From positions 1 through 39,439 of IMG/VR virus record IMGVR_UViG_3300046740_000696: 39,439 nucleotides of DNA; one strand, given 5' to 3'. This document shows, one piece after another, positions 1 to 39,439 of the stretch. Source of the DNA: a virus. The notes under the pieces are model-generated. The model worked only from the letters and a program-made list of their open reading frames with translations. It searched no databases and was not told the DNA's origin. The position numbers and the translations under genes were made by a program. Position 1 is the stretch's first letter, and each line of letters begins with the position of its first letter.

Positions 1-131
1 GGGCGCATGCCCCGAGCTGTCGTCGTTTCGCCGTCGGTGCGCGCGTGCACGTAGCCGTTGCCGCGTTCCTCGGCGAAGATCTCGAGCACTTCGCGGGCTT
101 CGCTCTGGGGGATGGGGATGTGTACGGACAT
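1..131 (-). CDS. unknown small protein, truncated by the window edge
   Basis: An open frame begins with ATG at 131 and runs off the left edge; 43 codons are visible, starting MSVHIPIPQSEAREVLEIF. The start has the spacing seen at its neighbours: AGGA, then a few bases, then CCCCC directly before ATG. It is the last visible member of the minus-strand run of small genes that starts at 3990. The visible part is acidic and helix-like with no recognisable motif. Function unknown. Confidence 0.6.
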   Translation of the reverse strand, partial: MSVHIPIPQSEAREVLEIFAEERGNGYVHARTDGETTTARGMR

Positions 132-207
132 GGGGGTGTTCCTGGCTTGGGGTTGTCGTCGTCGTCGGTTCTAGCGAACGCGCGATCGCTCGCGCGCTCG
201 ATGGAAA

Positions 208-510
208 CTACGGCTTCTTCGGCGCGAAGCGGCGTTCGGCGTCGTCGAGCGTCTCGACGATGTCGTTGGTGTTCGGCTCGGTGAACAGCCCCCAGCCGCC
301 GTCGGGGTAGCGAACGACGATGATCGCCGCACCACCGTGCACCACGTAGCCTTCGATCCGTCGGGGCCCGGGCGAGCGGCTACCCTTGGGGAGATCGCGC
401 GCCCACTGCATCGCCGCGTTGTGCTTGTCGAGCCAATCCTCGAGCTTCTCGTCCGCGGCGTGCTTGCCAGCATCGCCACGGGTTTCGTTCTTCGCTTCGT
501 TCGTCGTCAT
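208..510 (-). CDS. unknown 100-aa protein
   Basis: The product is hydrophilic and charged at the N-terminus (many K, E and D), followed by a compact segment around residues 55-80 that reads as beta strands (GYVVHGGAAIIVVRYPDGGW) and an acidic, lysine-ended tail. AAGGACAACGACCCG lies just before the ATG, matching the AGGA-N-CCC-ATG start pattern of this cluster. No family recognised. It sits in the same minus-strand cluster as the genes at 536-2051, probably early or accessory functions. Confidence 0.7.
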   Translation of the reverse strand: MTTNEAKNETRGDAGKHAADEKLEDWLDKHNAAMQWARDLPKGSRSPGPRRIEGYVVHGGAAIIVVRYPDGGWGLFTEPNTNDIVETLDDAERRFAPKKP

Positions 511-535
511 CGGGTCGTTGTCCTTGTTGGGGTTG

Positions 536-862
536 CTACCAGGTTCCCGTGAGCGCCACGGCCATCCGAGCGCGCTCGACGTTGTAGGGGTTGATCGCAG
601 CGAGCGGCGTGTCGGCGAACATCGCCGCGACGGGCGCGGTTTCGCCGCAGAACAGCGCGGCGCACTTGGTCACGGTCGCCCGGAGCTTGTCGCGCGTCTT
701 GAGCCAATCGTGCGGCATTTCGCCGTCCGGGATGGCCCCCCGAACGTCACCGGGCTTGTACGCGAGATCGTGAAACTCCGTCTCGAACACGCGCAGCGCG
801 AGCAACGCGTTGCGCAGGTTCGCGAGCTTGCGATGCTGAGTAGCCGTCACGCGGGCACCCAT
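536..862 (-). CDS. unknown 108-aa protein
   Basis: I place the start at the ATG at 862 (MGARVTATQHRKLANLRN) because GAAAGG lies just upstream and the frame overlaps the end of the preceding gene by 16 bases, as translational coupling would need. An upstream in-frame start would overlap that gene much further. The protein is mainly helical, with a Trp-Leu-Lys-Thr-Arg centre and alanine-rich helices near the end. No motif identified. Function unknown. Confidence 0.7.
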   Translation of the reverse strand: MGARVTATQHRKLANLRNALLALRVFETEFHDLAYKPGDVRGAIPDGEMPHDWLKTRDKLRATVTKCAALFCGETAPVAAMFADTPLAAINPYNVERARMAVALTGTW

Positions 863-1245
863 CCTTTCGACTTGAGAAGCTTCTCCCAACGCCCGTGCAG
901 CCAACGAAGCTCGATACCGCGACGGACCTTGGGAGGTTCGACGTTTGCCTTAGCAACGTGCGTCGGCAGCGTCGCGCCGCGATCGACGAGCTCAACGTGC
1001 AGGTAGTCTCCGTTACCCGAGCGATGATTCGGCAGGCGATAGCGTCCGTTCCCGCGCGGCTCGCATGGCTCGCCACTCTCGAGGCCATAGGCGTTAAACG
1101 AGCGCTCGTCGAGCGAGACGGGGTAATAGATCCACTCCTGGATCGGCTCGCTGTAATGCGTGTCGTGCAGCTGCACGAACACACGATGCTTGTCGTGCAG
1201 GCCCGAACGAACAACGAGCTTGTACGTGTGAGCGGCATGGCTCAC
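847..1245 (-). CDS. unknown 132-aa protein
   Basis: The protein is rich in His, Arg and aromatic residues (for example HDTHYSEPIQEWIYYPVSLD) and looks like a small mixed alpha/beta fold. Its ATG overlaps the stop of the gene at 1242 (ATGA), and its own end overlaps the next gene, so the three are co-translated. No catalytic motif or membrane segment is visible. Function unknown. Confidence 0.72.
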   Translation of the reverse strand: MSHAAHTYKLVVRSGLHDKHRVFVQLHDTHYSEPIQEWIYYPVSLDERSFNAYGLESGEPCEPRGNGRYRLPNHRSGNGDYLHVELVDRGATLPTHVAKANVEPPKVRRGIELRWLHGRWEKLLKSKGWVPA

Positions 1246-1487
1246 GACAGCACCGCGATTCCGAGCGAGTCGAGGGTTGCCGTCGGGGCGAAATCGCCCG
1301 TGCTGATCTCCGGGTCGTACAAGCGCTCGGTGAGCAGCACGTGATCACAAGCGCGCCGGATCGCACCCGAGCATGACTCTGCGACCACGGCGAAATCGTC
1401 GCGCTTGCTGATGCGGCGTTTCCCGAGGCCGCTCTGAACGCGGTAGTACACCGTGACGCGGTACATCGATCCGGTGTGGTTGGTCAT
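1242..1487 (-). CDS. unknown 81-aa protein
   Basis: A well-spaced ribosome site (AAAGGACAAACCCCC-ATG) precedes this gene. The product is basic at its N-terminus (YRVTVYYRVQSGLGKRRISKR) and acidic at its C-terminus. The alternating hydrophobic pattern at residues 8-16 suggests a beta strand. It is coupled by ATGA to the 847-1245 gene. No family recognised. Confidence 0.7.
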   Translation of the reverse strand: MTNHTGSMYRVTVYYRVQSGLGKRRISKRDDFAVVAESCSGAIRRACDHVLLTERLYDPEISTGDFAPTATLDSLGIAVLS

Positions 1488-1543
1488 GGGGGTTTGTCCT
1501 TTGGGGTGTTGCGTGTCGCGTTCGAGCTATCGGCAAGCACGCA

Positions 1544-1557
1544 CGAGCCGCGGCTCG
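1544..1557. repeat. perfect 14-bp palindrome between two genes
   Basis: CGAGCCGCGGCTCG is a perfect inverted repeat in the 91-base gap between the genes at 1579-1851 and 1242-1487. It could be an RNA hairpin or a binding site. No U-run follows, so an intrinsic terminator is not supported. Confidence 0.4.
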
Positions 1558-1578
1558 CGTTGCTTACGGACGTTCGAA

Positions 1579-1851
1579 CTAACTGGTGATCTCTACGCGA
1601 TGGGTCCATCCCGCCTGTTTGATCTCCTCGCGCTTTCGCGCGGCGTAGCGCTCAGCTTCTTCGCGGTTCATGCACTGCGACGTGAACACCGGCGATAGCG
1701 CGCCCCGGACAAAAATATGTACGCGAAACCCACGGTCGCGCTCGACGAGAAACGCGACGATGTCTCCAGCGAGGCGATCAGTGCGCCCACAGGCGTGCCC
1801 CTTGCGCTCGATCTGATCCGTCGCTTCGCGGCGACATGCTAGGCACACCAT
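1579..1851 (-). CDS. unknown 90-aa protein with N-terminal Cys pair
   Basis: The start chosen is the ATG at 1851, two bases after the stop of the preceding gene; the longer in-frame ORF would overlap that gene completely. The product begins MVCLACRREATDQIERKGHAC, with a CxxC pair and a further Cys that could hold a metal. It continues with a beta-like core (VAFLVERDRGFRVHIFVRG) and a charged helix ending in KREEIKQAGW. Function unknown. Confidence 0.65.
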   Translation of the reverse strand: MVCLACRREATDQIERKGHACGRTDRLAGDIVAFLVERDRGFRVHIFVRGALSPVFTSQCMNREEAERYAARKREEIKQAGWTHRVEITS

Positions 1852-1853
1852 GG

Positions 1854-2051
1854 CTAGTCGATCTCCGGGGCGATGAAGCGAACCTGAAACGGCGCGCCGT
1901 GCGGAAGCATCTCGCGAGCGCGCTCGCACGCCGCAAGCTCGGTCGGGAAGTTGCCGCGGGTTTGAGACACCCACTCCGCGGGCAACACGTTCCATTCGTT
2001 CGTAAACTCGGGAACGGTGCGGAAGAGCACGAGCGTGTAATAGCCTTCCAT
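1854..2051 (-). CDS. unknown 65-aa protein
   Basis: The ATG follows GGAGTAACCCC, a good ribosome site, and lies four bases after the end of the large 2056-3990 gene, so the two are probably one transcript. The product (MEGYYTLVLFRTVPEFTNEW at the start) is a short alpha/beta protein with an ERAREMLPHG helix. No family recognised. Confidence 0.68.
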   Translation of the reverse strand: MEGYYTLVLFRTVPEFTNEWNVLPAEWVSQTRGNFPTELAACERAREMLPHGAPFQVRFIAPEID

Positions 2052-2055
2052 GGGG

Positions 2056-3990
2056 TTACTCCATTTCCAGCATCGCCGCGCGCAGCGAGAGATCGTCGGT
2101 GAGCGGCGTCAGGACGCCGCGCAGCCGTGCGATCTCGGCCTTCGCGCCGACTACCGCCTCGGTGCCGTACGCCGTCTCGTAACCCGCCACGCGTCCCATG
2201 ACCGTTGCAAGATCTTCGAGGAGGCCAGCCGCGACGGTAGGGCTCACCGTCGCGCGCGCCGCGGCGAGATCACACTCGGCCTTGATCGCGTCTTCCGTGC
2301 GCGGCGCAGCGCCCCCGTGGCGCATCTTGCGGCGCTCGTCTTCATCGACGATCCGCTTGGTGGTGTTCACCCGAGCGCGCTCCTTCGCAAGCTCGGTGGC
2401 CTCGTCGAGATCCTTGGCGATCTTCGCAACCTCGGCAGACAGGCCACGCGACATCGAGCGGAACAGGTCGGGCCCCGTGGTCACAGCGATCGTGTCGAAG
2501 TCTCCCCACAGCGGCTCGATCGCTTCGACGAGCGCGCGGACGGCAACGGCCTCGCCACCCGGGACGTACCAGTGTGGGCCACGCTTGACGCCGTAGTGCT
2601 CGCGCTTGATGACGCGCTGTAGCCACGCGGTCAGGTCCTCCGACTTGAGCCGCTCCGTCGCGATGGCCGTCGCGTAGTGGCTGCGAATCTGCGACGCGAG
2701 CGCCGTGTCACCGTCGAAAGCGAGCGTCGAGTCTTCCCGCAGGTCAACTACGAGCGCGATGCGTCCATACTCATCGCCAGCCGTGGCGTTCTTGCCGTTC
2801 GTCGTAGTCGTACCGACTTGCCAGCGCGCCTTGATTCCCGACGGGCAAGAAGTCTGCGGCAAACGCTTGGTGTGCCACGCCATGCCGCGGACCGAGTCCA
2901 CCGCGCGACCGGCGTGCGCCACAGCGCTCGGAGACTTCGGCTCGATGCTCGAACGGTTGATCGCCGCAAGTGCGTCGGACACTTTCCCGAGGGCCGTGTG
3001 GCCCCCACCGATCCATCCGATCTGCAACGGGCCACCCGCAGCGACCGAGCCGGCGATCAGCTCGCGTGAGTTGATCAGGCCTCGGACGTTGCGCGCGGCG
3101 TCGCTGTCGAGCGTGCGATTGATCGTGCCGTCACCGACACGCAACGCCGCTTGACGCTGCGCGCGCGGCATGTCGAACACCGAGCGACCGTCACGGGTGT
3201 TGTCGTGCGTGATGCCGGTGCTCGTCGAAGCGTTCGGAGCGCTCGGGGCAACCGTCACGCGCTCGACGGGCGCGACGGGCGCGCGGCTCGTCTCGACGAT
3301 GGTCCCGAGCGCCGTCTCGACCGTCTCACGCTCGGCGCGTGCCGGAACGTTCACCGGCGCTGCCTCGATCGAACAGATGCAGTAGGTCGCAGTGCCGTGC
3401 ACGATGCCCGTGATGCGCACGAGGTTAGGCACACTGGAACCGTTGCGGCGCACATCGAGGATGTCACCGACGCGCACGAAGTCTCGACCGGAGGGAACGC
3501 TCGCACCCCACTGCCCGGTGTGGGGGCCGCTCTTGATGCGGCTGTAGCTCGCGAGCCGCGGGGCCGTCGCTGCGCGGTTGAGTGCGTCGATAGCGGGCGA
3601 CAACACCGCGTCAATAGCGGGCGTCGCAACGGGCGCCACGGGGGCCACGGGGGCCACGGGGGCCACGGGGGCCACGGAACGCGCCGCTGCAAGCTTGGCG
3701 TCCTCGACACGGATGGCTGCGAGCTTGATGTCCTTCGCGGCACGCACCGCGGCCTTGCCGTGGCCTTCGGGCTGCGTGCGGAGGGTTTCCACGATTGCAC
3801 AGAGCGCCGCGAACGCGAGGCCCGGGGGGACCGGGATGATCGCGTTGATCGCGGCAATCGCCGTCAGGGCCCACAGGGGCAGTTCGGGCGCGTCGGGCGC
3901 CTTGGAGGGCAGGGGATCCATTTCGAGCAGAGCAAAGCGCTCTGCGGAGTCGGTGGAGTCGGTGGCCTCGGGGGTGATCTCTGCGGTCAT
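2056..3990 (-). CDS. large unknown phage protein with VAP repeats (644 aa)
   Basis: The visible parts are an acidic N-terminus (about residues 1-30), a hydrophobic stretch near 40-70 that may be membrane-associated, a (VAP)n linker encoded by a 9-bp tandem repeat, and a compact C-terminal region containing WLQRVIKREHYGVKRGPHWY, then VPGG and a long charged helix. I see no P-loop or polymerase motif. I chose ATG 3990 because GAGGACACCCCC precedes it, the pattern of its neighbours; ATG 4017 (with AAGGA) is an alternative that adds nine residues. It is the first gene leftward from the control region, so it is probably expressed early. Function unknown. Confidence 0.72.
   Translation of the reverse strand: MTAEITPEATDSTDSAERFALLEMDPLPSKAPDAPELPLWALTAIAAINAIIPVPPGLAFAALCAIVETLRTQPEGHGKAAVRAAKDIKLAAIRVEDAKLAAARSVAPVAPVAPVAPVAPVATPAIDAVLSPAIDALNRAATAPRLASYSRIKSGPHTGQWGASVPSGRDFVRVGDILDVRRNGSSVPNLVRITGIVHGTATYCICSIEAAPVNVPARAERETVETALGTIVETSRAPVAPVERVTVAPSAPNASTSTGITHDNTRDGRSVFDMPRAQRQAALRVGDGTINRTLDSDAARNVRGLINSRELIAGSVAAGGPLQIGWIGGGHTALGKVSDALAAINRSSIEPKSPSAVAHAGRAVDSVRGMAWHTKRLPQTSCPSGIKARWQVGTTTTNGKNATAGDEYGRIALVVDLREDSTLAFDGDTALASQIRSHYATAIATERLKSEDLTAWLQRVIKREHYGVKRGPHWYVPGGEAVAVRALVEAIEPLWGDFDTIAVTTGPDLFRSMSRGLSAEVAKIAKDLDEATELAKERARVNTTKRIVDEDERRKMRHGGAAPRTEDAIKAECDLAAARATVSPTVAAGLLEDLATVMGRVAGYETAYGTEAVVGAKAEIARLRGVLTPLTDDLSLRAAMLEME
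3631..3675. repeat. 9-bp tandem repeat inside a coding region
   Basis: Five units of GGGGGCCAC (the first with one change) lie head to tail and encode repeated Val-Ala-Pro on the minus strand. The repeat stays in frame, so slippage would change linker length by three residues without breaking the protein. Confidence 0.9.
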
Positions 3991-4202
3991 GGGGGTGTCC
4001 TCGGGGGTGGGGGGCATGTCGGCTGTCCTTGCGGCGTCTTTCCCGCCGCGCCGTTCGAACAATCGGTAACCACCTTATCCAATCCATGGACCTACCCTCT
4101 ATCCAAGTAGTTTCGCATAGTTAGCTGGTTTTGCCCGGTTGGATATGGTGAAGACCTGACACTTTCTGTTTAACACCTGACGGTTTTACAGCGCAAACAG
4201 AT

Positions 4203-4260
4203 TCGGATGGAATCGGATAACCCATTGAATTTTAAGCCCAAAACATCCGAATCCATCCGA
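4203..4260. promoter_or_regulatory. operator: inverted pair of double TCGGAT sites
   Basis: TCGGATGGAATCGGAT (4203-4218) and ATCCGAATCCATCCGA (4245-4260) are inverted copies with one mismatch. Each arm holds two TCGGAT boxes 10 bp apart, one helical turn. The box is the same as in the palindrome at 4337. Ribbon-helix-helix repressors commonly bind tandem or inverted short boxes at such spacing, so this is a likely site for the protein encoded at 4368. Confidence 0.6.
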
Positions 4261-4282
4261 GTTAACCAGGATCTACCACTTG

Positions 4283-4298
4283 GTTTGACAGGTCAAAC
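4283..4298. promoter_or_regulatory. GTTTGAC/GTCAAAC inverted repeat
   Basis: Two 7-bp arms with a 2-bp centre form a compact dyad. It contains a TTGACA-like hexamer that could act as a -35 for the gene at 4368, in which case the dyad would be a second operator for an unknown regulator. This is only a sequence pattern. Confidence 0.4.
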
Positions 4299-4336
4299 GG
4301 GCCGTGGGATCGTGCGGACGCGTCGAGATCTCGCGA

Positions 4337-4354
4337 TTCGGATGATCATCCGAA
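4337..4354. promoter_or_regulatory. operator: perfect 18-bp palindrome
   Basis: TTCGGATGATCATCCGAA is perfectly palindromic and ends 13 bases before the ATG of the ribbon-helix-helix gene, just ahead of its AAGG ribosome site. It carries two inverted copies of the TCGGAT box found four more times upstream. Binding here would block transcription or translation start, which is the expected design for autorepression. Confidence 0.68.
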
Positions 4355-4367
4355 AAAAGGCCTTGAC

Positions 4368-4664
4368 ATGTCCGATTACATTGGGATGCGACTCGCGCCG
4401 GAACTACGCCTCCAAGTCGAAGCGATTTGCCAGCAAACCGGAACGACGATCTCCGATTTCATCCGAGCGGCGATCTTCGAAAAGCTGTCGAACACCGGCG
4501 CGATCGACGTGAACGGCGCCTACGCCGCGGCACGTTCGCTCGTGATGCCGATCGTGCGCGCGATCTTTCTCGAGGCGTCGCACATGATCCCGGCAACGTA
4601 CGAGGAAGCGATCCAACGCTTCGGCGTCGCCGCGCCGTTGATCGCCGGCTTCGAAGATCGCTAG
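4368..4664 (+). CDS. ribbon-helix-helix repressor, probably autoregulated
   Basis: The first 45 residues match the Arc/MetJ ribbon-helix-helix plan: a short beta strand (YIGMRLAPE), a helix (LRLQVEAICQQTG), a turn, then TISDFIRAAIFEKL. These proteins dimerise through the strand, which contacts DNA bases. The remaining 50 residues form a helical tail (VMPIVRAIFLEASHM) that may add dimer contacts. The length of 98 aa suits a phage regulator. AAAAAAGG gives a ribosome site 7 bases before ATG. A perfect palindrome and further TCGGAT boxes upstream make it the likely regulator of the 3991-4367 control region. The exact genes it controls are inferred. Confidence 0.75.
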   Translation: MSDYIGMRLAPELRLQVEAICQQTGTTISDFIRAAIFEKLSNTGAIDVNGAYAAARSLVMPIVRAIFLEASHMIPATYEEAIQRFGVAAPLIAGFEDR

Positions 4665-4665
4665 C

Positions 4666-4688
4666 CTGTCAGATCGTCGACGTAGACT
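4666..4688 (+). promoter_or_regulatory. class A promoter, leaderless start at 4695
   Basis: CTGTCAGATCGTCGACG followed by TAGACT begins one base after the repressor's stop codon. Six bases separate the hexamer from ATG, so transcription should start at or next to the start codon. Confidence 0.75.
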
Positions 4689-4694
4689 CGTCGC

Positions 4695-5048
4695 ATGATC
4701 GCAGCCGTTCAGACCAACCGCGGGCTCTGCATCGTTCAGTGGACGGGCCGCGGCGCCGGATTCATCCCCAGCGTCGAGACGCGTACGTACTGCAAGCTCT
4801 CCGTGCCCTCGAGCGACAACGGGGTTTGGCAGCTGCACGACAGTGGGGCTACGTGCGAAGTCTGCAAAGCCGAGCTTGCTCGAGTTTCGCCGCCCCCGAC
4901 GTTTCCGTTGATGATTGCGCCGCCACTGTCGAAGTACGACGAAGAGCTCGCGGCGATCAAGCTCGAGTTTGCGACGCTGCGCGCGCAGATCGACGATCTC
5001 AAGTCGCAGGTACGCAGCTTGACCAATCCTGATCGAGCCTACGAATGA
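4695..5048 (+). CDS. unknown 117-aa protein with a coiled-coil C-terminus
   Basis: The N-terminal 60 residues look like a small beta-rich domain (GLCIVQWTGRGAGFIPSVE) with Cys34 and a CEVC pair near residue 54 that could bind a metal. After a proline-rich linker (SPPPTFP), the last 40 residues (YDEELAAIKLEFATLRAQID) have a heptad pattern typical of a coiled coil. No ribosome site is needed if the mRNA is leaderless from the class A promoter. Its stop overlaps the next start. Function unknown. Confidence 0.72.
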   Translation: MIAAVQTNRGLCIVQWTGRGAGFIPSVETRTYCKLSVPSSDNGVWQLHDSGATCEVCKAELARVSPPPTFPLMIAPPLSKYDEELAAIKLEFATLRAQIDDLKSQVRSLTNPDRAYE

Positions 5049-5263
5049 GCCATCGCAGCCGATACAAAGGCTCTCGGCTCTATCGGCGCCCGCTCGACTA
5101 CGCGAAGCCCGAGACCGTCGAGCAGCTGATCGCGCGCGGCTTGCGCACCGGCGCGATCGAGCGCTGCCCGCACTGCATGCAGTCCAAGATCCGTTGCAGG
5201 GCCAACGGATGCGGACAGCGGCATCTACGTGTGCGCATCACCGGTGCAGGCACAAGCGCTTAG
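5045..5263 (+). CDS. small zinc-ribbon-like protein (72 aa)
   Basis: Four cysteines in CPHC and CRANGC, around residues 40-56, with neighbouring basic residues (QSKIRCR) suggest a zinc-binding knuckle and nucleic-acid contact. The ATG overlaps the preceding stop (ATGA). The last four bases overlap the end of the converging gene at 5260. The N-terminus is also basic (SHRSRYKGSRLYRRP). No family name can be given. Confidence 0.7.
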   Translation: MSHRSRYKGSRLYRRPLDYAKPETVEQLIARGLRTGAIERCPHCMQSKIRCRANGCGQRHLRVRITGAGTSA

Positions 5264-5721
5264 GCGAAGCTCTTCGCTTCGGGCACCGTGATATCGAGCA
5301 TGATCACCGACGCCGTGCCGAGCGCCGTCGTCTTCTGTCCGTTGATCACCGGATTGCCGGCGGAGACGTCCGCGTCGACGGTCCAGCCGATCGAATCGGT
5401 GCCGCTCACCGGTGACAGCTTCATGCGCGCCGTCGGTAGCAGGTTGTTCCCCGCGATCGCCGGCTGCGCGCCGATGTAGTCGCTGCACCACAGCGCGCGC
5501 GCCTTGGCTTGCGTCTGCGCGCCGGCCGCGAACGTGCCGTAGCCGTCGGAGATGACCTTGGCGAGCTTCTTGAGCGGCCCCTGCGAGCTGTCGGTCAAGA
5601 GATCCGGCGTTGCTGCGCCGGTGCTCGTGATCGAGAACGTGGAGCCGCCGCCGCCGGTGAAGTCGATCCGGTAGCGCAGGTGGGTCGGCGAGGCCTCGAC
5701 GAGTGTAACGGTGGTACCCAT
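5260..5721 (-). CDS. tandem paralog 3 of 3, unknown (153 aa)
   Basis: This is the last of three adjacent homologous genes. Shared blocks are LRYRI near residue 15, SITSTGAATPDLLTDSSQGP, then KKLAKV, SDGYG, a TQAKARALW segment, an IAGN-LPTA segment and VDADVSAGNPVI. The start is ATG 5721, two bases after the preceding stop, with GGAG in the end of that gene. No signal peptide or membrane span is seen; the pattern is of a small soluble beta-rich protein. It ends the operon that starts with nrdJ. Function unknown; a surface or virion role is only a guess. Confidence 0.75.
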   Translation of the reverse strand: MGTTVTLVEASPTHLRYRIDFTGGGGSTFSITSTGAATPDLLTDSSQGPLKKLAKVISDGYGTFAAGAQTQAKARALWCSDYIGAQPAIAGNNLLPTARMKLSPVSGTDSIGWTVDADVSAGNPVINGQKTTALGTASVIMLDITVPEAKSFA

Positions 5722-5723
5722 GA

Positions 5724-6164
5724 TCAGGCTCCGATCGGGCCGAGGACTTCGACGTCCATGTAGCACGTCCCCGCGACGGCCTGCGCGGTGATGTCGAGGG
5801 TGGGAACGCCGCCGCTAACGTTGGCGTCGACACGCCACGTCGGTCCGACGCCGCTGCGTGGGTTGAGCTTGATGACGGCCGTCGGTAGCTGGCTACCGGC
5901 GATCTCGACGGTCGACTGCGGGTTCGACAGCCAGAGCGCGCGGGCTTGCGCCTGCGTGAGCGCGCCGGCGGCGAGCAGCCCGTAGCCATCCGAAGGCGTC
6001 TTCGCGAGCTTCTTGATCGGACCCTGGATGGAATCCGTCAGAAGATCCGGCGTCGCCGCGCCCGAGCTCGTGATCGAAAGCGTCGTACCGGCGCCGCCGT
6101 CCTGCGTGAGCAGATACCGCAGACGGTTGTTTCCGGTGAAGACGAGAGCAGCTGTGACGGCCAT
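5724..6164 (-). CDS. tandem paralog 2 of 3, unknown (146 aa)
   Basis: It shares the core of its neighbours: LRYLLTQ-GG, SITSSGAATPDLLTDSIQGP, IKKLAKTPSDGYG, TQAQARALW and WRVDANVSGG. Compared with copy 3 it lost the Cys after ALW (WLS instead of WCS). The junction with copy 1 is the same as the junction with copy 3 (GATCGGAG-CTGATC-ATG), so the duplication unit probably included this joint. Function unknown. Confidence 0.75.
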   Translation of the reverse strand: MAVTAALVFTGNNRLRYLLTQDGGAGTTLSITSSGAATPDLLTDSIQGPIKKLAKTPSDGYGLLAAGALTQAQARALWLSNPQSTVEIAGSQLPTAVIKLNPRSGVGPTWRVDANVSGGVPTLDITAQAVAGTCYMDVEVLGPIGA

Positions 6165-6166
6165 GA

Positions 6167-6610
6167 TCAGACTCCGATCGTGCCGGGCACTTCGAGATCG
6201 AGGTAGGCGGTACCTCCACCGGTCACGGAAACCGTGATGACAGGGTTGTTGGCCGACACGTTCGCGTCGACGATCCACGATCCTGCGCCGGTGCGCGGCG
6301 TGATCTTGGCCTGCGCGAGCGGCACGAGCGGGTTGCCCGCGATCGCGGCCTGCGCGCCGGCGGCGTCCGAGCACCAAAGCGTGCGCGCCTTGGCCTGCGT
6401 CTGGACGCCTGCGGCGAACAGCCCGTAACCGTCGGCGACGACCTTGGAGATCTTCTTGATCGTCCCGTCGGTCGAACCGCAGTCGGTCAGCGTGTCGGGC
6501 GTTGTCGTCCCGACGGTTGTGATCGACACCGATTCGAGGGTCGTGCCCTCGGCGGTGATGAGGTATCGCAGGCGGTGCGCGCCGGCGGATGCGAGTGCTG
6601 CGAGTGCCAT
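6167..6610 (-). CDS. tandem paralog 1 of 3, unknown (147 aa)
   Basis: This is the first and most divergent copy. It keeps LRYLIT, SITTVGTTTPDTLTD, IKKISKVVADGYG, TQAKARTLWCSD and WIVDANVSANNPVI, but has an extra CGSTDG near residue 50. The start is ATG 6610 with GAGGAG eight bases before; the longer in-frame ORF lacks a site. It lies 49 bases after the glycosyltransferase at 6660, in the same transcript. Function unknown. Confidence 0.75.
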   Translation of the reverse strand: MALAALASAGAHRLRYLITAEGTTLESVSITTVGTTTPDTLTDCGSTDGTIKKISKVVADGYGLFAAGVQTQAKARTLWCSDAAGAQAAIAGNPLVPLAQAKITPRTGAGSWIVDANVSANNPVITVSVTGGGTAYLDLEVPGTIGV

Positions 6611-6659
6611 GCGTTGAGCTCCTCTTCGAAACCCAACGTACACGCGAATTCCCGTGCGA

Positions 6660-7535
6660 TCAAACCATCTTGAGCGTTTGTCGCGTTCTGATCAACGGGC
6701 ACCTTGCAATGTCGCGAAACCGCGGATCCGCGAGGGCGTTCATTTGATCATTGCTCGCCTGCAGGATCCACTCGGCTTGCTCGCGCCAGCCGCCGTCGAC
6801 GAGCCGCGTACCCTCCTCGCGGTTGTAGCCCCACCATCCGGCATGGAACGCTCGCGGCTCGGTCGGGTAGATCGTGTAGCGATGCGAGCCGCGGATCACG
6901 CGATGGATCAGCCCGTCTTGAGACGCCGCGCCCGATGGCAGGCCGGCGTCGAAAAGATGCTCGCGGCAGTACGAGATCGGATCTTTATAGTAGGCGTCAT
7001 CGGTGGTGTGGCAGAGAAACTCGTCGACGAAATCGGCCCGGTGACACACGGCCATCGACTGGTAGCTCTTGTGCGGATAGATCGTCGTCGCGCCGCCCGT
7101 CTTGAGGACGAGCTTCTCGACGTTGATGCCGATGTTTTGGTTGCGGCACGCGTTCACGCACGGCTGATCGGGCCCCGCGAGCGCGTGCGCGTCTTCGAAA
7201 AACTCGAAGATGTCGTCAGAAACCAAAACATCTTCTTCGATCAGCGCCACGAGCTCGCCGGCGTACGGCTTCATGCCGATCAACGACAGCGCGTTGCCGT
7301 AGCCCTCGAGAATGTTGTAGCGTGGGCCCTCGAAGCGCCGCTCGTCGTAGAGCGATCGATCGAACAGGTCGTACGGCAGATCGAAGCTCTTGATGACTTC
7401 GTGCACACGGGGATCCGCGTCGTGGTCGACGCAGAACATGTAGCGCTGTTTCTTCGCGCCGCGCGCGCACTGAATCCGCGTGAGGCACGCCGCGAGAAAC
7501 GCTGGACGGCGCCAGCAAGGAATGACGACGATCAT
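6660..7535 (-). CDS. GT-A type glycosyltransferase-like protein (291 aa)
   Basis: The N-terminus (MIVVIPCWRRPAFLAACL) is the usual first strand and helix of a family-2-like nucleotide-sugar transferase. LVALIEEDVLVSDDIFEFFE, around residue 97, supplies the acidic metal-binding region that replaces DxD, and the C-terminal half has conserved aromatic/His patches (HAGWWGYNREEG). It should transfer a sugar from a nucleotide donor in the cytoplasm; the acceptor is unknown. The ATG overlaps the stop of the preceding glycosyltransferase (ATGA), so the pair probably acts on one structure: virion glycoprotein, host polysaccharide or modified DNA. Confidence 0.8.
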   Translation of the reverse strand: MIVVIPCWRRPAFLAACLTRIQCARGAKKQRYMFCVDHDADPRVHEVIKSFDLPYDLFDRSLYDERRFEGPRYNILEGYGNALSLIGMKPYAGELVALIEEDVLVSDDIFEFFEDAHALAGPDQPCVNACRNQNIGINVEKLVLKTGGATTIYPHKSYQSMAVCHRADFVDEFLCHTTDDAYYKDPISYCREHLFDAGLPSGAASQDGLIHRVIRGSHRYTIYPTEPRAFHAGWWGYNREEGTRLVDGGWREQAEWILQASNDQMNALADPRFRDIARCPLIRTRQTLKMV

Positions 7536-8458
7536 GCTTGTAATCCTAGCGCCGCGAGCAGCTTGTCGGCGTGCTGTTCGAACGCGGCGTTTCGAGACAA
7601 GAACCATTCGCGAGCTCGCACGCCCATACGATGGAGCTCGTTGAGAGGCAGACGACAAACCTCGTGCAGCGTCGTGATGATCGCGTTGGGCTCGACGAAG
7701 CTCGTCGTCGCGCCGCGCATGTAGCCTTCGCGAATGACGGGAAGCAACCGCCCGAACGACGGCATCACGTGTTCGTTCATCGGCGAGGCATCGGTCGTGA
7801 CCACGATCGATCTGCAGCTCAACGCCTCGTTGATGTGGTGGCCCCAGCCCTCGACGATCGACGGACACAGGTGGATCCGATGGCTGTTCATCAGCTCGCG
7901 CAGGTTGCCGTCGGATGGCGCCATCACGAGCTCGACGTTGGGGTGTGGCAAGCCTTCGATCGGATCGCGCGTGACGACGGTCAGCGGCGGCAAGTAGTTG
8001 CCGGCGAGCTTGTAGGCCTCGAAGACGGTCTCGGTGCCCTTCGTCATCGACGCGCCGCGCACGTGCAGCACGCGTAGCAGCTTCGGCGTCGCCGAGTTGC
8101 CCATGTCGCGCGACTGAAAGCTCGTGCATCGAACCTGATCGTGGCCTCGCTCCATGAACCACTCGAACGCTACCGAAGACTTCGCCCAGATCTGATCGAG
8201 ATGCTCGAGATGCTTCTCCCAGTCGGGCTCGAACCATTCGAGGTTGAAGATCCCGACGTTCTTGTGCGCGCTCGCGATGTTCGCCGGGTTCAAGATCTCG
8301 ATGTGGATCGCGAGATCAGCCTTGGGAAGCATCGCGACGTTGCGCCAGTCGCAGACGCGCGGCCAGTGCCCGCGGCTCTTGAGGAACGCTTCGAGTAGCT
8401 CGACGTCGCGCGTGAGCCCGACGCCGTTGTCGTTGCTGATCAGGTTGATTCGCGCCAT
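7532..8458 (-). CDS. GT-B (family 4-like) glycosyltransferase (308 aa)
   Basis: The C-terminal half has the donor-site signature of family 4 enzymes: HLCPSIVEGWGHHINEALSC, where the two Glu flank EGWGHHINE, followed by a switch to VVTTDASPMNE. The N-terminal domain is shorter than in host enzymes, as in many phage versions. I prefer ATG 8458 over ATG 8464 because GGGG then sits at a workable distance. It follows nrdJ by 30 bases and overlaps the next glycosyltransferase. Acceptor unknown. Confidence 0.82.
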   Translation of the reverse strand: MARINLISNDNGVGLTRDVELLEAFLKSRGHWPRVCDWRNVAMLPKADLAIHIEILNPANIASAHKNVGIFNLEWFEPDWEKHLEHLDQIWAKSSVAFEWFMERGHDQVRCTSFQSRDMGNSATPKLLRVLHVRGASMTKGTETVFEAYKLAGNYLPPLTVVTRDPIEGLPHPNVELVMAPSDGNLRELMNSHRIHLCPSIVEGWGHHINEALSCRSIVVTTDASPMNEHVMPSFGRLLPVIREGYMRGATTSFVEPNAIITTLHEVCRLPLNELHRMGVRAREWFLSRNAAFEQHADKLLAALGLQA

Positions 8459-8488
8459 CACCATCCCCGCTTTCTTCGTCGTTTTAGT

Positions 8489-10837
8489 TCAGCACTTCGA
8501 GTAGCTGCATTCGGGGCAGTAGGGGCATCCTCCGTCGCGTACGAGCGACGCCTTGTGACACTGCGGACAGAAGTCTCGTCGGATCGTCGACGATGTTTCT
8601 GCTTTCGCGTCCGGCGCGACGGCCTTCGGCGCCGTGCGCTGTAGGTACTCGTAGATGATTTTCGAGATCGCATCTGGCGCCGAGACGATCTTCGTCTCGC
8701 CGCGCCCGATGACCTCGCCGCCGCCGATGTCGGCGAGCTGCTCGCCGAGCTTGCGCAACCGATCGCGCGGCGAGGATCCCGACGGCAGTTGCAGCATGAA
8801 GCTTCCGGTGCGCCCGAGAGCTTCGGTCCACGCGCCGATCTCGGAGCCGCCTTTGCCGATACGTACGAAGATCTCGAACGGCTGCGCGTCCGATGGGTGC
8901 TCGTTGATCGTCACGTGGACGCTACCGAAGCTCGTCGGCTTGGTGCACGTCGAACCGTCGCGCCAGCCATCGGAGGGGACGCGACGATGCGTCACCGACG
9001 GCGTGGGCCACTTGGGCGCCTGAACACCGATCAACGTCTTGTCGATGGGCGGAACGAACGATTCGAAGACGGCGGGCTCGACGGCAATCGGTTTCGAAGC
9101 TTCGGGCTTTGCCACACCAGCGGTCAGCACTTGCTTGTCACGACAACCGTCGCGGTAGACCGTGATGCCCTTGCAGCCCGACGCCCACGCCAGTCGATAC
9201 GCGCGATCGACATCTTCGACCGTCGCATCGCGACGAAGATTGATCGTCTTGCTCGCGCCGTCTTCGGTGTGCGCCTGAAACGCCGCCTGCATCCCGATGT
9301 GCTCTTCCATCGTGAGCTCGCTAGCGACGCGAAGGATGTTGCGCCAGTGTTCAGGAACGGCGGCGCAACCTTGGATCGAACCAGTGTCTGCGATCGCTGC
9401 GCTGACCTCGTATTGCCAGAAGCCTTCGCGGCGAGCGATCTGCTCGACGAGCGGATTGAACTCGGGCATCTGCGTACCAGCTTGGTTACGCGTGATCGCG
9501 AGCGCGAACAGCGGCTCGATTCCGCCGGAGCAACCCGCGATGATGCTAATCGTTCCCGTCGGTGCGATGACGGTCACCGTCGAGTTGCGGCGCTTCTTGT
9601 CGCCACGCTTGGCGTAGGTCGACTTGTCCCAGTGGAAGAACGCACCGCGTTCGATAGCAAGATCTTCACTTGCTTGAACCGCCCACCCGTTGATGTCAGC
9701 CATTAGCTTCTTGGCGAAGTCTCGTCCGGCCTGGGAGCCGTAGGGGATGCCGAGCATGATCAACATCTCGGCGAAGCCCATGACGCCGAGGCCGATCTTG
9801 CGAGACTTCGATGTCACGTCGGCGATCTCCGGCAACGGGTACTCGCTCGCAAGCAGCATGTTGTCGAGGAAGCGAACGGCGTTCCTAACGGTTATGCGAA
9901 GCCGCGTACTTTCAACGATCGGTGTTGCACGGCCGATCGCGTCGACGAAGTTGGCGAGGTTGATCGACCCGAGACAGCACGCATCGAGAGGCCGCAGCGG
10001 CACCTCGCCACAAGGATTTGTCGCCTCGCACAACCCAAGCTCCGTGAGCGGATCGCGCTCGTTCGTGCGATCGATGAACCAGAGGCCCGGGTCGCCGATC
10101 TTCCATGCGTGCTCGGTGATCGCTTTCCAGACCTTCGGTGCGTTGAACTTGCCGCAGACTTCGCCGGTGCGAGGATGCACGATGTCGTAGTCGCGATTCT
10201 CCTCGAGCGCCTTCATGAATTCGTTGGTGATCGCGACGCTGATGTTGAAGTTCTGCATCGCGCTCGAGTCGCTCGACTTGAGCTCGATGAACTTCATCAG
10301 ATCGGGATGGTCGCAGCGCAAGATCCCCATGTTCGCGCCGCGTCGCACACCGCCCTGCTTGATCTGCTCCGTCGCGTAGTCGAAGATCTTCATGAACGAG
10401 ATCGGCCCGGACGCGATTCCCATCGACGAATGCACGAAGTCGTCTTCTGGGCGGATCCGCGAGAACGAGTAGCCGACGCCACCACCACCTTTGAAGATCA
10501 GCGCCGCGCGGCGTAGCGCCTCGAAGATCTGCCCCATGTCGTCTTCGATCGGGACGACGAAACAGGCGTTGAGATGCCCGGTGCCGTCGGGGCGCCCGGC
10601 GTTGACCAGGCACGGCGTGTTCGGCATGAAGTCACGCCGAGCCATCATGCGGTAGAACACGACTTCCGATGCATTGCGTCCCGCGTCGTCATCCTCGACG
10701 CTAGCGATGCGCTCGGCGACGCGACGAAACAACTGCTTTGGCGTCTCGACGACGGCGCCGGTTGCGTCTTTGATCAGGTAGCGCTTGTTGAGGACAGTCA
10801 GCGCATTGGCGGTCAGGACCGGCTCGATGTCTTCCAC
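8489..10837 (-). CDS. nrdJ: adenosylcobalamin-dependent ribonucleotide reductase, class II
   Basis: It reduces ribonucleotides to deoxyribonucleotides with a B12-derived radical, needing oxygen neither present nor absent. Landmarks are MPNTPCLVNAG (Cys76), a glycine-rich FKGGGGVGYSFSRI, NPCGE at 274-278 with the active-site Cys276 and Glu278, APTGTISIIAGCSGGIEP, a TSCPD-type segment near residues 640-690 (TCTKPTSFGSVHVT), and a C-terminal zinc ribbon with redox cysteines (CPQC and CPYCPEC). At 782 aa it looks complete. The start is GTG 10837, six bases after a class A promoter hexamer, with no ribosome site. It heads the operon leading to the glycosyltransferases and triplicated genes. A thioredoxin-like protein at 24456 could be its reductant. 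Confidence 0.95.
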   Translation of the reverse strand: MEDIEPVLTANALTVLNKRYLIKDATGAVVETPKQLFRRVAERIASVEDDDAGRNASEVVFYRMMARRDFMPNTPCLVNAGRPDGTGHLNACFVVPIEDDMGQIFEALRRAALIFKGGGGVGYSFSRIRPEDDFVHSSMGIASGPISFMKIFDYATEQIKQGGVRRGANMGILRCDHPDLMKFIELKSSDSSAMQNFNISVAITNEFMKALEENRDYDIVHPRTGEVCGKFNAPKVWKAITEHAWKIGDPGLWFIDRTNERDPLTELGLCEATNPCGEVPLRPLDACCLGSINLANFVDAIGRATPIVESTRLRITVRNAVRFLDNMLLASEYPLPEIADVTSKSRKIGLGVMGFAEMLIMLGIPYGSQAGRDFAKKLMADINGWAVQASEDLAIERGAFFHWDKSTYAKRGDKKRRNSTVTVIAPTGTISIIAGCSGGIEPLFALAITRNQAGTQMPEFNPLVEQIARREGFWQYEVSAAIADTGSIQGCAAVPEHWRNILRVASELTMEEHIGMQAAFQAHTEDGASKTINLRRDATVEDVDRAYRLAWASGCKGITVYRDGCRDKQVLTAGVAKPEASKPIAVEPAVFESFVPPIDKTLIGVQAPKWPTPSVTHRRVPSDGWRDGSTCTKPTSFGSVHVTINEHPSDAQPFEIFVRIGKGGSEIGAWTEALGRTGSFMLQLPSGSSPRDRLRKLGEQLADIGGGEVIGRGETKIVSAPDAISKIIYEYLQRTAPKAVAPDAKAETSSTIRRDFCPQCHKASLVRDGGCPYCPECSYSKC

Positions 10838-10843
10838 CGAGCA

Positions 10844-10866
10844 AGCTTACGCCGACGATCTGACAG
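10844..10866 (-). promoter_or_regulatory. class A promoter of nrdJ, leaderless GTG start
   Basis: CTGTCAGATCGTCGGCG then TAAGCT, with one change from the common form. It ends six bases before the GTG at 10837. Confidence 0.75.
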
Positions 10867-11871
10867 CTATGCCAAGCGCGTCGCGAGCGTCTGCGCAACC
10901 CGCGGCCATGGCTGACGCATGTGCTCGAGAGGCGCCTGATCGTCGCCGTTCTCGGCGCCGAGGAGCAGCACGGAAGTGTCTTCGGGGCCGAGCGGCGTCG
11001 TCTGCGGGTAGTGCGCGCGATAGCCTTCGCCGTCGCCGTTGTACTGCCACCCGAACAACGAGCTCCGATCGAAGCCCAGCGACGTATACGTCGCTGCAGG
11101 CAGATCCGGGGTGTAGCGCGCCGGCAAGACGGCGGCGCAGCCCATGCGTGAGACGACGCCTTTCTCGCGAAGCCACGAGCCGCCGTACAGAATCACCTCA
11201 CGCTGCGTCGCGGCACGAACGATCGCGACGAATTCCGAAACGCCATCGATGATCTCGTGGTTCGTGATGCCTTCGGGCTGGTTCCCCGCCTCGACGTCGA
11301 TGCACGTATACGCCGTGCTCTCGTAGAGCCCACCGATGCGATCGATCTCACGCAGGAACGTCTGCGCCTGTAGCGTCGGATCCTGCCGCGCGCGGTAGTA
11401 CGCGTAGAGCAGCGTCCACCACGTGATGCCACAACGGCTCGCGATGTACTCGTCGTCCTGGCCGTTGGCCACGGGCCAGACGTCGCTCAGCCACGGCGAG
11501 CCGAAGTAGGTCGTGCCCTCCGTCGCCTTGAGCATCAGCGCGTACCAAGGCGGACCCGCGTGCGCGAGACGCCGAACGTCTTCCTTCGTGCGTCCGTCGC
11601 CTTGATAGAGATCGACCATGAGCGGACCGATCTTGCAGGTTCGCGCGATCGCCGCGAGCGTGTCATCGTCGACGATATTCGACGGTTGCATCTCGAAGCC
11701 CTGTGAGTGCTGGAACGCGTAGACGGCATCGAGCGTCTCTTGCCCGAGATCACCATCGGCGCCGTACTTCGGCAGCGTGAACTTGCTCGGGATGTTCTCG
11801 AGCTCGCCGATGCGGATCAGATGTTCTTGAAGCTGTCGAACACCGATGCCCTTGTCGCCGCGCTTGAACAT
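10867..11871 (-). CDS. endolysin: peptidoglycan-binding domain plus GH25 muramidase
   Basis: Residues 1-75 form a PG_binding_1-type repeat (GIGVRQLQEHLIRIG, then YGADGDLGQETLDAVYAFQ). Residues 82-310 resemble the GH25 lysozyme barrel: MVDLYQGDG with Asp87, LKATEGT with Glu118, a YAYYRARQDPTLQAQTFL helix, and IDVEAG with Asp192 and Glu194, the usual catalytic pair. It should cut the MurNAc-GlcNAc bond and open the wall at lysis. The start is ATG 11871 behind GGAGG. It is the last gene of the lysis block, and no signal peptide is visible, so release through the holin is expected. Confidence 0.85.
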   Translation of the reverse strand: MFKRGDKGIGVRQLQEHLIRIGELENIPSKFTLPKYGADGDLGQETLDAVYAFQHSQGFEMQPSNIVDDDTLAAIARTCKIGPLMVDLYQGDGRTKEDVRRLAHAGPPWYALMLKATEGTTYFGSPWLSDVWPVANGQDDEYIASRCGITWWTLLYAYYRARQDPTLQAQTFLREIDRIGGLYESTAYTCIDVEAGNQPEGITNHEIIDGVSEFVAIVRAATQREVILYGGSWLREKGVVSRMGCAAVLPARYTPDLPAATYTSLGFDRSSLFGWQYNGDGEGYRAHYPQTTPLGPEDTSVLLLGAENGDDQAPLEHMRQPWPRVAQTLATRLA

Positions 11872-11873
11872 GA

Positions 11874-12149
11874 TCAGCCTCCGGGAAATTTGTCGTGTAG
11901 CACCTGATCCGCGTGCTCGTCGTTGGCGGCGAGCGCGACGCGCGTCGCTTCGATCTCGGCGAGGACGACTTCGGACGACGTCTTGCCGTCGAGGCCCTCG
12001 TGAATCGCCTCGACGATGTTTTGGATCGCCTCGAGCGCCGACTCGGCCTTGCCTACCGTCTTCGAGATGCTTCCGATCACGCCGAGGCCGTGCACCGCGG
12101 CCTTCATCATGTTGAGCGCGTCGTGCGCCTTGTCCCATCCGTTGCTCAT
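11874..12149 (-). CDS. small lysis-block protein, unknown (91 aa)
   Basis: It lies between the lipoprotein-like gene and the endolysin with overlaps on one side and a 2-base gap on the other. The protein is helical: an amphipathic N-terminal part with a moderately hydrophobic stretch (AAVHGLGVIGSISKTVG), then acidic helices with a possible coiled coil (ALEAIQNIVEAIHEGLDG). It could be an antiholin or accessory lysis factor. That is inferred from position only. Confidence 0.65.
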   Translation of the reverse strand: MSNGWDKAHDALNMMKAAVHGLGVIGSISKTVGKAESALEAIQNIVEAIHEGLDGKTSSEVVLAEIEATRVALAANDEHADQVLHDKFPGG

Positions 12150-12538
12150 GGCGGTACTCCGATCTCGTGAAGCGCTTTCTCGAGTTGCAGCACAGCATCA
12201 GAAATCGCCGTGAGATCTTGGGCGTGCTGCGCGATCGCGGCAGCGGCGATCAGGCGATAAGCTGCCTCGAAGAGCTCGACGACGCGCTCGCGCTTCTGTC
12301 GATACGCGTCAAGGCTCGCGTGTCCTTCGCTGAGCGTCTTGGCCTGATCGACGAGCTCGGCTTGATGCTTGGCATCCCACGTGACGAAGCTGTCGCGTAC
12401 CGCGCTGACACCCGCGAAGCTCGCGTGGATCGTCTTGTCACGCGCGTTGGCGCCGCACGCAACGACGGCGAGGATGATGATCGCGGCGCAGTACGACGCG
12501 CTGAGGCTCAGCGCGGCGAGCTTGTACGAGCGCGTCAC
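12146..12538 (-). CDS. lipoprotein-like lysis protein, possible spanin (130 aa)
   Basis: The N-terminus is a signal sequence (SYKLAALSLSASYCAAIIIL) followed by LAVVACG, a good lipobox with Cys28. The rest is a long charged helical region with heptads (AELVDQAKTLSEGHASLDAY). A lipid-anchored, coiled-coil protein between holin and endolysin fits an outer-membrane or unimolecular spanin, which would imply a Gram-negative host. The start is GTG 12538, overlapping the holin stop (GTGA). If the Cys is not lipidated, the segment is simply a signal anchor. Confidence 0.65.
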   Translation of the reverse strand: MTRSYKLAALSLSASYCAAIIILAVVACGANARDKTIHASFAGVSAVRDSFVTWDAKHQAELVDQAKTLSEGHASLDAYRQKRERVVELFEAAYRLIAAAAIAQHAQDLTAISDAVLQLEKALHEIGVPP

Positions 12539-12873
12539 AGCGTCACCTTGGGCTGGACTGGTTCGGGCGTAGATTTCGTGCCGGCGATGACATCCGACGA
12601 GCTCGCGTCGGGCTTCAGGTTCGCCGCGAGATGTGGCGCGATCGCCGTGACGAGCTTGTCGGCCATGGTCGGCTCGGGATCGACGGCATACTTCGCCGCG
12701 GCGACGCCCTGCACCGTCTTGCCGACGACGTAGGTACCGAAGATCCACGTTGTGTACGTCTGCCACTGCTCGACGGTCAGCTTGCCGACCGCCGTGAGCA
12801 CCGTCGAGCCGATGATCAACGCAACGCAGATCAGGCCCTTTTCGCTGTTCAGGAGCGCTTTGATCCCATCCAT
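12535..12873 (-). CDS. holin-like protein with two membrane spans (112 aa)
   Basis: Two hydrophobic segments are seen: LICVALIIGSTVLTAVG at about residues 14-30 and TTWIFGTYVVGKTVQGVAAA at about 41-60. A charged cytoplasmic-type tail with Pro and Lys follows. Size, topology and place directly before the lipoprotein and endolysin genes are those of phage holins, which perforate the inner membrane at a set time. It starts from a leaderless class B promoter, so the lysis block has its own transcript. Confidence 0.75.
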   Translation of the reverse strand: MDGIKALLNSEKGLICVALIIGSTVLTAVGKLTVEQWQTYTTWIFGTYVVGKTVQGVAAAKYAVDPEPTMADKLVTAIAPHLAANLKPDASSSDVIAGTKSTPEPVQPKVTL

Positions 12874-12880
12874 GCCGAAA

Positions 12881-12886
12881 AGGCTA
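12881..12886 (-). promoter_or_regulatory. class B promoter hexamer of the lysis block
   Basis: TAGCCT in the context CGTGATAGCCT, an extended -10 form, ends seven bases before the holin ATG. The leader is predicted to be absent. Confidence 0.65.
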
Positions 12887-13927
12887 TCACGTCGCGTACA
12901 GAAGGAACTGATAGACGTCGCCGGACGACAGCGTAGCCGTTGGAATCACACGGAAAGCCGATAGCGACCGGTTGGTCAGCGGCAGATCAGCGACGACGAG
13001 GCTCGCAACGCCGGCGGCTTGCGACCCGACGTAGTAGTTGGTGTTCGCGACAGCTGCAAACGTCACGTTGAAATCGCTTTCGCCACCGGTCGCCGTGAAG
13101 TTGATGATCCGCGTGACGCTCGGTTGCTGGAAGCTGGCCGTGAGCGTCGAACCGACGATGCCGAAGCTGAACGAGTTGCTGTTCGCAAACGACAGCTGAC
13201 CGCCGGTGATCGTACCGCCAGCGGCGACGATCGTCTTGATCGCCTGGAAGCTCGCCGTGAGCGTCTGCGCGTTGAGCCCCCACGAGATCCCGTTGGAGTC
13301 GGAGAACACCACCGCGCCGGTCGTTGCGACCTGCGTTCCGGCGGAGATGCCGACGCCGGTCGCCGTGCCGCCGACGGTTTGCACCGAGGCAGTGAGCGTC
13401 TGCCCGCTGATGCCGAATGTCACGCCATTGCCGGCGGCGAACGAGAACGTCGGACCTGTTGCCGTGGAGCCAAGGCCGATGATCGATCGGAAGGCATCCA
13501 TCGACGCCGTAACCTGCGAGCTCCCCGACATCCCGAACGTGAGGCCGTTCGAGTTTGCCATGACGGCGGTGCCCGTCGCCGCGGTCTGCGTACCAGCCGC
13601 GAACGCGACGCCAGCGCCACCACCGCCGCCACCACCAACGCCCTGCATGATGAACGGCTTGAGGCTCGCCGCGATGCCGCCAACGGGCTCGGCGTCCTCG
13701 TAGGAGTGCCAGAGCTCGAGGCCGACGTCGACGTCGGCTTGACCGGACGGCGTACGCGTGACTGAGACGTTGGTCGCGTCGGCCGAGACCGAAAAGCCGC
13801 CGCCGTTCAACCAAATGTTGTTCGGCGCCAGCGATCGGCCGTTGTAGTTACAGCCGTGCGGAATCGCCGATGAGCCACCGACAGCTAGCCCCGCGAAACG
13901 CAGGATGTTTTTTAGAACCGTCGGCAC
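12887..13927 (-). CDS. fibre-type protein with four repeat units (346 aa)
   Basis: The N-terminal 90 residues are a non-repeated domain, followed by a polyglycine hinge (VGGGGGGGAG) and four units of the pattern F-x-NSNG-x-SFG-x-x-G-x-TLTAS, then a C-terminal beta domain of about 80 residues. This repeat is common in trimeric phage fibres. The protein at 19933 carries the same repeats but a different end, so the two probably form distinct receptor-binding fibres. The start is GTG 13927 behind a leaderless class B promoter; no ribosome site is present. Confidence 0.75.
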   Translation of the reverse strand: MPTVLKNILRFAGLAVGGSSAIPHGCNYNGRSLAPNNIWLNGGGFSVSADATNVSVTRTPSGQADVDVGLELWHSYEDAEPVGGIAASLKPFIMQGVGGGGGGGAGVAFAAGTQTAATGTAVMANSNGLTFGMSGSSQVTASMDAFRSIIGLGSTATGPTFSFAAGNGVTFGISGQTLTASVQTVGGTATGVGISAGTQVATTGAVVFSDSNGISWGLNAQTLTASFQAIKTIVAAGGTITGGQLSFANSNSFSFGIVGSTLTASFQQPSVTRIINFTATGGESDFNVTFAAVANTNYYVGSQAAGVASLVVADLPLTNRSLSAFRVIPTATLSSGDVYQFLLYAT

Positions 13928-13934
13928 GCGCTCT

Positions 13935-13940
13935 AGCCTA
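13935..13940 (-). promoter_or_regulatory. class B promoter hexamer of the fibre gene
   Basis: TAGGCT in CGTGATAGGCT ends seven bases before the GTG at 13927. The sequence is nearly identical to the one before the holin. Confidence 0.65.
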
Positions 13941-13969
13941 TCACGGCCAAGCCGTAAGCTTACGACTGC

Positions 13970-14728
13970 TTACGTGGCCGGGTCCGCGGGCGGAGCGTCT
14001 TCGGGCGGAAGCGGCGGAAACGGCTTGAGCCTGGCGTGCAGGTCGATCGTCGTATTCCAGTAGTTTCTGATCTGTCGGCCCGCCGCTTCCGGGTGCATCG
14101 CGTTGAGCGCCGTGTCGACGATCTGATTGACCTGCGCCCCGAAATTGCATTTCGCGACGTAGTGATCGAGGCCCTGATCGCGGCGCCACTGCGCGGAGAG
14201 GTACGCGAACGACGTCTCGACGATGAACCGTCGATGGGTGGGGTCTTGGAACGCGCGATCAGACCTACCCGAAGGCACGATGATCGTCGCGAAGCCCTCC
14301 GGGTGGAGCACACGATAGAGCTCGTCGAAGAACGCGAAGAACTGGTCCTTGCCGTCGATCAGCGGGTACATCGGGATGTGCTCGACGTAGTGCGAGCAGA
14401 CGATCTCTGCGACGCTGTGGTCGGCCCATGGCCACGGGAAGCTCTGCAGATCGACCACGTGCTTGACGTCGGGATGCTTCTCGCCCGTCGGCTTGCCGTC
14501 CGCGCCCATGATAGGCGCGCCGATAAGCAGCACGACGTCAACACCCTCGAAGTCGGGGCGGCAGTGTCGCCCACACGCGAGATCGAGCTTGAGCGTGACG
14601 TCCGGTTTTGCGATCGGCAGCTCGCTCGGTGGCTCGACGCTCGGCCCCAGCTTGCGCGGCTTGCGTGCCGGCTTGCGTGCTGGCTTGCGTGACTTTGGTT
14701 TCTTGCGAGCGTGAGATTTTTTGGCCAC
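13970..14728 (-). CDS. class I SAM-dependent methyltransferase-like protein (252 aa)
   Basis: The core has motif I as LKLDLACGRHCRPDFEGVDV around residues 47-64, an acidic strand end (HVVDLQSFPWPW) and FDELYRVLHPEGFATIIVPS, the usual motif of small-molecule or saccharide methyltransferases. The first 30 residues are a very basic KPARKPARKP tail, which may bind nucleic acid or be a localisation tail. The start is GTG 14728 with AAAGG nine bases before. It follows a glycosyltransferase by 14 bases, so methylation of a glycan is the most natural guess. Substrate unknown. Confidence 0.75.
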   Translation of the reverse strand: MAKKSHARKKPKSRKPARKPARKPRKLGPSVEPPSELPIAKPDVTLKLDLACGRHCRPDFEGVDVVLLIGAPIMGADGKPTGEKHPDVKHVVDLQSFPWPWADHSVAEIVCSHYVEHIPMYPLIDGKDQFFAFFDELYRVLHPEGFATIIVPSGRSDRAFQDPTHRRFIVETSFAYLSAQWRRDQGLDHYVAKCNFGAQVNQIVDTALNAMHPEAAGRQIRNYWNTTIDLHARLKPFPPLPPEDAPPADPAT

Positions 14729-14742
14729 GAACGAGATCCTTT

Positions 14743-15567
14743 CTAGTAGACGACACCGGTTCCGAGATCCATGTGTCCGACCTTGACGCGCAGATCGACG
14801 GCGAACGTCTTGCCTCTGGCGCGCGCGTTTCTGCAGAACCAAAGGTCCTGCGTGAACGCGCGAACGCCGCCGTCGACGACGTCGTTCCACGTCTCGAACC
14901 ACGGAGCTTCGATCTCGCGAAACAGATCCATGCGGTAGAGCGAGCAGCCCATCGCGATCCCGTTGACCGGCATCACGTGGCCCTGCGCCAAGGCCGCGCG
15001 GATGTCGCGAGGCTTGAAGTCGAAGACGCCATCGTTGGGATCGCCGTACGCCATCGGCATGTTGTGATCACCGCGCGTGAAGTAGATCCCCGAGACCGCG
15101 TCGAACTTGCCAGCTTCGATCGTCTCGAGCAGCCGGATGTGCGCGTCCGGCGGAGGCAAGTTGTCACTCTCGAGCGTCAGGATGTACTTCCACTTCGAGA
15201 ATTCGGGGTTGCTGAGGATGTCCTTGACCATCCGATCGTAGGCCTTGCCGACCTCGTCGTTGATGCAGAAAATCCACGCGCGCTTCTGGTTCATCGGATA
15301 CATCAGGTTCTGCCAGGCCTGAACGATGCGGTAGTCGAACGTCGGCGTGCGATTCGGGACGATGACGATCGTCGACGAGTCCTTGTACGTCGACCCGGCG
15401 AGCGTCTTGACGCGCTCGTAGCCGAGCGCCTTGGACATCTCCTTGGTCGAGTAGTCGCGCTTCTCGAGGTTGAGCCGCGCGAGCTCTTCGCGAACTAGGC
15501 GACGTAGCGTCGTCGTGGTTGAGGGAACACGCTTGGCGCGCACGACACGCTTAGTCTGGCGAGGCAT
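14743..15567 (-). CDS. GT-A type glycosyltransferase-like protein (274 aa)
   Basis: After a basic N-terminal extension (MPRQTKRVVRAKRVP), the core begins at STIVIVPNRTPTFDYRIVQ. YILTLESDNLPPPDAHIRLL carries the acidic metal site (ESDN), and GIAMGCSLYRMDLFREIEAP and a late DLWFCRNARARG helix match other phage family-2-like transferases. The ATG lies eight bases after the class A hexamer; a TTG one codon upstream is less likely. Together with the methyltransferase it forms a two-gene surface-modification unit. Confidence 0.75.
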   Translation of the reverse strand: MPRQTKRVVRAKRVPSTTTTLRRLVREELARLNLEKRDYSTKEMSKALGYERVKTLAGSTYKDSSTIVIVPNRTPTFDYRIVQAWQNLMYPMNQKRAWIFCINDEVGKAYDRMVKDILSNPEFSKWKYILTLESDNLPPPDAHIRLLETIEAGKFDAVSGIYFTRGDHNMPMAYGDPNDGVFDFKPRDIRAALAQGHVMPVNGIAMGCSLYRMDLFREIEAPWFETWNDVVDGGVRAFTQDLWFCRNARARGKTFAVDLRVKVGHMDLGTGVVY

Positions 15568-15575
15568 CAACGAAG

Positions 15576-15598
15576 AGCCTACGTCGACGATCTGACAG
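15576..15598 (-). promoter_or_regulatory. class A promoter, leaderless start at 15567
   Basis: CTGTCAGATCGTCGACG then TAGGCT. It lies in the 46-base gap after the spike gene at 15614. Confidence 0.75.
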
Positions 15599-15613
15599 CC
15601 GTGTACGTTCCGG

Positions 15614-17809
15614 CTAGATGATCTCGAGGATCACACGCACTAGCGTCGGTGCGGTCGCCGGGGCGATGCTCTTGGTGATCTTGATCGACAGCTGATCACC
15701 AGCGCTGCACGCACGAGAATTCACGAGGTTGGAGCCGGTCGTAGCATTCGCAGCGATGGTCGCCGCGACGACCGTGTCGACGCCGTTGATGCGCGCTGTA
15801 TACGTAATCGTTCCACCGCCGACGCCGGCTACCTGAACGATGCGCAGGTTGCGAATGCGACAATTCCGCGCGAGCGAGACCTTGAGCTCGGTAGCCGTTG
15901 CCGTCGCCAACGAGTCGCCGGGCGCCATGAACAACGCCGTGATGGTGCCGGCAACAGAATCCAGGCATCCCCACGTGTAGTCCCAACCGCCCATGCCAAA
16001 CCATTCGGTCGATCCCGAACCCGTCTCTTTCCAGAAAAGCGTTTTGGCGTTACCACCAAGATAGTTCGTGCAGAGCGATCCCGGCGGCGCCGAGACTTGA
16101 CCATCAGGCCCCGCGATGAGTGTGATCGCGGCTTGCTGGACACCGAGCCCAGCCGAGCCCGCAAAGGCCACACCGACGTTGCTGGCCGGCAGGTCAAAGC
16201 TCGACGACGATCCGCCGATCATGGTGTTCTCGCCGCAGTAGCGCCAGCCAGTAAAGAGCTCGGTCGTCGAGCGCTCCCAGCGGAACCCCGTCGCGCCTGC
16301 GTTCACGCCGTGGTTTCCCACGAACATCGTGTTTTTCGTGCCGGCGAGGCCAGTTGCGAAGCGATAGCAGGCAAGCCCAGCGGAGTCATTGATCGCGATG
16401 TTGCCACCGATGACGCATTGATCGAGCTCGTCGCCGGCATGCGCGCCGCCGCGCAAGCCAACAGTAACGGCGGTGCCGGCGACGTCAGGCGTCAACCGAA
16501 ACTTGTTGCCGATGATCATCGTACGGTTGCACGTGTCTCCGATGATGCAGGCGTTTCCAAAGACCGAGCGGACGATGTTATCGATGAAGATCGCATCGTT
16601 TGTGTCGCCGTCGGCATCGCTTGCGATCACGATCGGAACTTTCGAGACGAGCGGGTTGTTCGCGTAGAAGACGTTGCCGGCGAAGATCGCCTGATGGACC
16701 AGGCTTCGAATGTAGATGACCGGGTTCGACGATCCATCGTCGGTCGATTCGACGATGTTGCCCTCGAGCACGAGCCCGCTGATCGAGCTCGGCAGGATGT
16801 ATCCGCCCTGGTCGATGATGTTGTACGCAAGCAACGTGTTGAGCATCGGCGTCGCCGCCGCGGCACCACCGATCGTGATCGACGCCGTCTGCTTGTTGTC
16901 GTGCACGGCAATGTTACCGATGACGACATCGTTGCGATTGCCGCCGCCGCCGGTTGGCTCGTAGTCGATTTCTTGATCGTCGACGCCGGTCAGGAAGTTG
17001 TACGCGATGTCCATCTCGTTCGAGAAACGCTGCATGCCCACACACGAGCGCGCACCGGCGCCCGTCGACGTGTTGGCCATGTCGAAGACGTTCCAGCGAA
17101 CACGAATGTTCGAGACTTCCTTGGTGGCCTCAGCACCGGTTCGAACGCCATCGCCTACGGTGTTCAAGAAGAAACACCCGACGACCTCACAATCCGTCGC
17201 GCCGCTGTTTGCGGGCTGCGCACCGAGGCCCTGAAACTGGATGAAGTGAAGCTGATCCGCCGGATCGGGATTGGTCACGGCAGACGCATCGATCGCGATG
17301 TTGTAGAAGTTGATCCTCGTCGAGAAATTACGGATCGTGAAGCAACGCCAGTCACCGCCGCCCGCAGAGCCTGTCATCTTGATCAGCGACACCAAGCCAT
17401 CGCCGACGAAGTTGAGGTTCGACTTGTTCTCGATCAGGAAGGTCGAGTTGCTCGCGACCTTGACGACGGCGTAGCCGAGAGGCGCCGGAGGAAAGTAGAT
17501 CGTTCCACCGCCTACCGCGACGGCCGCGTTGATCGCGCTCTGGATCGCCGTCGTGTCGTTGGTGACGCCGTTTCCGACGGCCCCGAAGTTCTTGACGTTG
17601 AAGACTTTCAACGTCAGGTTGTTGCGGCCCCACTCGGTGTCAGCCGCGGCGAGCTTTTCGAAGATCTCGCCTTGCACCAAGCCGTTCGAGCGCAGCAACC
17701 ACGAGCCGATGTCAGCAACGACACCGGGCGCCAGCGACGGATCAGTCGACGACGATCGCCAGTCGGCAACCTGTTGATCGATGCCGGCCGCGCCAAAAAT
17801 CGCGGTCAC
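15614..17809 (-). CDS. tailspike-like protein, pectate-lyase-type beta-helix (731 aa)
   Basis: After about 70 residues of anchor, FNVKNFGAVGNGVTNDTTAI and AINAAVAVGGGTIYFPP are the classic opening of the pectate-lyase-3 type right-handed beta-helix. The next 350 residues are rich in N-x-I/V ladders. A C-terminal domain of about 130 residues (from FMAPGDSLATATATELKVSL) is homologous to that of the 17806 protein. Such spikes bind or cleave host surface polysaccharide. The start is GTG 17809, overlapping the preceding stop (GTGA). Catalytic residues cannot be assigned by eye. Confidence 0.85.
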   Translation of the reverse strand: MTAIFGAAGIDQQVADWRSSSTDPSLAPGVVADIGSWLLRSNGLVQGEIFEKLAAADTEWGRNNLTLKVFNVKNFGAVGNGVTNDTTAIQSAINAAVAVGGGTIYFPPAPLGYAVVKVASNSTFLIENKSNLNFVGDGLVSLIKMTGSAGGGDWRCFTIRNFSTRINFYNIAIDASAVTNPDPADQLHFIQFQGLGAQPANSGATDCEVVGCFFLNTVGDGVRTGAEATKEVSNIRVRWNVFDMANTSTGAGARSCVGMQRFSNEMDIAYNFLTGVDDQEIDYEPTGGGGNRNDVVIGNIAVHDNKQTASITIGGAAAATPMLNTLLAYNIIDQGGYILPSSISGLVLEGNIVESTDDGSSNPVIYIRSLVHQAIFAGNVFYANNPLVSKVPIVIASDADGDTNDAIFIDNIVRSVFGNACIIGDTCNRTMIIGNKFRLTPDVAGTAVTVGLRGGAHAGDELDQCVIGGNIAINDSAGLACYRFATGLAGTKNTMFVGNHGVNAGATGFRWERSTTELFTGWRYCGENTMIGGSSSSFDLPASNVGVAFAGSAGLGVQQAAITLIAGPDGQVSAPPGSLCTNYLGGNAKTLFWKETGSGSTEWFGMGGWDYTWGCLDSVAGTITALFMAPGDSLATATATELKVSLARNCRIRNLRIVQVAGVGGGTITYTARINGVDTVVAATIAANATTGSNLVNSRACSAGDQLSIKITKSIAPATAPTLVRVILEII

Positions 17810-19929
17810 ACAAGCTCCACGCTCGCGAGGACGTTCGTTTGTCCGGCGGTCACACCAGCAGCCTTCAGGATCGAGATGCTCACCAGATCGCCCGCGACAA
17901 CGGTCGTGCTGTTGACGAGATCGCTCGTGTCGCCGGACGTGTCGTTGGCCTTCGTGCAGGTAATCGCCGTATCGGCGCCGTTCTTGCGCACGGTGAACGT
18001 CACCGTTTGGTTGTCGGTGCCCGCGCCGGTGATGTGCACGCGCAGGTTGCGCAGCGTTCCCGGACGCGTGACGACGAGCTGAATCTCGGTTGCGCCTGCC
18101 GTTGCCGTCGAGAAGCCTGGCAGCAAGTACAACGCCGTCGCAGCGGTGCCAGCATCGCCGATGCCAAACACCAACATGCCGCCACCGACGAGGATCCATC
18201 CAGTATTGCCGACGCCAGATTCCTTGTAGAAGATCGCGCCGGGCGCGTCTTCTTTCATGTACATCGAGCCGATGCGCGCGGTAACGGCGCCTTCGGGCGA
18301 TCCGGTGCCCTTGACGAGCGTCGGGCCGAACGTGCCTGCGTTCCATCCGATGTGAAACACGATCGCTGTCGCCGTCTGCAGGATATCGCCGGTTCCTGCC
18401 TCGACGTTGTTACCGGCCCACATGTACTGCGTGCCGTTGAACGATCCGGCGCCGCCGTCTTCGGTAGCGAGGCCGTAATCGATCTGCGTCATCTGATTGC
18501 CGTTGGCGTTCGTGTCGCCGATGTTGGCGCCGTTGACGAGCAGCCGCAGGCCAGCGAGCAAGCTACCAGCCGCCCCAGTGATCTGATTGCCTTGAAACAG
18601 GTTGTCGTCGCAAGCCGTCGTCACGGCCTCGAGCACGATGCCATAGGTCACGCTCGCGCCCATGTTCATCGCGCGACACAGGTTCGCACCGACGATCGTG
18701 CTCGTCGTGTTCTTGACGTAGATGAAATGAACCTTGTTGGCCGCACCGGTGACTTCGTTGACCAGTAGATTGCTGCGCACGACGAGATCCGCCGACGTAT
18801 CGACGGAGATCGCTGGCCCCGCATCGGCGGTGCTCGCGCGATCGATCAGGTTCGTGTTGATCGTACAGTCCGCCATGCCAGTCATCGCCAGCACTGCCGT
18901 CGCGATCGCATAGGTGCCTGACGTCAACACGTTGCCGCTAAAAACGCTGAACTGACAGTTGTCGAGCTGCATGAAGCCGTTGATCACGACGTTCTGCGCG
19001 CAACAAATCTTGGTCGCAAGCCCGGTGGCGTCGCCCGAGATGATGATCGCTTGCGAGACACTCGCGTCGGTGTGCACCGCCTCGTTGCCGATGATAACGA
19101 TCGAATCGATGTTGACGTTGGCCGCACCGATGACGGCGTACTCGGTATCGCAGCCCGTCGCGAAGTTCGAGACGATCCATGCGTACTGCACGCCCTCGCC
19201 ATAGAGCACGCCGTAGCGCGAGCACGAAACGAACTCGCAGCCCGTCGTCATCACGCGTGTCACGAGATTGCCCGCCGTGCCGACGCAGTGCAGGCCGTCA
19301 CCGGTAACGGTTCCGGTGAAGCGCATCCCGAAGCACTGCAGCGTCGTTAGTGCACCCACGACGTTGATCAGGTGACTATCCGCCGACGCGCTCGGATTCG
19401 TGAGCCCAGAGCCATCGAGCGTCAGGCTCGAGAAGCGAATACGCTGGCAACCACCGCGAAGACGAAAGAGGCTCCATGGATTGGTACCGGCCGAGCCGAC
19501 TTGTTTGACGACGCTGTTGAAGCCCGCACCAAGGAACTGGATGTCCGTCGAGCCGTTGAGATCGAAGCTGTACGGGTTCGCGCCGTCCTTCGAGCACGCG
19601 TACGTCGCCTGCGGAAAATAGACGACGCCGCCACCGCCGGCGATGCACGCCGCGATGCATGCCGCGATCGCCGCGCGATCGTCGGTGACGCCATCACCGA
19701 CGGCACCGAAGTTGGTGACGACGTACCAGTTGAAGCTCTGTTGCAGCTGCGTCCACGACGTTGCGCCAGCGCCGGTCTTGAGCCACGCGCTACCGACGGC
19801 GCCTGTGTTCTGTAGGTAGAGGCTTCCGATCTGCGCGGAGACGCCACCACCGCTCGTCGGCGTCGCTGAGCCCGAGAAGAGCTCGGCGAGGCCGAGGCGA
19901 ATGCGATCGGCGGCGAAATTCTTCGTCAT
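17806..19929 (-). CDS. tailspike-like protein, pectate-lyase-type beta-helix (707 aa)
   Basis: A short N-terminal domain (RIRLGLAELFSGSATPTSGG) and a small neck (IGSLYLQNTGAVGSAWLKTG) lead to NFGAVGDGVTDDRAAIAAC and a beta-helix of about 430 residues. A second neck (ARIGSMYMKEDAPGAIFYKE) precedes the C-terminal domain shared with the 15614 protein. The two helix regions have diverged much more than the C-termini, as expected for spikes with different receptors but one assembly module. It starts four bases after the fibre gene at 19933. Confidence 0.85.
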   Translation of the reverse strand: MTKNFAADRIRLGLAELFSGSATPTSGGGVSAQIGSLYLQNTGAVGSAWLKTGAGATSWTQLQQSFNWYVVTNFGAVGDGVTDDRAAIAACIAACIAGGGGVVYFPQATYACSKDGANPYSFDLNGSTDIQFLGAGFNSVVKQVGSAGTNPWSLFRLRGGCQRIRFSSLTLDGSGLTNPSASADSHLINVVGALTTLQCFGMRFTGTVTGDGLHCVGTAGNLVTRVMTTGCEFVSCSRYGVLYGEGVQYAWIVSNFATGCDTEYAVIGAANVNIDSIVIIGNEAVHTDASVSQAIIISGDATGLATKICCAQNVVINGFMQLDNCQFSVFSGNVLTSGTYAIATAVLAMTGMADCTINTNLIDRASTADAGPAISVDTSADLVVRSNLLVNEVTGAANKVHFIYVKNTTSTIVGANLCRAMNMGASVTYGIVLEAVTTACDDNLFQGNQITGAAGSLLAGLRLLVNGANIGDTNANGNQMTQIDYGLATEDGGAGSFNGTQYMWAGNNVEAGTGDILQTATAIVFHIGWNAGTFGPTLVKGTGSPEGAVTARIGSMYMKEDAPGAIFYKESGVGNTGWILVGGGMLVFGIGDAGTAATALYLLPGFSTATAGATEIQLVVTRPGTLRNLRVHITGAGTDNQTVTFTVRKNGADTAITCTKANDTSGDTSDLVNSTTVVAGDLVSISILKAAGVTAGQTNVLASVELV

Positions 19930-19932
19930 GGG

Positions 19933-21081
19933 CTAGGTCGTTCCGAACAGCCACAACCCGGGGCCACGGATGCCCACGCCGGTGCGCTGATACGCTGTAG
20001 CGTTCGCGAGAACTTGCGTCGGCATAGCTGTCGTGAAGCTCACATTCGAGAGCCCGCCAAGCCACTGCGCGACTTCGATGCCGTCGTAGGTGCCGACCAT
20101 GGCTTGGTTGCCGTTACCCGCGAGCGATAGCGACACCGAATTGCCGCCGGACGTTTGGATGTGCAGCGCGAACAGATACACACCCGGCGTCAGGTTGAAC
20201 GTTCCCGGGATCGTGCGATAGCGCAAGCCGGACATACCGCCTTGCAAGCTCGACGCAGAAGTGTCGGATCCGGACGAGAACGAGAAGCCGCGCGAGCCCG
20301 AGCTCGCCAGGTTCGCGGTCTGCCCGGTGATCGTATAGATGCCGAACGAGTGTGCCCACGACCCCGTAGAGTTAGAGCCTAGGTTGGCCTGTACGGCGAA
20401 CACCACCTGCGTCGCCGAGACGTGCAGCGGGATCGTGACGGGCCACAGCGACAGCGTGTTGATCGATGCGGCGTAGGTGGCCTGCATCTCGGTGTTCTGA
20501 AACCACATCGATTCGTAGGACGCGTAGCTCGCCGTGATCTGCGAGCTGCCCGACATCCCGAACGAGATGCCGTTGGAATTGACGAATCGCGCCGTTCCCG
20601 TCGAGACGCTCTGCGATCCAGCGCTAAGCCCGAACGGCGTCTCCGGCGTCTGCGATGCGACTGAGGCCGTGATCGTGCTTCCTGCAAGCCCGAACGAAAC
20701 ACCGTTGCCGTCGGCGAACACGGCCGTACCAAGCGCGAAGCTCGCCGTACCGATGCTGATCGCGCCCTGCGCCTGCGTTGCGACCGAGGCCGTGATCGTG
20801 TTGCCGTTGATCCCGAACGACACCCCGTTGCTATTGGCGAACGAGACACCGGAGCCGGTCATGTTCGTTGCGGCGGCAGAGATGACGCGAATCGCTTGGA
20901 AGCTGGCCGTGACCGACGCGGATCCGGCCATGCCAAACGTCATGCCGTTGCCGTTGGAGAAAATCACGGTGCCGGACGTCGCGAGCTGCGATCCCGCCGA
21001 GATCGCAATGCCACCACCGGCCGCGCCGGTTCCGGCGCCGCCGACGGGCTGAGGCAGGTACGCTACGCAGCACTCGGCCAT
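19933..21081 (-). CDS. fibre-type protein with four repeat units (382 aa)
   Basis: The N-terminal glycine-rich start is followed by four copies of the F-x-NSNG-x-SFG-x-x-G-x-x-ITAS repeat shared with the 12887 protein. The C-terminal 190 residues (from YESMWFQNTEMQATYAASIN) form a large beta domain that resembles fibre head domains with Gly/Ser/Thr-rich strands. GGAGG lies eight bases before ATG 21081. The gene lies directly before both spike genes, so the three probably decorate the same vertex or tail structure. Confidence 0.78.
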   Translation of the reverse strand: MAECCVAYLPQPVGGAGTGAAGGGIAISAGSQLATSGTVIFSNGNGMTFGMAGSASVTASFQAIRVISAAATNMTGSGVSFANSNGVSFGINGNTITASVATQAQGAISIGTASFALGTAVFADGNGVSFGLAGSTITASVASQTPETPFGLSAGSQSVSTGTARFVNSNGISFGMSGSSQITASYASYESMWFQNTEMQATYAASINTLSLWPVTIPLHVSATQVVFAVQANLGSNSTGSWAHSFGIYTITGQTANLASSGSRGFSFSSGSDTSASSLQGGMSGLRYRTIPGTFNLTPGVYLFALHIQTSGGNSVSLSLAGNGNQAMVGTYDGIEVAQWLGGLSNVSFTTAMPTQVLANATAYQRTGVGIRGPGLWLFGTT

Positions 21082-21084
21082 GAC

Positions 21085-21585
21085 TTAGCCTCCGTAGTCC
21101 CGACGACGAAACGGCCGTGCAGTCACGGTCACGGGAAAATCACCGACGCTGACGGCGGCGAAGACGCCTCCGATCGAAATGCCGTCGTAGGCCGCGACGA
21201 GCGACATGGGCTGAGCCCAACCGATCGCGGCGCTCGGAATGACGATGCGTGGGAACGTCTCGCCTAGGCCCATCCCGACGAGCCCGAGCAGATGTCGAAC
21301 GCCAGTGGTCAGGTCACCGATGCAGCCGAAGAGCCCGATCGCGGTCGCGGTCGTGCCGGCGCCGATGACCTCGGCTCCGGTTGCCGTGAACTCGAGGTTG
21401 ATGCACGTGAAGGGCGATTCGTCTTTGCTGCCGTCTGTTTTCCACGGCGAGATGTCGGTGTAGACCGCTGCGCCGCCGAGGAGAAACGGCCCCGCAAACG
21501 ACGAGTAGAGCTCGATGATCTGCTCAGCTTCGGAGGCTCCTCGACGAGTCGCCTCGGGAAACGGGAAACGAATCGTGCTGCTCAT
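21085..21585 (-). CDS. unknown virion-type protein (166 aa)
   Basis: The protein has a short helical start and then many small hydrophobic beta strands (PFLLGGAAVYTDISPW, EVIGAGTTATAIGLFG, RIVIPSAAIGWAQ), suggesting a beta-barrel or sandwich. It is co-translated with the membrane protein at 21582 (ATGA) and followed by the fibre gene, which places it in the structural operon. A penton or spike-base protein would fit but cannot be shown. Confidence 0.6.
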   Translation of the reverse strand: MSSTIRFPFPEATRRGASEAEQIIELYSSFAGPFLLGGAAVYTDISPWKTDGSKDESPFTCINLEFTATGAEVIGAGTTATAIGLFGCIGDLTTGVRHLLGLVGMGLGETFPRIVIPSAAIGWAQPMSLVAAYDGISIGGVFAAVSVGDFPVTVTARPFRRRDYGG

Positions 21586-22121
21586 GCGGCCCTCTTCTTG
21601 CCGGTGCCCTTGCTGATGTAGTGCTTGTTCACGTAGAGCAGCCCGAGCACGCCAACGGCGGCGATGCCGACTTTCTGCCACGGCTGTAGATGCGAGAACG
21701 CCGCGAGGATCGAAGATCCGGCAGGCAACCCCGACGGCAACACCGCCTTGTGCGGGATCATCGGGATGTTCGGCGCGACGCCACTCGATGACGGCTGCGC
21801 GTTCTCGGGCGCCGCGCCGATCTGATCTCCGGCCGCGGCAAGCAACGTCGCAGCGCGGTCGGCGTACGTCGCCACGGCGTCTTGCAGAACGTGGCCACCG
21901 GGCGCGAGCGCGTCGGCCATGTCCGAGGCCTGCGCGCGAAGATCGTCGGCAACGCATGCGAACCAGCGACAACCGTCGGTTCCGACCCACGTGAGAGCCG
22001 CGAGCGCACCGTTGTTGGTGTTCGGCCCAAGGCCACCATCGACGCCGACAGTCGAGAACTCGCCAAACGGCGCTAGCCGATTGATCTGGTTCTGCAGTCG
22101 CACCACGTTGGCGCTTGCCAT
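21582..22121 (-). CDS. membrane-anchored protein with a peptidoglycan-binding-like N-terminus (179 aa)
   Basis: Residues 5-45 (VRLQNQINRLAPFGEFSTV, then VDGGLGPNTNNGALAALTWV) look like a diverged PG_binding_1 repeat. A Pro/Ser linker follows, and one membrane span near residues 150-168 (VGIAAVGVLGLLYVNKHY) ends in a basic tail. A tail-anchored wall-binding protein suits a virion with an internal membrane that must cross peptidoglycan. It starts from a leaderless class B promoter at 22128 and heads the spike operon. Confidence 0.7.
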   Translation of the reverse strand: MASANVVRLQNQINRLAPFGEFSTVGVDGGLGPNTNNGALAALTWVGTDGCRWFACVADDLRAQASDMADALAPGGHVLQDAVATYADRAATLLAAAGDQIGAAPENAQPSSSGVAPNIPMIPHKAVLPSGLPAGSSILAAFSHLQPWQKVGIAAVGVLGLLYVNKHYISKGTGKKRAA

Positions 22122-22127
22122 CCCTAG

Positions 22128-22133
22128 AACCTA
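22128..22133 (-). promoter_or_regulatory. class B promoter hexamer of the spike operon
   Basis: TAGGTT in CGTGATAGGTT ends six bases before ATG 22121. Confidence 0.6.
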
Positions 22134-22164
22134 TCACGATCCCCGTAGATCCACGGCACCATGT

Positions 22165-22170
22165 TAGACT
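22165..22170 (+). promoter_or_regulatory. class B promoter hexamer, start at 22180
   Basis: TAGACT ends nine bases before ATG 22180. It diverges from the promoter at 22128, within a 58-base gap. Confidence 0.55.
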
Positions 22171-22179
22171 CCTTGACAA

Positions 22180-22875
22180 ATGTGCGACGCCACGACACCG
22201 CAAGTACAGGCTTGGCGTGGGTTGTTCGAACAGTACGCGAGCGACTTGCCCACCGGGGTGCTCCTGAACTGGATCGCCGTCGAGTCGTGCGGCAACCCGT
22301 GCAGCATGCCGCAGAGCACGATCGTCTCGATGGGCGGCGAGATCGGTATCGCACAACTCGATCTCGGAAATCGCGTGCAGGCCGGCGTCACCGCCGAGGC
22401 GCTTCGCGCGGCGTGCGCAGGCTCGTCGGAGCAGCTTGCGCGGCCTCTCACCGACGACGAGCGGCTCGTGCAGGTCACGAGCACGCGTACCTACGCGAAC
22501 GTGTTGCGCGCGCAGACGCATCAGGCGCTGCAGGGCCTCTCGTGGGATGATGAATCGACGGCCGACTTCTGGGCCATGATGAAGATGATCCACACCGTCG
22601 GCGCCGGAAACTCGATCAACCGGATCCCGCAGGCGACACAGATCCTCGGTCACCCGCCGAGCTCGTGGGCAGAATTTCGGTCGGCGATCGAGCCGACGGG
22701 CGCCGTTGCATCGAAGTGGTTCAACCTCGCCGAAGGTGTCGGCCAAGGCGGCGCGGGATTTCAGGCGCCGCTCTTCGCCGCGCCGAGCTCGAACCAGCTT
22801 TGGGCGATCGCCGGCATCGGGCTACTCGCCGGTGCGCTCGCGAGCTTGCATCGGCTGTTCAAGACGGCGCGCTAG
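22180..22875 (+). CDS. membrane-anchored lytic transglycosylase-like protein (231 aa)
   Basis: The segment LLNWIAVESCGNPCSMPQ with Glu35, then GGEIGIAQLD, follows the soluble lytic transglycosylase plan (catalytic Glu-Ser, then G-x-x-Q). A membrane span near the end (LWAIAGIGLLAGALASLHRL) is followed by a basic tail. It should cleave peptidoglycan while fixed to a membrane. A role in virion entry is more likely than lysis because the lysis block is elsewhere. No ribosome site is visible. Confidence 0.75.
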   Translation: MCDATTPQVQAWRGLFEQYASDLPTGVLLNWIAVESCGNPCSMPQSTIVSMGGEIGIAQLDLGNRVQAGVTAEALRAACAGSSEQLARPLTDDERLVQVTSTRTYANVLRAQTHQALQGLSWDDESTADFWAMMKMIHTVGAGNSINRIPQATQILGHPPSSWAEFRSAIEPTGAVASKWFNLAEGVGQGGAGFQAPLFAAPSSNQLWAIAGIGLLAGALASLHRLFKTAR

Positions 22876-22898
22876 TTGTCAGATCGTCGACGTAATCT
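22876..22898 (+). promoter_or_regulatory. class A promoter, leaderless start at 22906
   Basis: TTGTCAGATCGTCGACG then TAATCT begins at the base after the preceding stop codon. Seven bases separate it from ATG. Confidence 0.75.
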
Positions 22899-22905
22899 CG
22901 ACGGC

Positions 22906-23112
22906 ATGAAGCCAACGCAGGGGCGTATCGTTCGCTACGTCACCCATTACACCTCGCGCGAAGAGTGGGTTGGAATCGTCTGCGGCGTAGCAGGCGAAAC
23001 CGTCAATCTCGCGCTGTTTTCTCTCGATGGCGGGCTCCACGGCAGCTGCGTGAACGTACCGTACGACGAGAACAAAGCGCCCGGTACATGGCACTGGCCA
23101 CCCCGCGACTAG
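22906..23112 (+). CDS. small phage protein with a C-terminal WHWPP motif (68 aa)
   Basis: The pattern GRIVRYVTHYTS, a central beta stretch (WVGIVCGVAGETVNLALFSL) and the end TWHWPPRD is one I have seen in small unnamed proteins of many phages. It is probably a five-stranded barrel. The start is ATG 22906 because the class A promoter gives a leaderless message there; the frame is open further upstream into the promoter. Function unknown. Confidence 0.75.
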   Translation: MKPTQGRIVRYVTHYTSREEWVGIVCGVAGETVNLALFSLDGGLHGSCVNVPYDENKAPGTWHWPPRD

Positions 23113-23139
23113 TTGATCCCCCGAAGTCAAGCGGCGTGT

Positions 23140-23145
23140 TACGCT
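23140..23145 (+). promoter_or_regulatory. class B promoter hexamer, start at 23153
   Basis: TACGCT ends seven bases before ATG 23153. Confidence 0.55.
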
Positions 23146-23152
23146 ACCCAAC

Positions 23153-23275
23153 ATGTCGCGAAGCCCCGTCAAGCCGACCAAGTCGTGCTGCACGCGGCCG
23201 ATCGTTCGGCCGACGCAGCCCGCTCAGCCCCGTCCTCGTCCCGTCGCGCCGCGACCTGTTGCACGCCCACGGTAA
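23153..23275 (+). CDS. small proline- and arginine-rich protein (40 aa)
   Basis: The peptide begins MSRSPVKPTKSCCTRPIV and continues as a Pro/Arg-rich chain to TAA at 23275. I call it a gene because a TACGCT hexamer lies at the leaderless distance and the AGGAG site of the next gene starts 3 bases after its stop. A disordered basic peptide with a Cys pair could bind nucleic acid or cross-link in the virion. Function unknown. Confidence 0.55.
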   Translation: MSRSPVKPTKSCCTRPIVRPTQPAQPRPRPVAPRPVARPR

Positions 23276-23292
23276 CCAGGAGAAGATTCGTC

Positions 23293-23553
23293 ATGGCCAA
23301 GAAGCGTGGTAGCGGCTGCGTCCGCAAGAAGATCGTCATCAAGAAGCGTTCCGGCAAAGTCGTTGCCTCGTTCATGGGTCGTCAGGGATCCGGATGCGGC
23401 CCACGCCCGAAGCCGAAGACCGGCCACCTGCGTCACTACAAGGCGGCGTTCAAGAGCGCCGTGAAGGCCTGCAAGAAGCAATCGCACGCTCGCAAGGGCA
23501 AGCGCGGTCGCTCGGCCTTCAACAACTGCATTTCGACGCACATGCCCAAGTAG
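23293..23553 (+). CDS. very basic Cys-containing protein (86 aa)
   Basis: About one third of residues are Lys or Arg, with Cys spread through the chain (SGCVRKKIVIKKRSGKVV, GSGCGPRPK, AVKACKKQ, FNNCIS). AGGAG lies nine bases before ATG 23293, and the longer upstream frame would swallow the 40-aa gene. A basic, disulfide-capable protein in a structural region suggests genome condensation inside the virion. This is an inference; no family was recognised. It is followed at once by a GCAAACCAAGG hairpin element. Confidence 0.7.
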   Translation: MAKKRGSGCVRKKIVIKKRSGKVVASFMGRQGSGCGPRPKPKTGHLRHYKAAFKSAVKACKKQSHARKGKRGRSAFNNCISTHMPK

Positions 23554-23555
23554 CT

Positions 23556-23636
23556 TCCGGGCGATGCGGCGCATCGCTGTGCGCCGCATTGCGATGCGAT
23601 GCGGTGCTGAGCACCGCCGTGCAGGGCAAACCAAGG
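23556..23636 (+). repeat. multi-hairpin 3' element ending in GCAAACCAAGG
   Basis: The element starts just after the stop of the 23293 gene. TGCGGCGCA (23565-23573) pairs with TGCGCCGCA (23580-23588), and a competing GCGATGC/GCATCGC hairpin uses part of the same bases. GCGGTGC-TGA-GCACCGC (23601-23617) forms a third. The element ends with GCAAACCAAGG at the base before the end of the converging gene. It may act as a terminator or RNA-stability element. Confidence 0.7.
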
Positions 23637-23891
23637 TCAGCGTTTCGACGCTGAGACGACCGCTGCGCCATTCACCGTCGGCGCCACCACACCGCGCGCG
23701 TCGGCGATCGCCGTCACCATCGAGTCTTCCTCGCTGAGCCCGGTGATCGGCACGCCATGAGGCGCCGTCGTCTCCTCGATGGCCTCGGACAGCGCACACG
23801 CGCGAAGCCGTAGGCGTACGTTGGCGTCGATGGCGCGAACGCTCGCAGCGACCATGCGTTGCTCGGCGACGCTCTGCCGTAGGTGAGTCAT
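23637..23891 (-). CDS. unknown 84-aa protein
   Basis: ATG 23891 lies eight bases after a TAGACT hexamer, which decides the start; the longer frame overlaps the gene at 23909. The N-terminal half is a charged helix (LRQSVAEQRMVAASVRAID) with one Cys, and the C-terminal half is small and hydrophobic with no membrane span. Its end abuts the hairpin element of the converging gene. Function unknown. Confidence 0.65.
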   Translation of the reverse strand: MTHLRQSVAEQRMVAASVRAIDANVRLRLRACALSEAIEETTAPHGVPITGLSEEDSMVTAIADARGVVAPTVNGAAVVSASKR

Positions 23892-23899
23892 CGAAGACA

Positions 23900-23905
23900 A
23901 GTCTA
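23900..23905 (-). promoter_or_regulatory. class B promoter hexamer, start at 23891
   Basis: TAGACT ends eight bases before ATG 23891. It lies across the first bases after the stop of the preceding gene. Confidence 0.5.
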
Positions 23906-23908
23906 ACG

Positions 23909-24358
23909 CTAGTAGTGCCGTCGCGGGCCCACAAAGCGGTCGTAAAACTTCTCGAGGACCTTGACGAGCGCCTCCGAAGCCTTGGTGTGCTCGGCTGACA
24001 CGCCTTCCATCAGCTGAGCGTATTCGACACGGATCTGATCCTCGTGCTCGCGCGCGGCGTCGCGATCCTCGCGGAGCTCGGTCGTGTAGTTGTCGAGCCG
24101 GTCGACGTGCTTCTTCTCGAATTCGGTGCGCAGGTTGGCGATCTCGAGATCGTGCGCGGCCTTCAACGAAGCGCGCTCGGCGTCCCAATCCTTGCGCTCT
24201 TCGATCAGCGCCTTGCGTTCGAGCTCAGCGCGGCGCTCGCGGCGTACGTTGTGGCGAAACAGGTAGATGATTGCGAAGCCGAACACGAAGCACACGACGC
24301 CAAGGACGCCGTATTGCCAGGCGCCGGAGGCGATCTGCTCGGTTGTGGTCGGGGGCAC
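23909..24358 (-). CDS. membrane-anchored coiled-coil protein (149 aa)
   Basis: One membrane span near residues 15-35 (YGVLGVVCFVFGFAIIYLF) is followed by a basic stop-transfer run (RHNVRRERRAELERK) and about 90 residues of charged coiled coil. The end is FVGPRRHY. The layout, an anchor with a long stalk, suits a virion membrane protein or i-spanin-like protein; position among structural genes favours the first. The start is GTG 24358, six bases after TACGCT. Confidence 0.7.
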   Translation of the reverse strand: MPPTTTEQIASGAWQYGVLGVVCFVFGFAIIYLFRHNVRRERRAELERKALIEERKDWDAERASLKAAHDLEIANLRTEFEKKHVDRLDNYTTELREDRDAAREHEDQIRVEYAQLMEGVSAEHTKASEALVKVLEKFYDRFVGPRRHY

Positions 24359-24364
24359 ACCGGA

Positions 24365-24370
24365 AGCGTA
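24365..24370 (-). promoter_or_regulatory. class B promoter hexamer, GTG start at 24358
   Basis: TACGCT in CTGATACGCT, with an extended -10 TG, ends six bases before GTG. Confidence 0.6.
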
Positions 24371-24395
24371 TCAGCCCCCTCTGACGTTAGGTAAC

Positions 24396-24455
24396 CCTTG
24401 GTTTGCGCTGCCCTGCCTCACTTTGCGGCACTTGGCGAGGCAAAGCTGAGCAGCA
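24396..24455 (-). repeat. multi-hairpin 3' element ending in GCAAACCAAGG
   Basis: The element lies directly after the stop of the thioredoxin-like gene, read on the minus strand. GCCTC/GAGGC and CTTTGC/GCAAAG arms overlap, so alternative hairpins are possible. The last 11 bases are GCAAACCAAGG exactly. Confidence 0.65.
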
Positions 24456-24815
24456 TCAACGATTCGCGTTCGTAGCCGCGAGCAACACGTCGTAGATCTC
24501 TTGGTCGCTGATCGCGCCCTCGTGCCGAACCGGATGCGCGTTGTGCATCAGCAAGATCGTCGTCGGCATGCTCGAGATCTGGTAGGCGTCGCAGAGCGCT
24601 TGGAGCTGCGCGTCCTTCGACGTCGCGTCGAAGATCGCGACCGGGATCTGCCCACGCGTGTAGCTCTTGCCAATCTCGTGCTGCTCGAACTGCGCGCCGT
24701 TCGCGCGCCAACGCTTGAGCTCCTTCTCGAGCCGCGGCAAGTAATCGTGGCACGCATGGCATCCCGGCATCGCGAAGACGAGGATCAGCGCTCGCGTGTT
24801 TCCGAGATCGCTCAT
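24456..24815 (-). CDS. thioredoxin-like protein (119 aa)
   Basis: ALILVFAMPGCHACHDYLPR holds a CHAC redox pair (Cys19 and Cys22) after a beta strand, and SSMPTTILLM supplies the cis-proline (Pro84) of the thioredoxin fold. VAIFDATSKDAQLQAL fits the middle strand and helix. It should exchange disulfides in the cytoplasm. Candidate partners are NrdJ, whose C-terminal cysteines need a reductant, or the Cys-rich small proteins of this region. It is leaderless from a class A promoter. Confidence 0.85.
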   Translation of the reverse strand: MSDLGNTRALILVFAMPGCHACHDYLPRLEKELKRWRANGAQFEQHEIGKSYTRGQIPVAIFDATSKDAQLQALCDAYQISSMPTTILLMHNAHPVRHEGAISDQEIYDVLLAATNANR

Positions 24816-24821
24816 TCACCA

Positions 24822-24844
24822 AGCCTACGTCGACGATCTGACAA
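24822..24844 (-). promoter_or_regulatory. class A promoter, leaderless start at 24815
   Basis: TTGTCAGATCGTCGACG then TAGGCT, six bases before ATG. It starts five bases after the stop of the upstream gene. Confidence 0.75.
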
Positions 24845-24849
24845 CAAGC

Positions 24850-25758
24850 TCAACCTTCGTGATGCGCCGACGGTAGCTCGAAGATCGGCCTTCCGGCTTT
24901 CCGGCGCTCGTAGGCGCGATACGCGACCCATGCAACGCCGCCGGCGAGCACGGTAAAGCCCGTCCACTGCAGGATTCCCCACTCCGACGAGAACGGGTTG
25001 TCGGGCAGCTTGATGTTCGGCTTGTCGACGATCTTCTTGCACTGATCGACGCAGGCGTCGTTGGCACCACCCTGCGCGGTGCACTGCGAGAGGCACGTCA
25101 GGCGCGCGCTCGTGTAGTTCGCGAAGGCCTCGGCCTGAAGCTTGACCTGATCGGTCTGCGACTTCTGGATGTCCGACGACTTCAGGTAGGACATGATCGC
25201 GACGATCGCGACGGAGATCGCCGCGAATGCGACACCGGCGATGATGAGGATCAACGTGACTGGCGTCCCGAGCCCCTGAACTTGCTGCGAGCGCGCGAGC
25301 TGAACGTTCGCCAGCGTCGCGAACGTCGGCGAATTCTGTGGCTGCAGCGCGAAGGCATCCGTCGTGTTGATCGCGATGTCCTTCGTCGACAAATACACGC
25401 TTTTCGGCGTCGGGCCTTTCAGCGCGCGACCCATCACGCCGGATAGGCTCTGCTCTTCGCCGGCGCAGTCGATGTTGAGCGCCGCGGCTCCGTCGACGCC
25501 GCGCCACGTGAACAGCGTTGGCGTCTGGGGGAGCTCGGGCAGGTCGTTCTGCCCCGCCGCGCGTGCCGACGCGAGCATCCCGCGCTGCGTGTTGTAGCAA
25601 GCGAGCGCCCACAGGTTGTAGGCGCGCACTTCATCGCAGGTCGCGACACCGACGGAGAGCAGCCCCGCGATGTTCGACGCGGCTGATCGCAGCGCCTGGT
25701 ACATCGCCTCGATGTTGTCGGTGATGCTTTTCGCTAGAGCAGCGTCGTCGTCGGCCAT
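24850..25758 (-). CDS. membrane protein with two spans and a Cys-rich loop (302 aa)
   Basis: The N-terminal 165 residues are soluble and helical. A first span (TPVTLILIIAGVAFAAISVA and following) is near residues 165-190. A Cys-containing loop (CLSQC, then CVDQC) follows, and a second span (WTGFTVLAGGVAWVAYRAYE) is near 265-285. The tail is KAGRPIFELPSAHHEG. Two CxxxC pairs in the loop suggest disulfides outside the cytoplasm or inside the virion membrane. It lies among coat and membrane genes. No family recognised. Confidence 0.75.
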   Translation of the reverse strand: MADDDAALAKSITDNIEAMYQALRSAASNIAGLLSVGVATCDEVRAYNLWALACYNTQRGMLASARAAGQNDLPELPQTPTLFTWRGVDGAAALNIDCAGEEQSLSGVMGRALKGPTPKSVYLSTKDIAINTTDAFALQPQNSPTFATLANVQLARSQQVQGLGTPVTLILIIAGVAFAAISVAIVAIMSYLKSSDIQKSQTDQVKLQAEAFANYTSARLTCLSQCTAQGGANDACVDQCKKIVDKPNIKLPDNPFSSEWGILQWTGFTVLAGGVAWVAYRAYERRKAGRPIFELPSAHHEG

Positions 25759-25764
25759 ACGTCA

Positions 25765-25770
25765 AGCATA
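25765..25770 (-). promoter_or_regulatory. class B promoter hexamer, start at 25758
   Basis: TATGCT ends six bases before ATG 25758, just beyond the GCAAGCCAAGG end of the hairpin element. Confidence 0.6.
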
Positions 25771-25778
25771 AACGAAAA

Positions 25779-25867
25779 CCTTGGCTTGCGGCACAAAGCC
25801 GTACTTTGCGTGGCGACGCATAGCGCCGCACGGCACTGCGGGGCACCGCGGCGCAGAGCTAAGAAAC
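25779..25867 (-). repeat. multi-hairpin 3' element ending in GCAAGCCAAGG
   Basis: It fills the gap after the stop of the 25868 gene. Inverted pairs are GCGCCGC (25823-25829) with GCGGCGC (25848-25854) and TGCGT/ACGCA at 25807-25820. The terminal 11-mer differs from the other copies by one base. Confidence 0.65.
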
Positions 25868-26518
25868 CTAGGCGGCTTTCTTCGCGCCAAGCTTGACGTC
25901 CTTCGGCTCCGTCGCGGTCAGCGTCTTCTTCTCCCAGTGGACCACCACGAAGCGCCCGAACGGCCCCTTGCGCGCCGGACGGAAGTCACCGAGACCGATC
26001 TTCGAGCCGAGATCGTCGACGAGCAGCCGGACGATCTTCTCGTCGAACATCGACTCGTCGACGGTGAGCGTGAAGCTGATCCGCCACGTATCGAAGCGCG
26101 GGCGATGGCACATCATGCGGCCCGACGTCGACGGGTTCACGACCGAGCGCGAATCGACTTCCCACCTGACGGGCCCACCGTCGGGATTTTCGATCTCGCA
26201 CTCGATCTCGTCGATCGAGATACCCGCGGGAACGAGCGACGACTTGCCCGTCGTGATCTGCTTGCGCCCCGCCTTGTGGAACGTTCCGGCGGCGACGATG
26301 CCCGCGAAGACGTTCGGCCCCGGGATCATGGGATCGCCCGTCGGCGTCAGGTAGAGCTTGGGCTCGGCCTGTTCGCGTGGGGTGCCCTTACCGCCCGTGG
26401 TGATGGCCGAGCTCGAACCGGCGCTGACCTTGGCCGCGTTGGCCTCGGTGAAGCGGTTGCACAGCAACGGGGTTTCCCCCTGGATGCTGCATGCGATCTT
26501 GACTTTGTTGCCTGCCAT
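25868..26518 (-). CDS. unknown phage protein with PLLCNRF motif (216 aa)
   Basis: The start (VKIACSIQGETPLLCNRF) and the end (KGPFGRFVVVHWEKKTLT) resemble an unnamed group of phage proteins that open with a G-x-TPLL-x-N-x-F motif. The rest is beta-rich with a disordered loop near residues 30-50. I do not know its function; a nucleic-acid-binding role is only a guess from the ferredoxin-like look. Expression is unusual: a class A promoter lies 57 bases upstream of the ATG rather than six, and the leader can fold over the ribosome site. Confidence 0.7.
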   Translation of the reverse strand: MAGNKVKIACSIQGETPLLCNRFTEANAAKVSAGSSSAITTGGKGTPREQAEPKLYLTPTGDPMIPGPNVFAGIVAAGTFHKAGRKQITTGKSSLVPAGISIDEIECEIENPDGGPVRWEVDSRSVVNPSTSGRMMCHRPRFDTWRISFTLTVDESMFDEKIVRLLVDDLGSKIGLGDFRPARKGPFGRFVVVHWEKKTLTATEPKDVKLGAKKAA

Positions 26519-26575
26519 AGAATCTCCGACGCGATGGGTTGGACGCTGCGATACAGCGTCGAATCACATCGGAGA
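26519..26575 (-). promoter_or_regulatory. leader RNA hairpin covering the ribosome site
   Basis: Read on the minus strand, TCTCCGA (26575-26569) pairs with TCGGAGA (26529-26523), which contains the GGAGA ribosome site. Inside lies GACGCTG/CAGCGTC with a five-base loop (26560-26542). The ATG follows four bases after the outer stem. The outer stem would hide the ribosome site until opened by heat, a protein or a ribosome. Confidence 0.6.
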
Positions 26576-26597
26576 CACTACGTCGACGATCTGACAG
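26575..26597 (-). promoter_or_regulatory. class A promoter with a long leader
   Basis: CTGTCAGATCGTCGACG then TAGTGT. This is the only one of the ten copies followed by a real leader, 56 bases to the ATG at 26518. Confidence 0.7.
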
Positions 26598-26605
26598 CGA
26601 AGCGA

Positions 26606-26935
26606 TCAGGAGCGCGTGTCGACCGGTATCGCTTCGGAGATCGCGACGGAGATCTGCCCGTTGGCGCCTGGCGTCGCGGCGAACAACTTCTGTCCGGGCA
26701 TGACGACGAAGATGTCGCTCTGCCCCGCCGGAAGGTTGTAGACGCCAGCGAACGCCGGCGCTGACTGCAGAGCCGAGCCGTCGTGGGCGAGCAGCACGGT
26801 CGAACCGAGGCTGATGTTACGTACAACCACGCGCAGCGGCGTCTTCGTCGCTTGGACGACAAGTGCCGGCTTTCCAACATCATCGGTGGTCGTTACCGAC
26901 GGTACGGCGAAGCTGTCGAGGCGGGATTCCTTCAT
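26606..26935 (-). CDS. small beta-rich protein (109 aa)
   Basis: The product is almost all beta-type sequence (PLRVVVRNISLGSTVLLAHD, IFVVMPGQKLFAATP, GQISVAISEAIPV), with Gly/Pro turns and no Cys or membrane span. It follows the coat-like gene at 26967 by 31 bases. A small barrel next to a coat gene could be a cement, penton or spike-base protein; this rests on position and composition. Confidence 0.65.
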   Translation of the reverse strand: MKESRLDSFAVPSVTTTDDVGKPALVVQATKTPLRVVVRNISLGSTVLLAHDGSALQSAPAFAGVYNLPAGQSDIFVVMPGQKLFAATPGANGQISVAISEAIPVDTRS

Positions 26936-26966
26936 GGCTTGTCAGCTCGTAGAAGTAGAATCCTGC

Positions 26967-27485
26967 TTACCGGTTTTCACCCGGTGGCGCCACCGTGAGC
27001 AAGAACCCTTGGAACGTGATCGCGATGAGCAGCTTGGCGATCTCGAGATCGGTGAAGCCCGCCGGGAACGCGTCCACGTCGCAGACCACTTGGATCTGGT
27101 TCGAGGTAACGAGGTAGTGCGGATCCGCGAATTCCCACGTCCGCTCGCTCGAACCCTTGACCATCACGTCGATGCGCGTCGGGTTCTTGGTCATGACGTA
27201 GTCGAGGCCGATGTCGGTGATCTTCAGCTTGACCAACGCGGCCATCAGCGACTCCGTCGGCATGTTCACACCAGAGTCGAATACGATCACGTTGCTCGAG
27301 TCGGCGCCGTAGACGCGCGGGATCATCCGATGGATCTCGAACGGCTTGTTCACGTTGTTCGAGAACGTCGTGTCCGGGAACTGAAAGCCCGGCGTCGATG
27401 CGGCGAGGAACAGCTCACCATAGAGCTCGTACGGCTCGCGCTCGGTGATCAGCCTGTTCGCCCACGTAGCTGGAAGACGACCCAT
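26967..27485 (-). CDS. candidate coat protein (172 aa)
   Basis: Start ATG 27485 has GAGGAG six bases upstream, the strongest ribosome site here; upstream codons in the same frame belong to the divergent promoter gap. The sequence alternates strands and turns, with NNVNKPFEIHRMIPRVYG near residues 43-60 and a late DLEIAKLLIAITFQGFLLTV. The order of these blocks (N-x-P near a hydrophobic-Tyr-Gly block, later an aromatic-N strand) loosely matches the 28010 and 38773 proteins, so it may be a third single-jelly-roll-like coat protein. No database check was possible. Confidence 0.6.
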   Translation of the reverse strand: MGRLPATWANRLITEREPYELYGELFLAASTPGFQFPDTTFSNNVNKPFEIHRMIPRVYGADSSNVIVFDSGVNMPTESLMAALVKLKITDIGLDYVMTKNPTRIDVMVKGSSERTWEFADPHYLVTSNQIQVVCDVDAFPAGFTDLEIAKLLIAITFQGFLLTVAPPGENR

Positions 27486-27531
27486 GAGTAGCTCCTCGGC
27501 GCGCGGTTTAATTCTTTGCGCGTCGACGGGA

Positions 27532-27537
27532 AGCATA
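27532..27537 (-). promoter_or_regulatory. possible promoter hexamer of the coat-like gene
   Basis: TATGCT lies in the 76-base divergent gap, 46 bases before ATG 27485. If used, this mRNA would have a normal leader, in keeping with its strong ribosome site. Confidence 0.4.
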
Positions 27538-27561
27538 ACGCAAACGACGGAGATCAACCAA

Positions 27562-27909
27562 ATGGCAACGGCAGCGTCGGTACCGCCGCAGATCGAATAT
27601 TACTGCCCCAAGGTCACGCCCAAGGTGCTTCTCGTCAAAGGCCCGTCGGGGTGGGTCGAGACGTTCAAGCGCGCCCAAGTCGATCAGGAGCTCGTGACGT
27701 TCATGTCACCGGCGCCGATCGATCAGGTCGTGGGCCTGTTCATCAAGATTCGCGAGTCGGCCGACGAGCCGGAGCCGACGACGTGGCAGACCGTCATCGG
27801 CTTCATCGGCCGAACGATGGGCTGCACGCCGCTCGCGGTGCCGCACACGGTCGGCCTCGCGTTCTGGGCGCGCGTCGTGCTCGCGTCACAGGAACGCGCG
27901 CACAACTGA
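27562..27909 (+). CDS. unknown 115-aa protein
   Basis: ATG 27562 has GGAGATC nine bases upstream; longer frames run into the divergent gene. The product begins MATAASVPPQIEYYCPKVTP and has a helix with hydrophobic residues near the end (VPHTVGLAFWARVVLASQE) that could be a short amphipathic membrane contact. It is the only plus gene between 23637 and 30400, with a hairpin element at its 3' end. Function unknown. Confidence 0.68.
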   Translation: MATAASVPPQIEYYCPKVTPKVLLVKGPSGWVETFKRAQVDQELVTFMSPAPIDQVVGLFIKIRESADEPEPTTWQTVIGFIGRTMGCTPLAVPHTVGLAFWARVVLASQERAHN

Positions 27910-27966
27910 TTCTCGGCAACGCCTTGTGTTGCCTCGCAACGCGGTGCAGCGCCCAGCAAACCAAGG
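27910..27966 (+). repeat. 3' hairpin element ending in GCAAACCAAGG
   Basis: The element starts at the base after the stop. GGCAAC (27915-27920) pairs with GTTGCC (27928-27933). The exact 11-mer GCAAACCAAGG closes it at 27956-27966. Confidence 0.65.
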
Positions 27967-28002
27967 CTTCGTCTCGTCGAAGATCTCAACAACGAGACGA
28001 AG
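27967..28002. terminator. 11-bp hairpin between converging genes
   Basis: CTTCGTCTCGT and ACGAGACGAAG form a perfect 11-bp stem with a 14-base loop, between the ends of the 27562 and 28010 genes. It can serve both strands. There is no U-run, so a classical intrinsic terminator is not proven. Confidence 0.6.
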
Positions 28003-28009
28003 AGCTCGA

Positions 28010-28720
28010 TCAGACCACGTTGCGACGAATCAAGCCGTACAGGTACGTCTTGACGTCGGCGAACGTGAGCGCGGTCGAGCCGTCGGACGCCGGCTGCGAG
28101 ATCACGAGCGCGGCTTCGGGCGAGAACGACAGCTTGTAGGCCAGGTTCTCACGCAGCCAGATCGGCAGCACGAGCGCGTTGCGATCGCGCGGCGACGGGA
28201 TGCCGTTCTGCGCGACCTCGAACGTCGGGTTCGTCGAGAACACCGAGTAGCCGTGGCCCTGCGGGTAGTCCTGCATCACGCCGAACGTGTACTTCTTGTC
28301 GTTGTACACGAACTCGAGGTACGTCACGCGATCGACGTTGAACAGGGTACGCAGCTGCGGGGGATCCGACAGCGCACCGCCGGTGTCGGCGAGGGTCGGC
28401 GCCGTCGATGCCGCCGTCGGGGCGCGCATCACGCGGACCATCTTCAGGCCGATGCCGTAGATGTACATCTCCCACGACATCGGAAGACCGGTGTCGCCGG
28501 AGCGCGGCACGTTGGTATCCACGCGCGTCGCCGAGCGGGTACCACCGCTGATCGGCTGCGAGCGGCCTGCAACGAACGCCTCGACGGGCGTCGTTTGTCC
28601 GTTGGTCAGCTGCACCGTCGAGTACAGCTTGTCGTCGATCCAGTCTTCGATCGAGACCGTCTGCCCATTGGGCAGAGTGATCGTCGTCGTTCCGGGGGCT
28701 ACGCCTACAGTGCCGGCCAT
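28010..28720 (-). CDS. candidate major coat protein (236 aa)
   Basis: AAGGAGAAGTGAC before ATG is a strong ribosome site, as expected for an abundant product. The chain is beta-rich without membrane spans. RVDTNVPRSGDTGLPMSWEM near residue 68, and SPRDRNALVLPIWLRENLAY late in the chain, recur in the 38773 protein at the same relative places, so the two are paralogs. A pair of related beta-rich proteins next to membrane proteins is what one sees with two-coat-protein viruses such as P23-77, whose coats are single jelly rolls. The fold assignment is an inference. Confidence 0.65.
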   Translation of the reverse strand: MAGTVGVAPGTTTITLPNGQTVSIEDWIDDKLYSTVQLTNGQTTPVEAFVAGRSQPISGGTRSATRVDTNVPRSGDTGLPMSWEMYIYGIGLKMVRVMRAPTAASTAPTLADTGGALSDPPQLRTLFNVDRVTYLEFVYNDKKYTFGVMQDYPQGHGYSVFSTNPTFEVAQNGIPSPRDRNALVLPIWLRENLAYKLSFSPEAALVISQPASDGSTALTFADVKTYLYGLIRRNVV

Positions 28721-28810
28721 GTCACTTCTCCTTGCTGAGTCACCGACGGAAACGTGGTCGGCACACGATGCGTTCGTTAGGGGTCGGGCCCCATCACGAC
28801 CGCGAGAAAA

Positions 28811-29071
28811 CTAGCGACGCTTCTGCCTTCGACATTGAGCGTCATTCTCAGCGAGCTTCTTGATTGCGAAGATCGCAAGCTTGGGATCGACTCCAGGCAT
28901 CGCGCAGCGTTTTTGCACGGCGCGGCGTCCATCGCGGCATGTCAGGCTCCAAAGAGCCGAGTCACAGGCCGTATTGGCGTTCCACGTCGCGCTCGTCGCG
29001 TTGAAGCGGTGGGCCTTTCGGGCAGTCCATCGACCCCCTAGCCCACGCCGCTTATGTCGACGCCGCGCCAA
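28811..29071 (-). CDS. basic Cys-containing small protein (86 aa)
   Basis: The N-terminus is strongly basic (RRRHKRRGLGGRWTARKAHR) and four Cys are spread through the middle and end, with a basic tail QCRRQKRR. The best start I can find is TTG 29071, three bases after the preceding stop; no ATG is available in frame, so the start is uncertain. Together with 23293 and 29740 it makes a set of basic Cys proteins in the structural region. Confidence 0.6.
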   Translation of the reverse strand: MARRRHKRRGLGGRWTARKAHRFNATSATWNANTACDSALWSLTCRDGRRAVQKRCAMPGVDPKLAIFAIKKLAENDAQCRRQKRR

Positions 29072-29074
29072 GAA

Positions 29075-29710
29075 TTACCGCCCGCCGCCCATCAGCGTCG
29101 CGCCGTACGCGGCGCTGAGGCCGTGCACCGCGGGACCACCGACACCACGAAGGTGCGCGGCCTGCGGAGACATCGGGCCCATCAGCGAGACGGGCGGCAT
29201 GCTCGATCCCGCGCCGGCGAGCTGATTGCCCGCGACGCCGGGGATCGTGCCCTGCGCGTGTGGCGTCGGCGAGATCATCGGCAGGCCGAGCCCGTTGAGC
29301 GCGCGTGCCTGCGGGATCCCGAGCCCGTTGAGCGGATTGATCATCGGGATGCCCATGCCGGCGACGGTCTGCGATGCCGCGGCGGGGTTCTGCGCGCTCA
29401 CGGTCGCCGTCGCGAACAGCGTGCGCTCGAGGAGCGCGAGGCCGCTGGCGAGGAACGCACCGAGCGCCGAGCCGATCGCCGCGTGGCGCGTCGACTTCAT
29501 GGCGTACATCGCGCCTGACGCCGCGAGGCCCGCGAGAAGCCCGTAGGCCTCCGGGTGCTTCGCTCCGGCCGTCGCGGTGTGCCGCAGAAGGATCGCGGTG
29601 CCGCCGGCGACGGTGCCACCGATCGCGGCGCCCCAGATCGGCGAGAGCCCGACGGGGTTGCCGAAATTGTTGAGGCCGAGAAGGTCGACCGAACCGAGCA
29701 TCTTCGCCAT
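29075..29710 (-). CDS. membrane protein, glycine/alanine-rich (211 aa)
   Basis: Three or four hydrophobic stretches lie in the first 115 residues (IWGAAIGGTVAGGTAILL, AYGLLAGLAASGAMYAM, HAAIGSALGAFLASGLALLE). The C-terminal 95 residues are Pro/Gly/Met-rich and disordered, with repeats of the form NGLGxPMI. GGAG lies six bases before ATG 29710. A small multi-span protein beside the coat gene is a good candidate for an internal virion membrane protein. Confidence 0.7.
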   Translation of the reverse strand: MAKMLGSVDLLGLNNFGNPVGLSPIWGAAIGGTVAGGTAILLRHTATAGAKHPEAYGLLAGLAASGAMYAMKSTRHAAIGSALGAFLASGLALLERTLFATATVSAQNPAAASQTVAGMGIPMINPLNGLGIPQARALNGLGLPMISPTPHAQGTIPGVAGNQLAGAGSSMPPVSLMGPMSPQAAHLRGVGGPAVHGLSAAYGATLMGGGR

Positions 29711-29739
29711 GTCTTCTCCGTGTGTGTTGAAAGCGAGAA

Positions 29740-29916
29740 CTACTTCTTGGGCTGACAGCCGCCCTTGACGAACTGCCAGCCGCTGCGGTTACGCGACGAC
29801 TTGCCGACGAAACAGAGCTTCGCGCCGCGCTTGGTGCGCGGGTTGCGAACGCAGCGACAGCGCTCGCCGGACGATTCCGACAAGCCTGCACCGCCGAGGG
29901 ACATGATCTTCGCCAT
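29740..29916 (-). CDS. basic Cys-rich peptide (58 aa)
   Basis: ATG 29916 lies seven bases after the stop of the preceding gene. The peptide contains four Cys (ERCRCVRNPRTKRGAKLCF, then a late GGCQPKK) and many Lys/Arg. It could bind DNA or cross-link by disulfides. No family recognised. Confidence 0.62.
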   Translation of the reverse strand: MAKIMSLGGAGLSESSGERCRCVRNPRTKRGAKLCFVGKSSRNRSGWQFVKGGCQPKK

Positions 29917-29923
29917 CTGGATT

Positions 29924-30400
29924 TCAGCCGGCGTAGTAGTAGGCGTAGGGCCGACGCATCGACAGCGCCCACGCACCGTCGGCAACGGCGCCCTGCATCG
30001 AGCGCGGATCGTTCGACTGCGTCAGTGCGAAGAGCATCGCCATCTGCGACTGCATCTGCGGCGCGACGGTGCTGATCATCGTCGGCGCGGGGCCGGGGCT
30101 CGGTGTCCCGAGGCCACCGTAGCCGTGGAACCCGGAGACGCCGTGCGTGTTCATGAACGCCTGCGCGCGCTTCTGGTTCCACCACGACTTCATGCGAAGA
30201 CGCAGCTTCTGGAACGGGCCGAGGCCGTCGCCGAAGCCGTAGCCGGCGAGGCCCGCCGGAGGCATCGTGAACGAAGCGGCGACGTTCATCACGTCGACGC
30301 CGGGGTTGTAGCCGACGAACGGTGCGATCACCGACGTACGCATCACGCGATCGGGCCGCATGTTGTGCGCTTCGCCGCCGTGCCGAACGACTGTGGTCAT
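29924..30400 (-). CDS. unknown structural-region protein (158 aa)
   Basis: The protein is rich in Gly, Pro, Met and aromatic residues (FTMPPAGLAGYGFGDGLGPF, then a basic RLRMKSWWNQKRAQAF and a Gln/Met helix SQMQSQMAMLFALTQ in part). The end is RRPYAYYYAG. There is no clear membrane span; the basic-Trp segment could bind a membrane surface. It heads the minus-strand structural operon, with TACGGT six bases before ATG. Confidence 0.65.
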   Translation of the reverse strand: MTTVVRHGGEAHNMRPDRVMRTSVIAPFVGYNPGVDVMNVAASFTMPPAGLAGYGFGDGLGPFQKLRLRMKSWWNQKRAQAFMNTHGVSGFHGYGGLGTPSPGPAPTMISTVAPQMQSQMAMLFALTQSNDPRSMQGAVADGAWALSMRRPYAYYYAG

Positions 30401-30406
30401 GCGATC

Positions 30407-30412
30407 ACCGTA
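30407..30412 (-). promoter_or_regulatory. class B promoter hexamer of a structural operon
   Basis: TACGGT ends six bases before ATG 30400. The same hexamer is used at 34434. Confidence 0.55.
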
Positions 30413-30427
30413 GTCGTAAGTGGCTAT

Positions 30428-30534
30428 TTGTTCAAGTATTCTAACTGGTTAGCTACGTCGTTTAGTAGCCCTGATCAGGGCGTGATATCTAAGATCCAAC
30501 GATCAGACGAGTCGGGGGCGCCTCGTTTGAACAA
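30428..30534. promoter_or_regulatory. palindrome-rich divergent control region
   Basis: GCCCTGATCAGGGC at 30468-30481 is a perfect 14-bp palindrome. TTGTTCAA (30428-30435) and TTGAACAA (30527-30534) are inverted copies around it, and CTAAC-TG-GTTAG lies at 30441-30452. The gap separates a structural operon from an HTH-protein gene, so these are likely regulator sites. Confidence 0.5.
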
Positions 30535-30581
30535 GCCTGATCACGACGTTGCTGATCCTTTCGCCCCAAACCGCTTCCGCG

Positions 30582-31097
30582 ATGGCCTCGCACGCACGCG
30601 AGCGATCATGGGTGATGTTCATGCAAGCGAGCTCGCCGTGCAGCGGCGCCGGGCCGATCTTGATCGAAGCGATCAAGGGCTCGAGCCTTCAGGCACGGCT
30701 CAACGCGCTCAGCATCGACAACGCATTCGAAGTCATGTTGATCGGCTTGGTCGAGACAGCGGAGCCCGAGCTCCACGCCGAGGAGATCGTCAAAGCCTAC
30801 GCCGACGGATCCCACCTGCATGACGACTGGTACAAGGCGACGCCGGGGTTGCTCGCGTTCATTCAACACGTCGGTCAAGAGCCGCTACGCGTGTTGCTCG
30901 CCGAGACGCATCCCGGAGGCCTCAGCGAGACACCAGTCGACGTCAACACGATGGCGAAGATCTTGGGCGTCTCCGTTCCGACGGTTCGTCGAATGGAGAA
31001 AGCCGGCGAGATTCCGTGCATGCGTTGGGGCCCGGGGCGCATCTTGCGCTTCGTGCCGCGCGATGTTCTCGCGAGCTTGGCGCGTCGCCAGCGCTAG
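30582..31097 (+). CDS. protein with C-terminal MerR/excisionase-type HTH (171 aa)
   Basis: The last 60 residues, VDVNTMAKILGVSVPTVRRM then EKAGEIPCMRWGPGRILRFV, are a good match to the helix-turn-helix-17 (excisionase/MerR-like) plan with its wing. The first 110 residues are helical and unlike known effector domains. It should bind DNA; the palindromes just upstream are candidate sites. I use ATG 30582; TTG 30549 or ATG 30615 are possible, and no ribosome site separates them. It could be a transcription factor or recombination directionality factor. Confidence 0.7.
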   Translation: MASHARERSWVMFMQASSPCSGAGPILIEAIKGSSLQARLNALSIDNAFEVMLIGLVETAEPELHAEEIVKAYADGSHLHDDWYKATPGLLAFIQHVGQEPLRVLLAETHPGGLSETPVDVNTMAKILGVSVPTVRRMEKAGEIPCMRWGPGRILRFVPRDVLASLARRQR

Positions 31098-31103
31098 CGA
31101 ACG

Positions 31104-31126
31104 CTGTCAGGTCGTTGGAGTAAGCT
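31104..31126 (+). promoter_or_regulatory. class A promoter, leaderless GTG start at 31133
   Basis: CTGTCAGGTCGTTGGAG then TAAGCT, the most changed copy in the second half of the box. Six bases to GTG. Confidence 0.7.
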
Positions 31127-31132
31127 TCGATC

Positions 31133-31483
31133 GTGGCTCGCAAGAAAACCAAAACGAAGCCGACCAAGAAAGCGCCCGCACGTACTTGGCTTGCCAAGAC
31201 GCGGGCGATCTACCGAGACCTGCATCAGCTCTTCGACGATGCGCCGGATCTCGACAAGGCCCTCGAGCTCGCCCGCAACGTCGCCGGCATCGGCGCGGCG
31301 TATTCGTCGGCGATCGTCGGCAAGAACCCCGACAACGCGGTCGTGCTGCACCTGAACGACCCGTTCGCGCGGTTGCTACACGCGATCAACGATCACGTTC
31401 AGGCCTCGAACGCCGATGCCGATGCCGTGATCACGAACCTGATCCCGAAGATCGGCGAGGGCAACGCTGCGACGGCTAACTAG
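31133..31483 (+). CDS. unknown 116-aa protein with a basic N-terminus
   Basis: The first 25 residues are Lys/Arg-rich (ARKKTKTKPTKKAPARTWLA), then the protein is helical (DLDKALELARNVAGIGAAYS) with no Cys or span. The start is GTG, six bases after the promoter hexamer. It stands as a single-gene unit between two class A promoters. Function unknown; DNA binding by the tail is possible. Confidence 0.68.
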   Translation: MARKKTKTKPTKKAPARTWLAKTRAIYRDLHQLFDDAPDLDKALELARNVAGIGAAYSSAIVGKNPDNAVVLHLNDPFARLLHAINDHVQASNADADAVITNLIPKIGEGNAATAN

Positions 31484-31506
31484 CTGTCAGGTCGTCGACG
31501 TAAGCT
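31484..31506 (+). promoter_or_regulatory. class A promoter, start at 31518
   Basis: CTGTCAGGTCGTCGACG then TAAGCT begins at the base after the preceding stop. Eleven bases to ATG, so a leader of a few bases is possible. Confidence 0.75.
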
Positions 31507-31517
31507 AGAGCCTCATC

Positions 31518-31754
31518 ATGATCGCCTGCCCCAAGTGCAACTCCGAGAGCACGCGCGTTCGCGAGACGCGCAACCACAAGGAGAAGCGCTACGCCCGTCG
31601 CCGCATGGAGTGCGACGAATGCGATCACAGATTCACGACGATCGAAGTCGTCGCACCGAACGCGCGCGCCGTGTCGACGGATCCCGTTCTGATCTCGCGC
31701 TCGGCGTTGGTGGCGCTCACGCGAGCTCTCGATGCCGTCGAAGACGAAGACTAG
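31518..31754 (+). CDS. NrdR-like zinc-ribbon protein lacking the ATP-cone (78 aa)
   Basis: CPKCNSESTRVRETRNHKEK, then RRRMECDECDHRFTTIEVV, is the zinc ribbon of NrdR, the repressor of ribonucleotide reductase genes, with both CxxC pairs and the FTT turn. Host NrdR is about 150 aa because an ATP-cone follows; here only 25 unrelated residues follow, so nucleotide sensing must be lost. It may compete with host NrdR at its boxes or bind phage DNA. It lies directly before the MazG-like gene and the genome encodes NrdJ, which supports a nucleotide-metabolism role. Confidence 0.75.
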   Translation: MIACPKCNSESTRVRETRNHKEKRYARRRMECDECDHRFTTIEVVAPNARAVSTDPVLISRSALVALTRALDAVEDED

Positions 31755-31777
31755 CTGTCAGATCGTCGACGTACGAT
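31755..31777 (+). promoter_or_regulatory. class A promoter, leaderless start at 31786
   Basis: CTGTCAGATCGTCGACG then TACGAT begins at the base after the preceding stop. Eight bases to ATG. Confidence 0.75.
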
Positions 31778-31785
31778 CAATCTTC

Positions 31786-32175
31786 ATGACGCCAGACGAA
31801 TACCAAGCGCTCGCGAATCGCACCGAGTACACGCCCGATTTCGTGAGGCTCGAGGGCAGAAGCCCCGAGCACAACTTCATGATCGCGCGGCTGATCCACG
31901 CACAGCTCGGCCTCGCCTCCGAAGCCGGAGAGATCGCCGACGCGCTCAAGAAGCACATCATCTACGGCAAGGCGCTCGACGAGCTCAACGTCTTCGAGGA
32001 AGTCGGCGATCACAGCTGGTATTCGGCGCTGGCGTGCGGCGCGATTCGTCGAGGGTTCGAAGACGCGCTCGCACGCAACATCGACAAGCTCAAGACGCGC
32101 TACCCCGACAAGTTCACGCAGGACGCCGCACTGAATCGTGATCTGTCCGCAGAGCGCGCCGCGCTCGAGAAGTAG
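31786..32175 (+). CDS. MazG-like nucleotide pyrophosphohydrolase (129 aa)
   Basis: RLIHAQLGLASEAGEIADAL gives the first acidic pair (Glu46, Glu49) and FEEVGDHSWY the second (Glu72, Asp75): the E-x2-E...E-x2-D metal site of the all-alpha NTP pyrophosphohydrolases. Such enzymes split NTPs or dNTPs to the monophosphate, for example to clear unwanted nucleotides or alarmones. The length suits the short phage form. The start is ATG 31786, set by the class A promoter. A multi-hairpin element follows its stop. Confidence 0.85.
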   Translation: MTPDEYQALANRTEYTPDFVRLEGRSPEHNFMIARLIHAQLGLASEAGEIADALKKHIIYGKALDELNVFEEVGDHSWYSALACGAIRRGFEDALARNIDKLKTRYPDKFTQDAALNRDLSAERAALEK

Positions 32176-32312
32176 TTCCCAGCGAAGCCTCGCTATGCGA
32201 CGCGTTGCAACGCTGTGTGCTGCTGCGCACCGTCATGTCGCGCTTCGCGCTGTGATGCACCGCCGTGTCCGGCGATGCTCTGCCATGCTCTGCGAAGCCG
32301 CGCAAACCAAGG
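32176..32312 (+). repeat. longest multi-hairpin 3' element, ending in GCAAACCAAGG
   Basis: At least four small hairpins stand in a row: the palindrome GCGTTGCAACGC (32202-32213), GTGTGC/GCGCAC (32215-32230, one G-U), GCGC-TTC-GCGC (32240-32250) and CGCCG/CGGCG (32261-32274), spaced by short TG/ATG-containing linkers. The exact 11-mer is at 32302-32312. The converging gene ends three bases later. Confidence 0.7.
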
Positions 32313-32314
32313 AT

Positions 32315-32635
32315 CTATCGTACGAGGCGAGCTCGAACGATCGCACCGAGCAACAAGCCAGCCACACCCACGAACACGAGCGACCAGCGTAGGCCGATGA
32401 TCGACGAGCTCGGAGGCTTCGCGGTGATCACGATCGTCTCGCCCGAGCCGAAGACAACGAGCATCTGTTCGATCGTCGGCTGATCAGCGCCGAGCTCGAC
32501 AGCACGCGCCGCGACTTGCTTCTGATCGTCGCCGACGAACTGCCCGAGCAACGAGAAAGCGCGCTCGTGATCGCCGGTGCGCACGGCCGCTGCGATGGCC
32601 TGCGCTGCGATCTCGATGTTGCTGTCGCCGAACAT
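32315..32635 (-). CDS. tail-anchored membrane protein (106 aa)
   Basis: The first 70 residues are soluble and helical (IEIAAQAIAAAVRTGDHERA, LLGQFVGDDQKQ). One span near residues 80-100 (LRWSLVFVGVAGLLLGAIVR) is followed by a short basic end. The ATG directly follows the TAG of the preceding gene. Probably a virion membrane protein; no family recognised. Confidence 0.7.
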   Translation of the reverse strand: MFGDSNIEIAAQAIAAAVRTGDHERAFSLLGQFVGDDQKQVAARAVELGADQPTIEQMLVVFGSGETIVITAKPPSSSIIGLRWSLVFVGVAGLLLGAIVRARLVR

Positions 32636-33079
32636 CTATCGCTTGAGCATCCCCGCGCCACCGAACGCCGCGAGCGCGACGAGTCCCGCACCGCCGGCGA
32701 GGAACCACCATTTGTTGCGGCAGATGAAGGACGCTTGGCACGCGACGTCGGTCAACGGGCTCGTGATGTCGTCAACCCATCCATGCAGGCTTCGGTTCTG
32801 CCCGCAGCATGGATCGCCGCCGCCGCACGAACAGTTGCCGCAGCACGGATTGATCGGTTCGTAGGCGCGACGCACGCGAAAGTTCTCGGTGAAAATCGAA
32901 CGCCCGAACCCACCGAGGTTCGGCGTCGGCGGTGCGTAGAACGCCCCCTGCGGCTGGACGGTGGATTGCGTCCAACCGTCGGGGAAGACGATGTTCGGAT
33001 TGATGTTCGGATTGACCGCGGGATCCTGCGAGAACTGCCACGCGGGGATCATTCCGAGACCTTGGCGAGCGAGCATCAT
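32636..33079 (-). CDS. Cys-rich tail-anchored membrane protein (147 aa)
   Basis: After an N-terminal region with Asn/Pro-rich turns (DPAVNPNINPNIVFPDGW), a Cys cluster (NPCCGNCSCGGGDPCCGQ) could hold metal or disulfides. One span near residues 122-142 (WWFLAGGAGLVALAAFGGAG) precedes the end MLKR. ATG 33079 follows the TAA of the preceding gene by two bases, with GGAGG in that gene's end. Likely a virion membrane protein. Confidence 0.7.
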   Translation of the reverse strand: MMLARQGLGMIPAWQFSQDPAVNPNINPNIVFPDGWTQSTVQPQGAFYAPPTPNLGGFGRSIFTENFRVRRAYEPINPCCGNCSCGGGDPCCGQNRSLHGWVDDITSPLTDVACQASFICRNKWWFLAGGAGLVALAAFGGAGMLKR

Positions 33080-33081
33080 GG

Positions 33082-33384
33082 TTACTGATTCCTCCGAGGC
33101 TTGGTGATCGTCCAGCCACGAGCGTCGCCCGCGGCGTGTTCTTGGATGCTGTTGCGCGAGAATGAGATCGCCGCACGTGCGGCATGATCGTAGGCGCGTG
33201 GCGAGTCCACGGCCATCGCAACCCCGCGCGAGCCTCGAGCCCCTGCGGCTGGAGGCTTCACGTAAACCGTCTCGCACGGTTCGCCTTTGACCATCGGACA
33301 GATTCGCACGCGGTACTTACTCGAGCGATCGTTGAACGAAAGCTCCATCTTGAGATCGCCACTGAACCGCCGAACCTTGGCCAT
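33082..33384 (-). CDS. unknown basic protein (100 aa)
   Basis: The protein is beta-rich at the start (MELSFNDRSSKYRVRICPMV) and basic throughout, with two Cys. A leaderless TATGCT hexamer lies six bases before ATG. It heads a three-gene operon whose other two members are tail-anchored. Function unknown. Confidence 0.68.
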   Translation of the reverse strand: MAKVRRFSGDLKMELSFNDRSSKYRVRICPMVKGEPCETVYVKPPAAGARGSRGVAMAVDSPRAYDHAARAAISFSRNSIQEHAAGDARGWTITKPRRNQ

Positions 33385-33390
33385 GCGGGT

Positions 33391-33396
33391 AGCATA
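33391..33396 (-). promoter_or_regulatory. class B promoter hexamer, start at 33384
   Basis: TATGCT ends six bases before ATG. It lies back to back with the class A promoter at 33404. Confidence 0.6.
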
Positions 33397-33403
33397 CCAT
33401 CGG

Positions 33404-33426
33404 CTGTCAGGACGTTGCAGTAAGCT
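33404..33426 (+). promoter_or_regulatory. class A promoter, leaderless GTG start at 33433
   Basis: CTGTCAGGACGTTGCAG then TAAGCT, six bases before GTG. The second half of the box differs from the common form at three positions. Confidence 0.7.
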
Positions 33427-33432
33427 TGGTTG

Positions 33433-33732
33433 GTGGCTTTAGTCGTTCACTGCAGTCGCGCGCCGTTCGACGTATACATCGGGCGACCTTCGAAGTGGGG
33501 CAACCCGTTCTCGCACATGCCCGATACGCTGGCTAGATGGCGCTGCGCAACGCGAACCGAGGCGATCTCGCGCTACGAATCGTGGATTCGAGCGCAGCCC
33601 GAGCTCGTGGCTGCGCTCGTCGAGCTCGACGGCAAGATACTCGGGTGCTGGTGCAAACCCCACGCGTGCCACGGTGACGTACTCGTGCGCCTAGTCTTCG
33701 AGCTCAAGAACCCTACGCTGGAAAATCTTTGA
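33433..33732 (+). CDS. DUF4326 family protein (99 aa)
   Basis: The family signature is clear: VHCSRAPFDVYIGRPSKWGN, then a TRTEAISRYESWIRAQPELV helix, and LGCWCKPHACHGDVLVRLV near the end, with Cys and His that may bind a metal. DUF4326 proteins are common in phages and plasmids and have no established function that I know of. The start is GTG 33433, set by the promoter; TTG 33430 is in frame. The last 20 bases overlap the converging gene. Confidence 0.88.
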   Translation: MALVVHCSRAPFDVYIGRPSKWGNPFSHMPDTLARWRCATRTEAISRYESWIRAQPELVAALVELDGKILGCWCKPHACHGDVLVRLVFELKNPTLENL

Positions 33733-34405
33733 TCTTCGCGACGGGCAGCTCGATACCGAACCGATCGATTCCGGGTAGCGTCGTGTCGAGCGCGATGAAC
33801 CTGTTGCCGGTGCCCTTGGGCAGCAATCCGCCGGCGTAGATGTGCGACCAGTCGTTGTCGCCCTTCTGCCTGACGACGCGAAGGATCGGCGTGATGCCGT
33901 TGAGGCTCAGCAAAGTCGAGTTGAGGATGGCCTGATCGTCACAGTCCCCGCCGCCGAATTCGAGCGTCCGACGAGCGCTCTGGTACAGATCGATGCCCTC
34001 GACGTTGCCGTCTTCCCAGATGATCGGAGCGACATCGCCGGTGTAGCGAACTTTCCGCTTCACGTAGTTGTAAATCGCCTGCGCCTCGCATAGACCATCG
34101 CGCTCCGGGCAGCGCGACGTCACCTGCAAAGCGATCTTGCGCATCTCGGGATCCTGAACGCTCGATCGAACCTTCTTCTGGATCTCGGCGAGCCGCTGCT
34201 CGATCGGCATGTTCGGCGCGCCACGGAGGATCGTCCGCATGTTGCCGTCGCTGTAGCTGTTGATGATCGGAGCCTCGTTGGCGGCGTGGCCGAAGCCCAT
34301 GACGCCGCCGTACTTGCGCTGACGGTAGTAGGCGATCCCGCCGAGCAGGATCATCCCGAGCCCGGAGAGCCCGGCGATAAGAGCAAGACCGTTCGGCTTC
34401 GCCAT
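33713..34405 (-). CDS. membrane-anchored transglutaminase-like cysteine protease (230 aa)
   Basis: One span near residues 6-27 (GLALIAGLSGLGMILLGGIA) anchors the protein. The rest follows the transglutaminase-like fold: CEAQAIYNYVKRKVRYTGD, the catalytic GGGDCDDQA with Cys155, WSHIYAGG with His188 and ALDTT with Asp207. Such phage proteins may process structural proteins, cleave wall peptides or cross-link; which is not known. The start is ATG 34405 behind TAGCCT. Its 3' end overlaps the DUF4326 gene. Confidence 0.8.
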   Translation of the reverse strand: MAKPNGLALIAGLSGLGMILLGGIAYYRQRKYGGVMGFGHAANEAPIINSYSDGNMRTILRGAPNMPIEQRLAEIQKKVRSSVQDPEMRKIALQVTSRCPERDGLCEAQAIYNYVKRKVRYTGDVAPIIWEDGNVEGIDLYQSARRTLEFGGGDCDDQAILNSTLLSLNGITPILRVVRQKGDNDWSHIYAGGLLPKGTGNRFIALDTTLPGIDRFGIELPVAKIKDFPA

Positions 34406-34413
34406 CGTTCCCA

Positions 34414-34419
34414 AGGCTA
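34414..34419 (-). promoter_or_regulatory. class B promoter hexamer, start at 34405
   Basis: TAGCCT in CGTGATAGCCT ends eight bases before ATG. It touches the palindrome at 34421. Confidence 0.62.
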
Positions 34420-34420
34420 T

Positions 34421-34432
34421 CACGGGCCCGTG
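34421..34432. promoter_or_regulatory. 12-bp palindrome between divergent promoters
   Basis: CACGGGCCCGTG is a perfect palindrome placed exactly between the leftward TAGCCT and the rightward TACGGT hexamers. One bound protein could control both genes. Confidence 0.5.
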
Positions 34433-34433
34433 G

Positions 34434-34439
34434 TACGGT
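34434..34439 (+). promoter_or_regulatory. class B promoter hexamer, start at 34446
   Basis: TACGGT ends six bases before ATG 34446. Confidence 0.58.
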
Positions 34440-34445
34440 GAATCC

Positions 34446-35732
34446 ATGCTCTTCCACCGTGGTCTTGGGGCCCTTCCGGCCGCGCTCGTGCAGTCGGCAA
34501 ACGCGATCAAGGCGCAGCCGAGCGGCAGTGGAAGCATCTACCAGCCGCCGACGTGGGGCACCAACACCTGGGATCAGGTGAAGGCCAAGCATCTCGCGTA
34601 CGCGACGTACGCGAACGATCGAGATTGGATCGACGCTGCGACGCTGGCGAATACGCTTCCGCCGTGTCCTGCCGGCTCGATGCAGAAGCCGAAATGCCTC
34701 ATGTGCCGCCCCTACTGCTACAGCGGCAACTTTCAACGAGCGTTGCCGCCGGGCACGTTCGAGGTTGCGTTCGTGCCGTTCCACATCGCCGAGCTCTCGA
34801 CGGTCAAGAGCTTCGCGAAGACGTACAGCCCGGATGTCGAACAACGTTTTTGGGCCGAGTGGTTCATCGTGAGCGCCGGACAAGAAGCGCTCTACAACGC
34901 GTTCACGAGCAAGCTCACCTCGCAGATGTTCTCGCAGACGTTCAACACGATTGACCCGTCGGTTACCCAAGCGCTGCAGTGGTTGCCGGATGCTCGCGTG
35001 TCGCTCGTTAACTTCTCGCTCAACCCGATCGCGCCGACGGATGCGGAGATGCACGGCAGCGGTGGTGCAAGGGCCTGGCTCAAGCGCGGCGGATACTTCT
35101 TGTCGTACGGCATGGCGACCGGCACGAAGGCCATCAAGACGTGGTGCCCGTCGTGGGCAACGTCGGTCTACTGCAACTGCGGCGGCATGCCGTCCGCGCT
35201 GATGGGTGTCTTCCGCGAGAACGGCACGGTTCAGACGCTCGGCGTTGATCCCACCGAAGATCTGAGCGGCGGATGCTTCGACGTCTACATCAAGATCGAC
35301 CAGCACCCCGACGGCAATTTCTCGATGTCGTTGAAGCACCAAGATCCGGCTTGGTACGAGCGCGCGGCCGTCGCGATCAGCGGCGTGCTTCGCTCGATGG
35401 CGACGGGGCTCTGCGCGCTGGCGCCAGTCGTAAAGTCGCAGACTGCAACGATGCTCGCCGAGAAGTGCGCCAACCCCAAGACCAAGGCCACGTGCATCAA
35501 GGGGCAAGCCAACTGCAAATGCACGACGCCGAACGCGACGGCGCAGGGCGCAGTGGTGCTCAACAACTTCGTCATGAGTCAGTGGTGCGCTGGCTGGAAC
35601 GCCGAGTACACGCAACCGCCTCCGTTGCCGCCGCCTGGATCAGACATCGGCCCACCGCCGGCTAACACCTTGCCGTGGTACATCATCGTGGGTGGCGTTG
35701 CCGGGATCGCGTACCTCCTAGCCCGCAAGTGA
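34446..35732 (+). CDS. large tail-anchored Cys-rich protein (428 aa)
   Basis: The soluble part of about 395 residues has many Cys (PKCLMCRPYCYSGN, WCPSWATSVYCNCGG, CIKGQANCKC) and reads as mixed alpha/beta. A proline-rich stalk (PPPLPPPGSDIGPPP) leads to one span (PWYIIVGGVAGIAYLLARK) at the very end. Such a protein would project from a membrane by its N-terminal side. A vertex, entry or tube-forming role is possible, but no family was recognised. It heads a plus-strand run of membrane genes. Confidence 0.75.
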   Translation: MLFHRGLGALPAALVQSANAIKAQPSGSGSIYQPPTWGTNTWDQVKAKHLAYATYANDRDWIDAATLANTLPPCPAGSMQKPKCLMCRPYCYSGNFQRALPPGTFEVAFVPFHIAELSTVKSFAKTYSPDVEQRFWAEWFIVSAGQEALYNAFTSKLTSQMFSQTFNTIDPSVTQALQWLPDARVSLVNFSLNPIAPTDAEMHGSGGARAWLKRGGYFLSYGMATGTKAIKTWCPSWATSVYCNCGGMPSALMGVFRENGTVQTLGVDPTEDLSGGCFDVYIKIDQHPDGNFSMSLKHQDPAWYERAAVAISGVLRSMATGLCALAPVVKSQTATMLAEKCANPKTKATCIKGQANCKCTTPNATAQGAVVLNNFVMSQWCAGWNAEYTQPPPLPPPGSDIGPPPANTLPWYIIVGGVAGIAYLLARK

Positions 35733-35735
35733 TGG

Positions 35736-35741
35736 TAGGAT
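35736..35741 (+). promoter_or_regulatory. class B promoter hexamer, start at 35749
   Basis: TAGGAT ends seven bases before ATG 35749. Confidence 0.58.
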
Positions 35742-35748
35742 TTCGTCG

Positions 35749-36258
35749 ATGCTGTCGATGATCCCAAGCTACGGCTCACCGCTCGCCGGCCCCTTGTCGG
35801 GTCTCGGCAGCACCGCGGATGTTCAGAACCTGCAGCGCGCGCTCGCCAACCTGGCGATCGCGACGCAGCGTCCGGCGATCAACCCCGGCTACATGACCGG
35901 CGTGGTCGACGACGCGACGATGACGGCGCTCATCGCCGGCATGGGGCTGCTCTCGGAGAGCCTGCCGAGCTCGGTCTACCTACCAATGCAGGCCGCGCTC
36001 GCCGCTGGTGGCATGACGTCGATCGCGAAGAAAGCTGTCGAGACGTACGCCGCGCAGCTCACCGTTGCGGCGAACACGGCCGCGGTCAAGTACCGCACGG
36101 CGCCGCCAGCGATGATGCCGTTCTCGCCGACGGATTTCCTCTCCAACTTCTTCGCGCCGGGCTGGTACACGCGGCCTCCGGGGATGCTCTTCCTGGCCGT
36201 CGTCGGGATCGTCGTCTACAAGAAGTTCCTCTCGCCCGACGCCAAGAAAGCAGCGTGA
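35749..36258 (+). CDS. tail-anchored protein with peptidoglycan-binding-like domain (169 aa)
   Basis: Residues 20-70 (TADVQNLQRALANLAIATQR, then GVVDDATMTALIAGMGLL) fit a PG_binding_1-type repeat. One span near residues 142-160 (GMLFLAVVGIVVYKKFL) ends in a basic tail. The layout equals that of the 21582 protein, so the virion may carry at least two wall-binding membrane proteins. It is followed by the next membrane gene after three bases. Confidence 0.72.
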   Translation: MLSMIPSYGSPLAGPLSGLGSTADVQNLQRALANLAIATQRPAINPGYMTGVVDDATMTALIAGMGLLSESLPSSVYLPMQAALAAGGMTSIAKKAVETYAAQLTVAANTAAVKYRTAPPAMMPFSPTDFLSNFFAPGWYTRPPGMLFLAVVGIVVYKKFLSPDAKKAA

Positions 36259-36261
36259 ACC

Positions 36262-36588
36262 ATGCGTTGGCGTAATCAGCTCGGCGCGAACGCCGGTGAC
36301 GTCGCGACCAGCATCCTGCAGGTCGCCGCGGATCCCGCGCTCGGACCGTTCATCGATCGGCTCAAGACGCTGCACGAGATCGAAGTCGCCGCCGAGGCCA
36401 ACGAGCCCGCGACGACTCCGGGTCCGCCCACCGTCGGGATCGGCCTGCAGAACTTCCTCCTACCGCTCGACATCTACATCTTCACGAAGCAACACAAGAT
36501 CGCGACGATCGCGATCGTCGCCGGCGTGCTCTTCGGGATCGGCCACGTCGGCTACAAGATCGGGCGCCGTCGAGCCAAGGCGGCGTGA
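36262..36588 (+). CDS. tail-anchored membrane protein (108 aa)
   Basis: The soluble N-terminal 70 residues are helical and proline-containing, then one span (KIATIAIVAGVLFGIGHVGY) and a basic tail KIGRRRAKAA. It is translated from the same message as 35749. No family recognised; a virion membrane protein is likely. Confidence 0.7.
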   Translation: MRWRNQLGANAGDVATSILQVAADPALGPFIDRLKTLHEIEVAAEANEPATTPGPPTVGIGLQNFLLPLDIYIFTKQHKIATIAIVAGVLFGIGHVGYKIGRRRAKAA

Positions 36589-36665
36589 TGAGCCGCCTGA
36601 TGTTCTGGCGCGTCTTCACGCACGTCGTGCTCGCCTACCACGACAAGGCGAATGGCCGTCGCTAA
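36588..36665 (+). CDS. possible 25-residue peptide
   Basis: ATG overlaps the preceding stop as TGATG and the frame runs 25 codons (MSRLMFWRVFTHVVLAYHDK and on) to TAA at 36665, overlapping the next start by 14 bases. It fills an otherwise odd 63-base gap in a tight operon. The peptide is basic and aromatic. It could be a true micro-protein or only a coupling frame for the next gene. Confidence 0.4.
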   Translation: MSRLMFWRVFTHVVLAYHDKANGRR

Positions 36666-36840
36666 GCGCTACGAAGGTGATGACGAACGCTGCTTGACCT
36701 GCGGCGAGGCGTACAGCCAAGACCCGACCGATCGCGCGACGTTCTGCTCCGACAGCTTTCACATGTGCCGCAGCTGCAAATGGCGCGACGGGAAGCTCGT
36801 CGCACGTTGCAACTTCCACCACGTACGCTTCGCGCGGTAA
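36652..36840 (+). CDS. small Cys/His zinc-finger-like protein (62 aa)
   Basis: CLTC near residue 14, then FCSDSFHMCRSCKW and ARCNFHHVRF, give six Cys and several His in finger-like spacing. It probably binds one or two zinc ions. The start ATG 36652 has AAGG just upstream. The stop TAA at 36838 is part of the next promoter hexamer. No family name can be given. Confidence 0.65.
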   Translation: MAVAKRYEGDDERCLTCGEAYSQDPTDRATFCSDSFHMCRSCKWRDGKLVARCNFHHVRFAR

Positions 36841-36843
36841 GCT
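36838..36843 (+). promoter_or_regulatory. class B promoter hexamer, start at 36850
   Basis: TAAGCT ends six bases before ATG. Its first three bases are the stop codon of the preceding gene. Confidence 0.58.
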
Positions 36844-36849
36844 CGGGGC

Positions 36850-37089
36850 ATGCGATTCGCAAACAGCGTCGGCGTCGCGCCCGGCACGACGACGATGCAG
36901 ATCGGGCTAGGACACGTTCGATGGGATCCCTACGCAACCGGCATCGTCGAGCTCAAGGGAAGAAGTCTTCGCGGCCTTCGCGACATCGACACGCGGGCCG
37001 TGATCCGCTGGGATCTGATGGGGATCGTCGGCGGAACGGCGCTGGCGCTGGCGACGATCGCGGGCGTGATCGCAAGCAAGCTGAGGTAG
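36850..37089 (+). CDS. tail-anchored membrane protein (79 aa)
   Basis: About 50 soluble residues (ANSVGVAPGTTTMQIGLGHV at the start) precede one span (WDLMGIVGGTALALATIAGV) and the end IASKLR. Its opening resembles the start of the 28010 coat-like protein (VGVAPGTTT), which may be chance or a shared assembly tag. Likely a virion membrane protein. Confidence 0.7.
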   Translation: MRFANSVGVAPGTTTMQIGLGHVRWDPYATGIVELKGRSLRGLRDIDTRAVIRWDLMGIVGGTALALATIAGVIASKLR

Positions 37090-37103
37090 TTCCGGCTTCG
37101 TGA

Positions 37104-37109
37104 TAGCCT
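37104..37109 (+). promoter_or_regulatory. class B promoter hexamer, start at 37117
   Basis: TAGCCT in CGTGATAGCCT ends seven bases before ATG 37117. Confidence 0.62.
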
Positions 37110-37116
37110 TGAGCCC

Positions 37117-37680
37117 ATGGCGCTCGGTATCGTCCTCGCACCCTACGGTCATATCCCCGGCGGCTGGCCGACTGGCATCACGCAGACGCGTGCCAACCGC
37201 CACAACCAGCTGACGCCGTTCGATCCGCAGTACAACACACGGGGCGAAGCGGGCCTCTACTACGACACGCCGCTTGGCGTGCCGAAGCTCTCGTGGTTCC
37301 AGAAGATGCGGCTCAAGCGCCAGCTGCGCGGCCTCGGCGCGATGCCGACCGACGCCGAGATCGCAACGAGCTACGGCTACACACCAACGTACTCGGGGTG
37401 GGTCGCGACGGCGCAGGGCTACTACACGCCCGACTGGATCCCGCCGGACGGCGTTCGCTGGCAAGGCATCTACTCGCCGCCCACGAGTTTGTCGGGGCTT
37501 CGTGAGGGCGACGTCGTCGCTTCGGCGCCGGCGACCGCCGACGACGTCGTGCGAGCTCTCCAGGCCCACAACGACCGCGTGTTCGCGCTGACGATCGTGT
37601 CGACCGTGGCCGTCGCGACGTCGGCGATGATTACGATCTTCAGGACGCTCAAGCTCATCCGCGAAGACAAGAAGAGCTAA
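37117..37680 (+). CDS. tail-anchored membrane protein (187 aa)
   Basis: The N-terminal 145 residues are soluble, with a basic patch (SWFQKMRLKRQLRGLG) and a Tyr/Trp/Pro-rich part (GYYTPDWIPPDGVRWQ). One span near residues 152-172 (VFALTIVSTVAVATSAMITI) is followed by a charged tail. The basic patch resembles the FQKLRLRMKSWW segment of the 29924 protein, so the two may share an interaction motif. Function unknown. Confidence 0.7.
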   Translation: MALGIVLAPYGHIPGGWPTGITQTRANRHNQLTPFDPQYNTRGEAGLYYDTPLGVPKLSWFQKMRLKRQLRGLGAMPTDAEIATSYGYTPTYSGWVATAQGYYTPDWIPPDGVRWQGIYSPPTSLSGLREGDVVASAPATADDVVRALQAHNDRVFALTIVSTVAVATSAMITIFRTLKLIREDKKS

Positions 37681-37682
37681 CC

Positions 37683-38177
37683 GTGCGTTCAACGGGTCGT
37701 AAGGTCTCGACGCTGGCCAAGGTTGCGCTCTGCAAAATCAACACGGATCGATTTCGGCAGATGTCTTACGTCCAGCTGTCGAAGGCAACCCAACGCATCG
37801 GCTACCTGTTCGACTTTCCCGAGCGCATCAAGCGTGACGACCGTCGACGCATCAACAAGCTACTCTCGAATTTCCTGTTCAACCTACGCGGCTATCGCGA
37901 AGGACGTTTGTCGACGCCAATCACCGATGAGAACGCCGCGATCTACCGCAGGCGCTTCAACGAGGAGCCAGCACCGAACGCACGTATCAAGGAGCACTAC
38001 CGCAGCGAGGCCGAGCGCGCCGAGCGCAAGATCTGGGATGCACAAGCCAAGGCAGGCTGCACGCTCAAGCCCGAGGAGCTCGTCGCACGTGACGCCGCTC
38101 GCGAGGGCAACGACCGTGTCGCGAATCGCCTGCGCAAGAAAGCGACGATCAGCGGCCTTCGCGGGCGTCGGCGCTAG
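37683..38177 (+). CDS. unknown basic helical protein (164 aa)
   Basis: The protein is basic and helical throughout (RKVSTLAKVALCKINTDRFR; RIKRDDRRRINKLLSNFLFN; a long EHYRSEAERAERKIWDAQAK helix) and ends in GLRGRRR. The start is GTG 37683, two bases after the preceding stop. Basic helices suggest nucleic-acid binding. The last four bases overlap the converging gene. No family recognised. Confidence 0.68.
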   Translation: MRSTGRKVSTLAKVALCKINTDRFRQMSYVQLSKATQRIGYLFDFPERIKRDDRRRINKLLSNFLFNLRGYREGRLSTPITDENAAIYRRRFNEEPAPNARIKEHYRSEAERAERKIWDAQAKAGCTLKPEELVARDAAREGNDRVANRLRKKATISGLRGRRR

Positions 38178-38776
38178 TCGTCGGGCGCGTCGTAGTTTTC
38201 GTTGTGGTGCGGCTCGGTATTGATCTCATCGCGTAGATCGTTGCGGAGGCCGTGTGTACGGGCGAGGGCTACAGGCAATTGAGACCACGTGGCCCAATCG
38301 GGTGCTTCTTGATTACGGGCGCCACCAAAGATGCGTGCTCGCATGAGCAGCGTCGTAGCGCGATCGATCTCGCGCGGATCATCGGGAAACTCGATCGTTT
38401 GGTAGACGACCGCCTTAGCGTCGTGCCAATCGACCGGGAAAAACGGGTCGACCATCGTCGTCGTTGCTGCAGTGACGGCTTTGTCGATCAGCTCGATCGC
38501 TTCCTTCCATTTTTCCTGCGCACGAGCCAGCTCACGACGATTGGTCGTAGTTCGTCGTGCGTGATACAGCCGACGAACCGTCGCGCTCTGGGCGCTGACG
38601 TTGAGTATGGAAGGCTTGAGTTTCTCGAGCAGCGCGTCACGCTCGGTGTTGAGCGCCGCGAGCATGCGATCCGCGTCGGCGGGCGCCACACAGAACACGA
38701 CGGGCCACCACGTCTTCCCGTGCATGAAGACGTCATCCGTACCAAGCGCTCCGACGATGCAGTAGATTTTCGTCAC
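38174..38776 (-). CDS. unknown 200-aa protein
   Basis: The N-terminus is alpha/beta (KIYCIVGALGTDDVFMHGKT), then a long charged helical region (ARAQEKWKEAIELIDKAVTA) and an acidic His/Asn-rich end. The ATG overlaps the stop of the coat-like gene at 38773, so the two are co-translated. No motif recognised. Confidence 0.68.
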   Translation of the reverse strand: MTKIYCIVGALGTDDVFMHGKTWWPVVFCVAPADADRMLAALNTERDALLEKLKPSILNVSAQSATVRRLYHARRTTTNRRELARAQEKWKEAIELIDKAVTAATTTMVDPFFPVDWHDAKAVVYQTIEFPDDPREIDRATTLLMRARIFGGARNQEAPDWATWSQLPVALARTHGLRNDLRDEINTEPHHNENYDAPDD

Positions 38777-39285
38777 CAGTTTGCCGGTCTCGTGAGCTCA
38801 CCGTCGAAGTGGATCCAACAGATCAGCCGTGGATCGCTTTCGTTGGTGACAAGCCACGCCTCGAGCTTCTCGAGCGCCTTGTGGTTGGTCTGGATGATGA
38901 CCTCGTACGCGAGGTTTTCTTCCATCCAGAAAGCGCGGCCGATCGTAGCTCTCTCGACGGGCTGTGGCGACATCATCAAATCGATCAGCGGCACCTGCTC
39001 GATGACGCTTGCGTTGTAGCGAAACGTCGCTGAGGTTTCGCTCGCCCATCGAAGCACGGCCTCGGCAAAACGAATGTTCGTGTTGGCACGCCAACTTCCG
39101 ACGACGTGCCGCCACCCCATCGGCAGGCCGTTGTAGCCGCTCCGCGGAACGTTCGTGTGATGCAGCTCGGCGAGCGTGGTTGAGCGCGTAACTTCCTGCG
39201 AGCGCTGGTAGTTGAACAGGTCCCATTCGCACACGCCGTTGTGCTCGCGTGGGTCGACGATGAATGCGCTGTACAGCGAGTGCAT
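38773..39285 (-). CDS. coat-like protein, paralog of the 28010 protein (170 aa)
   Basis: HHTNVPRSGYNGLPMGWRHV matches DTNVPRSGDTGLPMSWEMYI of the 28010 protein, and QPVERATIGRAFWMEENLAY matches SPRDRNALVLPIWLRENLAY; an N-terminal LYS and a later RSQ also align. It lacks about 65 residues in total compared with that protein, including its N-terminus. A minor coat or second coat subunit is likely. It starts within the TGA of the partial gene at the window edge (TGATG). Confidence 0.7.
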   Translation of the reverse strand: MHSLYSAFIVDPREHNGVCEWDLFNYQRSQEVTRSTTLAELHHTNVPRSGYNGLPMGWRHVVGSWRANTNIRFAEAVLRWASETSATFRYNASVIEQVPLIDLMMSPQPVERATIGRAFWMEENLAYEVIIQTNHKALEKLEAWLVTNESDPRLICWIHFDGELTRPANW

Positions 39286-39439
39286 CAGCGACCCTTGAGC
39301 TTCGATGCCGCTTCGCGCCGAGCCTTCGCATCGCCGACGCGGTTCGCGTACGTCTTCCAGGCACGATCGGCGCCCTGTTCACGGAGCTCGTCGACACGGA
39401 CGATGCATACGCGCTTGCTCGTCAACACGAAGCCGATCG
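39285..39439 (-). CDS. unknown protein, truncated by the window edge
   Basis: The visible end (50 codons) begins in frame at 39437 with IGFVLTSKRVCIVRVDELRE, continues with a basic helix (WKTYANRVGDAKARREAASK) and stops with LKGR. The start lies outside the window. Its stop overlaps the coat-like start, so they form one operon. No family recognised. Confidence 0.6.
   Translation of the reverse strand, partial: IGFVLTSKRVCIVRVDELREQGADRAWKTYANRVGDAKARREAASKLKGR

Follow-up and report, generated by a model that had tools for sequence, protein, structure and literature searches.

What could a phage do with the DNA-reading part of NrdR once the nucleotide sensor is gone? NrdR is a near-universal bacterial repressor of ribonucleotide reductase (RNR) genes, and binds DNA only when ATP and dATP are both bound. 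The window analysed here, a 39,439-base IMG/VR virus sequence, contains an open reading frame of 78 aa with an ATG start at 31518-31754 on the plus strand (product sequence: MIACPKCNSESTRVRETRNHKEKRYARRRMECDECDHRFTTIEVVAPNARAVSTDPVLISRSALVALTRALDAVEDED). The original prediction was that this protein keeps the NrdR DNA-binding ribbon, lacks the ATP-cone and, in a genome that encodes NrdJ, could block host NrdR sites or act as a constitutive regulator. The gene and its parts are:

31518-31754, plus strand, gene for an NrdR-type zinc ribbon protein of 78 aa without ATP-cone (ORF call, Pfam, TIGR00244, six-frame ATP-cone search)
31524-31646, plus strand, zinc ribbon domain, residues 3-43, with C4, C7, C32 and C35 as Cys ligands
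31698-31745, plus strand, C-terminal helix, residues 61-76, occupying the place of the ATP-cone; conserved in L073 (VLVRRSALNALVKAM)

Residues 3-43 matched the Pfam family PF22811 (Zn_ribbon_NrdR) with 46.9 bits (E 2.6e-12; cut-off 27.2), the Cys spacing being C-x2-C-x24-C-x2-C. The model of full-length NrdR, TIGR00244, aligned through model positions 2-45 of 147 only; the score obtained, 41.3 bits, was far below its cut-off of 124.65. A search of the window in all six frames with the ATP-cone family PF03477 gave no match, ruling out a frameshifted or hidden ATP-cone. Further, mazG starts at 31786, 31 nt past the stop codon of the ribbon gene, so that no frameshift hides a C-terminus of the ribbon protein. 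The G+C content of the three codon positions (0.61/0.48/0.82) was similar to the values of unambiguous genes, for example nrdJ and mazG.

In the AlphaFold2 model of the protein, a ribbon predicted with confidence (block pLDDT about 82-92) is followed by a flexible linker and the C-terminal helix 61-76. When the predicted ribbon was searched with Foldseek, NrdR structures occupied ranks 1-13 among the PDB matches, all with probability 1.00 and with rmsd values of 1.2-2.4 Å over 43-52 columns, while the next-ranked match was far weaker. The ribbons of RNA polymerase, found further down the list, showed weak similarity. A derivation of the tail from the ATP-cone was rejected, as its alignment to the ATP-cone start was no better than that of shuffled sequences (p 0.19-0.91). 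As predicted from the start, the product of 31518-31754 is almost certainly an NrdR-type zinc ribbon without the nucleotide sensor.

The genomic setting was explored in eight related phages (L062-L069; contigs of 70-138 kb), identified via the protein encoded at 28010-28720. This structural-looking product had no Pfam match and no match in the phage record collection. The stretches 25868-28720 and 33713-34537 encode a conserved protein block common to the 70-138 kb phages; the products of 25868-26518 and 26967-27557 had no Pfam match, and that of 33713-34537 is transglutaminase-like. All eight related phages carry a helix-turn-helix (HTH) gene beside the locus and the transglutaminase at its far side, and the cassette between the two is variable. 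In the window, the genes around the ribbon gene are:

30549-31097, plus strand, HTH_17/MerR-like DNA-binding protein (Pfam), in the same place in 8/8 related phages; left edge of the variable cassette
31133-31483, plus strand, gene of unknown function directly upstream of the ribbon gene; a 29% identical homologue is present in L062
31786-32175, plus strand, MazG-type nucleotide pyrophosphohydrolase, the gene after the ribbon gene (PHROG 229, 131 bits)

The HTH_17/MerR-like protein, kept in nine related phages if the window is included, is itself a candidate regulator. Phage L062 contains homologues of the 31133 gene and of MazG in the same order, the ribbon being absent. Phage L065 has two ribbon genes, one inside the cassette and one elsewhere, and the product of the latter is the one most closely related to the window protein (45% identity, 73 aa including the tail, E 2e-14; VLVRRSALNALVKAM aligned against VLISRSALVALTRAL). 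Judging from this alignment, the ribbon-plus-helix design is inherited. Since just one of the eight related phages has a ribbon, the gene is accessory. The window also encodes two more small Cys-rich proteins, possibly zinc-binding, at 5045-5263 and 36652-36840; the second had no Pfam or PHROG match.

When viral contigs and phage genomes were scanned, 56 NrdR ribbon proteins of 50-114 aa lacking the ATP-cone were recovered from many unrelated phages; they formed 25 clusters at 60% ribbon identity, and none was longer than 114 aa. PF22811 was the best family for all 16 ribbon-only members scanned, and the ATP-cone was not found in 25 ribbon-phage records or in the further virus records searched with PF03477. 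The recurrence of ribbon-only proteins in 25 phage clusters indicates that the window protein is not a decayed one-off NrdR. Several supposed phage matches with full-length NrdR (L004-L009, Acinetobacter MD-2021a) were set aside, since they include the region of the ATP-cone and the majority come from unverified or metagenomic records. A single-protein scan of genomes found no close relative, and the fixed window motif gave only four single matches in IMG/VR, about chance level. A literature search of incomplete coverage found no study of ribbon-only phage proteins; the virus genome map of the STIV group, in a survey, has a gene labelled NrdR (PMC5894146).

Phage ribbon genes often adjoin replication, nucleotide-metabolism or terminase genes. 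MazG-like pyrophosphatases were neighbours in L031 and L013, ThyX and DUF3310 in L002, a 5-hmdU DNA kinase in L043, a dCMP deaminase in L082, a primase-helicase in L077 and a T7-like RNA polymerase in L081. Terminase genes were neighbours in L054, L057 and L058, and also in L010 (match just below the cut-off). In L056 the neighbours were adenylosuccinate synthetase and a YfbR-like nucleotidase, an arrangement reminiscent of PurZ/DatZ in 2-aminoadenine phages. Within that locus (2118-4189), the ribbon gene overlaps the gene for the YfbR-like HD nucleotidase by 4 nt, and the adenylosuccinate synthetase gene precedes the nucleotidase. The ribbon-only genes at 851-1081 in L080 and 5001-5231 in L081 lie immediately 5′ of a gene for a T7-like phage RNA polymerase. 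These neighbour listings suggest that the link between ribbon and nucleotide metabolism is apparently frequent but not universal. In whole ribbon-phage records searched with Pfam and PHROG models, which missed the MazG-like neighbours in L031 and L013, MazG was detected in 1 of 18 only; the MazG link is therefore not general. Taken together, the gene probably gives phages some control over the supply of nucleotides or over the expression of their own genes.

The cryo-EM structure of Streptomyces coelicolor NrdR showed R12, R26-29 and R37 to contact the DNA backbone, and D15 and R17 to form a specificity pair, with R17A abolishing binding; its tetramer is built by ribbon-ribbon pairing, not by the ATP-cone (PMC9110341). 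At NrdR positions 12, 15, 17, 26, 27, 28, 29 and 37, the window protein has R, E, R, R, R, R, M and R (its R13, E16, R18, R27-R29 and R38 correspond to S. coelicolor R12, D15, R17, R26-R28 and R37, and its M30 to R29). Seven of the eight DNA-contact residues are thus kept, D15 as a conservative E, and R29 is lost. Conservation of the backbone-contact arginines and the E-T-R motif extended from the window protein to the two ribbons of the related phage. A [DE][ST]R motif at positions 15-17 was present in 18 of the 25 phage ribbon clusters (13 of 19 after dropping those found via a pattern containing that motif); its absence from the other seven indicates that the targets of phage ribbons vary.

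The original prediction also placed the ribbon in a genome that encodes NrdJ, and this gene was confirmed:

8489-10837, minus strand, class II ribonucleotide reductase NrdJ (TIGR02504, 657 bits, cut-off 400), without ATP-cone; promoter-like element (see below) at 10865-10844

The link that this suggested between ribbon and NrdJ was not supported. An RNR match was found in none of the eight related phages, so that even the phage with two ribbons lacks NrdJ. Of the more distant ribbon phages, 25 records were searched, and only Synechococcus phage S-CRES1 gave an RNR match, below the family cut-off; the S-CRES1 record annotates a ribonucleoside-triphosphate reductase, and that of EBPR siphovirus 2 a 104-aa ‘RNR alpha’. 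Compared with the phage RNRs of best coverage, the window NrdJ has only about 33% identity; in the genome collection, the nearest enzyme belongs to a Chloroflexi metagenome assembly (44%), a match that does not identify the host. The absence of the gene from the eight related phages suggests that NrdJ was probably acquired recently. NrdR boxes, single or paired, were not found above chance in the window, including the regions upstream of nrdJ and of the ribbon gene, indicating that the phage's own nrd genes are not targeted via classical boxes.

A different repeat was found before these genes. The sequence TGTCAGNNCGTNGNNGTANNNT occurs 11 times in the window, on both strands, while 0.03 copies of its core are expected from shuffles; its final T, not a selection criterion, was present in 11/11 copies. 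The pattern TGKCAG-N10-TAnnnT occurs 11 times in the window and 20, 6, 3, 9, 0, 11, 1 and 8 times in the related-phage contigs G032 to G039, respectively; that is, 3-20 times in seven of nine family contigs, once in G038 and never in G036. The reversed pattern gave 0-1 copies in the same contigs, and TGKCAG-N10-TAnnnT was absent from three unrelated phages. Enrichment was limited to the 10-nt spacing, and the inner 10 nt vary between related phages. A start codon (ORF of at least 45 codons) lay 5-8 nt past the last T at 20 of 27 sites, as compared with 7% of random positions. The sites in the window, and genes associated with them, are:

4667-4688, 10844-10865, 15576-15597, 22877-22898, 24822-24843, 26575-26596, 26940-26961, 31105-31126, 31485-31506, 31756-31777 and 33405-33426, all element sites
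31485-31506, plus strand, element TGTCAG-N10-TAAGCT before the ribbon gene, 11 nt 5′ of the ATG
31756-31777, plus strand, element before mazG
31105-31126, plus strand, element before the 31133 gene
24456-24815, minus strand, thioredoxin-like protein, with an element at 24843-24822
33433-33732, plus strand, DUF4326 protein, with an element at 33405-33426

The element is therefore common to the genes for the ribbon, NrdJ, thioredoxin, MazG, DUF4326 and others. From its sequence, it looks like a -10 region accompanied by a TGKCAG box too near to be a -35 region, so that the messages would apparently lack a leader. In spacing, it is similar to the T4 MotA arrangement. The ribbon was considered as a factor for this promoter-like element, and this was disfavoured: G032, G037 and G039 have the element and no ribbon match in their contigs, so the ribbon is unlikely to be its activator.

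A DNA-binding regulatory role of the ribbon protein appears likely. Within it, a nucleotide-blind NrdR-type protein acting as an anti-repressor is the reading that we tentatively favour. The blocking of host NrdR sites or nucleotide-blind regulation put forward in the original prediction fits the ribbon anatomy. Two copies would pair via their ribbons, as NrdR ribbons do, and the pair would bind one NrdR-type box regardless of the dATP/ATP level. Such a pair could not assemble into the tetramer by which two boxes are kinked and clamped; lacking this clamp, it would more naturally compete with, or poison, host NrdR than repress. Either by occupying boxes or by pairing with host NrdR ribbons and spoiling the host tetramer, it might leave host nucleotide-reduction genes on during phage replication, and this derepression would supply dNTPs to the phage. 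As a precedent by other means, NrdR-box genes are strongly induced when phage SpSL1 infects pneumococcus (PMC6755750), and Cp-1 orf6 has been reported to interact with pneumococcal NrdR (PMC4840434). No ribbon was found in SpSL1 or Cp-1, so that SpSL1 is a precedent for the outcome only. Counting against the anti-repressor reading are the loss of R29, the seven clusters without [DE][ST]R, the accessory status of the gene and the location of several phage ribbons beside terminase, RNA polymerase or primase genes, not nucleotide genes. In addition, since full-length NrdR needs dATP, ATP and a tetramer for tight binding, a ribbon dimer may bind too weakly.

This same location feeds the main rival, and a strong one, in which the ribbon activates or represses the phage's own transcription at sites unrelated to NrdR boxes, much like P2 Ogr and other small zinc-finger regulators of phages; we consider it possible, if somewhat doubtful. 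Ribbon-only genes are often found within early or replication modules, or immediately ahead of genes for terminase or T7-like RNA polymerase (L010, L054, L057, L058, L081), the specificity pair differs among clusters, and the window ribbon gene itself has the family promoter-like element. However, the abundance of the element in the ribbon-less contigs G032 (20), G037 (11) and G039 (8) means that it does not need the ribbon, its asymmetry does not suit NrdR ribbons, which bind palindromes as pairs, and the window protein had no Ogr/Delta match. An unlikely alternative reading is that the ribbon has given up DNA binding and serves as an adaptor between proteins, with RNA polymerase, MazG or NrdJ as possible partners. 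Contacts between proteins are a common task of zinc ribbons, the fold search gave the weak similarity to RNA polymerase ribbons, and the Cp-1 interaction indicates that phage proteins can target NrdR itself; the backbone arginines and E-T-R, which the window protein shares with the two ribbons of the related phage, would nevertheless be needless in a pure adaptor.

The intact DNA-contact face, and an NrdJ of the phage's own without NrdR boxes, would also suit a constitutive repressor that turns off the RNR genes, and hence dNTP synthesis, of the host while the phage uses NrdJ. We regard this as very improbable, since repression by NrdR requires the tetramer and the ATP-cone, a dimer having no clamp (PMC9110341), and since most ribbon phages examined have no detectable RNR in their contigs and would be hurt by shutting off the host enzyme. 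That a host nrdR decayed into this gene and left it without function, as the missing ATP-cone might suggest, is barely credible: it has typical codon usage, its own promoter-like element and a homologous tail in a related phage, this tail has no significant similarity to the ATP-cone start, and short proteins recur in 25 clusters with none above 114 aa. Returning to the anti-repressor reading, its generalization is rather doubtful: here phages would, time and again, have cut NrdR down to a nucleotide-blind ribbon, and this ribbon would override the dNTP-sensing repressor of the host by box competition or tetramer poisoning. If true, it would represent a general viral way of keeping nucleotide synthesis on. 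A widespread set of sensor-less phage proteins with the NrdR DNA-reading face would lend itself naturally to anti-repression or rewired regulation, and would offer a simple tool for uncoupling DNA recognition from nucleotide sensing.

In comparison with known systems, the window protein shares with NrdR (TIGR00244; PF22811 plus PF03477; bacteria and archaea) the ribbon fold, the four Cys ligands, R12, D/E15, R17, R26-28 and R37. It differs in having no ATP-cone, 78 rather than about 150 residues, a short conserved helical tail and Met instead of R29. Ogr/Delta proteins (PF04606), the late-gene activators of phages, are likewise small regulators that bind zinc, and resemble the window protein in Cys pattern and Thr-x-Glu end; however, the second Cys pair of Ogr is spaced by four residues and that of the window protein by two, and PF04606 gave no match to the latter at E 0.1. 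The start-associated sequences of cluster K mycobacteriophages are, like the window element, phage-specific repeats beside the starts of non-structural genes (PMC3203893), while in the window element a -10-like TAnnnT is present and a Shine-Dalgarno core is missing, suggesting leaderless transcription, not a ribosome site. The short phage proteins of PHROG 36879, 10675 and 6504, families with no assigned function, were matched in their ribbon part (E 1.5e-8 to 4e-6) and not in their tails. The window protein fits this ribbon-only type, being phage-encoded and short, with PF22811 as best match and no ATP-cone.
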